Shown here piece by piece: positions 1-64,000 of a DNA stretch of 64,000 nucleotides. Where the stretch lies: positions 2,210,769 through 2,274,768 of the forward strand of contig CP136575.1 in the NCBI GenBank assembly GCA_035196065.1. Direction: 5' to 3'. Below the pieces are notes generated by a model. The model was not told the DNA's origin. It was given only the letters and a program-made list of their open reading frames with translations, and did no database searches. The position numbers and the translations under genes are program-made. Positions within the stretch are counted from its first letter, which is position 1. Every line of letters begins with the position of its first letter. This stretch comes from Sphingobium sp. (GTDB lineage: Bacteria > Pseudomonadota > Alphaproteobacteria > Sphingomonadales > Sphingomonadaceae).

Positions 1-733
1 CAGGCTCAACTCGGTCGAAAAGATGGCTGTGCTGTTGAAACAGCGCAGCAAGGCCGCCTGTAGCAATCACCTTTACCGGCTTTCCGATCTCTTGCTTCAT
101 GCGCGACAGTAGCCCTTCGATAAGCCCGACATAGCCGAAATAGATTCCGATCTGCATTTGCCCGACCGTATCACGACCGATTACGCTGGCGGTTGGCGGC
201 GGTTCGATGGCGATGCGTGGCAGCATGGCGGCGGCATTATAGAGCGCATCTAGCGACAAATTGATCCCCGGCGCGATACTACCGCCCAGATAGGAGCCGT
301 CGGCACCGATATGATCGAAGGTTGTGGCCGTTCCAAAGCTGATGACAATCTTGTCGGTTTCCGGCTCCAGCGCCTGCGCGGCAATGGCGTTGACCGCGCG
401 ATCCGCCCCTAGAGCGCGCGGTTCGTCCACTTTTAGCGCAATTCCCCAGTTGACCGGTTCCCTTCCCGCAACGAGCGCATCAATGCCGAAATATTTCTGG
501 CTGAGAACCTGCAGATTGTGCAGCGCCCGCGGGACAACCGTAGCGATGATCATCGCCTTTACGTCGCTGCGCGCATGGCCCTCCATGCGAAGCAACTGAT
601 CGAGCCAGACCGCATATTCGTCGGCAGTTCGACGGGCGTCTGTGGCAATGCGCCATCGTTGCACGATGTTGCCACCATCATCGACCAAAGCGAATTTGAC
701 GTTGGTATTGCCATTGTCGACAGCGAGAAGCAT
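1..733 (-). CDS. coaX: type III pantothenate kinase, 3' end outside window
   Basis: This gene catalyses the first step of coenzyme A synthesis, ATP-dependent phosphorylation of pantothenate. Reading from the ATG at 733 the protein begins [20 protein letters not shown], the DxGNTN phosphate-binding motif of the acetate-kinase/Hsp70-fold type III kinases. Further in are a GADR motif and the SFGTATTFD and GGSIAPG segments typical of CoaX. About 244 codons are visible with no stop, so the C-terminus runs off the left edge; the family is usually about 250-260 residues, so little is missing. It starts 15 bases after the birA stop and is probably co-transcribed with birA and the nuo genes. Confidence 0.93.
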
Positions 734-748
734 CGTTCTAAACCTTCG

Positions 749-1465
749 TCAGATAAGGAAGATATCGGCGGCGTGAATGGCACGGATTTCACCATCCGCC
801 AAGCGCAGCTTGAGCGCACCATCATCTGCCAGCCCCGCAAACAAACCCTCCAGGCAATCACCATCTGGCAGGTTCACCCTCAGTGCAGAACCCTGTCGGT
901 GCGCGGCGCTTTCCCATGCGCGCAGCAGATTGCTCAAAGGCTGCTGGCGCCATTGCAAAAGCCTGCGCGCAAGATTGTCCGCCAATATCTCACAAACCGC
1001 CTGTGCATCGGGCGGATTGGCACCTCGGCTGGACAGATCGGCGGTTGGCCTATCGGGCAATAGCGGGTGGTTAAAAAGATTGATGCCAAAACCAGCGATA
1101 ATTGCATCGTTCGCCCGTTCAAGCAAAATGCCGCACAATTTCGCGCCATCGGCGGTCAATATGTCATTCGGCCATTTGATCTGCACCGGAATATCCGGAG
1201 CCGCGGAAGCCACCGTATCAAAAGCGGCAAGTGCGGCGACGAAAGCCAGACTCGCCGGTGCCGGATCCGAAACGCTAATACGAATGATCGTGCTGGCATA
1301 GAGATTGCCGACGGGGCTCTCCCATTGCCGCCCCATGCGACCGCGGCCGCCATCCTGCCGATCTGCGCGCAACCAAAGCCCCTCGGGCGCACCAAGTGCG
1401 GCACGGGCGAGCAAATCGGCGTTGGTCGAGCCTGTCAGCGCGACCTGCTCGATCAGTCCGGTCAG
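749..1465 (-). CDS. birA: biotin-[acetyl-CoA-carboxylase] ligase, monofunctional
   Basis: BirA activates biotin to biotinyl-AMP and attaches it to the carboxyl carrier protein. Visible motifs are GSTN near the N-terminus, the GRGRMGRQW biotin-AMP loop, KWPNDIL and a C-terminal SH3-like segment. There is no N-terminal helix-turn-helix, so it is an enzyme and not a repressor. The first ATG/GTG/TTG in frame is the TTG at 1414, but that start would cut off the conserved GSTN motif. The open frame continues upstream, and a CTG at 1465 or ATT at 1468, overlapping the nuoN stop, would give about 238 residues, normal for the family. The start is therefore inferred and non-canonical. nuoN-birA-coaX order is common in alphaproteobacteria. 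Confidence 0.88.
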   Translation of the reverse strand: MTGLIEQVALTGSTNADLLARAALGAPEGLWLRADRQDGGRGRMGRQWESPVGNLYASTIIRISVSDPAPASLAFVAALAAFDTVASAAPDIPVQIKWPNDILTADGAKLCGILLERANDAIIAGFGINLFNHPLLPDRPTADLSSRGANPPDAQAVCEILADNLARRLLQWRQQPLSNLLRAWESAAHRQGSALRVNLPDGDCLEGLFAGLADDGALKLRLADGEIRAIHAADIFLI

Positions 1466-2904
1466 AATAGAGTTCCCGCTGCCTTTGCCGCGACGACACC
1501 CAAGGGGACGATCGCGAAATAACCGAGCGGCGATACCGCAAGTGCAAGCACTCCTCCGGTCACGCTCAACATTTTGTCATCAGCATCCGCAACATTGTCA
1601 GCCGCTTCGTCAAAATACATGACCTTGACGACCTTGAGATAGTAGAACGCGCCAATGACCGAGGCGGCAACGCCAATCACGGCCAACGGGAATAGGCCAG
1701 CAGCAATGGCGGCATTAAAAACCAGCAGCTTCGGCCAGAAACCGAAGAGTGGGGGAATGCCGGCAAGGCTGAACATGAACACAGCGAACGCGGCTGCGAG
1801 CATCGGCTGGGTTTTCGAAAGCCCGGCAATATCCGCCAATCCTTCCTTCATCTCACCATCGCGGCCTTTAAGCTGCATCAAGCAGATGAAACCGCCCAGC
1901 GTCATCACGACGTAGACGACAAGGTATACCAACATCGCGGCAACGCCGTCTTCGGTCGCGGCGGCAAGGCCGATCAAAAGGAAGCCAACATTGTTGATCG
2001 AGCTATAGGCAAGAAGACGTTTCAGGCTGTTTTGACCGATAGCACCGACTGCACCGATAATGATCGACATTAATGCGACCACCATGATGATCTGTTGCCA
2101 AGCCTGAACCTGGTTTCCAAAGGCTTCGATCGTGATGCGGATCAACAAAGCGCTAGCCGCAACCTTGGGCGCGCTGGCGAAGAAAGCCGTAACCGGCGTG
2201 GGTGCACCTTCATAAACGTCCGGCGTCCACATATGGAAAGGCGCGGCGCTGATCTTGAAGGCCAGGCCGGAAAGCACGAAGATCAAGCCAAAAAGTAGGC
2301 CCATCCCGATCTCTCCATCCATGGCAGTGCCGATGGTTTCGAAATCGGTCGACCCCGTAAATCCGTAGATGAGCGACATGCCAAACAGCAGGATGCCGCT
2401 GGCCAATGCGCCAAGCACGAAATATTTGAGGCCTGCTTCAGCCGAGCGGCCGTCATTGCGGGCAAAGCTGGCAAGCACATAAGCTGCAAGGCTTTGCAGC
2501 TCGAGTCCGATGTACAGCGTTACTAGATCGGTCGCCGAAACCATCACGCCCATGCCCACAGCGGACAATATCACAAGCACCGGATATTCACCGCGCATTG
2601 CGCCCATCTTCTCGAGCGCCCTGGGCGCAATCATCAACGCAATTGCTGCTGCGAAATAGATAAGGACTTTGGCGAAATTGCTGAACGCATCGGAGCGGTA
2701 AAGCCCTTCAAAAGCCTCGGCATCCGTGCCTGCGGCGAAGGCCTGCCCGGCAAAGACAGCCGCGCCAACCAGCGCCGCCACGGCAAGTACACTAACCAAG
2801 CGGCCGGCTTCATTGCGCCAGGCAGCAAGCAACAGCAGCGCAAGGCTCGAGAAGCTGAGGACCAGTTCCGGTCGTACCAGCGCAAGCGAAGTTGAAAGGT
2901 CCAT
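1462..2904 (-). CDS. nuoN: NADH-quinone oxidoreductase subunit N
   Basis: NuoN is one of three antiporter-like proton-pumping membrane subunits of complex I. The 480-residue protein is hydrophobic throughout with about 14 transmembrane segments. It carries the conserved glutamate motif YIGLELQSLAAY, the discontinuous-helix region WTPDVYEGAPTPVTAF and the following SAPKVAA lysine. The start overlaps the nuoM stop as TAATG, indicating translational coupling. It is the last nuo gene before birA. Confidence 0.96.
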   Translation of the reverse strand: MDLSTSLALVRPELVLSFSSLALLLLAAWRNEAGRLVSVLAVAALVGAAVFAGQAFAAGTDAEAFEGLYRSDAFSNFAKVLIYFAAAIALMIAPRALEKMGAMRGEYPVLVILSAVGMGVMVSATDLVTLYIGLELQSLAAYVLASFARNDGRSAEAGLKYFVLGALASGILLFGMSLIYGFTGSTDFETIGTAMDGEIGMGLLFGLIFVLSGLAFKISAAPFHMWTPDVYEGAPTPVTAFFASAPKVAASALLIRITIEAFGNQVQAWQQIIMVVALMSIIIGAVGAIGQNSLKRLLAYSSINNVGFLLIGLAAATEDGVAAMLVYLVVYVVMTLGGFICLMQLKGRDGEMKEGLADIAGLSKTQPMLAAAFAVFMFSLAGIPPLFGFWPKLLVFNAAIAAGLFPLAVIGVAASVIGAFYYLKVVKVMYFDEAADNVADADDKMLSVTGGVLALAVSPLGYFAIVPLGVVAAKAAGTLF

Positions 2905-4475
2905 TAGTGAGCGGCCCCCTCGGCCGATTTAGCATGTTCGCCGCCGTCATGCGCCTGAACGCGATATTTGGCAGTGGTCTTGTCATTTTCCTTGAGCTTG
3001 CTGTCGCCCGCAGGTGCTGCACGCTCTATCCGCTCCACAATCATCGCTACATCACGGCGGATCGGCGACAGAAAGCTTTCGGGATAAACGCCCATCCAGA
3101 GCACGACGGCAGCAATCGGAGCAAGCAGCCACATTTCACGCCGATCCAGATCGGACATCGCGGCGGCATCGGCATTCACCTGCTCACCAAATGCGATCCG
3201 GCGATAGAGATAGAGCATATAGCCCGCTCCCAATATGATTCCGGTGGTCGCGATCAAAGTGGCCCAGGTCGAAACCTTATATGCACCGGCCAGCGAGAGG
3301 AACTCGCCGACAAAGCCGCTTGTCCCTGGCAAGCCGACGCTCGCCATGGTGAACAGCATGAAGAACAGCGCATATTTCGGCATGTTCACCGACAGTCCGC
3401 CATAACGGCTGATTTCGCGGGTGTGCAGGCGGTCATAAATGACGCCAACGCAAAGGAACAGCGCGCCAGACACCAGGCCATGGCTGAGCATGACGATGAT
3501 CGCACCTTCGATACCCTGTTGGTTGAAGGTGAACAGGCCGACGGTGACGATCGCCATGTGCGCGACCGACGAATAAGCGATCAGCTTTTTCATGTCTTCC
3601 TGCACCAGCGCAACTAGGCTCGTATAGACAACGGCTACCATCGAAAGGCCAAAAACCAGCCAGATGAACTGGGCGGACGCTTCCGGGAACATCGGCAGCG
3701 AGAAACGCAAAAAGCCGTAGCCACCCATCTTCAAAAGCACGCCGGCAAGGATAACCGAGCCGGCAGTCGGAGCCTGAACGTGTGCATCAGGCAGCCAGGT
3801 GTGGACGGGCCACATCGGCATTTTTACAGCGAAGGATGCAAAGAATGCGAGCCAAAGGATGGTCTGCGCCTCAGGCGGGAAATCGTAATTCAGCAGCGTC
3901 GGGATATCGGCAGTGCCAGCCTGTTGGATCATCCACAGCATCGCCAGCAGCATGAACACCGAACCGAGCAACGTGTAGAGGAAGAATTTGTAACTGGCGT
4001 AGATACGATCCTTACCACCCCAGATGCCGATGATCAGGTACATCGGTATCAGGCCAGCTTCGAACATGATGTAGAACAGCAGCAAATCCTGCGCCGCGAA
4101 CACACCGATCATCAGCGTTTCCATCAGCAGGAAACTCGCCATGTAGAGACCGACACGTTCGGTAATCGCACGCCAGCTGGCGCCAATGCAGATCGGCATC
4201 AGGAACACCGAAAGCATGATGAGCATAAGCGAGATGCCATCAATGCCCAGTTTCCAGCCAATCGGGCCGAAAAGCATGGCCTTTTCAACAAACTGCCACT
4301 GCGCGCCCGCCGGATCATAGCTGGCCCACAACCAGATACCGAGCAGCAGGTTGAACAACGTTGCTGTCAGCGCGATGACACGCGCCATTTCCGCACGCAT
4401 GAAAAGGCATGCCAGCGCGCCGACCATCGGCACGGCGAGCATGATCGAAAGAATGGGGATTTCTGCTGCGTTCAT
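2904..4475 (-). CDS. nuoM: NADH-quinone oxidoreductase subunit M
   Basis: NuoM is an antiporter-like proton channel of the complex I membrane arm. The 523-residue protein shows the conserved channel glutamate in MFEAGLIPMYLIIG, the WLPDAHVQAPTAGSV loop and the VLLKMGGYG lysine. The last 35 residues or so form a hydrophilic charged tail after the final helix, longer than in E. coli NuoM. It is coupled to nuoL upstream and nuoN downstream through TAATG stop-start overlaps. Confidence 0.96.
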   Translation of the reverse strand: MNAAEIPILSIMLAVPMVGALACLFMRAEMARVIALTATLFNLLLGIWLWASYDPAGAQWQFVEKAMLFGPIGWKLGIDGISLMLIMLSVFLMPICIGASWRAITERVGLYMASFLLMETLMIGVFAAQDLLLFYIMFEAGLIPMYLIIGIWGGKDRIYASYKFFLYTLLGSVFMLLAMLWMIQQAGTADIPTLLNYDFPPEAQTILWLAFFASFAVKMPMWPVHTWLPDAHVQAPTAGSVILAGVLLKMGGYGFLRFSLPMFPEASAQFIWLVFGLSMVAVVYTSLVALVQEDMKKLIAYSSVAHMAIVTVGLFTFNQQGIEGAIIVMLSHGLVSGALFLCVGVIYDRLHTREISRYGGLSVNMPKYALFFMLFTMASVGLPGTSGFVGEFLSLAGAYKVSTWATLIATTGIILGAGYMLYLYRRIAFGEQVNADAAAMSDLDRREMWLLAPIAAVVLWMGVYPESFLSPIRRDVAMIVERIERAAPAGDSKLKENDKTTAKYRVQAHDGGEHAKSAEGAAH

Positions 4476-6517
4476 TACGCTTGCACCATAAGCCAGCTGA
4501 TTGCAGCCACGAGACCGAGCAGCATCACCAGCGCATAAGTATAAAGATAGCCCGACTGCATGCGGACAGCGAGACGGCTCGTCAGGCTGACGGCAAAGGC
4601 CGAGCCATTGGGGCCAAAGCGATCGATAATGCCGACATCGCCACCCTTCCAGAACAGGCGCCCGAACCAGAAGGCCGGCTTGACGAAGATCAGGTTGTAG
4701 AGCTCGTCAAAATACCATTTGTTGAGGAAGAATTTGTAGAGCGGTTCGAAATGGCGCGCAACGCTAGCGGGCGCGGTTTCCGAACGGATATACATCATCC
4801 AGGCAGTGAACAGGCCAACCAACATGGCGACTGTCGACGCCAGTTTCACCCACAACGGCACATCATGCATGGCATGAATCAGATGCTCGTTAAAATAGAG
4901 CGTCGATGCAGCCCAGAAGGCCTTTCCGCCTTCTTCGGAATAGATGAAATCATATTTGAAAACATAGCCGGCAAAGATCGCGCCCAGCGTCAGAACGCCC
5001 AGCGGAACCAGCATCGGCCAGGGGCTTTCATGCGGATGATAGCCAGCGGTTCCATCGCTTGCGCCATGGCCCTCATGGCCATACCCATGATCATCATGCC
5101 CATGATGCGCGTCGTGGACGGCATGCTGGATATGCTCCGATTTTTCCCAACGCGGCTTTCCGAAAAAGGTCAGGAAGATAAGGCGCCAGCTATAAAAGCT
5201 GGTAAGCAAGGCTGCGAGCACACCGATGAAGAAGGCATAACCATGCCAGGGGGCAGTTGACGCGTAAGCGGCCTCGATAATGGCATCCTTCGAATGGAAA
5301 CCGGCAAATCCGCCAATGCCGACAATGCCGACACCAGTGATTGCAAGCGTACCCATCGTCATCGCAAAGAAGGTCAGCGGTATATGTTTCCGCAGGCCGC
5401 CATAATAGCGCATATCCTGTTCATGGTGCATCGCATGGATCACCGAACCTGCGCCAAGGAACAGCAGAGCCTTGAAGAACGCATGGGTGAACAGGTGAAA
5501 CATCGCCGCGCTATAGGCGCCGACACCCGCCGCAAAGAACATGTAGCCCAACTGCGAACAGGTTGAATAAGCAATCACGCGCTTAATGTCATTTTGGACC
5601 AAGCCAACGGTCGCAGCAAAAATCGCGGTCGTTGCGCCGACGACAGTGACAACGTTCAGTGCAAATTGGCTGGTCTCAAACAGCGGAGACAGGCGGCATA
5701 CCATGAACACGCCGGCGGTGACCATCGTTGCCGCATGGATCAGGGCAGACACAGGCGTCGGGCCCTCCATCGCGTCCGGCAGCCATGTGTGCAGGCCGAG
5801 TTGCGCTGACTTGCCCATCGCACCGATGAACAACAAGATGCACAACAGGCTCATCGTATCGACGCGAAGACCGAGGAAGCCGATGCTTGATCCGGCCTTT
5901 TCGGGTGCGGCGGCAAGAATTTCAGGGATTGAAACGGTGCCGAACAGCCAGAACACGCCAAAAATGCCAAGCATGAAGCCGAGATCGCCGACGCGGTTGA
6001 CGACGAACGCCTTGATCGCTGCGGCATTGGCGCTCGGCTTTTTATACCAGAAACCGATCAGCAGATAGGATGCAAGACCAACGCCTTCCCATCCGAAGAA
6101 CATCTGGACGAGGTTGTTGGCGGTCACCAACATCAGCATGGCAAAGGTGAATAGCGAGAGATAGGCGAAGAAGCGCGGTTGATCCGGATCCTCTTCCATA
6201 TAGCTCCAGCTATAAAGGTGGACGAGCGCCGAAACGGTCGTGATCACCACAAGCATCGTCGCGGTAAGGCTGTCGACGCGCAATGCCCAATCGAAGGTCA
6301 GCGTGCCCGATTGGACCCAAAGCATCACCGGCTCCACATAGGCCTTTTCATTGCCCGACAGAAACGCGATGAAAATGGGCCAGCTAAGGCCGCAGGCAAG
6401 GAACAGCCCGCCCGTAGTGACCAGCTTTGCTGCAGTCGCCCCAATGAAGCGCTGGCCCAGACCGGCGATCAGCGCGGCCAGAAGCGGCGCGAAAACGATG
6501 ATTTCTATAGCCGACAC
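4475..6517 (-). CDS. nuoL: NADH-quinone oxidoreductase subunit L
   Basis: NuoL is the distal proton-pumping subunit of complex I; it carries the long lateral helix that braces the membrane arm. The 680-residue protein has the conserved [12 protein letters not shown] glutamate, the [15 protein letters not shown] loop with its lysine/histidine neighbourhood, and a C-terminal helix region. A markedly histidine-rich hydrophilic loop lies at roughly residues 460-495, with some twelve or more His residues over about 35 positions. The gene starts 8 bases after the nuoK stop. Confidence 0.96.
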
Positions 6518-6525
6518 TGGACCGG

Positions 6526-6834
6526 TTACCCCTTCATCCGGTTGACGTCGTCAACGGCAATGGTGCCGCGACCGCGGAAGTAAATGACAAGAATGGCAAG
6601 CCCAATGGCCGCCTCGCCAGCAGCAACGGTGAGCACAAACATCGCGAAAACCTGCCCGACCAGATCGCCGAGAAAGGCACTGAAAGCGACAAGGTTGATG
6701 TTCACCGACAACAGGATGAGTTCGATCGCCATCAGGATGATGATCACATTCTTACGGTTGAGAAAGATGCCAAGCACGCCCATCACGAAGAGGATCGAAC
6801 TGACCACCAGATAATGTTCAATGCCGATGCTCAC
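6526..6834 (-). CDS. nuoK: NADH-quinone oxidoreductase subunit K
   Basis: NuoK is a three-helix membrane subunit of complex I, homologous to MrpC. The 102-residue protein has the two proton-path glutamates, E38 in [11 protein letters not shown] and E74 in [10 protein letters not shown]. It starts at a GTG that overlaps the nuoJ stop as GTGA, so it is translationally coupled to nuoJ. Confidence 0.96.
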
Positions 6835-7445
6835 AGCTCTACCCCCTGCCCAACGGGCTGATTGACGTTGCGCGTCGCATCCTGCGGACGGCGCTTGTTC
6901 TGATCGGAGATATTCTGGACCAGCATATCCTTGCGCTGACGATGGGTCAGAACGATTGCACCCACCATCGCGACCAGAAGGATCAGGCCGGCAGTCTCGA
7001 ACAGAAAGATATACTTGCTGTACAGCAGCGCGCCGATTGCCTCGATGTTTGACCGGTCGGCAGGCACGGCCGAGGCAATCGAAGTACCCAGTTCAACGGC
7101 ACCGGCGCGATAGGCGCCAATGCCCAGCACCAGTTCGATAAGCAGCACGATCGCGAGCAACATGCCCAGCGGCAAGTTGCGCATGAAACCCGCCCGCAAT
7201 TCGGCGAAATCGATGTCGAGCATCATGACGACAAAGAGGAACAGCACCGCAACCGCGCCGACATAGACGATGACCAAAAGCATCGCGATGAATTCCGCAC
7301 CGACCAGCACCATCAGGCCAGCAGCATTGAAGAATGCAACAATCAGCCACAACACGCTATGTACGGGGTTACGCGCAAAGATCACCATCGCGGCAGATGC
7401 GATGAGGATCGCGGCAAAGATGTAAAAAGAGACGACCTGTATCAC
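6831..7445 (-). CDS. nuoJ: NADH-quinone oxidoreductase subunit J
   Basis: NuoJ is a five-helix membrane subunit of complex I. The start is taken at the GTG at 7445, which has an AGGGG ribosome-binding site about nine bases upstream and lies just after the nuoI stop; a longer in-frame reading back to 7508 would overlap nuoI and adds non-hydrophobic sequence. The resulting 204 residues start with a hydrophobic helix and include the conserved [10 protein letters not shown] and [18 protein letters not shown] segments. The C-terminal 40 residues are hydrophilic. Confidence 0.94.
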
Positions 7446-7456
7446 GACGCGGCCCC

Positions 7457-7945
7457 TTATCGATACGGCGCATCGGCGGCAAGGTTCGCGGCAATCGCAC
7501 GCTCCCACTTATCGCCATTAGAAAGAAGCTTCGCCTTATCGTAGAGAAGTTCCTCGCGCGTTTCGGTAGCAAATTCGAAATTCGGGCCTTCGACAATCGC
7601 ATCGACCGGGCAGGCTTCCTGGCAGAAACCGCAATAGATGCACTTGGTCATATCGATGTCGTAACGCGTCGTGCGGCGGCTGCCATCATCACGCGGTTCG
7701 GCCTCAATTGTGATGGCCTGTGCCGGACACACCGCCTCGCACAGCTTGCACGCGATGCAGCGTTCTTCACCATTGGGATAGCGGCGCAGCGCATGCTCAC
7801 CACGAAAACGTGGTGAGAGCGGGTTCTTTTCGAACGGATAATTCACCGTTGCCTTGGGCTTGAAGAAATACTGCAAGGTCAGCCAATGCGCCTTGATGAA
7901 TTCCCAAAGCGTAAAGCTTTTGATGAGATGGGCGATAGTGGTCAT
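7457..7945 (-). CDS. nuoI: NADH-quinone oxidoreductase subunit I (2x 4Fe-4S ferredoxin)
   Basis: NuoI carries the N6a and N6b 4Fe-4S clusters that pass electrons towards the quinone site. Two CxxCxxCxxxCP motifs are visible, [12 protein letters not shown] and [12 protein letters not shown]. The 162-residue product starts at the ATG at 7945, which overlaps the nuoH stop as ATGA; the reading extended upstream is not needed. The N-terminus has the amphipathic helix and [13 protein letters not shown] segment usual for NuoI. Confidence 0.96.
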
Positions 7946-8988
7946 GCGAAATGCCCCGTGAACATCAGATAGCCTGAAACGATGCAGACCCATAGCAGAG
8001 AGATCGGCAGGAAGACTTTCCAGCCCAAGCGCATCAGCTGGTCATAGCGGTAGCGCGGCACAGTGGCCTTCACCCAGGCGAATATGAAGAAGATGATCCA
8101 GATTTTGAGGAAGAACCAGAGGATACCGGGAACCATATAGAGCGGTGCCCAATCAACCGGCGGCAGGTAACCACCCCAGAAGAGGATCACGGTCAGCGCC
8201 GACATCAAGAGGACGTTGGCATATTCGCCGAGCCAGAAAAGCGCGAAGCTCATCGAGCTATATTCGGTCTGGTAACCCGCGACCAATTCGCTTTCCGCCT
8301 CAGTCAAATCGAAGGGAGCGCGCGCAGTTTCCGCCATCGCGCTGATCAGGAACATCACAGCAATCGGGAAGAGCAGCGGATTGAGGCCGAAGGCGTTTAT
8401 AAAGCCAAGCACATGGCCGCGCTGCGCCTCAACGATACCGCTGACGTTGAACGTCCCAGCCCAAAGCACGACGCAGATCAGGATGAAGCCGATTGAGACT
8501 TCGTAGGAAATCATCTGCGCCGCAGCACGCATCGCCGAAAAGAAGGGATATTTGGAGTTGGACGCCCAACCCGAAATCACGACACCATAAACGCCTAGGC
8601 TGCTGATCGCGAGGATATAGAGCAGACCGACATTGATGTTCGACAAGACTACGCCAGCACCGAACGGGATCACTGCCCATGCCATCAGCGCAACGGTGAA
8701 GGTAATGATCGGGGCAATGAGGAACAGGCCGCGGTTCGAAGCCGACGGAATGATCGTTTCCTGAAGGAAAACCTTAAGGCCGTCTGCGAAGGACTGAAGC
8801 AGACCGAACGGGCCGACAACATTGGGGCCGCGGCGCAGCGCAAACGCCGCCCAAAGCTTGCGTTCGGCATAGATGATCATCGCAACGGCCAGCATCAGCG
8901 GCAGAGCGATCAAGAGGATGCCAGATATCGTCGCGGTAAACCACGCCCATTCATAGGACATGCCGAGGGATTGGAAGAATTCAGTCAT
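7942..8988 (-). CDS. nuoH: NADH-quinone oxidoreductase subunit H
   Basis: NuoH forms much of the quinone-binding chamber at the junction of the peripheral and membrane arms. The 348-residue, eight-helix protein has the characteristic [15 protein letters not shown] loop, [14 protein letters not shown] and the acidic [20 protein letters not shown] loop. Start and stop both overlap neighbours as ATGA (nuoG upstream, nuoI downstream). Confidence 0.97.
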
Positions 8989-10985
8989 TCTGCCGCCTCC
9001 AGAAATTCTTCGCCATGCACCAGTTCAGCCGAGCAGCGCTGCATCGTCGGCGATGCGCAACAGATGCTGTTGGTCAGATAGAAATCCTTGATAGGGTAAT
9101 CGGCGATCTTGCCGCTGACATCAGCCGGTAATTTGGGTTCCGACCAGCCATAATCAGCCAACCCTTCCTGCCCGAGTGTGGGCACAGCCTGCGCCATGGC
9201 ATTACGCAGCGCATCAAAGCTGTCAAAGGGCAGACGCTTGCCAAGAACATCGGACAGGGCCCGGAAAATCGCCCAATCCTCACGCGCGTCGCCCGGCGGG
9301 AAGACCGCACGTTCGCCGCGCTGAACGCGCCCTTCAAGGTTCACATAAGTGCCGCCCTTTTCGCTATAAGCAGCGCCCGGCAACACGACATCGGCATGCT
9401 TTGCGCCATTATCGCCATGATGGCCGACATAGACCTTGAAGGTCTTGGCGAAGAGGCCGTAATCGACCTCATCCGCGCCGAGAAAGAATGCCAGCTTGGG
9501 CTTTTTCGCAGCGAGCGCCTTGATCCCGCCATCAAAGGCATAGCCAAGCATCAATCCGCCCATCCGCGCAGCAGCGAAGTGGAGGACGTTGAAGCCATTC
9601 CAACCGTCTTTGACCAGCTTGTACTTCTTGGCAAACGCAAGCGCAGCGCCGTGCACGCCTTCATAACGCAGCGCGCCACCACCAACGATGATCGCCGGGC
9701 GCTCTGCACCTTTCAGCGCGTCGGCCAAAGCCTTGGGGGCTTTGGCGAGCGCAGCCAGATCATCGCCCAGCCATTCAACCTTGTAGGTCAGATCGGTCTC
9801 GGGCCCGATGGCAAAAACCTTCGCACCCTTTTTGCGGACAGCTTTCTGGATGCGGGTGTTTACCAACGGCGCTTCACGACGCAAGTCGCTGCCCACCAGC
9901 AGGATCACATCGGCATTTTCGATACCTGCGATCGTGGTGTTGAAATTCACCGCAGACAGCGACGATGTGTCATAGGCAAGGCCGGTCTGGCGACCTTCTA
10001 GCATGGCCGAGCCGGCCAGCTCACGCGCGGCAAACATGGTTTCGCAATCGACCATATCGCCTGCCACCACAGCGGCTTCGTCCGACCAAACTGCCTTGAT
10101 CGCGTCAAATGCTTCCTGCCAGCTGGCGGCAACCAATTTGCCATCCTTGCGGACATAGGGCTTGTCGAGGCGGCGATGGGTCAGGCCGTCAACGGCATGG
10201 CGCGTCTTGTCGTGCGCCCATTCTTCGTTGACGTCTTCGTTGATACGCGGAACCGCGCGCAAGACCGCCCTGCCCCGGCTATCGAGGCGGATGTTCGTGC
10301 CCACGGCGTCCATCACGTCGATCGCGGGGGTCTTTTTCAGTTCCCAAGGCCGCGCTTCAAAAGCGTAAGGCTTGCTTGTCAGCGCACCGACCGGGCACAG
10401 ATCAATCACATTGCCTGAAAGTTCGCTCGTCACCGCCTTTTCGAGATAGCTGGTGATCTGCATATTCTCGCCGCGATAGATCGCACCGATTTCCTCGATG
10501 CCCGCAACTTCTTCGGCAAAGCGGACGCAGCGGGTGCACTGAATGCAGCGGGTCATCACCGTCTTGACGATGGGGCCCATATATTTCTCGGTAACAGCGC
10601 GCTTATTTTCATCATAACGCGATGCACCGCGGCCATAGGCAACCGACTGATCCTGCAAATCGCATTCGCCGCCCTGATCGCAAATCGGGCAATCGAGCGG
10701 GTGGTTGATGAGCAGGAACTCCATCACCCCTTCACGCGCCTTTTTGACCATTTCGCTGTCGGTGCGGATTTCCTGTCCCTCTGCGGCGGGCAGCGCACAG
10801 CTTGCCTGCGGCTTAGGCGGCCCGGGCTTCACCTCGACCAGACACATGCGGCAATTGCCAGCGATGCTCAGCCGTTCGTGATAGCAGAAACGCGGGATTT
10901 CTTTTCCGGCCAGTTCGCAAGCCTGCAGGACGGTTGCGCCTGCCGGAACTTCGAGTTCAACGCCGTCTACGGTTACCTTTGGCAT
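8985..10985 (-). CDS. nuoG: NADH-quinone oxidoreductase subunit G
   Basis: NuoG is the largest hydrophilic subunit of complex I and holds several iron-sulfur clusters. N-terminal ligands are visible: the 2Fe-2S set in CYHERLSIAGNCRMC plus a later Cys, the His-Cys 4Fe-4S set HPLDCPICDQGGEC, and CIQCTRC with a distant DLCPVGAL. The remainder is a molybdopterin-oxidoreductase-like fold without catalytic role. At 666 residues it is the short alphaproteobacterial/mitochondrial type and not the 900-residue enterobacterial form. It begins three bases after the nuoF stop. Confidence 0.96.
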   Translation of the reverse strand: MPKVTVDGVELEVPAGATVLQACELAGKEIPRFCYHERLSIAGNCRMCLVEVKPGPPKPQASCALPAAEGQEIRTDSEMVKKAREGVMEFLLINHPLDCPICDQGGECDLQDQSVAYGRGASRYDENKRAVTEKYMGPIVKTVMTRCIQCTRCVRFAEEVAGIEEIGAIYRGENMQITSYLEKAVTSELSGNVIDLCPVGALTSKPYAFEARPWELKKTPAIDVMDAVGTNIRLDSRGRAVLRAVPRINEDVNEEWAHDKTRHAVDGLTHRRLDKPYVRKDGKLVAASWQEAFDAIKAVWSDEAAVVAGDMVDCETMFAARELAGSAMLEGRQTGLAYDTSSLSAVNFNTTIAGIENADVILLVGSDLRREAPLVNTRIQKAVRKKGAKVFAIGPETDLTYKVEWLGDDLAALAKAPKALADALKGAERPAIIVGGGALRYEGVHGAALAFAKKYKLVKDGWNGFNVLHFAAARMGGLMLGYAFDGGIKALAAKKPKLAFFLGADEVDYGLFAKTFKVYVGHHGDNGAKHADVVLPGAAYSEKGGTYVNLEGRVQRGERAVFPPGDAREDWAIFRALSDVLGKRLPFDSFDALRNAMAQAVPTLGQEGLADYGWSEPKLPADVSGKIADYPIKDFYLTNSICCASPTMQRCSAELVHGEEFLEAAE

Positions 10986-10988
10986 AAC

Positions 10989-12293
10989 TTACTCCGCCGC
11001 CTCCAGCATCTGGCCGCCATTGGCATCGGCTATGCGGCGTTCGATCTCGGGCCGGAAATGACGGATCAGGCCCTGAATCGGCCATGCCGCCGCGTCGCCC
11101 AGCGCGCAAATAGTGTGGCCTTCAACCTGCTTGGTCACCTGGAACAGGGTGTCGATTTCCGACACATCGGCATTGCCTTCACGCAGCCGTTCCATCACGC
11201 GCCACATCCAGCCTGTGCCTTCGCGGCAGGGCGTGCACTGGCCGCAGCTTTCATGCTTGTAGAAATAAGACAGGCGAGCAATCGCGCGGACGATATCGGT
11301 CGATTTGTCCATCACGATCACTGCTGCAGTGCCAAGGCCAGAGCCAAGTTCACGCAGACCGTCAAAATCCATCGGCGCGTCCATGATCTGCGCGGCCGGA
11401 ACCAATGGAACCGAAGAACCGCCGGGGATCACAGCTAGCAAATTGTCCCAACCGCCGCGGATGCCGCCGCAATGCTTTTCGATCAGCTCGCGGAACGGGA
11501 TGCTCATCGATTCTTCGACAACGCATGGTTTGTTCACATGGCCCGATATCTGGAAAAGCTTGGTACCCTTGTTATTTTCACGCCCGAAGGAACTGAACCA
11601 TTCGGCCCCGCGACGCAGGATGGTCGGCGCAACCGCGATCGATTCAACATTGTTCACCGTCGTCGGGCAGCCATAAAGGCCTGCACCTGCCGGGAAAGGC
11701 GGCTTCAGACGCGGCTGACCCTTTTTGCCTTCCAGGCTTTCGATCATCGCGGTTTCTTCGCCGCAGATATAGGCGCCGGCACCGCGATGGACGAAGACAT
11801 CAAAATCATAGCCGGACTTGGCGGCGTTCTTGCCGATCAGGCCAGCGGCATAGGCCTCTGCCACTGCGGCTTCGAGGACTTTTGCCTCATAAATATATTC
11901 ACCGCGAATATAGATATAGGCTGCACGCGCACGCATTGCGAAGCCCGCGACCAGCGCGCCTTCGATCAGTTTGTGCGGATCATGGCGGATGATTTCACGA
12001 TCTTTGCACGAACCAGGTTCGGATTCGTCAGCATTGATAACGAGGAAACTGGGCCGTTCCGGCGTCGGGTTCTTGGGCATGAAGCTCCACTTCATACCCG
12101 TCGGGAAGCCAGCACCACCACGCCCGCGCAAACCCGATGCCTTGATGACATCGATGATCGCGTCTGGCCCGGCCTTGAGCAAGTCCTTCGTCTTGTCCCA
12201 GTCGCCACGCTTTTGCGCCGCTTTCAGCCCCCAATCCTGAAAGCCGTACAAATTGGTGAAAATGCGGTCTTTATCCTGAAGGCTCATTTCCAT
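10989..12293 (-). CDS. nuoF: NADH-quinone oxidoreductase subunit F (NADH/FMN site)
   Basis: NuoF binds NADH and FMN and holds the N3 4Fe-4S cluster. The 434-residue protein has the glycine-rich [16 protein letters not shown] nucleotide site, [15 protein letters not shown], and the [15 protein letters not shown] cluster ligands. It overlaps nuoE by about 10 bases; an internal ATG two codons in (12287, MSLQDKD) could equally be the start. Confidence 0.96.
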
Positions 12294-12952
12294 GCCTTCC
12301 TATAATCATGGTTGGCGTCGACCATTTCGTTCAGCGTCGTCGGGCCGCCTTCAGGGCAGCTGACTTGACGGTCAATCTGCGGGCCGATCTTCACCGGCTT
12401 TCCATTGGCAAGCGCATCGAGCAGCGCCGACATGCTGTCATAGGTCAGGTCTTCGAAATTATCGTCGTTGATCTGCACCATCGGGGCATTGGCACATGCA
12501 CCTAGGCACTCGACTTCATTGAGCGTAAACAAGCCGTCAGGCGTCGTTCCGCCCTTAACCAGCCCCTTATTCTTGCACGCAGCCATGACATCGTCGGAAC
12601 CGCGCAGCATGCAGGGCGTCGTCCCGCAGACCTGCACATGATAGCGGCCGACGGGCGCCAGATTGTACATGGTGTAGAAGGTCGCAACCTCATAAGCGCG
12701 CATATAGGGCATGCTGAGATAGGCAGCGACATATTCTATCACCGGAACAGGCAGCCAGCCTTGTGTATTCGTTTCTGCGCCGACCTGCCGCTGAGCCAGA
12801 TCGAGCAGCGCCATCACAGCCGACTGCTGACGCCCAGCGGGGTAGCGAGCAACATACATTTCTGCGGTCTTCTTGTTTTCAGCCGAAAAGGCAAAACCGC
12901 CCCATTTGGCGCGGGTTTCGGCTTCGTCAGGAATGTGGGCAGCTTCGGCCAT
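12284..12952 (-). CDS. nuoE: NADH-quinone oxidoreductase subunit E
   Basis: NuoE holds the N1a 2Fe-2S cluster beside NuoF. The four cysteine ligands lie in [10 protein letters not shown] and [11 protein letters not shown]. The 222-residue length is typical. Its ATG overlaps the stop of the preceding small gene as TAATG, so that gene is translated as part of the operon. Confidence 0.95.
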
Positions 12953-13284
12953 TATCGGACAAACTCCACGCGCGACACCTTGTCGCCTTCAAAACTGTAA
13001 ATCGACACGACTTCGAACGGTTCGGCATTTGCAGAACGAAATACGCGCTCGTGCAGCGCAACAAATTCACCCAACTCATAACCCTTCAGGATTTCGGCGC
13101 GGTTCTCCGGATATTCGGCGAACATAGCCTTCAACCCGCTGCGCGTACCTTCCTTGCCTTCACGGACAACGGCACCGCGATAGCCGGCTTCGCAAGCATC
13201 ATCGGTCATCAACGACACATACGCGTCTGCATCCTGCGCGTTATAATACGCGATCATCTGTTCAGCGATGGCAAGTTTGCTCAC
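12952..13284 (-). CDS. NTF2/SnoaL-fold small protein inserted in the nuo operon
   Basis: This 110-residue protein sits between nuoD and nuoE, overlapping both neighbours (GTGA with nuoD, TAATG with nuoE). Its sequence pattern, an N-terminal helix with [22 protein letters not shown] followed by alternating strands and an ending [13 protein letters not shown], is that of the NTF2-like/SnoaL fold. This fold is used by many small enzymes and ligand binders. No catalytic set can be assigned with confidence. The coupling shows it is made with complex I; a role in assembly or as an accessory subunit is inference only. Confidence 0.8.
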
Positions 13285-14492
13285 CGGTCACACTCCCCGA
13301 ATACGATGTCGAGCGCGCCAATGATCGCAGTCGTATCTGCCAGCATATGCCCCTTCGACATCATGTCCATCGCCTGCAAATGGCTGAACGCGGTCGGGCG
13401 GATCTTGCAGCGATAGGGTTTGTTGGTGCCATCCGAAACCAGATAGACGCCAAATTCACCCTTCGGACTTTCGGTAGCGACATAGACGCTGCCCTCGGGC
13501 ACATGAAAGCCTTCAGTGTACAATTTGAAGTGATGGATCAGCGCTTCCATCGACTGCTTCATCTCGGCGCGCTTCGGCGGCACGATCTTGCGATCATCGC
13601 TCGACACCGGGCCTTCTGGGATTTGCTGCAGGCACTGTTTCATGATGCGGATTGACTGCCGCACTTCCTCAACGCGGACCATGAAGCGGTCATAGCAATC
13701 GCCCTTGGTGCCAACGGGAATGTCGAACTCCATCTTCGCATAGACATCATAAGGCTGTGACTTGCGGATATCCCAGGGGATCCCCGCACCGCGGATCATC
13801 GGACCTGAAAAGCCCCATTTAATCGCGTCTTCCTTGCTGACAAAGGCGATGTCGACGTTGCGCTGTTTGAAGATACGATTGTCGACGACGAGCGACATTG
13901 CATCCTCGAACAAGCGCGGCAAACGGTCGTCCAGCCAGTCAGCAATGTCGGTGAGCAGCTTCAGCGGAACATCCTGATGGACCCCGCCGGGGCGGAACCA
14001 TGCGGCGTGCATGCGCGCGCCCGATGCCCGTTCGAAAAAGCCCATGCAATCTTCGCGCGCTTCATAGAGCCAGAGGCCTGGCGTCATCGCACCGACATCC
14101 AGCGCATGGTGCGCAAGGTTGAGAAGATGGTTGGAAATGCGTGTCAATTCTGCGAACAGCACACGCAGATATTGCGCCCGCAGCGGCACTTCGAGATTCA
14201 GCAGCTTTTCAACAGCCAGCACATAGCTATGTTCCATCGCCAGTGGCGAGGCATAGTCTAGTCGGTCAAAATAAGGCAGCGCCTGCAAATAGGTTTTATG
14301 CTCAATCAGCTTTTCGGTGCCGCGATGCAGCAAGCCGATATGCGGATCAAGCCGTTCGATAATCTCGCCGTCCAATTCCATGACGAGGCGGAGAACGCCG
14401 TGCGCCGCAGGGTGCTGTGGACCGAAATTGATCGTGTAGTTCTGGATGACTTCATCGCCCGTTGTCGGCGCGAGATCTTTCTGGAGGCTCAT
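13281..14492 (-). CDS. nuoD: NADH-quinone oxidoreductase subunit D
   Basis: NuoD (49 kDa subunit) lines the quinone-binding pocket. The 403-residue protein begins with the [15 protein letters not shown] motif, whose second His contacts quinone, followed by [14 protein letters not shown] and the conserved YFDRLDY segment. It is separate from nuoC, unlike the fused nuoCD of enterobacteria. The start overlaps the nuoC stop. Confidence 0.97.
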
Positions 14493-15106
14493 TTGCTTGC
14501 TCCCTTCTCGTCACCAGGCAGCACATAATCTGCGCCTTCCCAAGGGCTCATGAAATCAAAGTTACGGAAATCCTGCGGCAGTTGCACCGGCTCATATTTC
14601 ACGCGCTTTTCCTCTTCGGAATAACGCAGTTCGGTAAAGCCGGTCAGCGGGAAATCCTTGCGCTGCGGATGGCCGACAAAACCATAGTCAGTCAGGATGC
14701 GGCGCAGATCGCTGTTTCCAGCAAACAACACGCCATACATGTCGAACACTTCGCGTTCGAGCCAGCCTGCTACCGGCCAGATGCCTGTAACCGAAGGCAC
14801 CGGCACATCTTCATTGGTTGCGACATGAACGCGGATGCGATGGTTCTTGGTAAGGCTGAGCAGCATGTAAACAACCTCGAACCGCGGGTCGCGATCGGGC
14901 CAGTCCACGCCGGCAATTTCCATCAATTGCTGATACGCGCAAACATCGCGCAACTGGGTCATCGCCTCGACAAGGCGATCAGCCTTCACATGAACCGCGA
15001 TTTCACCATGCGCTTCCTCGACACCGAGCAAATCCTTGCCAAGCGCCTTTTTGATCGCGGCGACTTCACCCTTGGGGGCATGAATGGCGGGGGCAGGACT
15101 GCTCAT
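14489..15106 (-). CDS. nuoC: NADH-quinone oxidoreductase subunit C
   Basis: NuoC (30 kDa subunit) is a structural peripheral-arm subunit. The 205-residue protein has the family signature [20 protein letters not shown] near the C-terminal third. An N-terminal leader of about 25 residues precedes the conserved fold. It overlaps nuoB and nuoD by four bases each. Confidence 0.96.
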
Positions 15107-15639
15107 CGTTCAAGCGTCCCTACGCGGCGAATCTTACGCTGCAACTGCATGATGCCGTAAAGCAGGGCTTCTGCGGTCGGCGGGCAACCGGGCACATAGA
15201 TATCGACCGGTACGATCCGGTCGCACCCGCGAACAACACTGTAGCTATAATGGTAATAGCCGCCGCCATTGGCGCAGCTGCCCATCGAAATCACATATTT
15301 GGGTTCCGACATCTGGTCGTAAACCTTGCGCAGTGCCGGGGCCATTTTGTTGCAGAGCGTGCCAGCAACAATCATCACGTCCGACTGGCGTGGCGATGCG
15401 CGCGGCGCGATACCAAACCGTTCAAAATCGTAACGCGGCATATAACCATGGATCATCTCAACCGCGCAGCAGGCCAGACCAAAGGTCATCGGCCACAGCG
15501 AGCCGGTGCGAGCCCAGTTGAACAGATCTTCTGTCGAAGTGACGACGAAACCCTTTTCGTCCATCTCGCTCGACAGATCATTGAAAAATTCCGCGTCAGG
15601 CGCACTGCCCGCTGCCGGCGCTTGCTGGATTACTCCCAT
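15103..15639 (-). CDS. nuoB: NADH-quinone oxidoreductase subunit B
   Basis: NuoB holds the terminal N2 4Fe-4S cluster that reduces quinone. The cluster ligands are visible as the adjacent CysCys in [10 protein letters not shown], the Cys in [10 protein letters not shown] and the Cys in [11 protein letters not shown]. The 178-residue length is typical. The start overlaps the end of nuoA by about 10 bases. Confidence 0.97.
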
Positions 15640-16013
15640 TCGAGCGCTCCCACTTTCCAGGCGTAAATAAAGCCGATCACCAGTTCAAAGAGGAAAATCA
15701 TCATCGTTCCCCAGCCAACCCAACCGGTATCACCCAAGCTAACTGCCCAAGGGAAGAGGAAGGCAGCTTCCAGATCAAAGATGATGAACAGAATAGCGAC
15801 CAGGTAGAAACGTACGTCAAACTGGCTGCGCGAATCCTCGAACGCGGGAAAGCCGCATTCATATTCGGCCAGCTTCGCCTCGCTCGGCTGGTGCGTACCC
15901 GTCAAGCGGGCAACACCCATCGGCAAGAAGACGAAAAGGCTCGACAATCCCAGCGCGAACACCAAGAAAATCATGATCGGCAGATATTGCGACAGATCAG
16001 TCACGCGGCGCAT
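15630..16013 (-). CDS. nuoA: NADH-quinone oxidoreductase subunit A
   Basis: NuoA is a three-helix membrane subunit and the first gene of the nuo operon. The 127-residue protein has the conserved [20 protein letters not shown] loop that reaches the quinone site. It starts at the ATG at 16013. The 121 bases upstream, to the end of the phosphatase gene, are the only gap in the block large enough for the operon promoter. Confidence 0.95.
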
Positions 16014-16134
16014 TTCCAGCTATAGTTTTACTCCAGCGCGCCCTAGACAGGGGCGGCGGCAGAGGCAAGTGCAAAGGCGCTTATTTTGGATGAGTTTTCC
16101 GCAGAAAAGCTTGTTGCGAACCAGTCGCAGAAAC
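16014..16134 (-). promoter_or_regulatory. spacer upstream of nuoA, presumed nuo promoter region
   Basis: This 121-base gap precedes the overlapping nuo genes. On the minus strand a TTGCCT-like -35 is followed 17 bases later by a poor -10 (TAGGGC), so no convincing sigma-70 promoter can be named. Its role as promoter region is inferred from position. Confidence 0.35.
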
Positions 16135-16953
16135 TTAACGGATACCGTCAACCAACAGCTTGTGCAGCTTGCTGTGCAACTGATCATTGGCTGCCAAGAC
16201 CTGCGCGTCAGCGATAATCGGCGAACGTCCGCGATAATCGGTAACGAAGCCCCCAGCCTCACGCACCAACAGGCATCCTGCCGCCGTATCCCATGGCGAA
16301 AGATCGCTTTCCCAAAAAGCGTCGAAACGTCCGGCTGCTAACCATGCAAGATCAAGGCTGGCCGCGCCAAAGCGGCGAATGCCGGCAACTTCAGGGGCAA
16401 CCGAGGCATAAATCTTGCCCCATTCTTCAAAATCGCCATGCCCCTTATAGGGTACGCCGGTCGCAACCAGCGCTTCATTAAGCTTGCGCCGCGCGGATAC
16501 ACGAAGCCTTTTGTGCCCAAGCCATGCGCCCTTGCCACGCTCTGCCCAAAAACTTTCATCGGTAATGGGGTTATAAACCAGCCCCATGTAGAGATCGCCC
16601 CAACCCGAACCATCGGGCTTCGGATCCTGTACCGCAATTGAGATTGCGAAATGCGGTATGCCGTGCAGAAAGTTGCTGGTGCCATCCAGCGGGTCGACGA
16701 TGAAGCGCGGCTTGCCAGGCGCGCCAGCAATGTCGCCGCTTTCCTCCATCAGAAAACCCCAGTCAGGCCGGGCTTTTTCCAGCTCTCGAAACAGAGTGTC
16801 TTCGGCCTGCTTGTCCGCCTTTGACACGAAATCCGCCGGTCCCTTCATGGACACCTGCAGATGTTCGATCTCGCCAAAATCTCGGCGCAGCTTGCTACCC
16901 GCCTTGCGGGCCGCTTTTTCCATGACGGACATCAGGCCCGATAATGCTGGCAT
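16135..16953 (-). CDS. suhB: inositol monophosphatase family protein
   Basis: The 272-residue protein belongs to the lithium-sensitive, Mg-dependent phosphatase family. Visible motifs are the metal-binding MEESGD glutamate, the signature VDPLDGTSNFLHGIPHF and the C-terminal WDTAAGCLLVREAGG. Likely substrates are inositol-1-phosphate or related sugar and polyol phosphates; SuhB of this family also has a role in transcription antitermination. The gene lies on the same strand between efp and nuoA, with about 120 bases on either side. Confidence 0.88.
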   Translation of the reverse strand: MPALSGLMSVMEKAARKAGSKLRRDFGEIEHLQVSMKGPADFVSKADKQAEDTLFRELEKARPDWGFLMEESGDIAGAPGKPRFIVDPLDGTSNFLHGIPHFAISIAVQDPKPDGSGWGDLYMGLVYNPITDESFWAERGKGAWLGHKRLRVSARRKLNEALVATGVPYKGHGDFEEWGKIYASVAPEVAGIRRFGAASLDLAWLAAGRFDAFWESDLSPWDTAAGCLLVREAGGFVTDYRGRSPIIADAQVLAANDQLHSKLHKLLVDGIR

Positions 16954-17077
16954 GCTATATACTCCATTCCCGCAGGCCGAGCGACAGACCTAAGCCAGTC
17001 ACTCAGCAGAGCGGGAGAAATTTTCCGGAAGGGTATGCCTTCCCCGACCCCGCCCGCATAGGGACGGAGCAATTGAA

Positions 17078-17641
17078 TCAATCCGCCTTGCGGACATATT
17101 CCCGTTCGTAAACGTCAACGACAATACGCGTGCCCGAGCTGATGAATGGCGGAACCATCACGCGGACGCCATTGTCGAGGATTGCAGGCTTGTAGCTGGA
17201 AGATGCAGTCTGGCCTTTGACGACAGCATCGGCTTCAACGATCGTGGCTTCAATGGTGTCGGGCAAGGCAACCGAAAGCGCCTCATCATCATACATTTCC
17301 ATGACGACATCCATGCCGTCCTGAAGGAAGGCAGCCGCGTCACCCAGCAAGTCAGAGGGCAAGGTCACCTGATCATAAGTTTCCTTGTCCATGAAAACCA
17401 GATTATCGCCTTCCGCATAAAGATATTGGAAGTCCTTCTGGTCAAGGCGAACCCGCTCAACGGTTTCAGCCGAACGGAAACGGACGTTGTTCTTACGACC
17501 ATCGCGCAGATTCTTGAGTTCGACCTGCATATAAGCACCGCCCTTGCCGGGCTGCGTATGCTGGATCTTCACTGCACGCCAGATGCCACCTTCATATTCG
17601 ATGATGTTGCCCGGACGAATTTCGACGCCGCTGATTTTCAT
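17078..17641 (-). CDS. efp: elongation factor P
   Basis: EF-P binds between the P and E sites of the ribosome and relieves stalling at polyproline. The 187-residue protein starting [11 protein letters not shown] has the three-domain EF-P length, the PGKGGAYMQ loop with the lysine that is a modification target in many bacteria, and the C-terminal [17 protein letters not shown]. The start at 17641 is chosen because it matches the universal EF-P N-terminus; a longer frame upstream is open but not conserved-looking. Confidence 0.96.
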
Positions 17642-17720
17642 GAGATAACTCGCTTGACTATGGAAAGAGCTTGGCACGCAACACGGGCCGTTGGCGGCGC
17701 CTTTAGCGGCGAGCGCGACT

Positions 17721-18344
17721 TTAGGCAAGCAGCGCGTTGAACGCCTTTACCGCCGCAGCCGGACCATCAGCATAGTTCCAGACGCCTGAACTGACCGCAA
17801 TGAAATCCGCGCCGGCATTAATCACTTCGCTCGCATTTTGGGTGGTGATGCCGCCAATGGCGACGCAAGGCACTTCGGTGAATTGCGACCAGAGCTCGAC
17901 CGTTTCGATCTCGGCTTGATGCTTGACCTCTTTGGTGCTGGTCGGGAAGAACGCGCCAAAAGCCACATAATCTGCGCCGGCCTCGGCCGCCTCCATCGCC
18001 AGATGACGGCTATTGTGGCAGGTGACGCCGATCTGGGCATCGCGGCCCAATATGTCCCTGGCCTCACGCGGATCGCCATCCTCTTGCCCCAGATGGACAC
18101 CATCTGCGCCAATCCGCTTTGCCAGAGAAATACTGTCGTTCACGATGAATGCGACATCATGGCGCGCACAGATTTCCTGCAAAGGCGTGGCCAGTTCGGC
18201 CGCCTTGTGCTGGTCGATGCCCTTCACGCGAAACTGGAAAGCGGCGACTGGTCCGGCTGTCAGCGCCTCTTCAAGACGCACGGGAAAATCTCCATCAACG
18301 TTGAGCGGGGATATCAGGTAAAGCTGGCATTTATAATCTGTCAT
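17721..18344 (-). CDS. thiE: thiamine-phosphate synthase
   Basis: ThiE joins hydroxymethylpyrimidine diphosphate and thiazole phosphate to form thiamine phosphate. The 207-residue TIM-barrel protein shows QFRVKG near strand 2, [24 protein letters not shown], the FFPTSTKEV pyrophosphate loop and the [17 protein letters not shown] end. It sits between the O-methyltransferase and efp on the same strand, nine bases after the methyltransferase stop, so no TPP riboswitch can lie directly in front of it. Confidence 0.92.
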
Positions 18345-18353
18345 GACCCGCCC

Positions 18354-19013
18354 TTAGCAGACTTGCACAAGGAGGAAACCGTCCCATCCTTTGCTGCCGA
18401 CTGTTTGCAACACAGTGGCATTTAGGCGCGGATGGCGCGAAACATGTTCATACAGCCTTCGCGTACCCGCAACGCGAGGGTCATTATTGGCTTCATCCAC
18501 AATCGCGCCACCGCGCACAACATTGTCAACAATAATCGTCGTACCCGATCGGCCTAGCCGAATGGCCTCTTCAACATAATTGGCGCTGCCCTGCTTGTCG
18601 GCATCGATAAAGACAAAATCGAAAGGATCAGCGGGCTGCATCGCCGCCAGGCTGTCTTTCGCAGGCCCGACCCTGATCTCGACCTTGTCTGAAAACCCTG
18701 CCCGCGCCAGATTCTCTGCGGCAACACCCGCATGTTTGCGATCAACCTCTAGCGTCAGCAAGCGGCCATCTGCAGGCAGCGCTCGTGCCAACCATATGGT
18801 AGAATAGCCACCCAGCGTGCCAATTTCGAGGATGTGCCGTGCACCGGCCATCTGGGCGAGAAGCATCAGCATCTTACCGAGCGCCGGAGAAACATCGATG
18901 GGCGGCAAGTTGTTGGCGGCGTTGTTTTCAAGCGCCGCCTTTAGCACAGCATCGCTGCCAAGCAGCTTTGCCTCGATAAACTGGTCAACCTCGGTCCAGC
19001 TGGCGTCGCTCAT
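18354..19013 (-). CDS. SAM-dependent O-methyltransferase, catechol/caffeoyl-CoA type
   Basis: The 219-residue protein from the ATG at 19013 matches the type 3 O-methyltransferase family. It has the SAM-binding ILEIGTLGGYSTIWLARALP segment, DFVFIDADKQGSANYVEE with the metal-binding Asp pair, and TIIVDNVVRGG. The family methylates vicinal hydroxyl groups with Mg or Ca. The native substrate cannot be read from the sequence. It lies between the aldolase and thiE in a same-strand run, so it is probably a passenger of the glycolytic operon. Confidence 0.87.
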   Translation of the reverse strand: MSDASWTEVDQFIEAKLLGSDAVLKAALENNAANNLPPIDVSPALGKMLMLLAQMAGARHILEIGTLGGYSTIWLARALPADGRLLTLEVDRKHAGVAAENLARAGFSDKVEIRVGPAKDSLAAMQPADPFDFVFIDADKQGSANYVEEAIRLGRSGTTIIVDNVVRGGAIVDEANNDPRVAGTRRLYEHVSRHPRLNATVLQTVGSKGWDGFLLVQVC

Positions 19014-19044
19014 GCAACGCCCGTGCGAGACCGATTTGACACTG

Positions 19045-19932
19045 TCAAGCGATGGACGCGCGGTAAATGGCTTCGATCGCTTCATCGAGCGATGCGTCAA
19101 ATTCATCGTCGCTCATCTGATAGCGCAGGTCTTCGAGAAGTGCGCGGCTGAACGAGGCAATGATGCCATGATTTTTCGCAAGCTCAGCGCATGCTTCAGG
19201 GCGCTTATAACCGCCCGAGAGCGCAACCACGCGGAGCACCTTGGGGTGATTCACCAGCGGATCGAACTTACCGGCTTCGACCGGAAGCGACAGTTTCAGC
19301 ATGACCTGCTGGTCAGCACCCAGCGCATCCAATTGCTTGAGAATTTCTTCCAGCAGAATCGCATCGCATTCGGCGCGCGTCTCGCTCTTGATGTTCACCT
19401 CAGGCTCGATCATAGGCATCATGCCATGCGACAAAACCTGTTGGCCAATTTCGAACTGCTGCGCGACAACGGCTGCGATCCCGTCCCGGTTGGCCGAATT
19501 GATCACCGACCGTTCTTTGGTGCCATAAACGCCGAGCGCCTTTGACCGTGTGAGCAGCGCATCAAGCTCTGGCATCGGCTTCATCATCTGCACGCCATTG
19601 GCCTCGTCTTCGAGACCTTTGTCGATCTTGATGAATGGTACCACCCCCTTTGCGATCAACGCAGCCGGCGTCGGCTTTCCATCGACCTGACCATCCATGG
19701 TACGTTCGAACAGGATTGCACCAATGACCCGATCACCCGTGAAAGATTTCGACCGGATAATCCGCGAACGCATTTCATGAATGAGGCCAAACATTTCCTC
19801 TTCGCTCGACCAGGCGCTTTCATCAACACCATAGCCAGCAAGCGCCTTGGGCGTCGATCCGCCGCTCTGGTCCAATGCGGCAATAAAGCCTTGGCCGGCG
19901 GCAATTTTGGCGGTCATGTCAGCGCTGTTCAT
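19045..19932 (-). CDS. fda: class I fructose-bisphosphate aldolase
   Basis: This enzyme splits fructose-1,6-bisphosphate through a Schiff base on lysine. The 295-residue length and the segments GQGFIAALDQSGGSTPKAL, VPFIKIDKGLEDE, MIEPEVNIKSETR and VMLKLSLPVEAGK match the metal-independent bacterial class I family; the last segment holds the probable Schiff-base lysine. The start ATG at 19932 has a GGGAG ribosome-binding site. A perfect 10-base palindrome (CATACGTATG, 19954-19963) lies 22 bases upstream. Confidence 0.93.
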   Translation of the reverse strand: MNSADMTAKIAAGQGFIAALDQSGGSTPKALAGYGVDESAWSSEEEMFGLIHEMRSRIIRSKSFTGDRVIGAILFERTMDGQVDGKPTPAALIAKGVVPFIKIDKGLEDEANGVQMMKPMPELDALLTRSKALGVYGTKERSVINSANRDGIAAVVAQQFEIGQQVLSHGMMPMIEPEVNIKSETRAECDAILLEEILKQLDALGADQQVMLKLSLPVEAGKFDPLVNHPKVLRVVALSGGYKRPEACAELAKNHGIIASFSRALLEDLRYQMSDDEFDASLDEAIEAIYRASIA

Positions 19933-20020
19933 GGAAGCTCCCTGTGTCAGATGCATACGTATGTCCGACGCATTAACGTGAATGGCGCGATTCCGCAACC
20001 GGCACTAGAAACCGAAAATA

Positions 20021-21217
20021 TCAGCTTTTTTGAAGTGCTTTCACGCCCGGCAATTCCTTGCCTTCCATCCATTCGAGGAAGGCCCCGCCGGCGGTTGATA
20101 TGAAGCTGAAATCTTCGGTCACACCGGCATGGGCCAGCGCAGCAACAGTATCGCCTCCGCCTGCGACCGACACCAGCGAACCTTCTTTCGTCAGGGCCGC
20201 CGCGGTTCGGGCCAATGCAACGGTCGCCATGTCGAAAGGCGCAATTTCAAAGGCGCCCATCGGGCCATTCCACACCAGCGTGCGGCAGGTTTTCAGCACA
20301 TCGGCGAGCGCCTCGACCGCGGTAGGGCCGACGTCGAGGATCATCTCATCTTCGGCAACTTCATGAACATTCACCGTGCGGACGGGCGGGTTGGCACGAA
20401 ATTCTTTCGCCACCACGACGTCATAGGGCAGATGCACGGTGCAACCTGCTACATCGGCTGCCTCCAGAATCGCGTTCGCCGTATCAGCCAGATCATGTTC
20501 GCACAGCGACTTGCCTACATTAACGCCGCGCGCCGCTAGGAATGTATTGGCCATGCCGCCACCGATGATCAGATGGTCAACCTTGGTCACAAGATTGTTC
20601 AGCACATCAAGCTTGCTCGAAACCTTTGCACCGCCGACCACAGCGGCCACGGGATGCTCGGGGTTGCCAAGTGCTGCTTCCAACGCCTTCAACTCGGCTT
20701 CCATAGAGCGACCGGCATAGGCTGGCAGAAAATGTGCCAGGCCTTCCGTGGTCACATGGGCACGATGCGCCGCTGAAAAGGCATCGTTCACATAGAGATC
20801 ACCATTGGCGGCGATCGCCTTGGCAAGCTCAGGATCATTCTTTTCTTCACCGGGCCAGAAACGGCTGTTCTCTAGCAGTGCAACATCACCATTGGCCATG
20901 ATATCAACCGACTGTGCGACCACGTCGCCAGCGATTTCGGGCACGAACATGACCTCCCGACCTAGCACTTCCTGCAAGGCATCAAGCGTCATCGAAACCG
21001 ACATTTCGCTGTGCTTCGCACCCTTTGGACGGCCAAAATGGGCCAACAACAGCACCTTTGCCCCCTTAGCCGACAAATCATTGACCGTCGGAGCCAGCGC
21101 GTGAATTCGCGTCAGATCAGTGACCCGACCATCCGCCATGGGAACATTGAGGTCAACACGCACCAGCGCACGCTTGCCGCTGAGGTCACCCAGATCGTCA
21201 ATGGTATTGAAGCCCAT
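20021..21217 (-). CDS. pgk: phosphoglycerate kinase
   Basis: PGK interconverts 1,3-bisphosphoglycerate and 3-phosphoglycerate with ADP/ATP. The 398-residue protein has the N-terminal [15 protein letters not shown] signature, the hinge and substrate region, the nucleotide site [13 protein letters not shown] and the GGGDTVAAL loop. It is the third gene of the tkt-gap-pgk-fda run. Confidence 0.97.
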
Positions 21218-21284
21218 AAGTTCACTCCCTCAGCCGGGCAAAGACTGGCTCCTGCCCGATATTGTCCCTGCCGACATCCCGCTC

Positions 21285-21310
21285 TGGGCTGCCCTAGCTT
21301 GGCCAGCCCC
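21285..21310 (-). other. intercistronic hairpin between gap and pgk
   Basis: The 107-base spacer between gap and pgk contains an inverted repeat, TGGGCTG with its near-complement around a short loop. It lacks a T-run on the minus strand, so it is more likely an mRNA-processing or stability hairpin than a terminator. Confidence 0.35.
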
Positions 21311-21324
21311 AACGCGGATTTCGG

Positions 21325-22332
21325 TTAGATCAGCTTTGCCATCACGCCGGCAGTATCGACCATGCGGTTCGAGAAACCCCATTCATTGTCGTACCAGCTG
21401 ACCACGCGGGCAAGCTTTCCTTCGAGAACGGTTGTCTCAAGGCTGTCGATTGTCGAACTGGCCGGGCAATGGTTATAATCGATCGAAACCAGCGGCTCAT
21501 CCGAATAAGCAAGCACGCCCTTCAGCGGGCCCTCCGCTGCAGCCTTCAGCGCGGCGTTCAGTTCTTCTGCAGTGGTATCGCGCGACGGTGTGAAGGTCAG
21601 GTCAACAAGGCTGACATTGGGCGTCGGCACGCGAATTGCCGAACCATCCAGCTTACCCTTCAGTTCAGGCAGTACTTCCGCAACGGCGCGGGCGGCACCA
21701 GTTGTCGTCGGGATCATAGACATGCCAGCGGCACGGGCGCGGCGCATGTCACTGTGAATCTGGTCAAGGATCTTCTGGTCGTTTGTATAAGCATGGATCG
21801 TGGTCATCAGGCCGCGCTCAATCCCGACGGTTTCATGCATCACCTTCGCCAAAGGAGCGAGGCAGTTGGTCGTGCAGCTGGCATTGGACACAATGGTGTC
21901 CGATGACGTCAAAACGTCATGGTTAACGCCATAAACAACGGTTTTGTCGACATTTTTAGCCGGTGCGGAGATCAAAACGCGTTTGGCGCCGGCGGTCAGA
22001 TGCTTGCCGGCACTTTCACGATCCGTGAAGAAACCGGTGCACTCAAGAGCAATGTCGATGCCGTTGGCGCCATGCGGCAGATTGGCAGGGTCACGTTCGG
22101 CAGTGACATGGATGCGCTTACCATTCACGATAATGTCGTTGCCGTCGGCTTCAACCGTACCGGGAAATGCGCCATGGACACTGTCACGCTTGAAAAGCAG
22201 CGCGTTTGACTTGGCATCGGCCAAATCATTGATGGCCACCAATTCGAGATCATGGTCGGTCCGCTCAAGGATCGCGCGCGCCACCAGACGGCCGATACGT
22301 CCGAAACCGTTGATCGCAACTTTGGTAGTCAT
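21325..22332 (-). CDS. gap: glyceraldehyde-3-phosphate dehydrogenase, phosphorylating
   Basis: GAPDH oxidises glyceraldehyde-3-phosphate to 1,3-bisphosphoglycerate with NAD(P). The 335-residue protein has the [12 protein letters not shown] Rossmann start, the catalytic Cys in [15 protein letters not shown] and the C-terminal [12 protein letters not shown]. It lies 14 bases after tkt and is clearly in the same operon. Confidence 0.97.
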
Positions 22333-22346
22333 ATCAAATACTCCCT

Positions 22347-24314
22347 TTAAGCCATTAATTTTGAATGGATTTTGGAAACAATATTCTCAACCGAGAACCC
22401 GAAATAATCATAAAGTGCTTCGGCTGGCGCAGATGCCCCGAAACTGTCGATGCCGATATTGATGCCATTGGGGCCGGTGTAGCGCTGCCAACCCAGTGTA
22501 ACGCCTGCTTCGATCGATACAATCAGAGCGTCGGACGACAGCAGATCGGCCCTGTAGGCTGCGTCCTGCGCATCGAATAATTCCCAACTCGGCATCGAAA
22601 CCACGTCCGCGCCCTGTCCTTGTGCTTCAAGCGCATCGGCAACCTTGGTGGCAAGCTCGACTTCAGATCCGGTAGCGACCAGAACCACCTTGCGCGGTGC
22701 CGCAGCGGCGCGCAGACGATAGGCGCCAAGCGCACAGCGGTTTTCGGCGGCTTCGCTGCGCAGTTGCGGCAAATTCTGTCGTGACAGAGCGAGAAGCGAG
22801 GGGCCATCGGTGCGATCTAGCGCCAATGCCCAGCATTCGGCGGTTTCGACGGCGTCGCAGGGCCGCAGAACCAGCAGGTTCGGCATCGCCCGCAAGCTGA
22901 CAAGATGCTCGACCGGCTGGTGGGTCGGGCCGTCCTCGCCAAGGCCGATGCTGTCATGGGTCATCACATAAACAACACGCTGATGCTGGATTGCGGAAAG
23001 GCGAATGGCGTTGCGGCAATAATCCGAAAACACCATGAATGTACCGCCATAGGGGATGATCCCGCCATGCAACGCCATCCCGTTCATGGCCGCCGCCATC
23101 CCGAATTCGCGAATGCCATAATAGACATAACGACCCGAATAATCCTCGCGCGTCATGGCAAGTGTGGATTTGGTCTTGGTATTGTTAGAACCGGTAAGAT
23201 CTGCAGACCCGCCGACCAATTCGGGCAGCGCAGCGGTCAGCGCTTCAAGCGCCATTTCCGATGCTTTGCGCGTGGCCACCTTTGCCGGGTTGGCAAGCAA
23301 ATTATCTACATAGCTGCGGATCGCGCCATTGCCATCAACCGCACCGCTTAAACGGCGTGCGAACTCATCCTTTGATGAGCTTGATTCAAAACGCTTTTGC
23401 CAGTCGTCGCGCGATGCGGAACCGCGCTGTCCAGCGGCCCGCCAAGCATCGAGAATATCGGCAGGCACCTCAAAGGGAGGATATGCCCAGCCCAACTCGG
23501 CGCGGGTCGCGGCGATTTCATCTGCGCCTAACGGCGAGCCATGGGTTGCCGAAGTCCCCTGTTTATTGGGCGATCCCTTGCCGATCAGCGTACGGCAGGC
23601 GATCAGCGAAGGACGATCATCGGCAAGCGCGGCGTCAATCGCCCTTGAAATATCTGCAAAATCATGACCGTCACAACTTTCGACATGCCAGCCAGTTGCG
23701 ACGTAGCGCGCGGCAACATCTTCGCTGGTGGAAAGGTCGGTGCTGCCATCGATGGTAATGCGGTTGTCATCCCAAAGAACGATCAGCCGCCCAAGCCGCA
23801 AATGGCCGGCAAGACCGATAGCCTCATGATTGATGCCTTCCATCAGGCAGCCGTCACCGGCGATCACCCAGGTGCGGTGATCGACCAGATCATCGCCAAA
23901 TTGACCGTTCAGATGCCGTTCGGCCATCGCCATGCCGACTGCCATGGCAAGCCCCTGCCCCAGCGGCCCGGTGGTCGATTCAACCCCTTCAAGCTCCGTA
24001 TTTTCCGGATGACCGGCGCATGGGCTGTGCAACTGACGGAAATTGCGAATGTCATCGATGGTCGGCTTTGCATAGCCGCTGAGATACAGGGTCGAATAGG
24101 CCAGCATCGAGCCATGACCCGCCGAGAGGACAAAGCGATCACGATCCGGCCATTTCGGCGCAGATGCGTCATATTTCAGATATTTGCTGTAAAGAACGGT
24201 CGCCACATCGGCCATGCCCATGGGCATCCCTGGATGTCCGCTATTCGCGGCCTGAACGGCATCCATTGACAGCGCCCGGATTGCGTTGGCCATCATCTGA
24301 AGATTGGCGGACAT
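22347..24314 (-). CDS. tkt: transketolase
   Basis: Transketolase moves two-carbon units in the pentose phosphate pathway with thiamine diphosphate. The 655-residue protein from the ATG at 24314 has [18 protein letters not shown], the ThDP-binding [13 protein letters not shown] and the pyrimidine-domain [16 protein letters not shown]. An open reading extension of 50 residues upstream is not conserved-looking and is rejected. tkt is the first gene of the glycolytic operon, divergent from zauP-zapA. Confidence 0.96.
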
Positions 24315-24457
24315 GCAAACTACCCCTTCACCGCGTCGCGGCGCGGCGCCTTTACAAGCATTTTTCCAGTTGACCGCACGAGTCGGTTCGCGCCCCCTTT
24401 GCGGAGCGCAATGGGCAGGGTCAACCCCATGCCGCGACAAATTCCCTCCAAGCGCCG

Positions 24458-24485
24458 TTGCCAAAAGCGTCGAATTTGTTAGTTT
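24458..24485 (+). promoter_or_regulatory. putative sigma-70 promoter of zauP-zapA
   Basis: TTGCCA at 24458-24463 and TAGTTT at 24480-24485 are separated by 16 bases and lie 23 bases before the zauP ATG. The match is moderate. The 194-base gap must also hold the divergent tkt promoter. Confidence 0.4.
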
Positions 24486-24508
24486 CCGCGAAGAACGGGG
24501 TGCAAGCT

Positions 24509-24706
24509 ATGGCAGATCAATTATTGATGCAGGCAATTGGCAGGCTTGAAAGAGCCGTTTCCAAACTTGAAAATACACCCTTGCCCGCGAACGCGGTCGA
24601 CAACCCGGACCTTCTGCGCCGTCATGATGCGTTGAAGGCGGCTGCGGGTGATGCCATTGCGCGCATTGACAGCTTGCTGGCACAACAAGGGCAAGCGAAT
24701 GGCTGA
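24509..24706 (+). CDS. zauP: small coiled-coil protein upstream of ZapA (ZauP-like)
   Basis: The 65-residue product starts MADQLLMQAIGRLERAVSKLE and has heptad-like spacing of Leu, Ile and Ala through most of its length, consistent with a short coiled coil. It overlaps zapA by eight bases. In Caulobacter a small coiled-coil protein encoded directly upstream of ZapA, named ZauP, forms an oligomer with ZapA that focuses the cytokinetic Z-ring. Identity here rests on position, size and coiled-coil character. Confidence 0.75.
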   Translation: MADQLLMQAIGRLERAVSKLENTPLPANAVDNPDLLRRHDALKAAAGDAIARIDSLLAQQGQANG

Positions 24707-25037
24707 AGTCCGTCTCACAATTGCAGCCCGCGAATATATCGTCACCTGTCGCGATGGCGAGGAAGGACGTCTAGTCGAACTCGGCCAGATGGTGGATGCG
24801 AAGGTACGTGAAGCCGGGGGTAGTGCCGGCGGATTGAACGAAAGCCGCCAATTGCTGTTTGCTGCGCTCCTACTGGCAGACCAGTTACACGACAATGGTG
24901 GCAATTCAGCGTCAGGTAAGACAAGTGCGGGCATTTCAGCCGAACTTGCGACGCAGATGGCGCAAACCATCGATAAACTAGCCGCACGCGTCGAATCTTT
25001 TGCCGCAGGGCTTGAGGAACAGGCGACCTCTGCCTAA
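24699..25037 (+). CDS. zapA: cell division protein ZapA
   Basis: ZapA bundles FtsZ protofilaments at the division site. The 112-residue protein from the ATG at 24699 has the N-terminal beta motif AEVRLTIAAREYIVTCRDGE, the LVELGQMVDAKVRE helix and a long C-terminal helix with LLFAALLLADQL. A longer reading from 24648 would bury the start in zauP and is rejected. Confidence 0.9.
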   Translation: MAEVRLTIAAREYIVTCRDGEEGRLVELGQMVDAKVREAGGSAGGLNESRQLLFAALLLADQLHDNGGNSASGKTSAGISAELATQMAQTIDKLAARVESFAAGLEEQATSA

Positions 25038-25207
25038 ATGGGAGGTGGCGGGACTGCCCGGCACGAACTGAAGCGAACATCCCTGAGGCGATAAATCAAT
25101 CCTTGGGAGCTGTCCCTGCTCTGGCCACTATGGTAACATGGGGGTCAGGGATATATGGTGCCCACCTGACGTACTGGCGTCAGAGGATATTCCGGGAAAC
25201 GACCCAT
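25038..25207 (+). ncRNA. ssrS: 6S RNA
   Basis: 6S RNA binds the sigma-70 RNA polymerase holoenzyme as a mimic of an open promoter. It lies in the classic position between zapA and ygfA. The sequence can fold as a long rod: ATGGG (25038-25042) pairs with CCCAT (25203-25207), CCCGG (25057-25061) with CCGGG (25192-25196), and ATCCCTGAGGC (25079-25089) with GCGTCAGAGGAT (25177-25188) with a bulge and a mismatch. Further pairing such as TGTCCCTG with CAGGGATA lies inside. The CCCTGAGGCGATA element resembles the CCCCTGAGCCGATA of E. coli 6S RNA. Exact ends are estimates. Confidence 0.85.
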
Positions 25208-25240
25208 GGTGGTTCCGTCACAATTACAAAGGCTTCCCAT

Positions 25241-25810
25241 GTGACTTCACAGGATGACAAGGCCTCTCTGCGCCGTTTTTTCCGCACCCGCCGTACCCAA
25301 TTTGTACAATCCATGACCGATCGTGAACGCGCGCTCGCCTTTGGCAAGATGCCGTCGCCGCTCGTCCGATTATGCACGCCCAAAAAGATTGTGGCAGGTT
25401 ATGTCGCCGTCGGGTCAGAGGTGGATCCATCACGCCTATTGGCAGAGGCAGAGGCGCTGGGCTGCACGCTCGCCCTGCCCCATGTGACCAGCCGCGCCGC
25501 GCCGATGCGATTTCTCCGATGGGAGACCGGCATGCCTCTTGTCGAAGGCCCTTTCGGTCTTTCACAGCCTTTGGAGGACGCAGAACCGGTCGTTCCCGAT
25601 ATCGTGCTTGTGCCGCTTCTGGGGTTTGACGACGAATGTATGCGTCTTGGTCAAGGCGCCGGCCATTATGACCGCGCGCTGAGTCTGCTGGATGATGCCG
25701 TCGCCGTCGGTCTCGCTTGGTCCGTGCAGCATTCCGAACATTTGCCCATTGACTCGTGGGACGAACCCATGGACGCAATTCTAACCGAACAGAGCTGGAT
25801 AACGCGATGA
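25241..25810 (+). CDS. ygfA: 5-formyltetrahydrofolate cyclo-ligase
   Basis: The enzyme converts 5-formyl-THF to 5,10-methenyl-THF with ATP. The 189-residue protein has the N-terminal LRRFFRTRRTQF helix, AGYVAVGSEVDP, DIVLVPLLGFDDECMRLGQGAGHYDRAL (the family signature, given here in part) and a C-terminal conserved Asp region. The GTG at 25241 has AAAGG about eight bases upstream and is preferred; the frame is open further upstream only because it crosses the 6S RNA gene. Confidence 0.9.
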   Translation: MTSQDDKASLRRFFRTRRTQFVQSMTDRERALAFGKMPSPLVRLCTPKKIVAGYVAVGSEVDPSRLLAEAEALGCTLALPHVTSRAAPMRFLRWETGMPLVEGPFGLSQPLEDAEPVVPDIVLVPLLGFDDECMRLGQGAGHYDRALSLLDDAVAVGLAWSVQHSEHLPIDSWDEPMDAILTEQSWITR

Positions 25811-26025
25811 ATCATCCCAATCCCCCGCCCCCGCCCACCTGGCGCAAACCTGCGGGCGTTTTCGCAATGCTATCTTTGATTGCAGTGGTGTCGCTGATCG
25901 TGGTCAGTCTATCCGACACGATCGGTGCGTTGCCGATATGGGCGCAGTCGCTCATATACCTGTTCGCCGGAACAATCTGGATTGCCCCGTTACGGCCATT
26001 GATGATCTGGATGGAAACCGGAAAA

Positions 26026-26037
<12 letters not shown>
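25807..26037 (+). CDS. DUF2842 small membrane protein
   Basis: The 76-residue protein has a proline-rich N-terminus, two predicted transmembrane helices and a middle IWAPLRP-like element (IWIAPLRPLMIWMETG), matching the alphaproteobacterial DUF2842 family of unknown function. It is coupled to ygfA by an ATGA overlap. Its last 12 bases overlap the 3' end of the convergent tRNA-Asp gene. Confidence 0.82.
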
Positions 26038-26102
<65 letters not shown>

Positions 26103-26173
26103 TTGATGCGGTGAGCGCGCTGTTAGAAGGGGCTGCTCCGACTGTCAACAGCGAGAATGCGGCAAGCTAAATT

Positions 26174-26196
26174 TTTGTCGACAATTTAACGACAAA
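26174..26196. promoter_or_regulatory. inverted repeat TTTGTCG-N9-CGACAAA
   Basis: A perfect 7-base inverted repeat lies in the 266-base gene-free gap (26103-26368) between tRNA-Asp and the DUF11 operon. Its size and spacing suit a dimeric regulator's operator. The gap is visibly more AT-rich than its surroundings and contains no credible ORF. Confidence 0.4.
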
Positions 26197-26245
26197 GCCG
26201 CTGCCCGATTGCTCAAAAACTTGCCGCTCGGTTTACCATTTACAT

Positions 26246-26264
26246 TCGATTTTACAAAAATCGA
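26246..26264. promoter_or_regulatory. inverted repeat TCGATTTT-ACA-AAAATCGA
   Basis: A perfect 8-base inverted repeat with a 3-base centre lies 105 bases upstream of the first DUF11 operon gene. It is AT-rich and followed by an AT-rich tract, so it could be an operator or part of the promoter region. A terminator for the tRNA is unlikely because the tRNA is read away from it. Confidence 0.4.
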
Positions 26265-26368
26265 CACGATATCTGGCATTTTTACCTATTATTTTTCGTC
26301 ACTTATCTACTTAACGCTCCACTCCCCCCCTTAACCTTTTCTTGACCCTCTTTTGAGATAAGAGCGGC

Positions 26369-27388
26369 ATGAAAAGGACCGCTTTCTACCCCTCATCGCA
26401 CCGCAGCGCATTTTTGCGCCCCGGTCGCCTGTCTGTAATCACGCTGCTCGCAAGCGCCGCCTGCATCACGCAACCTGCGTTTGCAGCGGGTACGCTTGCC
26501 GGCACGAACATCGAGAATATTGCCACCGCCAGCTTTGATGTTGGAGCAGGCACCGTGGACATCCAGTCCAACGCTGCGGTGATTCTTGTCGACGAATTGC
26601 TGGACGTAACCGTCACCAGCAGCGATCCCGGCGATGTCGCCACAACCAATGGCGCGACCAATACTGCTCTCACTTATCGGGTAACGAACAATGGCAACGG
26701 CCCTGAAAGCTATCGCCTGACGCCCAATGTCGCCAATGGCGGCGACGATTTCGATCCCGTCTTTGCGCAGATCGTTATCGATGCGAACAACAACAATGTT
26801 TATGATCCCGGCGTTGACACTGTTTATGTCGCCGGCACCAATGATCCACTATTGGCACCCGACCAAGGTGTTACAATATTCGTCTTGACCAACATTCCGG
26901 CGACGCAGACCAACGGGCAGCGTGCCAATGTCAGCGTCACTGCAGCCGCAACCACCGGCACGGGTGCCCCGGGCACGACCTTTGCCGGCCAAGGCCAGGG
27001 CGGCGGCGATGCTGTTGTTGGCACCAGCGGCGCAGAAGGGGAAGCCAGCGGCTTTCTGCGCGTCGATGCGGCCTCTGTGGCGCTTGCCAAGTCGGCAGCC
27101 GTTGTCGATCCATTTGGCGGAAGCAACGCGGTTCCGGGTGCAACAATCACCTATACCATCACAGCAACCGTAAGCGGTGCGGGCAGCCTGACCAATCTGG
27201 TCGTCAACGATCCGATCCCTGCGGGCACCACTTATGTCGCCGGCAGTCTGGCGTTGCAGTCGACTTTGCTGACCGACGCGGCCGATGCTGACGCCGGCAA
27301 TTTCAACGGTTCGCGGATTAGCGTCGCCTTGGGGAATGTCCCGGCGGGTCAGACGCGCACCATAACTTTCCGGACGGTAATCCAGTGA
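26369..27388 (+). CDS. exported DUF11-like repeat protein, first gene of surface operon
   Basis: The 339-residue protein has a long signal peptide (basic start, hydrophobic VITLLASAACIT, cleavage near AFA-AG at about residue 43). The mature part is Ala-, Thr-, Gly- and Asn-rich with few Lys and no Cys, like a beta-sandwich surface protein. A C-terminal domain at about residues 245-338 has the DUF11 pattern: VPGATITYTITATVSGAGS, then LVVNDPIPAGTTYVAGSL. A DANNNNVYDPGVDT segment looks like a calcium-binding Asn/Asp loop. An AAGAG sequence precedes the ATG. Function is unknown. Confidence 0.85.
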   Translation: MKRTAFYPSSHRSAFLRPGRLSVITLLASAACITQPAFAAGTLAGTNIENIATASFDVGAGTVDIQSNAAVILVDELLDVTVTSSDPGDVATTNGATNTALTYRVTNNGNGPESYRLTPNVANGGDDFDPVFAQIVIDANNNNVYDPGVDTVYVAGTNDPLLAPDQGVTIFVLTNIPATQTNGQRANVSVTAAATTGTGAPGTTFAGQGQGGGDAVVGTSGAEGEASGFLRVDAASVALAKSAAVVDPFGGSNAVPGATITYTITATVSGAGSLTNLVVNDPIPAGTTYVAGSLALQSTLLTDAADADAGNFNGSRISVALGNVPAGQTRTITFRTVIQ

Positions 27389-27849
27389 TCAAATATGCCA
27401 TAACTGCACTCATCGCGACCCTAGCCGCGCTTCCCGCCTTCGCGGGACCGCTCGAGCTTGCCAGCGATGTTTTCGTCGAGCGCGCGCAAAAGCGTGCCGA
27501 TGGCAGCGTTGCGACCGTGCTCGAAGCGCCGAAGCTGGTGGTTCCTGGCGATCAATTGGTCTTCATTGTCCGTTATAAGAACACAGGCACCGCGCCGGCT
27601 TCGAAGCTGAGCGTAACCAATCCGATACCGCAGGCCGTGGCTTTCTCGGCAACTGCAGACGGCACCGAAATCGTTTCGATCGATGGCGGCAAGAGCTGGG
27701 GCTTTTTGTCGCAATTGAAGGTGCCGATGGCGAACGGCTCGTTCCGCACCGCGCTGCCGTCTGACGTGACACACTTAAAATGGAATTTGAATCAAACGCT
27801 TGCTGCGGGTTCCGCAGGCAAGCTTGTCTTTCGGGGGGTCGTCAGATGA
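27385..27849 (+). CDS. small exported DUF11-like protein
   Basis: The 154-residue protein begins at a GTG overlapping the previous stop (GTGA), so it is translationally coupled. A signal peptide ends near AFA-GP (residue 21). The rest is a single DUF11-like domain: KLVVPGDQLVFIVRYKNTGT, then LSVTNPIPQAVAFSA, with a C-terminal strand GKLVFRGVVR. Being essentially one domain, it could be a subunit or cap of a larger assembly; this is inference. Confidence 0.82.
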   Translation: MIKYAITALIATLAALPAFAGPLELASDVFVERAQKRADGSVATVLEAPKLVVPGDQLVFIVRYKNTGTAPASKLSVTNPIPQAVAFSATADGTEIVSIDGGKSWGFLSQLKVPMANGSFRTALPSDVTHLKWNLNQTLAAGSAGKLVFRGVVR

Positions 27850-27868
27850 CCCCCCACCGAAACCGCAC

Positions 27869-27892
27869 CGATTGCTGCGGCAAAAGCAATCG
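27869..27892 (+). other. intercistronic hairpin before third DUF11 gene
   Basis: CGATTGCT and AGCAATCG form a perfect 8-base stem around an 8-base loop in the 68-base spacer. There is no T-run, so mRNA stabilisation or processing is more likely than termination. A GGAG ribosome-binding site follows, about seven bases before the next ATG. Confidence 0.45.
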
Positions 27893-27917
27893 CACTTAAC
27901 GCAACCGGAGAATAAGC

Positions 27918-29000
27918 ATGACCAGTAAGCTTAGAACCCTCGTTGCCTCAACTGCACTTGCCGCGGTTATCGGGGTTTCCTCCCCGGCTTTCGCAGTAGG
28001 GACCAATCAGGGCACCGATATCACCAATAGCGTAACCGTGAACTACCAGGTCGGTAGCGTCGCGCAAACGCCTGTCACCAGTAACACCGACATGTTCGAA
28101 GTTGACCGCAAGGTTGCCTTCACCGTTGTCGAACGCACAACCATCGGGACGACTTCGGTCAATCCGGGCCAAACCGTGCAACAGACGGCGTTTACGCTGA
28201 CAAACCTGTCGAACGATATTCTCGATTTCGACCTGACAGCGGCCAACTTGACCACAGGGACGGCAACCCCGCGCGGAACCGACGCCTTTGACGTCACCAG
28301 CCTGCTGATCTGCCTGGATGCGGACAATAACAACGTCTGCGATGCTGCAGCAACGGCAACGCTATCGGTGAACGATCTTTCGGCCACAACCGGAAGCAAC
28401 AGCATCAACGTGCTGGTGCTCGGCAACGTTCCCTTGACCGCCACAAACGGCCAGATTTCGGGCGTTCGCCTGACCGCGACTGCACGGTTCAGCAATGGCA
28501 CGGCCTTTGTTCTCGCCGGTCCCGGCCAGAACATCTCGACCGACGCAAATGCCAACGTCGCAAATGCCGTCGATACCGTCCTTGCCGATAGCGGCCGTGA
28601 TGGCGTCGAATCCGCACTCGATGACTATACCGTTCAGGCAGCGACGCTGAGCGTCTGGAAATCGAGCCGTGTGGTCAGCGATCTTGTAAGCGCCAGCAAT
28701 CCGAAGGCCTTGCCGGGCGCAACTGTCGAATATTGCATTTCGGTTCAGAATAGCGGCGGTGCTGCGGCGACCAACGTGGCAATCGAGGACATACTTCCGG
28801 CTAATACGACTTATGTCGCGTCGTCGATCCTCCTCAACGGCACTGTTACCGGCCATGGCACGGCTGCCCAAGCCTGTTCTGCAGGCACAGCCGGAGGCAG
28901 CTTCACGGCCACGCCTTCGCCACGGGTCAGCGGCACGCTGGCCAGTGTGGCCGGCGGTGGCGGCGTCAGTGCACTGATCTTCCGCGTCACAATCGACTGA
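27918..29000 (+). CDS. exported DUF11-like repeat protein, third gene of surface operon
   Basis: The 360-residue protein has a signal peptide cleaved near AFA-VG (residue 26). It resembles the first gene in plan: an N-terminal NSVTVNYQVG domain, an internal LDADNNNVCDAA segment parallel to DANNNNVYDPG of the first protein, and a C-terminal DUF11-like domain at about residues 255-358 (ALPGATVEYCISVQNSGG, VAIEDILPANTTYVASS). Unlike the first protein it has several cysteines that could form disulfides. The two probably arose by duplication. Confidence 0.84.
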   Translation: MTSKLRTLVASTALAAVIGVSSPAFAVGTNQGTDITNSVTVNYQVGSVAQTPVTSNTDMFEVDRKVAFTVVERTTIGTTSVNPGQTVQQTAFTLTNLSNDILDFDLTAANLTTGTATPRGTDAFDVTSLLICLDADNNNVCDAAATATLSVNDLSATTGSNSINVLVLGNVPLTATNGQISGVRLTATARFSNGTAFVLAGPGQNISTDANANVANAVDTVLADSGRDGVESALDDYTVQAATLSVWKSSRVVSDLVSASNPKALPGATVEYCISVQNSGGAAATNVAIEDILPANTTYVASSILLNGTVTGHGTAAQACSAGTAGGSFTATPSPRVSGTLASVAGGGGVSALIFRVTID

Positions 29001-29007
29001 TAAAGAG

Positions 29008-29042
29008 CAGGCGGGGGAGCGGTTTACCCGATTCCCCGCCTG
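29008..29042 (+). terminator. GC-rich hairpin before the large barrel gene
   Basis: CAGGCGGGG and CCCCGCCTG form a perfect 9-base stem with a 17-base loop, followed by TTTC. It lies eight bases after the third gene's stop and 12 bases before the next ATG. It may be a leaky terminator or a processing site that lowers expression of the large downstream gene. It also crowds the ribosome-binding region of that gene. Confidence 0.5.
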
Positions 29043-29053
29043 TTTCGCAGATA

Positions 29054-32000
29054 ATGGTGTTAACCAAACTTATCAGACAGCGCGCAGGAACGCTGGCGGC
29101 AGCAAGCCTTATGGCTGCCGCCTGCCTTCCCGCGCATGCGCAATCCTTGCCCGATACAATCAGCAATGTTGCGCAGGCGGAATGGACTGCGGGCGGCCAA
29201 ACACTGATCCGGCCCTCCAACAGTGTCGAAATCGCTGTCAAACGGGGCAGTGGACAAGGTGCGAAGCTCGAACTTTACCGATTTGCTGGGGCAAATGGGA
29301 CGGAGACCACCAATTTAGCGCCAACTATGTGCCAAGGCACAAATGGACCGGTGCCGGTGGCCTTGCACGGCGTATTTGCCGATTTGCCAACCAACCCCGC
29401 CGTCCTGGCCCGCACCACGTCTATCCGGGCGGGCGAGCCGTTGGTGCTCAAGATCACCGCGCCAAACAAAAATATCAATCCGCGCAGCATTGACAGTTTC
29501 AATGCAGACGTCAGAGCCGACGATGGCGATGTCGAACGTCTGACATTCACCGAAACAGCGCCCAATTCCGCTATTTTCATGGCGATGATCAATACGAGCG
29601 CGATTCCACCCGCGTCGGTCGCCGGCGACTGCGTTTTGTCAGTCAGGCCGGGCGCACAGCTCAGTTTGGAACTTGATGACGTCCAAAGCGGCAACGTCAT
29701 CGATCAGGGCCAGGTCGATATTCTTGTCGATCCCTTTGGCCTAACTTTCGACAGTGCCGATGGCGCGCCTGTAGATGGCACCCAGGTCACAATTGTCGAT
29801 GCCGCGACCGGTGCGCCAGCACAGGTGTTTGGTGACGATGGCGCATCCGCCTTCCCCAGCACCATCATTACAGGCAGCACGGTAACCGACAGCGGTGGTC
29901 AAACCTATGTTTTTGAACCAGGATTCTACCGATTCCCGTTCTTAAGACGTGGCGACTACCGGCTGATCGTGTCCCCAGTGGCACCCTACACCCACCCATC
30001 AGTGGCGACCCCTGCCGAAATCTCGGTACTGACAAGGCCCGATGGCGGGCGATTTGTGATCGCCCCGGGATCTTATGGTGGTATCATCACGCTGAATGAT
30101 CCGGCCCCGGTGCGTATCGACATTCCACTCGATCGACCCGGCGATAGCCTGCAATTGCAAAAATCGACCTCGGCGACCACGGCGATGCCCGGCGATGTCG
30201 TGCAATATCGCATTGAAATCCGCAATCCGGACCGGACGCGCACCAGCGGACCGGTGACTGTTACAGATTTATTGCCTGATTCCATGCGTTTACGGGTTAA
30301 CAGCCTGCGCTATAACGGCACCCCAATCGCGCCTGTCGCCAGCGCGGATGGCAAGCAATTTTCCGTCACCCTGCCCCCTTTACCTGGCGCCGGAACGGGA
30401 CTTTTGACCTATCTGACGGAAGTAAGGATCGACGCACGCCCTGGCGATGCCGTCAATCGTGCTTCGGCACGCGATAATCGCGGGACTAGCAGCGAAATCG
30501 CCGACGCATCCGTGCGCATCATACGCGATGGCATCAGCGAGCGTTTCACGATCGTCGGCCGTATCACAGACGGTGGCTGTGGTATCAATCCGCGGCAGGC
30601 GAAGGGTATAAGCGGCGTTCGCGTGATGCTGCAGGATGGCACCTACACCATTACCGACGTCGATGGCCGCTACCATTTCGAAGGCGTAATTCCGGGGCTC
30701 CATGTCGTGCAGGTTGATCCGTCAACTTTCCCGCTGGATCGGGCCCCAATCAACTGTGCGAAAAACAGCCGCAGCGCAGGAAGTGCGATATCGCGCTTCG
30801 TCGAAGGCCGCGGCGGCAGCCTGAAACGCGCGGATTTCCGTGCACATGCGGTCGCCCCACGCGCCAATTCGGTCCGCCAGATCGCACGTCCGGTCGAACA
30901 AAATGCGGAACAGCGCAGCATTGCCGGTGGTGAGAAAGACTGGGTTGCGGGGCAAGTTCCCGGAACCGAATTCCTATTCCCGGGCGTCGGACACAACCCG
31001 CCGGTTCCCGCGATCCGTGTTGCATTCAAGCATGCCCGTAACGAACGGATTGAGCTTTCCCTCAACGGAAAACCTGTCGATCCATTGAACTTCGACGGTA
31101 TCAAGCGTGGCGCCGAAGGGCAGGTCAATGTCAGCACCTGGCGGGGTGTCGAGCTGGAAGCCGGCACAAACAAGCTTGTCGCCCGAGTGCTTGACGCAAA
31201 TGGAGCGGAAACGGGCAAGTTTGAACGCGAAGTGCATTTCGCGACGCCCGCAATCCAGGCCCAGTTTATCAAGGAAAAATCGCTTCTGCTCGCCGATGGC
31301 GTCAACCGCCCACGTATCGCCGTGCGCTTGACAGACCGCACAGGCAAACCGATTCAGCCCGATGCTGTCGGCGCATTCAGCGTCAGCGACCCCTATCGCC
31401 CGGCCGTCGAAATCGATGCCCAGCAGGCCAACCAACTTTCAGGTCTGGAACGTGCAGCACCCGTGTGGCGCGTGATCGGGGAAGACGGGATCGCCTATAT
31501 CGAACTCGAGCCGACCACGGCATCGGGCACTGTGGCGATCAGCTTTGACTTCCTCGACGGACAGGTGAAGCACAGCCAGCGCGTCGAAACATGGCTCGAT
31601 CCCGGTGATCGCCCTTGGACCGTCGTCGGCTTTGCCGCGGGCACCATCGGTTTCAACAAGCTGGAACAGGGCCTTGAGGATCTGGCTGGCGATGAAGACC
31701 CGCTGAATGTCGATGGTCGCATCGCCCTCTATGCCAAGGGCCGAGTCAGCGGCAAATGGCTGATGACGCTCGCCTATGACAGCGACAAAAAGGCCGATGA
31801 CGCCCGCTTTGCCGGCACCATCGATCCGCGCCGCTACTACACGGTCTATGCCGACCGCAGCGAACAGCGCTATGACGCGGCATCGATCCGCCGCCTCTAT
31901 CTGAAGCTGGAGCGGCCGCAATTTTACGCGCTGTTCGGCGACTATCAAACCGGCATCGATGAACCCCAGCTTGCGCGTTATCAGCGCAGCTTCAACGGCA

Positions 32001-34141
32001 TCAAGGCAGAGTATCGCAGCGATGATGTGCATGCACAGGTCTTTGCCGCAGATACGCCTTACCGCTATCGTCGCGATGAAATCCAGGGCACCGGCCTTAG
32101 CGGGCCCTATGCGCTAAGCGCGCGCGACATCTTTGCCAACAGCGAGCGGATCACACTTGAAACCCGCGATCGCCTGCAATCAAACATCATTGTCGAACGC
32201 AAGCAGCTGATGCGTCACATCGACTATGATATTGATTATGCGAGCGGCACGTTGCGGTTCCGTGAACCGATCTTGTCGCGCTCTAGCGGTCTCGATCCGC
32301 AGTTCATCATCGCCGAATATGAAGTCGATGGCGTTGGCGAGCGTGTGAACAATGCCGGCGGACGTGTGAAATGGCAATCGGCTGACCAGAATCTGCAAAT
32401 CGCCGCGACCGCGATCCATGACGAGACTGACAGCGACAAAACCAATCTTGTCGGTGCTGATATCCGCTATCGCCCTGCAGCCGGGACGGAATTGCGCGCT
32501 GAATTCGCCGCGACCGATGGCCAGGCCCGTGCGCGTAGTGCAACACCCGATGCCGGCGGCGCCAGTGCGTTGCTGCTTGAAGCAGAACATCATGGCCCGA
32601 AATTCGACCTACTCGGCTACTACCGCCGCCAAAGCGCTGGGTTCGGCGTGGGGCAGACCAATCGCAGCGAATTGGGCGCCGAAAAATTTGGCCTCGACAC
32701 GCGCTATCGCCTGACGGACAAGCTTTCGATCTCGGCGCTTGGCTATCAGGAAAACTATCTCGACAACAATGCCCGCCGGATCGCAGGCACGGCAGAGGTC
32801 GAATATCGCAACGCCGACGCGTCGCTGCGCGCCGGTCTGACCCATGCCAATGACCGGCTGGACGATGGCACGACCAACCAGTCAACATTGGCCCGGATCG
32901 CAGGTTCGTACCAATTGACCCAAAAACTGGAGGTCAGCGCGCAGACGGAATTTGCCATTGGCGGCCAGGACGAGAGCATTGACTTCCCTGCCCGTCACAG
33001 CGTCGGTGCGCGCTATGCAATCCGAAACGACATCGCATTGATCGGCAGTTATGAAATTGCCAAGGGCGAGAAGGTTGATGCCAAAACTGCCCGCATCGGT
33101 TTCGATATCGCACCATGGAGCGGCGGCCGCATCCTAGCGAGCGCGAACCAGCAGGATATCGGCGAATTTGGCGCACGAACCTTCGCTTCCTATGGCCTTG
33201 CCCAGTCGTTCCGCATCAACGACAAATGGTCGCTCGATTTCACCCTTGATGGCAATCAGACCGTCGGCGGCTTTGATCGCAGCGACGTGATCAATCCACT
33301 ACAGCCGGTTGCTTCGGGCGGATTCCTGGGCAGCGACGGGACGCTGAGCGAAGATTTCGTCGCAGTCACTGGCGGCGCAACCTATCGTGGCGATGACTGG
33401 AGTTGGACGGGACGAGCCGAATGGCGCGATGGCGACACCACGCAGCGTTATGGCTTTACCACCGCGATCCTGCGCGAAATCGGCGAAGGCCGCGCCGTTG
33501 GCGGTACCTTCAACTGGTTCAAGGCGCAGCAGCAGGGCGGCGCGCAGACCATGACAGCTGACGCAGAAATCAGCTGGGCCCATCGCCCCGCCGACAGCCA
33601 ATGGGCATTGCTCAACAAAACCGAATTTCGCAATGACGCCGTGAAGAATGCAGTCGCCGGCTTGCCCGGGCCGGTTGGCGGCGCACCGTTGCTGGTCAGC
33701 GGCGATGTGAAATCCGACCGCGTAATCAACAGCCTGTCGGTCAACTACACGCCGATCGACCAACGAGACGGCAATTTCATCGAGCGCGGTGAATATGCAC
33801 TGTTTTGGGGCACGCGCTATACCAGCGAACGTTTCGGCGAAGACGATGTCAAAGGCTGGAGCAATGTGATCGGCGCCGACCTGCGCTTTGACCTTTCCGA
33901 CATTGCCGATATCGGTGCGTCGGGAACGGTGCGCGTCGGCACATCGGGCAAGACTGTTGCCTGGTCGGGTGGCCCAACGCTGACGGTAACGCCTTTTGAA
34001 AATGCCAATGTCACGATCGGCTATAACTTTGTCGGCTTCAAAGACCGCGATTTCGAGGAAAGCCGCTACACACGCAGTGGCCCGTTCCTCACATTCAAGC
34101 TGAAGTTCGACCAGACCAGCCTTGCCGGATTCAAATTCTGA
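29054..34141 (+). CDS. giant exported protein: DUF11 and SdrD/Cna-B-like domains plus predicted outer-membrane barrel
   Basis: The 1695-residue protein has a signal peptide (hydrophobic AAASLMAAACLPAHA, cleavage near residue 29). An N-terminal half of beta-rich extracellular-type domains includes a DUF11 domain near residues 365-490 (MPGDVVQYRIEIRNP, VTVTDLLPDSMRL) and a carboxypeptidase-regulatory/SdrD-B-like domain near 497-560 (GISGVRVMLQDGTYTITDVDG, in part). From about residue 850 to the end the sequence alternates hydrophobic and polar residues with many Tyr, Arg and Asp at strand edges and ends in an aromatic Phe after LKFDQTSLAGFKF, as integral outer-membrane barrels do. No TonB-receptor plug is evident. 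A role as outer-membrane anchor or exporter for the three small proteins is inference. Confidence 0.82.
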   Translation: MVLTKLIRQRAGTLAAASLMAAACLPAHAQSLPDTISNVAQAEWTAGGQTLIRPSNSVEIAVKRGSGQGAKLELYRFAGANGTETTNLAPTMCQGTNGPVPVALHGVFADLPTNPAVLARTTSIRAGEPLVLKITAPNKNINPRSIDSFNADVRADDGDVERLTFTETAPNSAIFMAMINTSAIPPASVAGDCVLSVRPGAQLSLELDDVQSGNVIDQGQVDILVDPFGLTFDSADGAPVDGTQVTIVDAATGAPAQVFGDDGASAFPSTIITGSTVTDSGGQTYVFEPGFYRFPFLRRGDYRLIVSPVAPYTHPSVATPAEISVLTRPDGGRFVIAPGSYGGIITLNDPAPVRIDIPLDRPGDSLQLQKSTSATTAMPGDVVQYRIEIRNPDRTRTSGPVTVTDLLPDSMRLRVNSLRYNGTPIAPVASADGKQFSVTLPPLPGAGTGLLTYLTEVRIDARPGDAVNRASARDNRGTSSEIADASVRIIRDGISERFTIVGRITDGGCGINPRQAKGISGVRVMLQDGTYTITDVDGRYHFEGVIPGLHVVQVDPSTFPLDRAPINCAKNSRSAGSAISRFVEGRGGSLKRADFRAHAVAPRANSVRQIARPVEQNAEQRSIAGGEKDWVAGQVPGTEFLFPGVGHNPPVPAIRVAFKHARNERIELSLNGKPVDPLNFDGIKRGAEGQVNVSTWRGVELEAGTNKLVARVLDANGAETGKFEREVHFATPAIQAQFIKEKSLLLADGVNRPRIAVRLTDRTGKPIQPDAVGAFSVSDPYRPAVEIDAQQANQLSGLERAAPVWRVIGEDGIAYIELEPTTASGTVAISFDFLDGQVKHSQRVETWLDPGDRPWTVVGFAAGTIGFNKLEQGLEDLAGDEDPLNVDGRIALYAKGRVSGKWLMTLAYDSDKKADDARFAGTIDPRRYYTVYADRSEQRYDAASIRRLYLKLERPQFYALFGDYQTGIDEPQLARYQRSFNGIKAEYRSDDVHAQVFAADTPYRYRRDEIQGTGLSGPYALSARDIFANSERITLETRDRLQSNIIVERKQLMRHIDYDIDYASGTLRFREPILSRSSGLDPQFIIAEYEVDGVGERVNNAGGRVKWQSADQNLQIAATAIHDETDSDKTNLVGADIRYRPAAGTELRAEFAATDGQARARSATPDAGGASALLLEAEHHGPKFDLLGYYRRQSAGFGVGQTNRSELGAEKFGLDTRYRLTDKLSISALGYQENYLDNNARRIAGTAEVEYRNADASLRAGLTHANDRLDDGTTNQSTLARIAGSYQLTQKLEVSAQTEFAIGGQDESIDFPARHSVGARYAIRNDIALIGSYEIAKGEKVDAKTARIGFDIAPWSGGRILASANQQDIGEFGARTFASYGLAQSFRINDKWSLDFTLDGNQTVGGFDRSDVINPLQPVASGGFLGSDGTLSEDFVAVTGGATYRGDDWSWTGRAEWRDGDTTQRYGFTTAILREIGEGRAVGGTFNWFKAQQQGGAQTMTADAEISWAHRPADSQWALLNKTEFRNDAVKNAVAGLPGPVGGAPLLVSGDVKSDRVINSLSVNYTPIDQRDGNFIERGEYALFWGTRYTSERFGEDDVKGWSNVIGADLRFDLSDIADIGASGTVRVGTSGKTVAWSGGPTLTVTPFENANVTIGYNFVGFKDRDFEESRYTRSGPFLTFKLKFDQTSLAGFKF

Positions 34142-34176
34142 TCGGCCATTGCGTCCTCAATGGGACGGAATGAACG

Positions 34177-35439
34177 TCAATCAGCGAAAAGCAGAACCGG
34201 CGTTTCGATCAGTTTCTTGACTGCTTGCACGAAACTTGCCGCATCCCAGCCATCGACAACGCGATGATCGCAACTGATCGACAGATTCATCAATTTGCGT
34301 GCCTCGATCGTATCGCCGACAAACATGGGCCGCTCGACAATCTTGTTGGGGCCGATGATGGCTACCTCAGGCCGGTTGATCACCGGGGTCGTCGCAATTC
34401 CACCCAGCGGGCCAAGCGACGTGATCGTCAATGTTGAACCTGATAATTCCTCGCTTTTCGCACTGCCATTGCGCACAGCCCCAGCCAGGCGGACGATTTC
34501 CTGCGCCAATTGCCACACATTGCGATCTTGGGCATCGCGGATCACAGGCACGACCAGACCGGCGTCGGTTTGTGTTGCCATGCCCAGATGCACCGACCCA
34601 TGGCGGGTCACTATGCCCGCCTCGTCGTCATAACGGGCATTGATCATCGGAAAATCAGGTAATGCCTTGCAGATTGCAACGATCAGGAAAGGCAGCATGG
34701 TCAGCTTCGGCCTGTTGCCCCGATTGGCGTTCAGATCCGCACGCATGCCTTCAACTGCGGTTACATCAAATTCTTCGACATAGGAAAAATGCGGAATGTG
34801 GCGTTTTGACGCAGCCATATTCTCGGCGATACGGCGGCGCATCCCGATGACCTTGATTGTCTCGTCAGCACGCTTTGCCGAACCGCCCGGCGCACGATAA
34901 CCCTGCCCCGCACCATAGTTCAGATAGGCATCAAGATCGGCATGGCGGATATGGCCACCCGACGTCTTGACGTCATTCAGGTCAACCCCAAGATCGCGGG
35001 CACGGGCACGGACCGCCGGCGATGCAGTAATTTTCTGCGTGGTTTCCGGCTCAACCACAGCATTTGATTGCACAGGAACAACGTCTGACATGTTCTTGGC
35101 GGGCTGCATCTGCGGTGGTGCGGAAGGTTCGGGCGCGGCGACTGCCTCAGGCTCGGCCTTTCCATATTCCCGCGCTTCATCGGCGGCATCGCCTTCGGTC
35201 TCGGTCTGGATCTCGACAAGCATGGAGCCGATCGCGATGACATCGCCCGCCTCTCCGGCGACGGCGGTGACGATACCGGCCACCGGGCTTTCCATTTCGA
35301 CGGTCGCCTTGTCGGTCATCATGTCAGCCAATGGCTGGTCTTCTTCGATCCGGTCGCCCACTGCGACATGCCATGCAACGATTTCGGCTTCGGCAATGCC
35401 TTCACCAATGTCAGGAAGCTTGAAGACAAATTTGCCCAT
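34177..35439 (-). CDS. bkdB: branched-chain 2-oxoacid dehydrogenase E2 (dihydrolipoamide acyltransferase)
   Basis: E2 moves the acyl group from E1 to CoA. The 420-residue protein has an N-terminal lipoyl domain with the lipoylated lysine in TDKATVEM, an Ala/Pro/Glu linker, a peripheral subunit-binding domain (ASPAVRARARDLGVDL) and a catalytic domain with the C-terminal SCDHRVVDGWDA active site. It follows E1 beta by four bases. No E3 gene is adjacent, so a shared lipoamide dehydrogenase elsewhere is expected. Confidence 0.93.
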   Translation of the reverse strand: MGKFVFKLPDIGEGIAEAEIVAWHVAVGDRIEEDQPLADMMTDKATVEMESPVAGIVTAVAGEAGDVIAIGSMLVEIQTETEGDAADEAREYGKAEPEAVAAPEPSAPPQMQPAKNMSDVVPVQSNAVVEPETTQKITASPAVRARARDLGVDLNDVKTSGGHIRHADLDAYLNYGAGQGYRAPGGSAKRADETIKVIGMRRRIAENMAASKRHIPHFSYVEEFDVTAVEGMRADLNANRGNRPKLTMLPFLIVAICKALPDFPMINARYDDEAGIVTRHGSVHLGMATQTDAGLVVPVIRDAQDRNVWQLAQEIVRLAGAVRNGSAKSEELSGSTLTITSLGPLGGIATTPVINRPEVAIIGPNKIVERPMFVGDTIEARKLMNLSISCDHRVVDGWDAASFVQAVKKLIETPVLLFAD

Positions 35440-35443
35440 GACG

Positions 35444-36466
35444 TCAGTCCTTCATGATCTTTTCAATCGCGCTGCCAATGCGCACCGGGCCGGGAAAATA
35501 GGCCCATTCAAGGCTATGCGGATAGGGCGTGTCGAAACCGGTAACACGTTCAACCGGCGCCTCGAGGTGATAGAAACATCTTTCCTGGACAAGCGAGGCC
35601 AGTTCCGCGCCAAACCCGCTCGTTCGGGTCGCCTCATGTACGATTAAACATCTACCCGTTTTTTTCACTGAGTTTTCAATTGCCTCAATGTCTAATGGTA
35701 GAAGTGTTCTTAAGTCTATCACCTCAGCGTCTACGCCCATTTCTTCGACAATCGTGCGGACAACATGCACCATTGCGCCATAGGTCAGCACAGTGAGCGC
35801 ATCGCCCGCGCGCACGATAGCGGCTTTGCCCAGTTCGATCCGGTAATAATCCTCAGGCACCGCGCTGGCCGCATGTTTTGACCATGGCTCTACCGGCCGA
35901 TCATAATAGCCGGTGAAAGGGCCGTTATAGATGCGCTTCGGTTCAAAGAAGATCACCGGGTCTTTATCCTCGATCGCCGCGATCAGCAGCCCTTTGGCGT
36001 CATAAGGATTGGACGGGACCACTGTCTTGATGCCGCAGACATGGGTGAAGAGGCTTTCCGGGCTCTGGCTGTGCGTCTGACCGCCAAATATGCCCCCGCC
36101 AAAGGGCGAACGCACCGTCATCGGGCAGATGAAGTCGCCGGCGGAACGATAGCGCAGCCGCGCCGCCTCGCTGACCAGTTGGTCAAGCCCGGGATAGATA
36201 TAATCGGCAAACTGGATTTCAGGAACGGGACGCAAGCCATAAGCAGCCATCCCCACGCCGACGCCGATAATGCCATTCTCACTGATCGGCGTATCAAAGA
36301 CGCGGGTTTTCCCGTGTTTCTGCTGAAGGTTCGCAGTCGCACGAAAGACTCCCCCGAAATAGCCGATATCCTCACCCATCAGGACAATGTTGGGATCACG
36401 TTCCAGCATCAAATCGAGCGCGCTGTTGATCGCCTCGATCATGTTCATCGTCTTGGTCACGGCCAT
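35444..36466 (-). CDS. bkdA2: 2-oxoisovalerate dehydrogenase E1 beta subunit
   Basis: E1 beta forms the alpha2beta2 decarboxylase with E1 alpha. The 340-residue protein from the ATG at 36466 (TAATG overlap with E1 alpha) has MIEAINSALD, GEDIGYFGGVFRAT, DTPISENGIIGVGVGMA and the C-terminal HEATRTSGFGAELASLV. Codons for residues about 243-276 (35640-35735) are strikingly AT-rich, with TTA, AGA and ATA codons otherwise rare nearby, although the amino acids remain conserved. Confidence 0.94.
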   Translation of the reverse strand: MAVTKTMNMIEAINSALDLMLERDPNIVLMGEDIGYFGGVFRATANLQQKHGKTRVFDTPISENGIIGVGVGMAAYGLRPVPEIQFADYIYPGLDQLVSEAARLRYRSAGDFICPMTVRSPFGGGIFGGQTHSQSPESLFTHVCGIKTVVPSNPYDAKGLLIAAIEDKDPVIFFEPKRIYNGPFTGYYDRPVEPWSKHAASAVPEDYYRIELGKAAIVRAGDALTVLTYGAMVHVVRTIVEEMGVDAEVIDLRTLLPLDIEAIENSVKKTGRCLIVHEATRTSGFGAELASLVQERCFYHLEAPVERVTGFDTPYPHSLEWAYFPGPVRIGSAIEKIMKD

Positions 36467-37749
36467 TATTTCGGCTCCCATTCAGGGCCGAATTTGCGAT
36501 GCTGCTCCTCTAGCATCTGGGCGCATTGTTCCTTCAAATGCCAGGGCATTTCCTCGAACACATCCTCGAACATTGTTTCGAAGGGCTGATGCAAGCCATG
36601 GCCCAATATGCCATTGGCCTCGGCCTGTTTCTGCGCAGCCTTCACCAGATCGGTCAGTTCGGTCTGCAGCGCGGAATGCCGTTCTTCATCCCATTCGCCG
36701 AGAATGATCAAATGCTGTTTGAGCCGCTCCACAGGATCACCGAGCGGCCATTTTTCAAATTCCTTGGCTGCGCGATAGGCGCCCGGATCGTCAGAGGTAG
36801 AATGGCCCTCGGCGCGGTAGGTAAAATATTCGATCAGCGTGGGGCCGTTATTCGTCCGTGCCCTGTCCGATGCCCAGCGCATGGCCGCAAAAACCGCCAG
36901 CGGATCATTCCCATCAACCCGCAGCGCAGCAATACCATAGCCGATACCGCGTGCCGCAAATGTGGTGCGTTCACCGCCGGCAATCCCCGAAAAGGACGAT
37001 ATCGCCCATTGGTTGTTCACCACCTGCAAGATGACCGGCGCATTATAGACCGCCGCAAAGGTGAGCGCGCTGTGAAAATCGCCCTCGGCAGTCGAGCCCT
37101 CCCCGCACCATACGGCAGCGATGCGGCTGTCCCCGCGCGAGGCACTGGCCATCGCCCAGCCCACGGCCTGCGGATATTGCGTCGCCAGATTGCCTGAAAT
37201 GGTGAAAAAGCCATATTCAGGCGCCGAATACATGATCGGCAGCTGCCGACCTTTCAGATGATCACTGCGATTGGAATAAATCTGGTTCATCATCGCCACG
37301 ATCGGATAGCCACGGGTGACCAATATTCCTTGCTGGCGATAGCTTGGAAAGCACATGTCATCGCTGGCCAGCGCCATGGCTGTGGCGACCGAAGTTGCCT
37401 CCTCACCCGTCGACTTCATGTAGAAACTGGTTTTGCCCTGGCGCTGTGCGCGGAACATGCGATCATCAAACGCCCGGGTCAGCATCATGTTGCGAAGCAT
37501 CATGCGCAACTGCTCAGGCTCCAGCCCGGGGTTCCAGCTGCCCTTTGCCTGATGATCGTCGTCAAGGACGCGGACGAGGCCATAGGCAAGATCCCGTATC
37601 GCAGACGGCATGGCCGCCTCATCAGGCTTTGGCATGGAATCTACAGGCGGGACGCCGATGTCGCTAAAATCCGCTTCATCGCCTGGACGGAATTTGGGCT
37701 CAGGGATATGCAGCCGCAAGGGCGCCAGATTGGGCTTGCTACCTGTCAT
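36466..37749 (-). CDS. bkdA1: 2-oxoisovalerate dehydrogenase E1 alpha subunit
   Basis: E1 alpha binds thiamine diphosphate and decarboxylates branched-chain 2-oxoacids from Val, Leu and Ile. The 427-residue protein has the GEGSTAEGDFHSALTFAAVY ThDP motif ending in QVVNNQWAIS, and a conserved phosphorylation-loop-like RAEGHSTSDDPGAYR. An N-terminal extension of about 60 residues precedes the conserved fold, as in bacterial BkdA1. A good promoter lies 66 bases upstream. Confidence 0.94.
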   Translation of the reverse strand: MTGSKPNLAPLRLHIPEPKFRPGDEADFSDIGVPPVDSMPKPDEAAMPSAIRDLAYGLVRVLDDDHQAKGSWNPGLEPEQLRMMLRNMMLTRAFDDRMFRAQRQGKTSFYMKSTGEEATSVATAMALASDDMCFPSYRQQGILVTRGYPIVAMMNQIYSNRSDHLKGRQLPIMYSAPEYGFFTISGNLATQYPQAVGWAMASASRGDSRIAAVWCGEGSTAEGDFHSALTFAAVYNAPVILQVVNNQWAISSFSGIAGGERTTFAARGIGYGIAALRVDGNDPLAVFAAMRWASDRARTNNGPTLIEYFTYRAEGHSTSDDPGAYRAAKEFEKWPLGDPVERLKQHLIILGEWDEERHSALQTELTDLVKAAQKQAEANGILGHGLHQPFETMFEDVFEEMPWHLKEQCAQMLEEQHRKFGPEWEPK

Positions 37750-37814
37750 AGATTCCTCTCGTTCCCGCTGAAGGGCTCCGTGCGAATCAGATTTTAATGT
37801 TGTTCGCCCTTGTT

Positions 37815-37843
37815 ACTTTATTTCAATCCACATATTAGGTCAA
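37815..37843 (-). promoter_or_regulatory. sigma-70-type promoter of the bkd operon
   Basis: On the minus strand TTGACC (37843-37838) and TAAAGT (37820-37815) are separated by exactly 17 bases, about 66 bases before the E1 alpha ATG. The 104-base gap is AT-rich compared with both neighbours. Confidence 0.6.
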
Positions 37844-37853
37844 TATAGCTGTC

Positions 37854-38777
37854 CTAAACCGCAACAGGTGCTGCAATATGGGCCTGCGGTTGATAATCCA
37901 GCACCTCGAAATCCTCTATTTCATAGGCAAAGATGCTCTCCGGCTTGCGGAGCAGATGCAGCTTCGGCGCGCCATGCGGCTTGCGGGACAGCTGTTCCTC
38001 AACCAGTTCACCATGGTTCATGTAAAGATGCACATCGCCGCCCTGCCAGATCAGCTCGCCGGGCTCATAGCCGCATTGTTGTGCCAACATCCTGATCAGC
38101 ATCGAGGCTGCAAAGACATTGAAACCGAAACCAAGACCGAGATCGCAGGATCGCTGAAAGAGCAATCCGCTCAAAACTCCATCGGCCACATGGAATTGAT
38201 AGGTCTTGTGACAGGGGGGCAACGCCATCCGGTCAAGCTCGGCGACATTCCAGCCTTCAAAGATGTGCCGCCGGGATCCCGGATTGTTTTTAAGGCTTTC
38301 GACCAGCAGGGCGATTTGATTGATGCCCTTATCTGCGCGGCGATAAAGCCCCTCGCCCGCTGCTTCATAACGCGGCCAGTTAACCCATTGGGCGCCATAG
38401 ACTGGTCCCAGATCGCCCCATTTCTCGGCAAAGTCGGCATCGTCGACGATCCGTTGCTCAAATTCTTCCTGGCTATGGGCTTCACCCGTTTCCTGGCGAT
38501 AGCGTTGCAACGGCCAGTCGGTCCAGATGCGCACCTTTTGCTGCAACAAAGTACGGATATTGGTGTCGCCTGTAAGGAACCAGAGCATTTCACGTGCAGC
38601 GGTTTTCCAGAATATCCGCTTCGTCGTCAGCAACGGCACATTGTTATCGGCCAGCGAAAACCGCATCGTCGCACCGAATAATGAACGCGTGCCGACCCCT
38701 GTCCGGTCCTGCTGAACGGCGCCTTGGGTCCATATCCTGCGCATCAGCTCCAGATATTGGTCTTCATAATGCGCCAT
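37854..38777 (-). CDS. thyA: thymidylate synthase
   Basis: ThyA makes dTMP from dUMP using methylene-THF. The 307-residue protein has the DRTGVGTRSLFG start, the catalytic Cys in MALPPCHKTYQFHV, and LLFQRSCDLGLGFGFN. It is longer than the 264-residue E. coli enzyme because of an insertion of about 40-45 residues after the RIWTDW region (RYRQETGEAHSQEEFEQRI and following), as seen in many longer bacterial ThyA proteins. Confidence 0.95.
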   Translation of the reverse strand: MAHYEDQYLELMRRIWTQGAVQQDRTGVGTRSLFGATMRFSLADNNVPLLTTKRIFWKTAAREMLWFLTGDTNIRTLLQQKVRIWTDWPLQRYRQETGEAHSQEEFEQRIVDDADFAEKWGDLGPVYGAQWVNWPRYEAAGEGLYRRADKGINQIALLVESLKNNPGSRRHIFEGWNVAELDRMALPPCHKTYQFHVADGVLSGLLFQRSCDLGLGFGFNVFAASMLIRMLAQQCGYEPGELIWQGGDVHLYMNHGELVEEQLSRKPHGAPKLHLLRKPESIFAYEIEDFEVLDYQPQAHIAAPVAV

Positions 38778-38867
38778 TTACGAGCCACTTTCTTGCCGAT
38801 TCTTATTACAAGCAAGCTATGCGCACCGCATTGCCACGGCAATGGCAAGTTTTGCGCATCTTTGCGC

Positions 38868-38896
38868 TTGAAAGCCGCGAAACGCCCTTCTATAGG
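38868..38896 (+). promoter_or_regulatory. promoter of tRNA-Pro
   Basis: TTGAAA (38868-38873) and TATAGG (38891-38896) are spaced by 17 bases. The tRNA begins 40 bases after the -10. A CCGGAA-CCCG-TTCCGG hairpin (38914-38929) lies in the leader. Confidence 0.6.
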
Positions 38897-38935
38897 CGCG
38901 GCCTGCCTTGTTACCGGAACCCGTTCCGGCACGGT

Positions 38936-39012
38936 CGGGGAGTAGCTCAGCCTGGTAGAGCACTGTCTTCGGGAGGCAGGGGCCGGAGGTTCGAATCCTC
39001 TCTCCCCGACCA
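38936..39012 (+). tRNA. tRNA-Pro (CGG)
   Basis: A 77-base cloverleaf with acceptor stem CGGGGAG/CTCCCCG, D arm AGCTCAGCCTGGTAGAGC, anticodon stem-loop CTGTCTTCGGGAGGCAG giving anticodon CGG, T arm with GGTTCGAATCC, discriminator A and encoded CCA. Confidence 0.97.
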
Positions 39013-39062
39013 TTTTACATCATTTTTCAAATTTCATCCTGTTAACCATTTCTTGATAGTGG

Positions 39063-41210
39063 ATGGCTATCGCGTTTTGGATGCAAGCGCGCATAGTCAT
39101 TGTCGACGACAGGTCCACGAACCTGCGCATTTATGCGCAGTTTGTTGCCATGATGGGCCCAAATTTTTCCTCCAAATGCTTCCAAAGCGCCGTCGATGCG
39201 CTGCGCTGGCTCGAAACAGAGCCAGCAGATTTGTTGATCGTCGACTATCGCATGCCGGAAATGAATGGCGCAGATTTCATTCGCGCCATCCGCAGCAAAA
39301 CGAGCGGCCGGAATGTGCCGGCAATCGTCATCACCGCACGACAGGATCGTGAATGCCGGATCGCAGCGCTTGACGCAGGCGCGACCGATTTCCTCCAGAG
39401 CCCGGTGACCGACAGCGAATTTCGCGAACGCGCGCTTTTGCTGATTGGCCAGCACCGCAAGAGGATCGAACTAGAACAGCGGGCTGCCGAGCTCTCATCA
39501 GATGATGCCAAAGACGAGACGGCGAACGGCAAATCGATGCTCGAGCAGATTATCGATACAACGCCGATCCTGATCAACGCGACCGATCGCAACGGCAAAT
39601 TCCTGTTCATGAACAGCTATCAGTCGGCAATGTTCGGCGTTGAACCCGAACTGCTTGTCGGGCGTCCGATAAGCGAGATGCTCGACCCGCCACTTGCCGA
39701 GCGCGAACTGCGTCGCAACGCGCTGATCCTCGAAAGTGGGCAATCAATCCCGAACTATGAAGAAGTTTTCGATAGCGAGGGAATCGAACTAACCTTCCAC
39801 TGCAACAAATCACCGCTTCGCAACAAGGAAGGCCAGATCATCGGGGTGCTCACGTCCGCACTCGACATCACTGCCCGCAAATTTGCCGAAGAACATCGCG
39901 CCCACCTCGCATTGCATGACATGCTCACCGGCCTGCCCAACCGGGCATTGCTCGCTGAAAACATGCGCCACGCGATTGAAGAATGCGCGACGACGGACAG
40001 CAAGGCCGCCTTGCTGCTGGTCGATCTCGACCGGTTCAAGGTTATTAACGACACACGCGGTCACCAGACTGGCGACATGCTGCTGCGGCAGGTGGCGGAA
40101 CGGATCAACGGGGCGCTGGGTGCCAATGAACTGGCGGCCCGCATTGGCGGCGACGAATTCGCACTGATCCTGCGCAACATTGAATCGATCGAAGACGTAA
40201 GCCATCGTTGCCAAGCATTGCTGACGCAGATCGGCCGCCCCTATTCGCTGGGCGGCGTAGATCAGTTGATCGGTGCCAGCATCGGTATCGCCATCATTCC
40301 AGACGATGGCAATTCACCTGATGAACTGCTGCGCGTCGCCGATCTTGCCATGTATGAAGCGAAATCGAACGGCCGGAATTGCCACTGTTTCTTTTCACCG
40401 CAATTGAACCAGATCGCCCAATTCAATGCCGGCGTCGAAGCAGACCTACGCCGGGCGATTGATCGCGATGAATTCTTTCTTGAATATCAACCAATTGTTG
40501 ATTCAAGTTCAACTGAAATCTGCGGCTTGGAAGCCCTTGTGCGCTGGCAACATCCAACGCGCGGTCGTTTGATGCCCAGTGAGTTTCTCCGCGTTGCCAA
40601 TGATTCCGGATTGATCGACCGCATCGGCACATGGGTGATTGATGCCGCCTGCCGACAGATTTCGGCGTTCGAAAAAGAGGGCATCAACCTGCCCCATATC
40701 GCAGTCAATGTATCGCCACGACAATTTCAGTCGATCAATATTGCAGCGGAAATCCTGAATGCCATGGAGCGGCATAATGTCGCATCGGACCGGATCGTTG
40801 TTGAAATCACCGAGGAATTGTTGCTCGATCAAAGCCCCGATCTGATGCAGCAACTTATCGAGTTGCGCAGCAACGGCATCGAGCTTTCGATCGACGATTT
40901 CGGCACCGGCTATTCATCGCTGCAATATCTGCGCGATCTGCCGGCCAACCGCCTGAAAATCGACCGGACGTTTATTGCCCGGATCGAACAATCCAGTGTC
41001 GACCGCGCCATCATCTCAACGATCGCGCATCTTGCTCACGCGCTTGATATGCGCGTGGTGGCCGAAGGCGTTGAGAATGAAACACAAAAATCGCTGCTCC
41101 GCGCAGCCGGTTGTGATGAACTTCAGGGCTATCTCTTCGGCCGGTCGCTATCCGTCGACCAGTTACAGGAAATGTTCGCACCCGTTCATGCGGCACGGAG
41201 CAGCATGTAA
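39063..41210 (+). CDS. REC-PAS-GGDEF-EAL c-di-GMP regulator in the RpfG position
   Basis: The 715-residue protein has a receiver domain (residues about 9-130; VIVDDRSTN, phosphoacceptor D61 in LLIVDYRMPEMNG), a PAS domain (about 155-280), a GGDEF domain with intact GGDEF at 362-366, and an EAL domain with E490-A-L, SIDDFGTGYSSL, LKID and AEGVE motifs intact. The RxxD inhibitory site before GGDEF is absent (NELA). The normally invariant receiver lysine is Ser113 (LQSPVTD). Phosphodiesterase activity looks complete; cyclase activity is possible. It overlaps the downstream RpfC-like kinase by TAATG, so that kinase is its likely phosphodonor. An internal ATG at 39081 is an alternative start. Confidence 0.92.
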   Translation: MAIAFWMQARIVIVDDRSTNLRIYAQFVAMMGPNFSSKCFQSAVDALRWLETEPADLLIVDYRMPEMNGADFIRAIRSKTSGRNVPAIVITARQDRECRIAALDAGATDFLQSPVTDSEFRERALLLIGQHRKRIELEQRAAELSSDDAKDETANGKSMLEQIIDTTPILINATDRNGKFLFMNSYQSAMFGVEPELLVGRPISEMLDPPLAERELRRNALILESGQSIPNYEEVFDSEGIELTFHCNKSPLRNKEGQIIGVLTSALDITARKFAEEHRAHLALHDMLTGLPNRALLAENMRHAIEECATTDSKAALLLVDLDRFKVINDTRGHQTGDMLLRQVAERINGALGANELAARIGGDEFALILRNIESIEDVSHRCQALLTQIGRPYSLGGVDQLIGASIGIAIIPDDGNSPDELLRVADLAMYEAKSNGRNCHCFFSPQLNQIAQFNAGVEADLRRAIDRDEFFLEYQPIVDSSSTEICGLEALVRWQHPTRGRLMPSEFLRVANDSGLIDRIGTWVIDAACRQISAFEKEGINLPHIAVNVSPRQFQSINIAAEILNAMERHNVASDRIVVEITEELLLDQSPDLMQQLIELRSNGIELSIDDFGTGYSSLQYLRDLPANRLKIDRTFIARIEQSSVDRAIISTIAHLAHALDMRVVAEGVENETQKSLLRAAGCDELQGYLFGRSLSVDQLQEMFAPVHAARSSM

Positions 41211-43714
41211 TGGCGCGCTTTTTCCCCCGAAAACCGAAACTGGACCCGGAACAGGAAATCCTGCTCAACCGGATGGTGATGGGTGGCAGCGCGGCACTGG
41301 CGGTTAGTCTGTTCATGACCGACGGGTTCATCCTGTCGTCCTTCATCATCTATCTGACGCTGAACACCGCGCTTTTTCTGATGCACCGCCAGAGCATCTG
41401 GCCGCAGGAACGGCGCTGGGTCGCCGCGATCATGCTGGACATCGGCATGGCATTCGCCGTCATGACGCGATCAGCGGAAACTATGTCCTTTTTCTATCCG
41501 CTTTTCCTTTGGGTTATCCTGGGCAACGGGTTCCGTTTCGGCGTCCGCTATCTCTACATTGCCTCCACACTCTCAGCGATCGCATTTGGGACCGTGGTTC
41601 TTACAACCAATTACTGGGCGACGAACCAGATATTGGGGATCAGCCTGACCTTGGCCTTGATCATCATACCCCTGTATTGCGGCACGCTGATCAAAAAACT
41701 GTCCCGTGCAAAGGAAGAGGCCGAAACAGCGAACCGCGCCAAAAGTTACTTCCTCGCCAGCGTCAGCCACGAGTTGCGAACACCGCTCAATGCCATCATC
41801 GGTTATGGCCATCACCTGAAACAGGTGGGCCTGCCCAAGAACCAGCATGATATGGTTGATGCCAGTGTGCTCGCAGGTGAACATCTGCTCCATTTGATCG
41901 ACCAGTTGATCCAGATTGCACGCAGCGATTCAAACCGCGCAGAGGTGATCCGCCGTCCCATGCGCCTGACCGACATCATGACCGAAATTCGCGATATCAT
42001 GATCGTCCGCGCAGACGAAAAATCGCTGGCGTTACAGATATCGGCCGAACCGTTGAGCGACCAGTTGATCGATGCACCTGCGGAAATCATCCGCAATATC
42101 CTGCTGAATCTTACCGGCAATGCCATCAAGTTTACCGAGGCAGGCACTGTCGCGATCAGCGGCGGGATCAACACTCAGGGGGAAACGTCCGAAATATGGT
42201 TTGCGGTTTCGGATACCGGCATCGGCATATCGCAAGACGCAGTCGGCCGTATTTTCGAACCATTCCAGCAGGCCGATGATACCGTGATGAACCGTTTTGG
42301 CGGCACGGGCCTTGGCCTCGCCATTTGCCAGCAGCTTGTACAGCAGGTTGGCGGAAACATCCGTGTCGACAGCAGCATCGGGCTTGGCAGCCGCTTTACC
42401 GTGACAATTCCCGCAAATATTGCACACGAAATGGCTACCGCCGACAGCGATGAAATGTCGGGCGACGAACATACGCGCATCCTTGCCATTGGTCGCTTCG
42501 ACGCCGATTTACTTGCCCGCGCGCAATCCGCCGGAAACTTCCTGGTCCGCGCAAGTGCGTGCCCGGATGCATCCGCGCTTGCCGACGCGATCGCCCAAGT
42601 TGATCTATCCGAATATGATCTTGTCATGCTCGACCAGCATATCGCGCAAGGCATCAAACAGGACGATCCGGTTTGGGAAAAATTTGACAAGGCAGAACTC
42701 AGCACGGTTCTTGTGTCCAATGACAGCGTCCCCGATCTTTCCGAAGTTTCAATCCGCGCAGCATTTGCATCGATCATCCCCCCCGATGCAGGCTTTGACG
42801 AATTGCGCAGCGCCATCCGGATCGGCCGTTCGTTCGCGCATCGGGTGCACTTCGATGATACCCGCGCACCAGAAACGCCGGCACCGACAAAGCGAACGGG
42901 CCGCAATATCCTTGTCGCGGACGATAACCGCACCAACCGCAACATCCTGGCCACAATATTGGAAGCAGCCGGCCATCAGGTCGCCCAAGCATGTGATGGC
43001 GATGAGATGCTCGATATTCTTGAAACAGAAACGTTCGATCTTGTGCTGCTCGACGTCAACATGCCGCGCCTGAACGGCATCGATGCCTGCAAGATGTGGC
43101 GGCAGATTGAAGGCGGACGTGAGCACCTGCCGATCATTGGTGTGACCGCCGATGCGACCAGCGAAACTGAAATACGCTGCCTTGATGCTGGCATGGATAT
43201 GCGCCTGACCAAACCGATCAACGCGAAACTCCTGCTAGAGACTATCGATTCGATATGCAGCGCCGGCGACGCTTCCGCCTCGACCGCAGACATCAATGAT
43301 CCGCTGGGCAAAGTGGTGGCATTCCAGCCAGTTGCGAGCCGCAGCGAGACGTCGCCCGCACTCGACCCAGCCCATATCGAATATCTGCGGTCAATCGGCG
43401 ATGCCAGCTTTGTCGCCAGCATGTTCGAAGGCTTTGAGGAAGACGCAGCCGACAGCCTTCACCTAATGAAGGAAGCGTTGAACTGCGCCGATCCCGAGAA
43501 ATTCCGCTTTGCCGCGCATGCTTTCAAAAGCAGCGCCACCAACATCGGCGCGACGCGCATGGCGGCATTGGGCGCAAAACTCGAAAAAATTACCGAAATT
43601 GATTTTGACACCAATGGTCGAAACTATCTGGCGACCATCGAGACAGAGTTGCAGCGAATTACAACTGAGGCCGCCTTACTAAGTGATGGCGGCAACCAGG
43701 CAGCAGCCGGCTAA
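41210..43714 (+). CDS. rpfC: RpfC-like hybrid histidine kinase (5-6 TM, HisKA-HATPase-REC-HPt)
   Basis: The 834-residue protein has an N-terminal membrane region of five or six helices with FLWVILGNGFRFGVRYL, closely recalling the IGNGLRYG segment of RpfC. HisKA follows with H187 in SVSHELRTPLNAIIG, then HATPase (NLTGNAIKFTE, DTGIGI, GGTGLGLAIC). A degenerate receiver-like stretch lies at about 420-545, then a true receiver with D615 (LLDVNMPRLNG), and an HPt domain with H770 (AAHAFKSSATN). This domain order is that of RpfC, the DSF sensor of Xanthomonas. It is coupled to the upstream GGDEF-EAL gene and convergent with the rpfF-like gene. Confidence 0.86.
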   Translation: MARFFPRKPKLDPEQEILLNRMVMGGSAALAVSLFMTDGFILSSFIIYLTLNTALFLMHRQSIWPQERRWVAAIMLDIGMAFAVMTRSAETMSFFYPLFLWVILGNGFRFGVRYLYIASTLSAIAFGTVVLTTNYWATNQILGISLTLALIIIPLYCGTLIKKLSRAKEEAETANRAKSYFLASVSHELRTPLNAIIGYGHHLKQVGLPKNQHDMVDASVLAGEHLLHLIDQLIQIARSDSNRAEVIRRPMRLTDIMTEIRDIMIVRADEKSLALQISAEPLSDQLIDAPAEIIRNILLNLTGNAIKFTEAGTVAISGGINTQGETSEIWFAVSDTGIGISQDAVGRIFEPFQQADDTVMNRFGGTGLGLAICQQLVQQVGGNIRVDSSIGLGSRFTVTIPANIAHEMATADSDEMSGDEHTRILAIGRFDADLLARAQSAGNFLVRASACPDASALADAIAQVDLSEYDLVMLDQHIAQGIKQDDPVWEKFDKAELSTVLVSNDSVPDLSEVSIRAAFASIIPPDAGFDELRSAIRIGRSFAHRVHFDDTRAPETPAPTKRTGRNILVADDNRTNRNILATILEAAGHQVAQACDGDEMLDILETETFDLVLLDVNMPRLNGIDACKMWRQIEGGREHLPIIGVTADATSETEIRCLDAGMDMRLTKPINAKLLLETIDSICSAGDASASTADINDPLGKVVAFQPVASRSETSPALDPAHIEYLRSIGDASFVASMFEGFEEDAADSLHLMKEALNCADPEKFRFAAHAFKSSATNIGATRMAALGAKLEKITEIDFDTNGRNYLATIETELQRITTEAALLSDGGNQAAAG

Positions 43715-43726
43715 AATACTTGGCTA

Positions 43727-44677
43727 TTATACCGCCGACAAGGAACGGCGAATCCGTCTGTCCTGCGCATCAGCAAGGCGTTCCATCTTCCGGACATCAG
43801 CCTCCGTCAATGTTAAGGCTGTCTCTGCCCAGATGTTGGTAATCTCCAACAATTCTTCGAGTTCAACCGGATTGGAAACCCGCCGCGCGCGGTAAACCGC
43901 CCTTTCGGCTGCAAATCGGTTGGAATTCCGGCGGCAGTAATCGACGATGGCATTTTCGCCCTCGCCATCTTCAGCGAGGATATCAACGATACCCATGTCA
44001 TGAAGTTCAGCAGCGGTGTAGATCTTGCCTTCCAAGATGAACTTTTCGGCCATTTTCCGTCCGACCCGCCGACGCAGGAAGCTGTAGGCGCCCATGCCGG
44101 GAAAAAGGTTGAATACGATTTCCGGCAAGCCAAGACGTGCGCTGCGTTCCGCGACCAAAATGTCAAACGCCAGGGCATGTTCAAAACCGCCGCCAAGCGC
44201 GTCACCCTGTACCAGCGCCATGGTGATGATCGGCGCACCGAATGCGTTGTAATTGGCATATTGCATCCGCACGCAAGTTTCAGCGTAGCGGCGCATCGCG
44301 GCCAGGTCGCGGGAACGTATACATTCGGCAAAATGACGCAAATCGCCGCCCAGATTGTAGATGCCCGGGGTTTTCGAACCGCATACAAAGTAACGCAGAT
44401 CATCCGGCCCGCCATTTGCGGGGCGCCCATAATTATCGGCTAGCCAATCCTGAACCTGCTGAACCTCTGCACCGAGGCTGTAGGTATAGCTGGGGCGACC
44501 GACCTGATTCATAAAACACCAGAAAATCTGGTCGTTGCGGTCGTGGCGCAGCAATATCTCGTCGAAATGGCGTCCCAAAATCGAAGCGCCAAACTGTTCG
44601 CCTGCACCGAATTGCGGTTTTACCAAGTCGAGAAACGAACGCTGAATACCGTCAGAAAGACGGGTGTAGGTAGCCAT
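43727..44677 (-). CDS. rpfF: RpfF-like DSF synthase, crotonase superfamily
   Basis: RpfF is a dual thioesterase/dehydratase that turns 3-hydroxyacyl-ACP into cis-2-enoic fatty-acid signals (DSF). The 316-residue protein from the ATG at 44677 (GAGG upstream) has QGDALGGGFEHALAFDILVAE, in part, and LGLPEIVFNLFPGMGAYSFL. The two glutamates E166 and E186 are 20 residues apart, matching the catalytic pair E141/E161 of Xanthomonas RpfF. The FNLFPGMGAYSFL stretch distinguishes RpfF from ordinary enoyl-CoA hydratases. It ends 12 bases from the end of the convergent rpfC-like gene. Confidence 0.86.
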   Translation of the reverse strand: MATYTRLSDGIQRSFLDLVKPQFGAGEQFGASILGRHFDEILLRHDRNDQIFWCFMNQVGRPSYTYSLGAEVQQVQDWLADNYGRPANGGPDDLRYFVCGSKTPGIYNLGGDLRHFAECIRSRDLAAMRRYAETCVRMQYANYNAFGAPIITMALVQGDALGGGFEHALAFDILVAERSARLGLPEIVFNLFPGMGAYSFLRRRVGRKMAEKFILEGKIYTAAELHDMGIVDILAEDGEGENAIVDYCRRNSNRFAAERAVYRARRVSNPVELEELLEITNIWAETALTLTEADVRKMERLADAQDRRIRRSLSAV

Positions 44678-44900
44678 AATGCCCTCGTACAAGACGAACA
44701 AAATGCCTGGCCACCCCAACCGGCACTTGGTGCTTTACCATATTTTGCCAGCTTTCCACGTAAAAAATGCTGACGGCCAAAATAGCGACGCAACTGTGAC
44801 GTTTATGCCATTAGGCCAGCGCCCTAATCTGGTTTGTCCGATTGGACCTTTGCCGCCCTTATTCTTGTGCCGGCACGAACCGTCTGGCGAGGAAGCCTTT
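44678..44900. other. gene-free spacer upstream of rpfF-like gene
   Basis: This 223-base stretch must hold the rpfF promoter on the minus strand. No clear -35/-10 pair is recognisable. A short GTCC-GATT-GGAC stem lies near 44838-44849. No credible ORF or RNA gene is seen. Confidence 0.5.
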
Positions 44901-46415
44901 TTAGGCCGCCGACCATTGCAGCATGCCGTCATCGCGCCGGCGCACCTGCCCCGGGCTACCGACAGGCTCTGTCTTGCCATTGGTCAGGAAGTCTATCATC
45001 GCCTCATCCTGCGCAGGCACTGTTGCCAGCAGCCGCTTGCCCTCAGGCGTGAGGCCGACGACGGTTCCGACCCGCACCGATCCGTCACGCTTGTAGAATA
45101 GGGTATATGTTTCGATCGTTGCCGGACCTTCATAGCCAGCATCAACGTCGGGGACTGGCCCGCGCAACGCCTTCGCTGCCTCGTTGCAGTCGAAATCATG
45201 CGGGAAGACCGCCTCTGGCAAAGGCGTGCTGGAGATGACGATGCCGTGGTTGTGCGTCGCATAGCCGCCATTGGCAAACAGCAACGCAGTGCCGGGATCA
45301 CGCCGCAGCTTGTCAACCATAGAGGCGACAGCATGGCTCATATAATTTCCGATGGGGCCACCGCCGAAAGTAAGTCCGCCAAAGGCGGTAATCGGACGAT
45401 CCACCGGCCAGCCGATCACCCGGCGGGCCATTTTCGGGATGCATGGAAAGCAGGAATACAGCTCAACATCGGTCAGATCCTCTGTGCCAAGGCCATTGCG
45501 CCGCAATGTTTCCTGTAACGTAACATCAATGGCCGATGATGAGGCATATTGATCGCGCTTGAGCAGATTGTGCGGCGTGTGTGCAGCCGCTCCCATACCG
45601 ATATGGATGATGCGATCATCGGCAATCCCTGCGGCGCGCGCGCGGGCAAGGCTGGTCACGATAAAGGCAGCACCTTGGTTCACACTGCTATTGGCGACCA
45701 TGCGTTTCTGATAGGGAAATGCGATCGGCCGGTTATCAGCTTCCGGCGACGTGATTGCATCGGCCGTTATTGCCGTCTGGATCCAAGCATTCGGATTTCC
45801 CGCAGCAACGTCGGACATGCCTGCCCAGATCACTCCGGATTCAGCCTGCGCCTCTGCAAGCGACTGCCCCCAGGCTGCACGGGTGGCATTTTCATAAAGC
45901 GGATAGACGTCGGTAGGCGCAACCAATCCATATTGCGCAAGATGCGCCGTGGAACCAGGCTCCGGAGCCACTTTCGCCCCGCCGCTCTCGGCCACCTTGC
46001 GCAGAAAATCCGGCTTTGCGCCATCCGTTCGAGCCGCAGCAGCACGCTGCCCTGCAGTCCGCAACGCTTCTCCGCCCAATATCGCCGCGACCTGTATTTC
46101 GCCGGCCCCAATCCGGTTCGCTGCCTCGTTCAAAAGCTGGATCGGGCTTTCACCGGTCGGATGCGGCGTCTGCTCGACATGGGCCGGCGCAATGCCGAAA
46201 TGATCAGCGATTAGTTGCGCACAATTGCCCAATTGCGCGAAACTGATCTGCGCAACAACAGCCAGACTATCGAGTTGCCCGATCCATCCGCCGCCGGCAT
46301 CGGTATCCGCGCGAGACAGCGCCTCGATCATCAAGCCAAGCGAATCATGAACACAATCACGGTCGTTGAACTGGCCAACGCCGACAATGACGGGGGTAAG
46401 AGCCGGATTTTTCAT
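44901..46415 (-). CDS. long thiolase-like protein (acetyl-CoA acetyltransferase family)
   Basis: The 504-residue protein starting MKNPALTPVIVGVGQFND has the thiolase-fold N-terminus and a C-terminal extra domain of about 80 residues, the plan of type-1 thiolase-like proteins common in mycobacteria and sphingomonads. The usual nucleophilic Cys context is replaced by VNSSVNQGAAFIVTS-like sequence (ANSSVNQGAAF), while DVELYSCFPCIPKMA carries two cysteines and GGYATHNHG a conserved His. It may act on bulky acyl-CoAs or be a lipid-transfer-type protein; activity is not certain. Divergent from the molybdopterin gene. Confidence 0.82.
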   Translation of the reverse strand: MKNPALTPVIVGVGQFNDRDCVHDSLGLMIEALSRADTDAGGGWIGQLDSLAVVAQISFAQLGNCAQLIADHFGIAPAHVEQTPHPTGESPIQLLNEAANRIGAGEIQVAAILGGEALRTAGQRAAAARTDGAKPDFLRKVAESGGAKVAPEPGSTAHLAQYGLVAPTDVYPLYENATRAAWGQSLAEAQAESGVIWAGMSDVAAGNPNAWIQTAITADAITSPEADNRPIAFPYQKRMVANSSVNQGAAFIVTSLARARAAGIADDRIIHIGMGAAAHTPHNLLKRDQYASSSAIDVTLQETLRRNGLGTEDLTDVELYSCFPCIPKMARRVIGWPVDRPITAFGGLTFGGGPIGNYMSHAVASMVDKLRRDPGTALLFANGGYATHNHGIVISSTPLPEAVFPHDFDCNEAAKALRGPVPDVDAGYEGPATIETYTLFYKRDGSVRVGTVVGLTPEGKRLLATVPAQDEAMIDFLTNGKTEPVGSPGQVRRRDDGMLQWSAA

Positions 46416-46558
46416 GTCGGCTCTATCGCCCGACACAACGGCTGGACGCAATGACAAAATTAACCGTGCAATTAAAACGGTCCACCTCGCAAACCGCCAA
46501 AATTGACAGTCGCAGTTTCATGGTATCGGCCTAGGCTATCCGTGAGAGGAGTTGGGCG

Positions 46559-48685
46559 ATGGGAAAGACCACTCACAACACATTTTGTCGTTTCTGCCAC
46601 GCAAATTGCGCGATGCTTGCCGATGTAGAAGATGGGCGAGTTGTTGCCGTGCGGGGCGATCCCGACGATCCGGTGTTCGGCGGTTATACCTGCATAAAGG
46701 GGCGTCAATTGGTAGAGGCGCATTATTCGCCTGAGCGTTTGACCTCCTGCCAGATACGTGACGAGGCTGGCAATTTCAGACCGATTGCGACCGAGGCAGC
46801 ACTTGATATCATCGCTGCAAAACTGCGCGGAATTATTGATAAGCATGGGCCGCATGCGGTAGCCATCTATGGCGGCACCTATGCATTCCAGAACAGCGCA
46901 GGCGTTGCGACCGCGACAGCATTTGCGCAAGGCATTGGAAGCCGCAACATCTACACCAGTGTCACACTCGATCAGCCGGCAAAGGTCTATACCACAATGC
47001 GTTATGGCATGTGGGAAGGCGGCATGCACAGCTTCGACACCGCCGATGTCTGCTTCATGATCGGTAACAACCCGCTGGTATCGCATTACGCCCCCCCGGG
47101 GTCATTGCCGCCATTTTCACCTTCGCGTCGTCTGCGCGATGCGCAGGAGCGTGGGCTGAAACTGATCGTCGCAGACCCGCGCGAGAGCGATGTTGCCCGT
47201 CTTGCTGATATCCACCTGCCAGTGCTGCCCGGGGAAGATGCGGCACTGCTGGCGGGGATGATCCATGTGATCATCGACGAAGGGCTTTACGACCGCAATT
47301 TCGTTGGCGCCCATGTCGACGGCTTCGAAGAATTGGCATCGGCGGTGAAGCCATTCACGCCCGAAATGGCGGGGGCGCGCTGCGGCGTGGAAGCATCGCA
47401 GATCGTCGAGGCAGCTCGCATGTTCGCCACCGCGAACAGAGGTGTAGCCAGCACCGGTACCGGGCCTGAAATGGCCGGAAACGGTACATTGACGGCATGG
47501 CTTGTTGCATCGATCAATATCATCTGCGCGCGTTTCTGTCAGGAAGGCGAACTCTCCTCGATTCCGCGCGTCTTCACAACCAAGACGCCGCGCCGAGCGC
47601 AGGTTGGCGCACCCATCCCGCTATTTGGTGAGGGTTTCCCGCAGTCGCGCTTTCGCAACCTTACGCATCTCGGAACCGAGATGCCGTGCAATGTTCTCGC
47701 CGATGAAATCCTGACGCCGGGCGAAGGTCAGATCCGAGCGCTTATCAACATCGGCGGCAACCCAGTCGTCGCCTTTCCCGACCAAGAAAAGATCACGCGG
47801 GCGCTCGATAGTCTTGAACTGCTGGTAAGTGTAGATGTCCGAATGGCACAAACCGCGAAACGATCACATGTTGTGCTGGCCCCACGCATGTGTTTGGAGC
47901 GCGACGACATTAGCAACCTTTCCGAATGGTGGTATGAGGCGCCATATGCCCGCTACACGCGCGCATTGGTTCCGCCACCCGGCGACCTGATCGACGAATA
48001 TGCGATTTTGTGGGGCTTGGCGAAACGTCTTGGCACGGGCTTGCCGCTCGCGGGCGGCCCCTGCCCGATGGACGCATTGCCCGACAAGGCAAGCTTTCTC
48101 GATCTGATGGCTGCCGGTTGTACGGTGCCTCCTAGCAAGGTGCGCGACGACACGCCTGACGGCAAGGCGATTATCTATGACGATCTTCACCCGCGCGTTG
48201 AAGCACCCGACCCAGACACCGCACATAAATTCCAGCTTGCCGCGGGTGCAATGCCCTCAATGCTCGACGCCTATCGCCTTGATGCAAAACCAAACCAAGG
48301 CTTCGATTTCCGTCTTGTTTCACGCCGCACCAAACATCGCTTCAACTCAACCGGCGGACATTTGTCGGCATTAAAGGCAAAACGGACCACCAACCCTGCG
48401 CATATTCATCCGGACGATCTTGCTGCATTGGGGATCGCGGAAGGCGCGTTGGTGCGGATTGCGTCACCGGCGGGGACAGTCATTGGCGTAGCGGAAGCCT
48501 CGGTCTCAATCCGCCGTGGAATTGTGTCGATGGCCCATGCATGGGGTGATGCGGGCGAGGATGGTAGTGCAGTGCGCGAAATCGGCACCGGCACGAACCG
48601 GCTTGTCAAGGAAACCGTCGACTATGATCCGATCACTGGCCAGTCGCTGCAAAGCGCGATACCGGTGCGGATTGAGGCCATCTGA
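46559..48685 (+). CDS. molybdopterin-dependent oxidoreductase, DMSO-reductase family
   Basis: The 708-residue protein has an N-terminal 4Fe-4S site (CRFCHANCAM and Cys in GGYTCIKGRQ), the catalytic Mo-bisMGD domains, and the C-terminal dinucleotide-binding domain (HIHPDDLAALGIAEGALVRI, in part; TGTNRLVKETVDYDPITG). There is no twin-arginine signal, so it acts in the cytoplasm. The Mo ligand region is YTSVTLDQPAKVY; the ligand residue cannot be assigned. No partner subunit is adjacent. Location in a catabolic region suggests oxidation or hydroxylation of the cluster's substrate; this is inference. A GAGGAG ribosome-binding site precedes the ATG. Confidence 0.88.
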   Translation: MGKTTHNTFCRFCHANCAMLADVEDGRVVAVRGDPDDPVFGGYTCIKGRQLVEAHYSPERLTSCQIRDEAGNFRPIATEAALDIIAAKLRGIIDKHGPHAVAIYGGTYAFQNSAGVATATAFAQGIGSRNIYTSVTLDQPAKVYTTMRYGMWEGGMHSFDTADVCFMIGNNPLVSHYAPPGSLPPFSPSRRLRDAQERGLKLIVADPRESDVARLADIHLPVLPGEDAALLAGMIHVIIDEGLYDRNFVGAHVDGFEELASAVKPFTPEMAGARCGVEASQIVEAARMFATANRGVASTGTGPEMAGNGTLTAWLVASINIICARFCQEGELSSIPRVFTTKTPRRAQVGAPIPLFGEGFPQSRFRNLTHLGTEMPCNVLADEILTPGEGQIRALINIGGNPVVAFPDQEKITRALDSLELLVSVDVRMAQTAKRSHVVLAPRMCLERDDISNLSEWWYEAPYARYTRALVPPPGDLIDEYAILWGLAKRLGTGLPLAGGPCPMDALPDKASFLDLMAAGCTVPPSKVRDDTPDGKAIIYDDLHPRVEAPDPDTAHKFQLAAGAMPSMLDAYRLDAKPNQGFDFRLVSRRTKHRFNSTGGHLSALKAKRTTNPAHIHPDDLAALGIAEGALVRIASPAGTVIGVAEASVSIRRGIVSMAHAWGDAGEDGSAVREIGTGTNRLVKETVDYDPITGQSLQSAIPVRIEAI

Positions 48686-48710
48686 ACGGGAAGCCTACAG
48701 AGACAATAAA

Positions 48711-48740
48711 CCCGTGATTTCCGCCAAGGCGGGGGTAACG
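48711..48740. repeat. small palindromic element, possibly REP-like
   Basis: CCCGTGATTTCCGCC-AA-GGCGGGGGTAACG resembles the short interspersed palindromes (cgtcattcccgcgaaggcggg type) found in many proteobacterial genomes. The core stem is CCGCC/GGCGG. Only one copy is seen in this window. Confidence 0.35.
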
Positions 48741-48764
48741 AATAGAAATGAATGGGAGTAATTT

Positions 48765-49784
48765 GTGGCTGAAAATCGCCGTTTCATACTGCAGCGCCGC
48801 CCGAGCGGGACACCGACTGCCGAGGATTTTGCATTGGTCAGCGAGCCGTTGCCGGAACTGGCCGACGGCCAATTCCTGATCCGCAACCATTATGCCTCGC
48901 TCGATCCGGCCATGCGCGGTTGGATGGATGACGCACCCAGTTACATGCCCCCGATTCCGCTCGGCACCCCGGTACGTGCCTCGACAGTTGGCGAAATCGT
49001 CGCCAGCAAGTCGGCCGAGTTTCCCGTGGGTGCATGGGTGTCCGGCCTCAATGCGATCGAGGAATATTCGATCGGGATGGCGGGCGGTTTTTCTCAGATT
49101 GTCGATATTTCTATCGTGCCCTCGCCGACAAATTTCCTTTCGGTTCTGGGTGCCGTCGGGATGACGGCCTATTTCGGATATCTCGAGGTTTGCCAGCCGA
49201 AGCCGGGGGACGTAGTGCTGGTTAGCGGAGCTGCCGGAGCGGTCGGCTCGCTCGTCGGACAGATCGCCAGGATCAAGGGTGCTTCCAAGATTATTGGGAT
49301 CGCAGGCGGACCAGAAAAATGCGCACGGCTGATCGAACGTTATGGCTATGATGCCGCAATCGACTATCGCGGCAAGTCAGTCGATCAGCTCACCGCAGCG
49401 ATAGCCGCAGAGGCGCCCGATGGCGTCAATGCAATCTTCGAAAATGTCGGGGGCGATATCCTCGATGCCGAACTCAACAATCTCGCCATGCATGCGCGGA
49501 TCGGGCTGTGCGGACTGATAAGTGAGTATAACAATCCTGGCGAGAAAACCGGTGCGCGCAACATCTGGCAACTGATCGTGAAGCGCGCAACCATGCAGGG
49601 CTTACTTGTGGCGGATTATGTTCCCCGCTTTGGAGAAGGCATAACAGAGATGGCAGGCTGGCTGCGTGAGGGCCGCCTTGTGTTTGACGAGCATGTCGAT
49701 GAAGGCATCGACAATGCCCTTCCCGCGTTCCTGCGGCTTTTCAGCGGCACAAACGACGGCAAGATGATCCTGAAACTTTCGTAA
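48765..49784 (+). CDS. NADP-dependent oxidoreductase, CurA/leukotriene B4 dehydrogenase type MDR
   Basis: The 339-residue protein is a zinc-free medium-chain reductase. It shows the DPAMRGWM segment, the NADPH-binding SGAAGAVGSLVGQIARI and a C-terminal EGRLVFDEHVDEGI. The family reduces alpha,beta-unsaturated ketones or aldehydes. Starts at GTG with GGGAG seven bases upstream. First gene of the coupled catabolic operon. Confidence 0.9.
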   Translation: MAENRRFILQRRPSGTPTAEDFALVSEPLPELADGQFLIRNHYASLDPAMRGWMDDAPSYMPPIPLGTPVRASTVGEIVASKSAEFPVGAWVSGLNAIEEYSIGMAGGFSQIVDISIVPSPTNFLSVLGAVGMTAYFGYLEVCQPKPGDVVLVSGAAGAVGSLVGQIARIKGASKIIGIAGGPEKCARLIERYGYDAAIDYRGKSVDQLTAAIAAEAPDGVNAIFENVGGDILDAELNNLAMHARIGLCGLISEYNNPGEKTGARNIWQLIVKRATMQGLLVADYVPRFGEGITEMAGWLREGRLVFDEHVDEGIDNALPAFLRLFSGTNDGKMILKLS

Positions 49785-49794
49785 GGAACAGGAA

Positions 49795-50160
49795 ATGCAC
49801 GCCCAACAGATTGTGGAAGATTTCATCGCGGCTTGGAACCGTATGGATATTGCCGGCGCCTTCGCAATGATGGCCGACGATGCTGTGTGGCACAACATCC
49901 CTATGGGACCAGCCAAAGGCATGTCGGAAATTCAGGCTGTTATGGCACAATTCCCGCCGACAGAGGGGATTGAATTCATCACGCACCATATCGCTTCCAA
50001 CGGCAATGTCGTCTTGACAGAACGCACTGACAAATTCCTGATCGACGGAAAATGGCGCGCCCTTCGGGTCATGGGCACGTTTGAGATCAACGATGCGGGT
50101 AAGATCCAAAATTGGCGGGACTATTTCGACATGGCCGAAATGCAGCGGGAGTTTGCCTGA
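49795..50160 (+). CDS. limonene-1,2-epoxide hydrolase-like protein
   Basis: The 121-residue protein has the NTF2-like fold of the limonene epoxide hydrolase family. The catalytic Arg-x-Asp can be seen in LTERTDKF and the partner Asp in NWRDYFDMAE, matching the Asp/Arg/Asp triad of Rhodococcus LEH. It would open a terpenoid or alicyclic epoxide to a diol. It overlaps the next SDR gene as TGATG. Confidence 0.8.
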   Translation: MHAQQIVEDFIAAWNRMDIAGAFAMMADDAVWHNIPMGPAKGMSEIQAVMAQFPPTEGIEFITHHIASNGNVVLTERTDKFLIDGKWRALRVMGTFEINDAGKIQNWRDYFDMAEMQREFA

Positions 50161-50891
50161 TGACTATCGCACGCGGACGCGATCTTAATGGACGAAAAGC
50201 CGTGGTTACCGGAGCCGCATCGGGAATCGGCGCAGCTGCGGTTGCGCGGTTGCTCGATGAAGGCTGCACGGTACTCGCGGTCGATTTGCACTCTGATGGG
50301 CTGGCTGGAACGCACAATCTGGCAACCGACGTCGCCAATGCAGCGTCGATAGCAGCGGAAGCGGCGGCGAAACTGGGCGGTTGCGACATATTGATCAACA
50401 ATGCCGGCGTATGCCCCGCTGGCGCTTATGAAGACATGACCCAGCAAATGTGGGACCTGGCTTTGGGCGTAAACGTGACGGCGGTGATGGAACTGACGCG
50501 CGCCTGCCTGCCGATGCTCAAGGCATCGCATGCCGCAAGGGTTATCAACACCGGATCGATACTATCACGCTATGGTGATGCAGGCCTTGTCGCCTACGCC
50601 ACTTCGAAACATGCCGTATTGGGGCTGACCCGCGCACTCGCAATGGAATTGGGACCATATGGCATTACCGTCAATTGCGTGCAGCCCGGCGCAATCGAAA
50701 CCGGCATGACCCGGCCAATGTTCGACAGCAATCCGGATTCAATGACCTATTACACCAGCCGTTCCGCACTTGGCCGCATCGGCCAGCCTGAGGATATCGC
50801 CGATGTGATGACGTTCCTTGCCACCGATGATGCCCGCTTCATTACAGGTCAAGGCATCATGGTCGACGGCGGAGTGATGGTGCATTCATGA
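50160..50891 (+). CDS. short-chain dehydrogenase/reductase
   Basis: The 243-residue protein has VVTGAASGIGAAA, NNAGVC, a Ser in NTGSILS and YATSK, so it is a classical NAD(P)-dependent SDR. The start at 50160 overlaps the previous stop. Likely oxidises an alcohol or diol made by the neighbouring epoxide hydrolase or P450; the exact substrate is unknown. Confidence 0.9.
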   Translation: MTIARGRDLNGRKAVVTGAASGIGAAAVARLLDEGCTVLAVDLHSDGLAGTHNLATDVANAASIAAEAAAKLGGCDILINNAGVCPAGAYEDMTQQMWDLALGVNVTAVMELTRACLPMLKASHAARVINTGSILSRYGDAGLVAYATSKHAVLGLTRALAMELGPYGITVNCVQPGAIETGMTRPMFDSNPDSMTYYTSRSALGRIGQPEDIADVMTFLATDDARFITGQGIMVDGGVMVHS

Positions 50892-50958
50892 CCCTAGCAA
50901 ATTCGCCCGTTAATGCCCTGCCTTCTTCATGGCATTTAACAGTTGAGGAGAGAGTCGC

Positions 50959-52197
50959 ATGACCGACATGAGTTCGCCGCCCAGTTTCATGGACCCGGAA
51001 GTGATGCAGAATCCCTTTCCGATGTACCAATGGGCTCTGGCCAATTCGCCGGTAATGGAAATTCCCGGCACCGGCATGAAAATTGTCATGAGCTATGACA
51101 TGTGTTCCGAGGCGACCGGGCGGGTAGAGGAGTTCTCGAACGACTTCACTGGCGCAATCGCCGGGGCGATGGCGGAGGATCCCGAGGTCAAGGCGATCAT
51201 CGAAAAAGGCTGGCCTCAAATCAACACCTTGCTGACCGCGGACCCACCGGTACACACCCGTTTCCGCAAGCTCGTCAACCTTGCCTTCTCAATGCCGCGC
51301 GTCAATGCGCTTGAAGACGGCATCCGGGCAAAGGTGAACCGCCTGATCGACGGTTTTATCGACAAGGGCGAATGCGAAATTGTCAGCGAATTCTCGGTCA
51401 GCCTGCCCGTGCAGGTCATCTGCGAGCAACTCGGTTTCGAACTTTCCGAACAGGCGAATGTGAAGCGCTGGTCCGATGCCTTCGCCGACCGGTTAGGGCA
51501 CATGATCTCCAAAGAGCGCGAACTGGAATGCGCGCACGAGGTCGTCGAATTTCAGCATGCCGTAAAGGCTAAGATCGATGCCCGGCGCGCAACGCCCACC
51601 GACGACCTGCTGTCGGATATCGTCAATGCACGGATTGACGGCGAACGGCCGCTGGATGACGCCGAAATCCTGTCGGTCGCACAGCAGCTGATGGTTGCCG
51701 GGAATGAAACGACGACTCATTCGCTAGCCGGGGGAATTGTGCATCTTGCCCAAAACCCGGACGCTCAGGCAAAAGTCCGCGCCAATCCGGCAATTATTCC
51801 TAACATGATTGAGGAAGTCTTGCGGCTCGATACGCCCACAGCGGGAATGTGGCGTGTGGTCAAAAAGGATTGCAGTCTTGGCGGTCACGATTTCAAAGCG
51901 GGCGAAATGATCATGCTGCGCTATGCGGCGGCCAATCGCGACCCGGCAAAATATGCCGATCCAGATCGTTTCGATCCCGAAAGGCAAAATGCCCGCACAC
52001 ACCTCGCCTTTGGCAAGGGTATCCACATGTGCGTCGGCAACATGCTGAGCCGAAAGGAAATGACAGTTGCCTTCCAACAACTCCTCGCCCGGCTTGACGA
52101 CATTCGCATAGCTGACGGTGCCGAACTCAAGGTTTCACCCAACCTCCTTTTGCGCGGTTTGATCTCAGCCCCAATCACATTCCGGAAGATCGCATGA
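50959..52197 (+). CDS. cytochrome P450
   Basis: The 412-residue soluble P450 has the oxygen-binding I-helix AGNETT (247-252), EEVLR (ExxR) and the haem loop FGKGIHMCVGN with Cys358 as thiolate ligand. Length and solubility match bacterial class I P450s that need ferredoxin and reductase; none is encoded in this window. The leader contains an AATGCC/GGCATT hairpin (50912-50936) and a GAGGAGAG ribosome-binding site. ATGA overlap with the next gene. Confidence 0.94.
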   Translation: MTDMSSPPSFMDPEVMQNPFPMYQWALANSPVMEIPGTGMKIVMSYDMCSEATGRVEEFSNDFTGAIAGAMAEDPEVKAIIEKGWPQINTLLTADPPVHTRFRKLVNLAFSMPRVNALEDGIRAKVNRLIDGFIDKGECEIVSEFSVSLPVQVICEQLGFELSEQANVKRWSDAFADRLGHMISKERELECAHEVVEFQHAVKAKIDARRATPTDDLLSDIVNARIDGERPLDDAEILSVAQQLMVAGNETTTHSLAGGIVHLAQNPDAQAKVRANPAIIPNMIEEVLRLDTPTAGMWRVVKKDCSLGGHDFKAGEMIMLRYAAANRDPAKYADPDRFDPERQNARTHLAFGKGIHMCVGNMLSRKEMTVAFQQLLARLDDIRIADGAELKVSPNLLLRGLISAPITFRKIA

Positions 52198-53228
52198 ACT
52201 TTGACCTTGACGACAATCAGCTGATGTTTCGCGACACGGTCGAGCGTTTCTGCGCGCCGGTCGATGTTGCGCGGCGGCACACGATGCGCCGTATGGACGG
52301 AGGATTTGACCGCAATCGCTGGAAGGACCTTGCCGATCTGGGACTCGTGGCCCTTGCCCTTTCCGAAAGCGACGGCGGCCTCGGCGGATCATTGCTTGAT
52401 TGTGCCATAGTTGCGCAGGCGATGGGACGGGGTCTCGCAGTCGAACCCTGGACCGAATGCGGATTTCTTGCAGCCCGGCTGCTCGCTGGCAGCGCATATG
52501 TTGCGGGAATAAGCGACGGTTCCCAGATAGCCGCCTTTGCCTTTGCCGAGCCGCAGGGGCGTTATGTGCTTGAGGCAAAGTCGGTCAGTGCACAGGGTGG
52601 AAGGTTGAATGGCGAAAAAACCTTCGTGCTGTCAGCCGCTTCAGCCGATCTGCTGATTGTTAGCGCGCAAGAAGGGGGCGTCACGAAGCTCTTCGCCGTC
52701 GATGCCCGTGCGGACGGGGTCGATATCCGTTCTTATCCGGTGGTTGATGGCAGCCTTGCGGGGGTCGTGACTTTCCGCAATGTCGCAGCACAACCCGTTG
52801 CAGATATGGCCCGCATCGAAAGCGCGGTAGACGAAACACGCCTGATTGCGGCAGCCGAAATGGTAGGCCTTGCCAAGCGCTTGTTCGATGACACACTTGA
52901 ATATGTGAAGACACGCGAGCAGTTTGGTCAACCCATCGGTCGTTTTCAAGTTATCCAGCACCGCCTGGTCGATGCCTATGCGAAGCTGGAAGCCATGCAG
53001 TCATCGCTTTATCGAGCCTTGCTACTGCCCGGTCAGGATCGAGCCGCAACCAAGGCTTTCATTGCCGAAAACGGACAATGGATAGCCGAACAGGCAGTCC
53101 AATTGCATGGCGGCATGGGAATGACCGACGAACTGACAATAGGTCATGGCGTCAAAAGGCTGCTGCTGCTGTCCAAACTGTTCGGAGATCCTGCATCCGC
53201 TATCGCCGCCATGGCAAAGGCCGCATGA
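52194..53228 (+). CDS. acyl-CoA dehydrogenase family protein (short, 344 aa)
   Basis: The protein has the ACAD N-terminal helices (DLDDNQLMFRDTVERF) and the C-terminal FAD domain (TREQFGQPIGRFQVIQHRLVD, QLHGGMGMTDE). It lacks an obvious catalytic glutamate at the usual C-terminal site. Short ACADs of this kind pair with a longer partner as alpha2beta2 enzymes in mycobacterial steroid side-chain degradation; the ACAD at 56273 is a candidate partner. Pairing is inference. Confidence 0.9.
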   Translation: MNFDLDDNQLMFRDTVERFCAPVDVARRHTMRRMDGGFDRNRWKDLADLGLVALALSESDGGLGGSLLDCAIVAQAMGRGLAVEPWTECGFLAARLLAGSAYVAGISDGSQIAAFAFAEPQGRYVLEAKSVSAQGGRLNGEKTFVLSAASADLLIVSAQEGGVTKLFAVDARADGVDIRSYPVVDGSLAGVVTFRNVAAQPVADMARIESAVDETRLIAAAEMVGLAKRLFDDTLEYVKTREQFGQPIGRFQVIQHRLVDAYAKLEAMQSSLYRALLLPGQDRAATKAFIAENGQWIAEQAVQLHGGMGMTDELTIGHGVKRLLLLSKLFGDPASAIAAMAKAA

Positions 53229-53229
53229 T

Positions 53230-53619
53230 ATGACGGGCCTCAAACCGCTTTCCGATGGTCTTTGGATCGACGAGCCCGAACCGCGGCTAATTGGCGGCCA
53301 GCGCAAAAGCGATGGCAAAATCATTTTCCCGATGCCAACCGGTGACGCTGCCTCGGCCTATGATGCCGTGCTCCTCTCGCGGACCGGCAAGCTCTGGTCC
53401 TGGACCATCCAAGGGTTTGAACCCAAGGCCCCTTATGCAGGGCCGCAGCCGTTCCGTCCCTTTGGTGTCGGCTATGTCGAATTGCCGGGTCAGGTGATTG
53501 TCGAAAGCAGGCTCACTTCGATTACAGGCCTGAGGATCGGCATGGACATGGAACTGGTAATTGAGGATTTTGACGGCGAGCGCGCGTGCTTCGCCTTTGC
53601 CCCAAAGGAAAGCGCATGA
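53230..53619 (+). CDS. DUF35-type OB-fold protein lacking the zinc ribbon
   Basis: The 129-residue protein has the C-terminal OB-fold of the DUF35 family (LWSWTIQGFEPKAPY, FGVGYVELPGQVIVESRL, GMDMELVIEDFDG). DUF35 proteins usually begin with a four-Cys rubredoxin-like ribbon; here the N-terminus has no cysteine at all (only one Cys in the protein, near the end). It overlaps the following thiolase as ATGA, and DUF35 proteins form complexes with such thiolases, for example ChsH2 with Ltp2. Confidence 0.85.
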   Translation: MTGLKPLSDGLWIDEPEPRLIGGQRKSDGKIIFPMPTGDAASAYDAVLLSRTGKLWSWTIQGFEPKAPYAGPQPFRPFGVGYVELPGQVIVESRLTSITGLRIGMDMELVIEDFDGERACFAFAPKESA

Positions 53620-54761
53620 GCGACGTCTGCATCATCGGCATCGGCATTCACCCATTCGGCCGAACCGAAGGGCGTAGTGGCCGTGACCAAGGCGTTTTCG
53701 CGGTCAAGCAGGCGCTATCCGATGCAGGGCTGGATTGGTCGGACATAGAAATCGCATATGGCGGATCCAGTTCAGCCGGTGCGGCCGACGTTATGGTGAA
53801 CGAACTCGGCCTTACCGGCGTTCCGATCATCAACGTGGCTAATGGCTGCGCAACGGGCGGATCATCACTGGCTTCGGTTTATGGCGCGATCGCCAGCGGC
53901 GAATATGACGTCGGCATGGCCGTTGGCTTTGACAAGCATGATCGCGGTGCCTTCAATGCCAAGCCGTCGGAATATGGTTTGCCAGACTGGTATGGCGAGG
54001 CCGGGTTGATGCTAACCACCCAATTCTTCGCTCTGAAACTCCAGCGTTATATGTCGCTGCACGGAATTTCCCAGCGCACATTAGGGCTGGTTGCCGAAAA
54101 GGCGTTCGAAAATGGCTCCAAATGCGAACATGCCTGGCGCCGTTCCCCAGTTGATCTCGATACGATCCTAAATGCACCGATGGTCAACGATCCGTTGACA
54201 AAATATATGTTCTGCTCGCCCGCAGAAGGTGCGGTGTCATTGATCCTGGGAACAGAGAAAAAGGCCCGCGAACTGGGCAAACCCGTCATCCGGCTGAAAA
54301 CGTCGGTGATGCGCACGCGCCCGCCCGGATCATTCGAGGTCTTTGCTCCATCGCTCGATATTGACCGCGGAGTATCGCCGACCGTTCTCGCCTCGAGAGC
54401 AGCCTTTGAAAAAGCGGGCATTGGCCCCGAAGATATCGACGTCGCCCAATTGCAGGATACCGAAAGCGGTGCAGAGATTATGCACATGGCAGAGAATGGC
54501 TTCTGCAAGGATGGCGAACAAGAAAAATGGTTCGCCGAGGGTAGGACCAAATTGAACGGAAAGCTTCCGGTCAATACCGATGGTGGCTGCCTTGCCTGCG
54601 GCGAACCGATCGGTGCATCCGGGCTGCGGCAAGTTTACGAAAATGTCGTCCAATTACGCGGACATGGCGGCGCGCGTCAGGTGTCTGGCGCACCGAAAAC
54701 TGCCTACACGCATGTTTATGGCGCGCCGGGCGTATCTGCTGTTACAATCATGGAGTGCTGA
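53616..54761 (+). CDS. SCP-x/Ltp2-type thiolase or retro-aldolase
   Basis: The 381-residue thiolase-fold protein has NVANGCATGGSSL with a Cys at the normal nucleophile position, QDTESGAEIMHMAENG in place of the His motif, and GGCLACGEPIGASGLRQVYE. Coupled to the DUF35 protein. Ltp2-type members perform retro-aldol cleavage of side chains from CoA thioesters, others act as thiolases. Retention of the Cys leaves both possible. Confidence 0.87.
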   Translation: MSDVCIIGIGIHPFGRTEGRSGRDQGVFAVKQALSDAGLDWSDIEIAYGGSSSAGAADVMVNELGLTGVPIINVANGCATGGSSLASVYGAIASGEYDVGMAVGFDKHDRGAFNAKPSEYGLPDWYGEAGLMLTTQFFALKLQRYMSLHGISQRTLGLVAEKAFENGSKCEHAWRRSPVDLDTILNAPMVNDPLTKYMFCSPAEGAVSLILGTEKKARELGKPVIRLKTSVMRTRPPGSFEVFAPSLDIDRGVSPTVLASRAAFEKAGIGPEDIDVAQLQDTESGAEIMHMAENGFCKDGEQEKWFAEGRTKLNGKLPVNTDGGCLACGEPIGASGLRQVYENVVQLRGHGGARQVSGAPKTAYTHVYGAPGVSAVTIMEC

Positions 54762-54762
54762 G

Positions 54763-55530
54763 ATGCCGAATATGCAGGGGAAAGTCGCGTTGATCAGCGG
54801 CGGGGCCGAGGGGATTGGCGGAGACATAGGACGGCAATTCGTCGCGGCAGGAGGCAGCGTGATGCTGGCTGACATCCAGTCCGAAAAGGCTGCAGCCCAC
54901 GCCCAGTCCCTTGGTAATGCTGCAGCGAGCACCTCGCTCGATGTCGCGCAACTCGACCAGTGGGATGCAGCCGTTGCCGCAACCACCGCGCGTTTCGGGA
55001 AGATCACGCATCTCTTCAACGTCGCCGGCATTTCGGAGCCGGGAAGTGTGGAGGATGTCCCGCTCGACAGTTGGAACCGTACGCTGGCGATCAACCTCAA
55101 CGGCACATTTTACGGCTGCCGCGCAGCACTTCCAGCGATGGCAGCCAGCGGCGAAAGCGGTGCGATTATCAACATTGGATCGATGCTGGCGTTGCGCGTC
55201 GGCGCCGGCTTCATTGCCTATTGCGCCACCAAAGCGGCGGTAACAGCTATGAGCAAGTGCGTAGCACTTCATTGCGCAGAAAAGGGATATCCGATCCGGG
55301 TGAATACGGTCCATCCCGGCGCGATCCGCACGCCGATGTTCGAACGCTATCTTACCTTGTTTCCAAGCGTTGAAGAAGGGGAAGCAATTTTCGCAGCAAA
55401 CCATCCAATGGGCCGGGTCGGCGAAGCCGAAGAAGTTGCGCGCGCCTGTCTATTCCTAGCTTCCGATGAAGCGAGCTTTACCACTGGCGTCGATTTCACC
55501 GTCGATGGCGGCGGCACTATCAGGGCTTGA
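54763..55530 (+). CDS. short-chain dehydrogenase/reductase
   Basis: A 255-residue classical SDR with ISGGAEGIGG, NVAG, INIGSML and YCATK active-site motifs and the C-terminal DGGGTIRA. It starts two bases after the thiolase stop. It likely acts as a hydroxyacyl-CoA or hydroxysteroid-type dehydrogenase; substrate unknown. Confidence 0.9.
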   Translation: MPNMQGKVALISGGAEGIGGDIGRQFVAAGGSVMLADIQSEKAAAHAQSLGNAAASTSLDVAQLDQWDAAVAATTARFGKITHLFNVAGISEPGSVEDVPLDSWNRTLAINLNGTFYGCRAALPAMAASGESGAIINIGSMLALRVGAGFIAYCATKAAVTAMSKCVALHCAEKGYPIRVNTVHPGAIRTPMFERYLTLFPSVEEGEAIFAANHPMGRVGEAEEVARACLFLASDEASFTTGVDFTVDGGGTIRA

Positions 55531-56273
55531 TGCATATGGGACGTATCGACGCACATTTTGTTGCTGCAGGCAAATATCATGATATCGATTTCGCGCGGCT
55601 TGAAGTGCTGAAGTTGCTGGCCGAGCATCAAAACATCCGAACCACCGTTGCGATGGATTACAGCAACACCGAACGGCTCTCAGCTTGCCAGTTCCTCGTG
55701 ACCTACACATGCGATGTCCTGCCAACCCCTGAAGAAGTCACAGCAATCAAGGCGTTTCTTGACAAGGGTGGGCGCTGGCTCGCGCTACACGGCACCAATT
55801 CGATCCTGCGTTTTGTCGAAGGCGGCGTCGATTGCCCGGAAGAACGGGACGATCTGATGGAAGTACTCGGCACCCAGTTTAAGGCACATCCTCCGATCGG
55901 GCCGTTCCGCGTCGAAATCAGTGACCGAACCCACGCCTTGACCAAAGGCCTCGAAGATTTCGATGTGATCGACGAACTGTATATCACAAAGACCAAGGCG
56001 CCGATCCAGATATTGATGCAAACCCGCTTCGATGGCGAAGCGACCGGTTTCGTCGAAGCGGATTATGACAATGTCGTGGTACCGATCCTTTACCTACGTC
56101 AACACAGCAAAGGCGCAGTGCTTTACAATACGCTAGGGCATTGCCGTAGCCATTATGATGTGATTGAACTGATGCCTTTCTGGGAGCATCCCGAACGATG
56201 CGGCTGGAACTATCCGGTATATTACGAAACATTGCGCCGCGGTATCTGCTGGGCGATGGGGGAAATTGACTGA
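55530..56273 (+). CDS. ThuA-like domain protein
   Basis: The 247-residue protein (ATG at 55530 overlapping the SDR stop as TGATG) matches the ThuA family, a class I glutamine-amidotransferase-like fold. Seen are VTYTCDVLPTPEEVTAIKAFLD (in part), GGRWLALHGTNS with the family His, and SHYDVIELMPFW. ThuA proteins are linked to sugar metabolism in rhizobia, but many occur in catabolic clusters with unknown activity. Function here is open. Confidence 0.8.
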   Translation: MHMGRIDAHFVAAGKYHDIDFARLEVLKLLAEHQNIRTTVAMDYSNTERLSACQFLVTYTCDVLPTPEEVTAIKAFLDKGGRWLALHGTNSILRFVEGGVDCPEERDDLMEVLGTQFKAHPPIGPFRVEISDRTHALTKGLEDFDVIDELYITKTKAPIQILMQTRFDGEATGFVEADYDNVVVPILYLRQHSKGAVLYNTLGHCRSHYDVIELMPFWEHPERCGWNYPVYYETLRRGICWAMGEID

Positions 56274-57481
56274 TGGACATGAGTTTCAGCGCTGAAGACC
56301 TCGTTTTTCGCGAGGAGGTCCGCGCCTTCTTGGATGACAAGTTGAACAGCCGATTGCGCGAAGGCGCCTTTGCCACCCCCAGCGTGTTTGTAGAACCTGA
56401 CATCACGCGCGAATGGCAAGCGATCCTGAATGAGAAAGGATGGCTGGCGACCTTGTGGCCCGAAGAGGATGGCGGTCCCGGATTCACACCCACGCAGAAA
56501 TACATCTTTGAAAAAGAATGCGCTTTGGCAGGCGCCCCGGCCCTGCCCGTTCTCGGCCTGAAACTGGTTGGCCCGGTCATTTGCAAGTTCGGCACGCCCG
56601 CACAAAAGGCCCAATTCCTGCCGCGAATCCTTTCTGGAGAAGATTATTGGTGCCAGGGCTATTCGGAACCAGGTGCAGGCTCAGACCTAGCGTCGCTTAA
56701 GACCCGGGCCGAACGGCAGGGCGATAAATACATCGTCAATGGCTCCAAAATCTGGACCACCCACGCACACCACGCCAACTGGATATTTGCGCTGGTCCGG
56801 ACCAACCCGGACGCGAAAAAACAGGAGGGAATTAGCTTCCTTTTGGTTCCGATGGACCAACCCGGCGTTAGCGTAACCCCGATCGTCACCATCGCCAACG
56901 ACCATGAAGTCAACGCGACCTTTTTCGACAATGCCGAAACCGGCGTCGAAAACCTGATTGGTGACGAAGGCCAGGGATGGACCATCGCAAAATATCTACT
57001 CGAAAATGAACGGGGAGGATCATGCGCGGCACCGTCATTGCTCGCCGAAATCGAACGGGTCGAACAATATGCGAAGCGCCAGCCCTCGGGTGTCAATGGC
57101 GCGATGAATCATGACGTCGCTCTGATGCAACGTCTAGCGCGGCTGCGGCTCGAAACCGAGGCATTTGAAGTCACCGAACTCAGGATCCTCTCCGAACTGG
57201 CCAAGGGACGTCCTGCAGGTCCGCAAACCTCGCTGATGAAGCTCACAGCATCAAACCTGCGGCAGGCGATCAACACGATCACGGTAGACATGTTCGGATA
57301 TGACGGTCTGCAATTGCCCACCAGCCGCCCGCTTTATGGCAATGAAGCGCCCGAGCCTGTCGGTGGACGCGAGGCCCAACTGGCAATGCCGACCTGGCTC
57401 AACGGCCGAGCTTGGACGATTTTCGGTGGATCCGACGAGGTGCAGAAAACGATCATCGCCAAGCAGGTTCTCGGGCTTTAG
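56273..57481 (+). CDS. acyl-CoA dehydrogenase family protein (402 aa)
   Basis: A full-length ACAD with YSEPGAGSDLASLKT, WTTHAHHANW and the C-terminal FGGSDEVQKTIIAKQVLGL. It overlaps the ThuA-like gene as TGATG. It oxidises an acyl-CoA at the alpha-beta bond with electrons passing to ETF. It may pair with the shorter ACAD at 52194. Last gene of the coupled run. Confidence 0.92.
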   Translation: MDMSFSAEDLVFREEVRAFLDDKLNSRLREGAFATPSVFVEPDITREWQAILNEKGWLATLWPEEDGGPGFTPTQKYIFEKECALAGAPALPVLGLKLVGPVICKFGTPAQKAQFLPRILSGEDYWCQGYSEPGAGSDLASLKTRAERQGDKYIVNGSKIWTTHAHHANWIFALVRTNPDAKKQEGISFLLVPMDQPGVSVTPIVTIANDHEVNATFFDNAETGVENLIGDEGQGWTIAKYLLENERGGSCAAPSLLAEIERVEQYAKRQPSGVNGAMNHDVALMQRLARLRLETEAFEVTELRILSELAKGRPAGPQTSLMKLTASNLRQAINTITVDMFGYDGLQLPTSRPLYGNEAPEPVGGREAQLAMPTWLNGRAWTIFGGSDEVQKTIIAKQVLGL

Positions 57482-57540
57482 AAAAAAATCGTATTCACAG
57501 CAGCGTTCGATCTGATAGCATCGGAATCGGAGAGAGAGAG

Positions 57541-57558
57541 GGCAGGCCTTGACCTGCC
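57541..57558. promoter_or_regulatory. inverted repeat GGCAGG-CCTTGA-CCTGCC
   Basis: A perfect 6-base inverted repeat of 18 bases in total lies 15 bases before the luxR-type ATG and just ahead of its GGAGAG ribosome-binding site. The size is near that of a lux box, so autoregulation is possible; it could also act as an mRNA hairpin. Confidence 0.45.
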
Positions 57559-57572
57559 TTCCGGAGAGTAAA

Positions 57573-58343
57573 ATGCGCTGGCCAAATGACCTGCTCGACA
57601 GTGTCACTATACGTGAGCTGAAAGATATCCGTCCGGCCTCAATGGCTTTGAACACCGTTGCACAGCAGCATGCCTTCCGCGTTGCGGTGACACCCGACAT
57701 CGCTTCCCCCGACCAGTTGACGGATGCAAATGGTGGGGTGATGAATTCAGATGTCTTCGGTTGGAACAAGGAAGGCGAACGCTGGTGGGAAGACCGGCGT
57801 CTTGCACTTGTGTCACCATTGCCCCGGGCCTGTCGCTACGAAAGCGAAGCCTTTTGGTGCAACGAAGATGGCGCGCGGACATCATTTCCCAACAAATATC
57901 TCGATGCGCTGAGTTTTTCCGATTTCAAGAAATTCGTACTGGCACCCTCAGCAATCGTTGTGCCGGTCCATCTATCCTTTGGTCAGATCGCCGCAGCCAG
58001 CTTCACGCCGGTTGATTATGGCTGGCGCGACCTCTCTGCACAATTTGCCGAAAAAGGCGAACTGTTGGCAGCTCTGGCACGCCGGTATCTTGCCAGCTAC
58101 GCGATGATAGCAAAGACACAGAAATGGATCCCGTCCGACTGTCGTCTGTCAAAACGCGAGGTCGAATGTCTGCGCTTCGCCGCCATTGGCAAGACCGACC
58201 GCGAGATCAGCATGATCCTTGAACTGAGCCATGCAACGGTGCGCTATCATGTGCAGCGCGCCGGCGAGAAATTGAACGCCGTCAACCGCAGCCAGGCTGT
58301 GTTCAAGGCCGGGCAACTGGGTTATCTGGGGGCTGCGGCCTAA
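57573..58343 (+). CDS. LuxR-family transcriptional regulator with N-terminal autoinducer-binding-like domain
   Basis: The 256-residue protein has an N-terminal domain with clustered aromatics (DVFGWNKEGERWWEDRRLAL, EAFWCNEDG) resembling the AHL-binding domain, and a C-terminal LuxR-type HTH at about 193-252 (LSKREVECLRFAAIGKTDRE, ATVRYHV). No luxI gene is in the window, so it is a solo regulator, perhaps of the flanking catabolic genes; its ligand could be a pathway metabolite. Start ATG at 57573 with GGAGAG upstream. Confidence 0.86.
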   Translation: MRWPNDLLDSVTIRELKDIRPASMALNTVAQQHAFRVAVTPDIASPDQLTDANGGVMNSDVFGWNKEGERWWEDRRLALVSPLPRACRYESEAFWCNEDGARTSFPNKYLDALSFSDFKKFVLAPSAIVVPVHLSFGQIAAASFTPVDYGWRDLSAQFAEKGELLAALARRYLASYAMIAKTQKWIPSDCRLSKREVECLRFAAIGKTDREISMILELSHATVRYHVQRAGEKLNAVNRSQAVFKAGQLGYLGAAA

Positions 58344-58354
58344 ATCGGCTCCCG

Positions 58355-59131
58355 TCAGACCCCCATCATGCCAGCGTTGGTTGCACCATCAATGGCAAAC
58401 TCGCTGCCTGAGATGAACGCTGCTTCGTCTGATCCAAGATAGGCAACAAGCGCTGCGACTTCATCCACCTGCGCCATGCGCCCCATCGGCGCCATCGATT
58501 CAAACTGTGCGCGAGCCGCCGCCGGATCGGGTGTGGAATCAATGACGGCACGGATCATCTCGGTTTCGACAACACCGGGATGAATTGAATTGCATCTTAT
58601 GGCTGTTTTAGACTGCGCACAATGTACCGCAGTGGATTTAGCAAGAGCGATAAGGGCGCCCTTAGTAGTTGAATATGCAACGTAATTTCCGAGCGGTCGC
58701 TGCGCATTCATTGACGAATTGAGGATGATTGAACCCTTGGGCCCATCAGGGTTGGTGCGCATCAACCGCACGGCATGCTGCACGGTGAGCATCACGCCGG
58801 TCAAGTTCACTGCAAGGATCGATTGCCAACCTTCAAAGCTGACATGCTCAATATCGCCATCCCCTTTTTCGGTGCCCGCATTGGCAAAGGCGATGTCCAA
58901 GCGCCCGAATGTTTGTGTAATGAAATCCATGACCGAAGGCCAACTGTCCGGATCCTCGACCCGCTGGGGAACGAAGTGCGCGCCGGTTTCAGCACATATT
59001 ATGCGCGCTGCAGACTCGTTGGAGCCTGTAAAGACAACCTCTGCTCCTTCTCGGCGGAAGTGACGCACCGTTCCGGCACCGATCCCAGAAGTTCCGCCCG
59101 TAATCAGCGCCACCTTACCTTGCAGTCCCAT
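58355..59131 (-). CDS. short-chain dehydrogenase/reductase
   Basis: A 258-residue classical SDR with ITGGTSGIGAG, FANAG, LNSSMNAQ and YSTTK. It converges on luxR with an 11-base gap. Codons for residues about 146-184, which include the YxxxK active site, are AT-rich relative to the rest of the gene (58581-58690). Confidence 0.9.
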   Translation of the reverse strand: MGLQGKVALITGGTSGIGAGTVRHFRREGAEVVFTGSNESAARIICAETGAHFVPQRVEDPDSWPSVMDFITQTFGRLDIAFANAGTEKGDGDIEHVSFEGWQSILAVNLTGVMLTVQHAVRLMRTNPDGPKGSIILNSSMNAQRPLGNYVAYSTTKGALIALAKSTAVHCAQSKTAIRCNSIHPGVVETEMIRAVIDSTPDPAAARAQFESMAPMGRMAQVDEVAALVAYLGSDEAAFISGSEFAIDGATNAGMMGV

Positions 59132-59140
59132 AACCCCTCC

Positions 59141-59662
59141 TTATCCCAACCTGCGAACAGGATCACTTCCGTCCCAGCCCTCTGAAGCCGCCTTGATCAT
59201 CGCAAACAGTCCCTCGCTGCCGCTTGCCGGCTGCAATATTTCAACGATCGTGCCGGGCCCGCCACCGCTATCGACATAAAGGACTGCTCCGTCCGGATCG
59301 ACGCGCCCCTCAACTAAAACTTGTGCCCCGACGTCTTCCGACAACTTCCGTGCCGTTGCGATGTCATCTGTCAATACGCAGACATGGTGCATCCCCTGCC
59401 CTTTTGCTCCGCGATAGATGCTGGGCGCATCGTTTTCCTGCCGGATTAGTTCGATTTGGACATCGCCCCAATAGGCCAGAGCAATTGAAAAGATGCAATG
59501 ATTGGGTTCTCCCAGATAGCGACTGTCGGGAAGATGAATATTTTCAATCAGGAAGAAAGGGCCCACGCCCATCACCTCCGTCCAGTATGTAATCGCAGCG
59601 TCGAAATCTTCGGGAACAAAGGCGATTTGCATCACCGGTCCGATGGCAGCTAGGCCTTTCAA
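59141..59662 (-). CDS. VOC family (glyoxalase-like) protein
   Basis: The 173-residue protein has two beta-alpha-beta-beta-beta modules. Probable metal ligands are Gln in VMQIAFVPED, His in MHHVCVLTDD and Glu in TIVEILQP. The family includes dioxygenases, epimerases and lyases. It shares a divergent upstream region with the Rieske genes and lies nine bases before the SDR on the same strand. Confidence 0.82.
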   Translation of the reverse strand: MKGLAAIGPVMQIAFVPEDFDAAITYWTEVMGVGPFFLIENIHLPDSRYLGEPNHCIFSIALAYWGDVQIELIRQENDAPSIYRGAKGQGMHHVCVLTDDIATARKLSEDVGAQVLVEGRVDPDGAVLYVDSGGGPGTIVEILQPASGSEGLFAMIKAASEGWDGSDPVRRLG

Positions 59663-59753
59663 AACGTCACCCTCCTATCCAATGCGACAGCTTGCACGGT
59701 CGACCGACAGTGGCATGATGTCATACAGAGAGACACTGGGAGTTTTAAGAGGA

Positions 59754-60968
59754 ATGAGCGACCGCGATCCCGAAATCGCCGTCGACTGGCAAACGCGCAG
59801 GCGCGAAATGGCCCGCAATGGCCTGCGCCGCATGGTGGAGCTGGTCGCCGCGAAGGAAACCGATCGGGCGGCAGGCCCGCTGCCCCTGCACAAGGGTGTC
59901 TATATCGACGAGGAAAGGTTTGAAGCCGAGCGCCAAAAGCTTTTTCTGGCACAGCCCGTTGTGGCTGGTCTTTCCGGTGACATTCACGAACCGGGCGATT
60001 TGCTGGTATTTGATGCCGCTGGTCCCTCGATCATCGTCCAGCGTGGGAAAGACGGCATTGTGCGGGCTTTCCGCAACATGTGCACCCATCGCGGAGCGAA
60101 ACTGGTGGAGGAAAACGAGCCATGGTCGGGGCACCGGTCACGGGTCACCTGTCCCTTCCATGCTTGGACCTTTGATTCAGCAGGAAAGCTTATCGGTCAA
60201 CCGTCGAAAACCAGCTTTGAAGGCTGCGAGATTGGCGCGCGCAACCTGCTTGAAATCCCGTGCACAGAACATCTCGGCCTGATCTTCGTCCGGGCCGGAG
60301 GTGGCGACCCGATAGATGCTGCAGCGCATCTCGGCGGCTTTGCCGACCTTCTCTCGGCGTTAGAGCTGCATCGCGCGCGTCCGGTCAAGAAAGGTATTTT
60401 GACCGCCGATTCAAATTGGAAGTTCGCGCTCGATACCTATTCCGAAGGTTATCACTTCTCGGCACTCCACAACACAACCATCGGCCAGACCCATTATAAC
60501 GATGTCGCCTCGGTCGACCGGTACGGGCGGCACCATCGCATCGGTTTTCCCGATAACAGCATCGGAAAACTGATCGGCACGCCCGAAGCGGAATGGCCTG
60601 AAACCGATTATGGCGGTGTCCACTTCCTGTTTCCCAACACGGTGATTTTCTTTGGTTCGATCGAACCCGGCAAGTTCTTCACCCAAGTGTTCCGCCTCTT
60701 CCCCGATGGAGTTGGCAAGACCCGCTGCCAGTTTGCGGTCTATGCTCCCTTCGGCGTCGAAAGCGAGGCGCAGCGCGCGATGTGCGAAATGGCCTATGAT
60801 GGCACTGCGATGGTGGTGCAGACCGAAGATTATCGCGTGGCATCCGCGGGATATGCAAATTTGCTGGCGGCGCCCGATGACTTTCACGTCATTCTCGGAT
60901 CGAATGAAAGCGCCGTTCAGTCCGTCCAAATCCATATTGCCGAGGCAATCGGCATGCCTATAAACTGA
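59754..60968 (+). CDS. Rieske non-haem iron oxygenase, alpha subunit (first)
   Basis: The 404-residue protein has a Rieske 2Fe-2S site, CTHRG followed after a longer than usual loop (20 residues between His and Cys) by CPFHAW, and a mononuclear iron site in LDTYSEGYHFSALH. It is an aromatic-ring-hydroxylating-type oxygenase. The start MSDRDPEIA is chosen by likeness to the MADRDPKIA start of the next gene; AAGAGG lies very close to it, so an upstream ATG at 59715 or 59718 remains possible. No reductase or ferredoxin is nearby. Confidence 0.88.
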   Translation: MSDRDPEIAVDWQTRRREMARNGLRRMVELVAAKETDRAAGPLPLHKGVYIDEERFEAERQKLFLAQPVVAGLSGDIHEPGDLLVFDAAGPSIIVQRGKDGIVRAFRNMCTHRGAKLVEENEPWSGHRSRVTCPFHAWTFDSAGKLIGQPSKTSFEGCEIGARNLLEIPCTEHLGLIFVRAGGGDPIDAAAHLGGFADLLSALELHRARPVKKGILTADSNWKFALDTYSEGYHFSALHNTTIGQTHYNDVASVDRYGRHHRIGFPDNSIGKLIGTPEAEWPETDYGGVHFLFPNTVIFFGSIEPGKFFTQVFRLFPDGVGKTRCQFAVYAPFGVESEAQRAMCEMAYDGTAMVVQTEDYRVASAGYANLLAAPDDFHVILGSNESAVQSVQIHIAEAIGMPIN

Positions 60969-60980
60969 GGAAGCTGCACC

Positions 60981-62405
60981 ATGGCCGACAGAGACCCTAA
61001 AATCGCCGACGCCCGCTGCCCGGGACCAAGCTATACCGATATGCTGAATGCGGATACGCGACGAGCACCCGATTATCTGCTACTCGAATCCACCCAAGAC
61101 CTTGATAACGACGCTCTATCGACCGACCGCTATACCTCGCCAGCGTTCAAGGCACTCGAAGACGAGAAAATATGGCCGAACATATGGCAATTCGCTGCAC
61201 GCGAAGAAGACATGCCCGAACCCGGCGACAGCGTAGTTTATGAATTGGGTGACAAGAGCTTCCTGCTTGTGCGGCAAAAGGATGGATCAGTCCGGGCATT
61301 CTACAATGTCTGCCTGCATCGCGGTCGCAAACTGCGTACCGAAAGCGGCCCTTCGATCCAGCTTCGCTGCCCGTTCCATGGCTTTACTTGGCATAATGAC
61401 GGCAGCCTGAAAGAAATTCCGTGCAACTGGGATTTCAAGCACCTGGAAGAAAAGGACCTATCGCTTCCCGAACTGAAGGTCGAAAGCTGGCAGGGCTTTA
61501 TCCTGATCAGCGAAAATCACGACCTGCCGCCGTTCCGTGAGTGGATCGGGCCTGGCGTCGAACATTATGACAATTGGCGGCTTGAAGAATGCTACACTGG
61601 CGCATGGGTCGGCAAGGTCGTTCCGGCAAACTGGAAGGCCGTCGCTGAAGCCTTCATGGAGGCGTGGCATAGCGTCGTCACCCACCCGCAGATCCTCGGC
61701 TTCACCGCCGATGCCAACACTCGGTACGACCTATATGGCGACCATATGAACCGGGCGATCACGGCATCGGCGGCGCTTTCCCCGCATTTGAAGGGCAAAG
61801 ATCAGATGTATGTGATCCAATCGCTTGCCGACTTTACCGGCGCTGCAGGTGATGCCCGATCGCGGCGCGGCGGCGTCGAAGCGAGTCAGGACTTGCGCGG
61901 TTTCGATCCGGAAGACCCTTGGCTTGCGCGCAAATTGTTGGCCGAAGGCAATCGGGAATCCTTCGCCAACCAGAATGGGCATGATTATTCGAGCTATACC
62001 GACAGCGAGATGCTCGACAATCTGACCTATAACATCTTCCCCAACTGGTCGCCTTGGGGCGGGATGGTGCCGAACATTGTCTACCGTTGGCGCCCTTGGC
62101 ACGATGCAGACCATTGCCTGATGGAAGTACGCATCTTGCTGCGTACACCCAAGGGCGAAAAGCCTCCTAAGACAGCTCCTATGTTCATGGTGCCGGACGG
62201 CGAACCTTTCGCCGCAGCAAGCGACCTGATCGGTGGAGCCTTGGCCGGCGTATTCGATCAAGACATGGAAAATCTTCCCTATGTGCAGACTGGGATGAAG
62301 GCGTCGAAAAACAAGGCAATTGAACTTGGTCATTATCAGGAAAGCCGCATCCGGCATTTCCACCAGACGATGGACAAATATCTGAGCGGCGAATTGCCGA
62401 AATAG
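60981..62405 (+). CDS. Rieske non-haem iron oxygenase, alpha subunit (second)
   Basis: The 474-residue protein has Rieske ligands CLHRG and CPFHGF with 16 residues between, and mononuclear iron ligands in EAFMEAWHSVVTH. It follows the first Rieske gene by 12 bases with an AGGAAG ribosome-binding site. It is longer than the first, with an inserted region after the iron site. The two are paralogues and may act in sequence or on different positions of the substrate. Confidence 0.9.
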   Translation: MADRDPKIADARCPGPSYTDMLNADTRRAPDYLLLESTQDLDNDALSTDRYTSPAFKALEDEKIWPNIWQFAAREEDMPEPGDSVVYELGDKSFLLVRQKDGSVRAFYNVCLHRGRKLRTESGPSIQLRCPFHGFTWHNDGSLKEIPCNWDFKHLEEKDLSLPELKVESWQGFILISENHDLPPFREWIGPGVEHYDNWRLEECYTGAWVGKVVPANWKAVAEAFMEAWHSVVTHPQILGFTADANTRYDLYGDHMNRAITASAALSPHLKGKDQMYVIQSLADFTGAAGDARSRRGGVEASQDLRGFDPEDPWLARKLLAEGNRESFANQNGHDYSSYTDSEMLDNLTYNIFPNWSPWGGMVPNIVYRWRPWHDADHCLMEVRILLRTPKGEKPPKTAPMFMVPDGEPFAAASDLIGGALAGVFDQDMENLPYVQTGMKASKNKAIELGHYQESRIRHFHQTMDKYLSGELPK

Positions 62406-62422
62406 TTGAAAAGGCCCTCATT

Positions 62423-62437
62423 CGCCGCAATGCGGCG
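62423..62437 (+). other. hairpin after second Rieske gene
   Basis: CGCCGC-AAT-GCGGCG forms a compact stem-loop 17 bases after the Rieske stop, without a T-run. Confidence 0.35.
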
Positions 62438-62531
62438 TGAAACTGCTTTTGCTGGGCCAGTTCGGATTGTAGCAGGCCGTGGCCTCGCGGCTTACTGTTG
62501 CTTGATGTAAGGCGCGGCGTCACCCTTCCAG

Positions 62532-62556
62532 CGCCCCCTCGACGAGGGGGCGTTTT
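62532..62556 (+). terminator. intrinsic terminator
   Basis: CGCCCCCT and AGGGGGCG pair perfectly (the palindrome extends to ten bases a side) and are followed by TTTT. It fits a rho-independent terminator for the Rieske pair, placed 20 bases before the next gene. Confidence 0.75.
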
Positions 62557-62576
62557 CAGAACGAAAGCCCCAGCCT

Positions 62577-63341
62577 GTGGAACTCACCCTCGGAAATCGA
62601 ACCGTTCTCATTACCGGTGCCTCATCTGGCATCGGCGCGCATTTTGCCAAGGTGGCGGCAGCCGCGGGCGCGAATGTTGTGCTGGCGGCGCGGCGAACCG
62701 AATTGCTTGACGGCATCGTCGCCGAAATAACGGCACAAGGCGGAAGGGCCATCTCGGTTGCTATGGATGTTGCCGACAAGGATTCGACCGTATCAGCATT
62801 TGACGCGGCAGAAGCGGCCTTTGGGGCTGTAGACAGCGTGATCGCCAATGCCGGAATGGATGCGCATACCCCCTTTTTCGACCTCGAGCCCGAGGAATTC
62901 GATCGGGTAATGTCGGTTAACCTGCGTGGCGTTTTCCTGACCGTGCAGGAAAGCGCACGGCGTATGATGGCCAATGGCGCGAAGGAACGGCAGCATGGCC
63001 GGATTGTCATTGTCTCGTCGATCACCGCCCAAGCGATTGAACCTGGCCTTGCCCCCTATTCCGCATCCAAAGCGGCGGTCCTGCAAATGGGTAAGGTGCT
63101 GGCCCGCGAATGGGCTAGCAAAGGTATCAACGTAAACAGCATCTTACCCGGCTATATCGTAACCGGCATCAACCAGGACTGGTTCGCAACCGAAGGCGGC
63201 GCACGTCAGGTGCAGCGCTTTCCGAGGCGACGGGTGATGGAGATCGACGCGCTCGACCCGATGCTGCTCTATCTTTGCTCGGATGCATCGCGATTTGTCA
63301 CCGGTGCCGCCTTTACGGTCGACGATGGACAGTCGCTCTAG
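62577..63341 (+). CDS. short-chain dehydrogenase/reductase
   Basis: A 254-residue classical SDR starting at GTG (MELTLGNRTVLITG) with TGASSGIGAHF, ANAGMD, VSSITA and YSASK. Arg-rich FPRRRVMEIDALD replaces the usual GR.G.PEDIA region. No good ribosome-binding site precedes the GTG and a terminator lies just upstream, so expression may be low or depend on readthrough. Confidence 0.88.
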   Translation: MELTLGNRTVLITGASSGIGAHFAKVAAAAGANVVLAARRTELLDGIVAEITAQGGRAISVAMDVADKDSTVSAFDAAEAAFGAVDSVIANAGMDAHTPFFDLEPEEFDRVMSVNLRGVFLTVQESARRMMANGAKERQHGRIVIVSSITAQAIEPGLAPYSASKAAVLQMGKVLAREWASKGINVNSILPGYIVTGINQDWFATEGGARQVQRFPRRRVMEIDALDPMLLYLCSDASRFVTGAAFTVDDGQSL

Positions 63342-63745
63342 ATCGATTTCATATCTGGCCCGGCAATGCGCGCAACCTCGCCCGCATCGAAATAATGGAT
63401 CCGCATTTCGGTCATCTTGCCATCGGAGTTGAAACGGGTCACTTCGGTGACATGCTGGCTGAACCGCTCACCGCTCGCCCTTGAAGTCATGCTGAAGTGG
63501 AGCAAAGCGACCGTGTATGTTTCGCTGCCCAGCAAATCGATCCACTCAACTTTCGGTGCTTCCCAATAGGCCATGACATGGGCGTGGAGCCTGCGTAGCG
63601 CGTCTTTACCATGCCACTCGCCGCCATATGGAAGGCTTGGCGGCTCATAGATTAAGAAGTCGTCGGTAAAGAAGTTTTCGACAATATCCCAATCGCCCTG
63701 CTGAACATGGGCATACATCAACCGCGAGGCTTCAAGCGGAGACAC
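63338..63745 (-). CDS. SnoaL/NTF2-like protein
   Basis: The 135-residue protein starts at GTG and has the NTF2-like pattern (SRLMYAHVQQGDWDIVENFF, ending VTRFNSDGKMTEMRIHYFD). It could be a small isomerase, hydratase or hydrolase of the catabolic cluster. Its stop codon shares the palindrome CTAG with the stop of the convergent SDR. Confidence 0.8.
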   Translation of the reverse strand: MSPLEASRLMYAHVQQGDWDIVENFFTDDFLIYEPPSLPYGGEWHGKDALRRLHAHVMAYWEAPKVEWIDLLGSETYTVALLHFSMTSRASGERFSQHVTEVTRFNSDGKMTEMRIHYFDAGEVARIAGPDMKSI

Positions 63746-63748
63746 CGG

Positions 63749-63979
63749 CTATTCGATGGTCGCGACCAATGTACCTACCGGATAAGCCTCGCCCTCAGGT
63801 GCCAACACCCGGAGCACGCCCGCGACCTGCGCTTCCACCTCGGTCGTGGTCTTGTCGGTTTCGATTGTATAGATCACGTCACCGACCTGCACTTGCTCTC
63901 CATCTTCGAACATCCATTCGGACAGCGTCATTTCGGTCGCAGACATGCCAATCTTGGGGATCCGTATCTCGGTTGTCAT
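63749..63979 (-). CDS. stand-alone lipoyl/biotinyl domain protein
   Basis: The 76-residue protein is a single lipoyl-type domain: MTTEIRIPKIGMSATEMTLS, a modifiable lysine in ETDKTTTEV, then GVLRVLAPEGEAYPVG. It ends with a true stop, so no E2 catalytic domain is fused. Such free domains may serve a 2-oxoacid or acetoin-type dehydrogenase; E1 genes could lie beyond the right edge. Confidence 0.85.
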   Translation of the reverse strand: MTTEIRIPKIGMSATEMTLSEWMFEDGEQVQVGDVIYTIETDKTTTEVEAQVAGVLRVLAPEGEAYPVGTLVATIE

Positions 63980-64000
63980 CTGCCTAAACTTTCCAGCTCA

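Follow-up and report, generated by a model that had tools for sequence, protein, structure and literature searches.

This locus raises the question of whether three adjacent genes of a Sphingobium sp. form a DSF-type quorum-sensing module, and whether such a module would sense its signal in the way known from Xanthomonas. The window analysed in this study is the whole 64,000-nucleotide stretch, and a preliminary description had claimed a DSF-type module at 39063-44677. Our analysis bears this claim out in that a regulator gene and an RpfC-type kinase gene form an operon converging on a gene for an RpfF-type crotonase. The features are as follows.

38936..39012, plus strand: tRNA-Pro(cgg), found by ARAGORN, an upstream neighbour outside the module
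39063..41210, plus strand: GE, RpfG-type response regulator with exchanged output, 715 aa (open reading frame list and Pfam)
41210..43714, plus strand: C, RpfC-type hybrid histidine kinase, 834 aa (open reading frame list and Pfam)
41210..41704, plus strand: input domain of kinase C, aa 1-165 (homology, conserved residues and structure model)
43727..44677, minus strand: F, RpfF-type (DSF synthase-like) crotonase with E166 and E186, 316 aa from ATG, converging on C

Gene order and distribution

GE and C form a coupled operon, in which the stop codon of GE and the ATG of C share one base (TAATG), and F is convergent on this operon, its stop codon separated by 12 bases from that of C. This layout agrees with the Xanthomonas-like gene order proposed before. 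A possible inner start of GE is the ATG at 39081, where the alignment of many relatives begins. A scan for promoters and terminators was uninformative, giving one promoter-like site against 4.0 expected by chance, and a PHROGs search returned no match. The three-gene order, which had been expected to be conserved, recurs in 36 of 39 related loci, and the other three (L042, L053 and L058) are cut off by contig ends. Among the 36 complete loci, L062 carries a truncated GE and L046 has C in two frames, while L039 is near-identical to the locus studied here. The kinase gene is found in 38 of the 39 related loci, and the remaining locus is cut by a contig end.

The alphaproteobacterial setting had been considered notable, but it is not unusual, since RpfF occurs in 24 of 385 sampled Alphaproteobacteria, or about 6% with DSF-type modules; the RpfC-type input domain also occurs in 24 and both occur together in 22. 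Among 298 Sphingomonadaceae, all 11 genomes with an RpfF at least 51% identical to F also have the input domain, which is missing from 90 of the 101 RpfF-positive genomes, and four of the 15 genomes with the input domain show no RpfF match. We fetched 100 regions from the RpfF searches rather than every match, covering 54 of the 101 Sphingomonadaceae RpfF matches. No regulator is seen in 36 of the 47 fetched Sphingomonadaceae RpfF regions of other types, and 26 of these 36 hold a gene for an MCGIAG-type amidotransferase, which likely marks what we take to be an exosortase/exopolysaccharide locus. Such regions would fit a reading in which F is a metabolic acyl-ACP dehydratase/thioesterase for lipids or exopolysaccharide, merely regulated by the two-component pair and without any cell-to-cell signalling. 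A passage in PMC4517397, which suggests that Stenotrophomonas RpfF variants are unspecific thioesterases, points the same way. However, the almost constant presence of the sensor kinase in loci of the present type, and of its input domain in RpfF genomes across the class (22/24), argues against a purely metabolic role, which we regard as quite unlikely.

The crotonase F and the regulator GE

The product of F is an ECH_1 protein by Pfam, and its best PDB matches are 7zq7 (4.6e-54; deposited as a crotonase/enoyl-CoA hydratase family protein), the RpfF structure 3m6m (1.9e-51), the RpfF structure 6dgn (4.0e-45) and 5fus (5.8e-45; deposited as 'putative enoyl CoA hydratase'). Behind these RpfF-type matches, the next crotonase reaches only 4.4e-17. 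Over 210 columns F shares 43.8% identity with 3m6m, and it is 34% identical to 5fus and 6dgn, both of which fall in a separate clade of the RpfF tree. Both glutamates described before, E166 and E186, are present 20 residues apart, and each is kept in 24 of 24 RpfF rows with the same architecture; we take them to be the catalytic pair. F scores 353 bits against the NCBIfam model PRK08788, above the cut-off of 177, but 217 bits against the RpfF equivalog model NF053515, below the cut-off of 550. As controls, the RpfF of L218, beside 7zq7 in the tree, passes NF053515 with 579 bits, and those of L229 (361 bits) and L225 (184 bits) fail. Because L225 lies beside 5fus and 6dgn and fails as well, this model is narrow and does not cover the whole RpfF family. 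RpfF phylogeny had been named as a possible refutation of the module, and the tree speaks in its favour. In a quick tree of 124 rows, for which 13 of the 39 related loci entered both this tree and the kinase alignment, the RpfF set including F and the solved RpfF-type structures is split from six crotonases of the same genome by a branch with an SH-aLRT of 100. We therefore reject the candidate that F is an ordinary enoyl-CoA hydratase. The same tree does not resolve the clade of F against the Xanthomonas-type clade.

The regulator GE consists, by Pfam, of REC (aa 11-123, with D61), PAS_4 (165-273), GGDEF (283-439) and EAL (460-694). The GGDEF motif at 362 and the EAL motif at 490 are both present, with no RxxD just upstream of GGDEF. 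The HD-GYP output of an RpfG is absent and GGDEF-EAL stands instead, so the proposed replacement holds. The receiver of GE scores 61-91 bits against seven regulators in the RpfG position, of which the two scanned show HD_5, and at most 47.5 bits against receivers of its own genome; this background, like that for PAS below, comprises the proteins whose loci the searches returned rather than all such proteins. The receiver is thus of the RpfG type.

It had further been claimed that the locus merges the two known designs of DSF perception, RpfC/RpfG and RpfR, which are presented as the two modes in a passage of a 2026 review (PMC13220807). This part of the preliminary description does not stand. 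The PAS domain of GE scores at most 14.6 bits against six RpfR-type proteins, which lies within the background of its own genome (up to 19.0). It reaches 19-91 bits, however, against 14 REC-PAS-kinase regulators encoded at alphaproteobacterial RpfF loci, with 13 of these above 30. RpfR is described, in the part of PMC6361424 concerned, as holding BDSF through S169, N172, Y183, R187 and N202; at these positions, mapped with the numbering of the same passage, GE has E, R, I, E and N, so that only N202 is kept. Its GGDEF-EAL part scores 311 bits against a paralogue in its own genome and 187-303 bits against seven proteins of RpfR-type loci, and is no nearer to RpfR than to that paralogue. In addition, RpfR has an FI domain followed by PAS, and in GE a receiver stands in the FI position. 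The shared PAS-GGDEF-EAL order and the retained N202 equivalent would be expected if the PAS of GE bound the signal directly and controlled EAL, giving the locus two sensors, but with the background-level PAS score and four of five contact residues gone we consider this highly unlikely. Judged by its sequence, GE is an RpfG-like regulator with an exchanged output and not a merger with RpfR. The Burkholderia/Cronobacter RpfF-RpfR (BDSF) systems do resemble this locus in that their RpfF homologue and a PAS-GGDEF-EAL protein are encoded convergently, but they differ in their FI domain, in lacking a membrane kinase and in the clade of their RpfF.

The input domain of kinase C

Kinase C has the build of RpfC, a homologous membrane input domain followed by HisKA, HATPase_c, REC and Hpt (Pfam), and the phosphorelay residues H187 (HisKA), D615 (REC) and H770 (Hpt) are present. 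The input domain has a single match in its own genome and shows 13 invariant columns among 18 diverse kinases; E14 (equivalent to E19 of RpfC), R21, R69 and R109 are the same in all 51 aligned kinases. The domain is modelled as six helices. The kinase structure alignment included 32 of the 38 kinase references from related loci, leaving out L046 (stop codon), L058, L064, L068, L039 and L042. A PDB fold search with the input model gave no match at E <= 0.001; its best matches were histidine-kinase dimerisation regions, and the membrane cyclase Rv1625c (7yzk) matched weakly at E 0.28.

According to the relevant passage of PMC5391125, R15, D17, S18, E19 and Q22 of Xanthomonas RpfC are needed for DSF binding, which alanine changes of S18 or Q22 abolish. 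At these positions, mapped by motif spacing in an alignment set without the Xanthomonas campestris RpfC itself, C has K, D, P, E and I. None of the 21 kinases of its clade holds all five residues together, and the Q22 position is I, M, V or T in all 21. In contrast, all five are kept in 13 of 15 kinases of a sister lineage, group B. Because no kinase of the clade of C keeps the five residues, the module probably departs from Xanthomonas in its signal or in how the signal is contacted, and the earlier idea that the same DSF is sensed is weakened. The module could still make and sense DSF or BDSF exactly like RpfF/RpfC, with neutral changes in the kinase N-terminus. The same gene order, the homologous input domain with its four constant charged residues and the identity of F to 3m6m agree with this. 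However, the loss in C of S18 and Q22, and of Q22 throughout its clade while group B retains the full set, makes it rather unlikely.

In group B, the regulator of an alphaproteobacterial RpfF locus is a REC-PAS-histidine kinase; it counts 14 regions from 11 family codes, and we found no published description of it in the open-licence literature. It shares the three positions, a homologous REC-PAS module (127-193 bits) and homologues of the kinase and of RpfF with the present locus, but its output is a second histidine kinase. Group C comprises 11 regions of Sphingomonadaceae in which RpfF is likewise convergent with a GGDEF-EAL protein. Unlike the present locus it has no kinase, and its regulator begins with a hydrophobic segment of some 220 aa, for which the four of the 11 proteins that were scanned gave no Pfam match; a diverged FI-PAS, an RpfC input domain and a PAS like that of GE were each rejected for this segment (hhalign probabilities 0.1-0.2%). 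The closest comparison is with rpfG-rpfC / rpfF of Xanthomonas and Stenotrophomonas, which shares order and convergence, both RpfF glutamates, the homologous kinase input domain and the RpfG-type receiver, and differs in its HD-GYP output and in its DSF-contact residues. Among published accounts, passages in PMC8895600 assign the RpfC-RpfG pair to alphaproteobacteria by KEGG, and passages in PMC7498683 infer that 35 of 39 beetle-associated OTUs have genes for DSF synthesis and that sensing proteins are confined to Stenotrophomonas; PMC10304161 concerns Xanthomonas. We sought earlier reports of DSF in sphingomonads or Alphaproteobacteria in the open-licence literature only, and one may exist.

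A proposed scheme and its meaning

From the observed gene order, conservation, homology and residues we infer each biochemical step of the following scheme. We consider it reasonably probable that the locus encodes a DSF-type fatty-acid signalling module, in which F would make an acid, C would sense it and GE would alter c-di-GMP. F would dehydrate 3-hydroxyacyl-ACP and release it as a cis-2-unsaturated fatty acid, and C would sense this acid, or a related lipid, via its membrane input domain. C would then autophosphorylate at H187 and pass the phosphate through D615 and H770 to D61 of GE, and phosphorylated GE would change c-di-GMP through GGDEF-EAL. Since both enzyme motifs of GE are intact, the change could go in either direction; our guess is that phosphorylation leads to net hydrolysis. 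The REC domain of C may also hold and restrain F, by analogy with Xanthomonas. On this sequence evidence, it is likely that the module produces a signal and is coupled to c-di-GMP, but not that the same signal is sensed in the same way as in Xanthomonas.

We tentatively speculate that the RpfF/RpfC pair of this clade has left classical DSF for a private fatty-acid language, the sensor having lost its DSF-contact residues in the lineage with GGDEF-EAL output. In this speculation the sensor segment would lie on the cytoplasmic face of the six-helix membrane domain, and the signal would therefore be picked up from the cell interior or the inner leaflet, instead of being hooked in the periplasm as in the RpfC model. 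With its charge pattern, the input domain allows the assumed periplasmic sensor to be put to the test, and the contact residues, lost in one lineage and retained in its sister lineage, offer a test of their role. One receiver type carries three outputs, HD-GYP, histidine kinase and GGDEF-EAL, and these natural variants can be used to ask how c-di-GMP is coupled to a fatty-acid signal.

Gene organization and sequence relatives of the locus

The host genome of the window is a single contig of 3.02 Mb, and the locus consists of three genes:

39063-41210, + strand: GE, regulator with domains REC-PAS_4-GGDEF-EAL
41210-43714, + strand: C, RpfC-type hybrid kinase, membrane domain-HisKA-HATPase-REC-Hpt
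Opposite strand, ending 12 bases from the stop of C: F, RpfF-type protein with a crotonase domain

The GE and C genes overlap by one base, and the stop codons of C and F face each other. The open reading frames and domains confirm the preliminary description of an RpfF-like gene convergent with an RpfC-like kinase and a c-di-GMP regulator. The phosphorelay residues of C (H187, D615 and H770) are intact, as are D61 of GE and its c-di-GMP motifs (GGDEF at 362, EAL at 490); residue inspection found no RxxD directly ahead of the GGDEF motif. Conservation of the gene order across relatives had been proposed as a check, and order and orientation are kept in 36 of 39 related contig loci, the remaining three running into a contig end.

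The window RpfF matches a Sphingomonadales MAG at 100% and Sphingorhabdus and Sphingomonadaceae MAGs at 82-84%. Among its four best solved-structure matches, two chains carry the name RpfF (3m6m and 6dgn) and we take the other two (7zq7 and 5fus) to be RpfF proteins; the crotonase ranked after them matches about 28 orders of magnitude less strongly. The window protein is 43.8% identical to 3m6m over 210 columns and 33.7% identical to 5fus over 255 columns. In a tree from a quick search (124 rows: 118 RpfF-like, including four PDB stretches, and six own-genome crotonases), a branch with SH-aLRT 100 splits the RpfF set from the six crotonases, which upholds the proposed separation from ordinary crotonases. 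The window protein lies in a 21-row Sphingomonadaceae clade (support 98) of loci of the same architecture, and 5fus and 6dgn lie in a different clade (support 99). This quick tree does not resolve how the window clade, the Xanthomonas-type clade and other alphaproteobacterial rows branch relative to one another, and placement is uncertain for L206, L209, L222 and further long rows. Both glutamates claimed for the synthase are present in all 24 RpfF rows sharing the window architecture. Among the other RpfF-like proteins, D replaces the first glutamate in L209 only and the second in L210, L211 and L214.

Origin of the GE regulator

We annotated 100 regions around RpfF genes with domain models made from the window. 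The window-type architecture occurs in seven Sphingomonadaceae regions and in L203, L205 and L207, each from another alphaproteobacterial family. In 14 alphaproteobacterial regions with 11 family codes (group B: L185 and L187-L199), RpfF and an RpfC-type kinase are accompanied by REC-PAS-HisKA-HATPase instead of REC-PAS-GGDEF-EAL; in one member, a further kinase carrying an RpfC-type input domain lies on the opposite side of rpfF (L196:7142-9487). Regions outside the class Alphaproteobacteria show REC plus kinase, kinase alone, or an RpfR-type PAS-GGDEF-EAL protein, and Pfam shows HD_5 in L218 and L228, the two scanned of the REC plus kinase type.

The GE receiver gives 84-216 bits with other regulators of the same architecture and 78-103 with group B; its scores are 61-91 with seven RpfG-position proteins and no more than 47.5 with the receivers retrieved from its own genome. 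Its PAS domain reaches 19-91 bits with group B (above 30 in 13 of 14), no more than 14.6 with six RpfR-type proteins and no more than 19.0 with PAS proteins of its own genome. For the GGDEF-EAL part, an own-genome paralogue gives 311 bits, seven proteins encoded at RpfR-type loci give 187-303, and 15 further GGDEF-EAL proteins neighbouring RpfF give 272-338. A REC-PAS tree of 30 rows splits the window type from group B with support 100/99, except that L203, which has a GGDEF-EAL output, falls on the group B side; the GGDEF-EAL regulators form a single clade in 0% of 200 bootstrap trees. A conserved receiver-PAS module has had its output exchanged, probably more than once.

The locus had also been proposed to merge two DSF-sensing designs, and this proposal was rejected. 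The PAS domain is no nearer to RpfR than the own-genome background, and the GGDEF-EAL part is no closer to RpfR-type proteins than to its paralogue. The available passages of PMC6361424 report that BDSF is held in RpfR by S169, N172, Y183, R187 and N202; the window equivalents, by our mapping, are E, R, I, E and N, so that four of five differ. The likeness to Burkholderia-type RpfR is limited to a common domain order.

Sensor residues and predicted topology of the kinase

The input domain of C (41210-41704) is homologous across all groups, with 13 invariant columns among 18 kinases. According to the consulted parts of PMC5391125, DSF binding by Xanthomonas RpfC requires R15, D17, S18, E19 and Q22, positions that we mapped by motif spacing in a kinase set without Xanthomonas RpfC itself. 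All five occur together in 13 of the 15 kinases of group B, in 6 of the 12 non-alphaproteobacterial ones and in one of three window-type kinases of other alphaproteobacterial families. Unlike Xanthomonas RpfC, none of the 21 window clade kinases keeps all five, E19 being the sole invariant one; E14, R21, R69 and R109 (window numbering) occur in all 51 kinases.

An AlphaFold2 model (33 rows, mean pLDDT 80.9, pTM 0.61) predicts six helices in the input region (13-35, 39-60, 66-87, 89-110, 112-132 and a sixth that starts at 140 and continues into the dimerisation helix) and a short extra helix at 134-138. A Foldseek search gave no solved structure related to the membrane part. Loops 58-70 and 107-114 contain more Lys and Arg than loops 33-41, 85-92 and 131-141 in every one of the 51 kinases, a set of relatives that do not count as independent cases, and under the positive-inside rule this bias would place the N-terminus in the cytoplasm. 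The model and charge pattern together suggest that RpfC-type kinases have a cytoplasmic sensor segment. The published RpfC model differs, showing five helices and placing the N-terminus, as 'putative', in the periplasm; no topology experiment appears in the passages of that paper on topology, PhoA, periplasm and inverted membrane (PMC5391125).

Distribution and meaning of the module

Of 385 sampled Alphaproteobacteria, 24 have RpfF, 24 have the input domain and 22 have both (Fisher p = 2e-31, for genomes that are related, not independent); G041 and G577 have RpfF alone, and G341 and G610 the input domain alone. The module is present in three of six sampled genomes under the window's own genus code. 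Among 298 sampled Sphingomonadaceae genomes, 101 have RpfF at E <= 1e-40, 11 of them with at least 51% identity to the window. The input domain occurs in 15, namely these 11 and four others without an RpfF match (G042, G224, G255 and G260, in open frames of 561-642 residues). The kinases with this domain in such genomes (L266-L269) are possible listeners to signals of other organisms.

In 11 of 47 non-window-type Sphingomonadaceae regions (L137-L183), RpfF is convergent with a GGDEF-EAL protein, mostly of about 650-700 aa, with a conserved hydrophobic N-terminus of about 220 aa (group C: L137-L143, L146, L148, L167 and L170). This N-terminus has no Pfam match in the 4 of 11 scanned, and group C is possibly a third, kinase-free DSF-type design in the family. 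The other 36 regions, two of them short contigs (L155 and L161), showed no regulator beside RpfF. Of these 36, 26 (among L144-L183, e.g. L144, L150, L157 and L180) contain an ORF with an amidotransferase-type MCGIAG start, vs none of the 11 group C regions; we presume the 26 to be exosortase/exopolysaccharide loci. This other common neighbourhood, together with the absence of the kinase input domain from 90 of the 101 RpfF-positive genomes, slightly lowers our confidence in the main reading.

The available passages of a 2026 review recognize two modes of DSF perception, RpfC/RpfG and RpfR (PMC13220807), and we found no description of such a module in the part of the literature on sphingomonad or alphaproteobacterial DSF that was covered. 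Judged by its sequence, the locus is genuine and represents a conserved variant of the Rpf/DSF system in Alphaproteobacteria, and we consider it fairly likely that it serves as a DSF-type fatty-acid signalling module.
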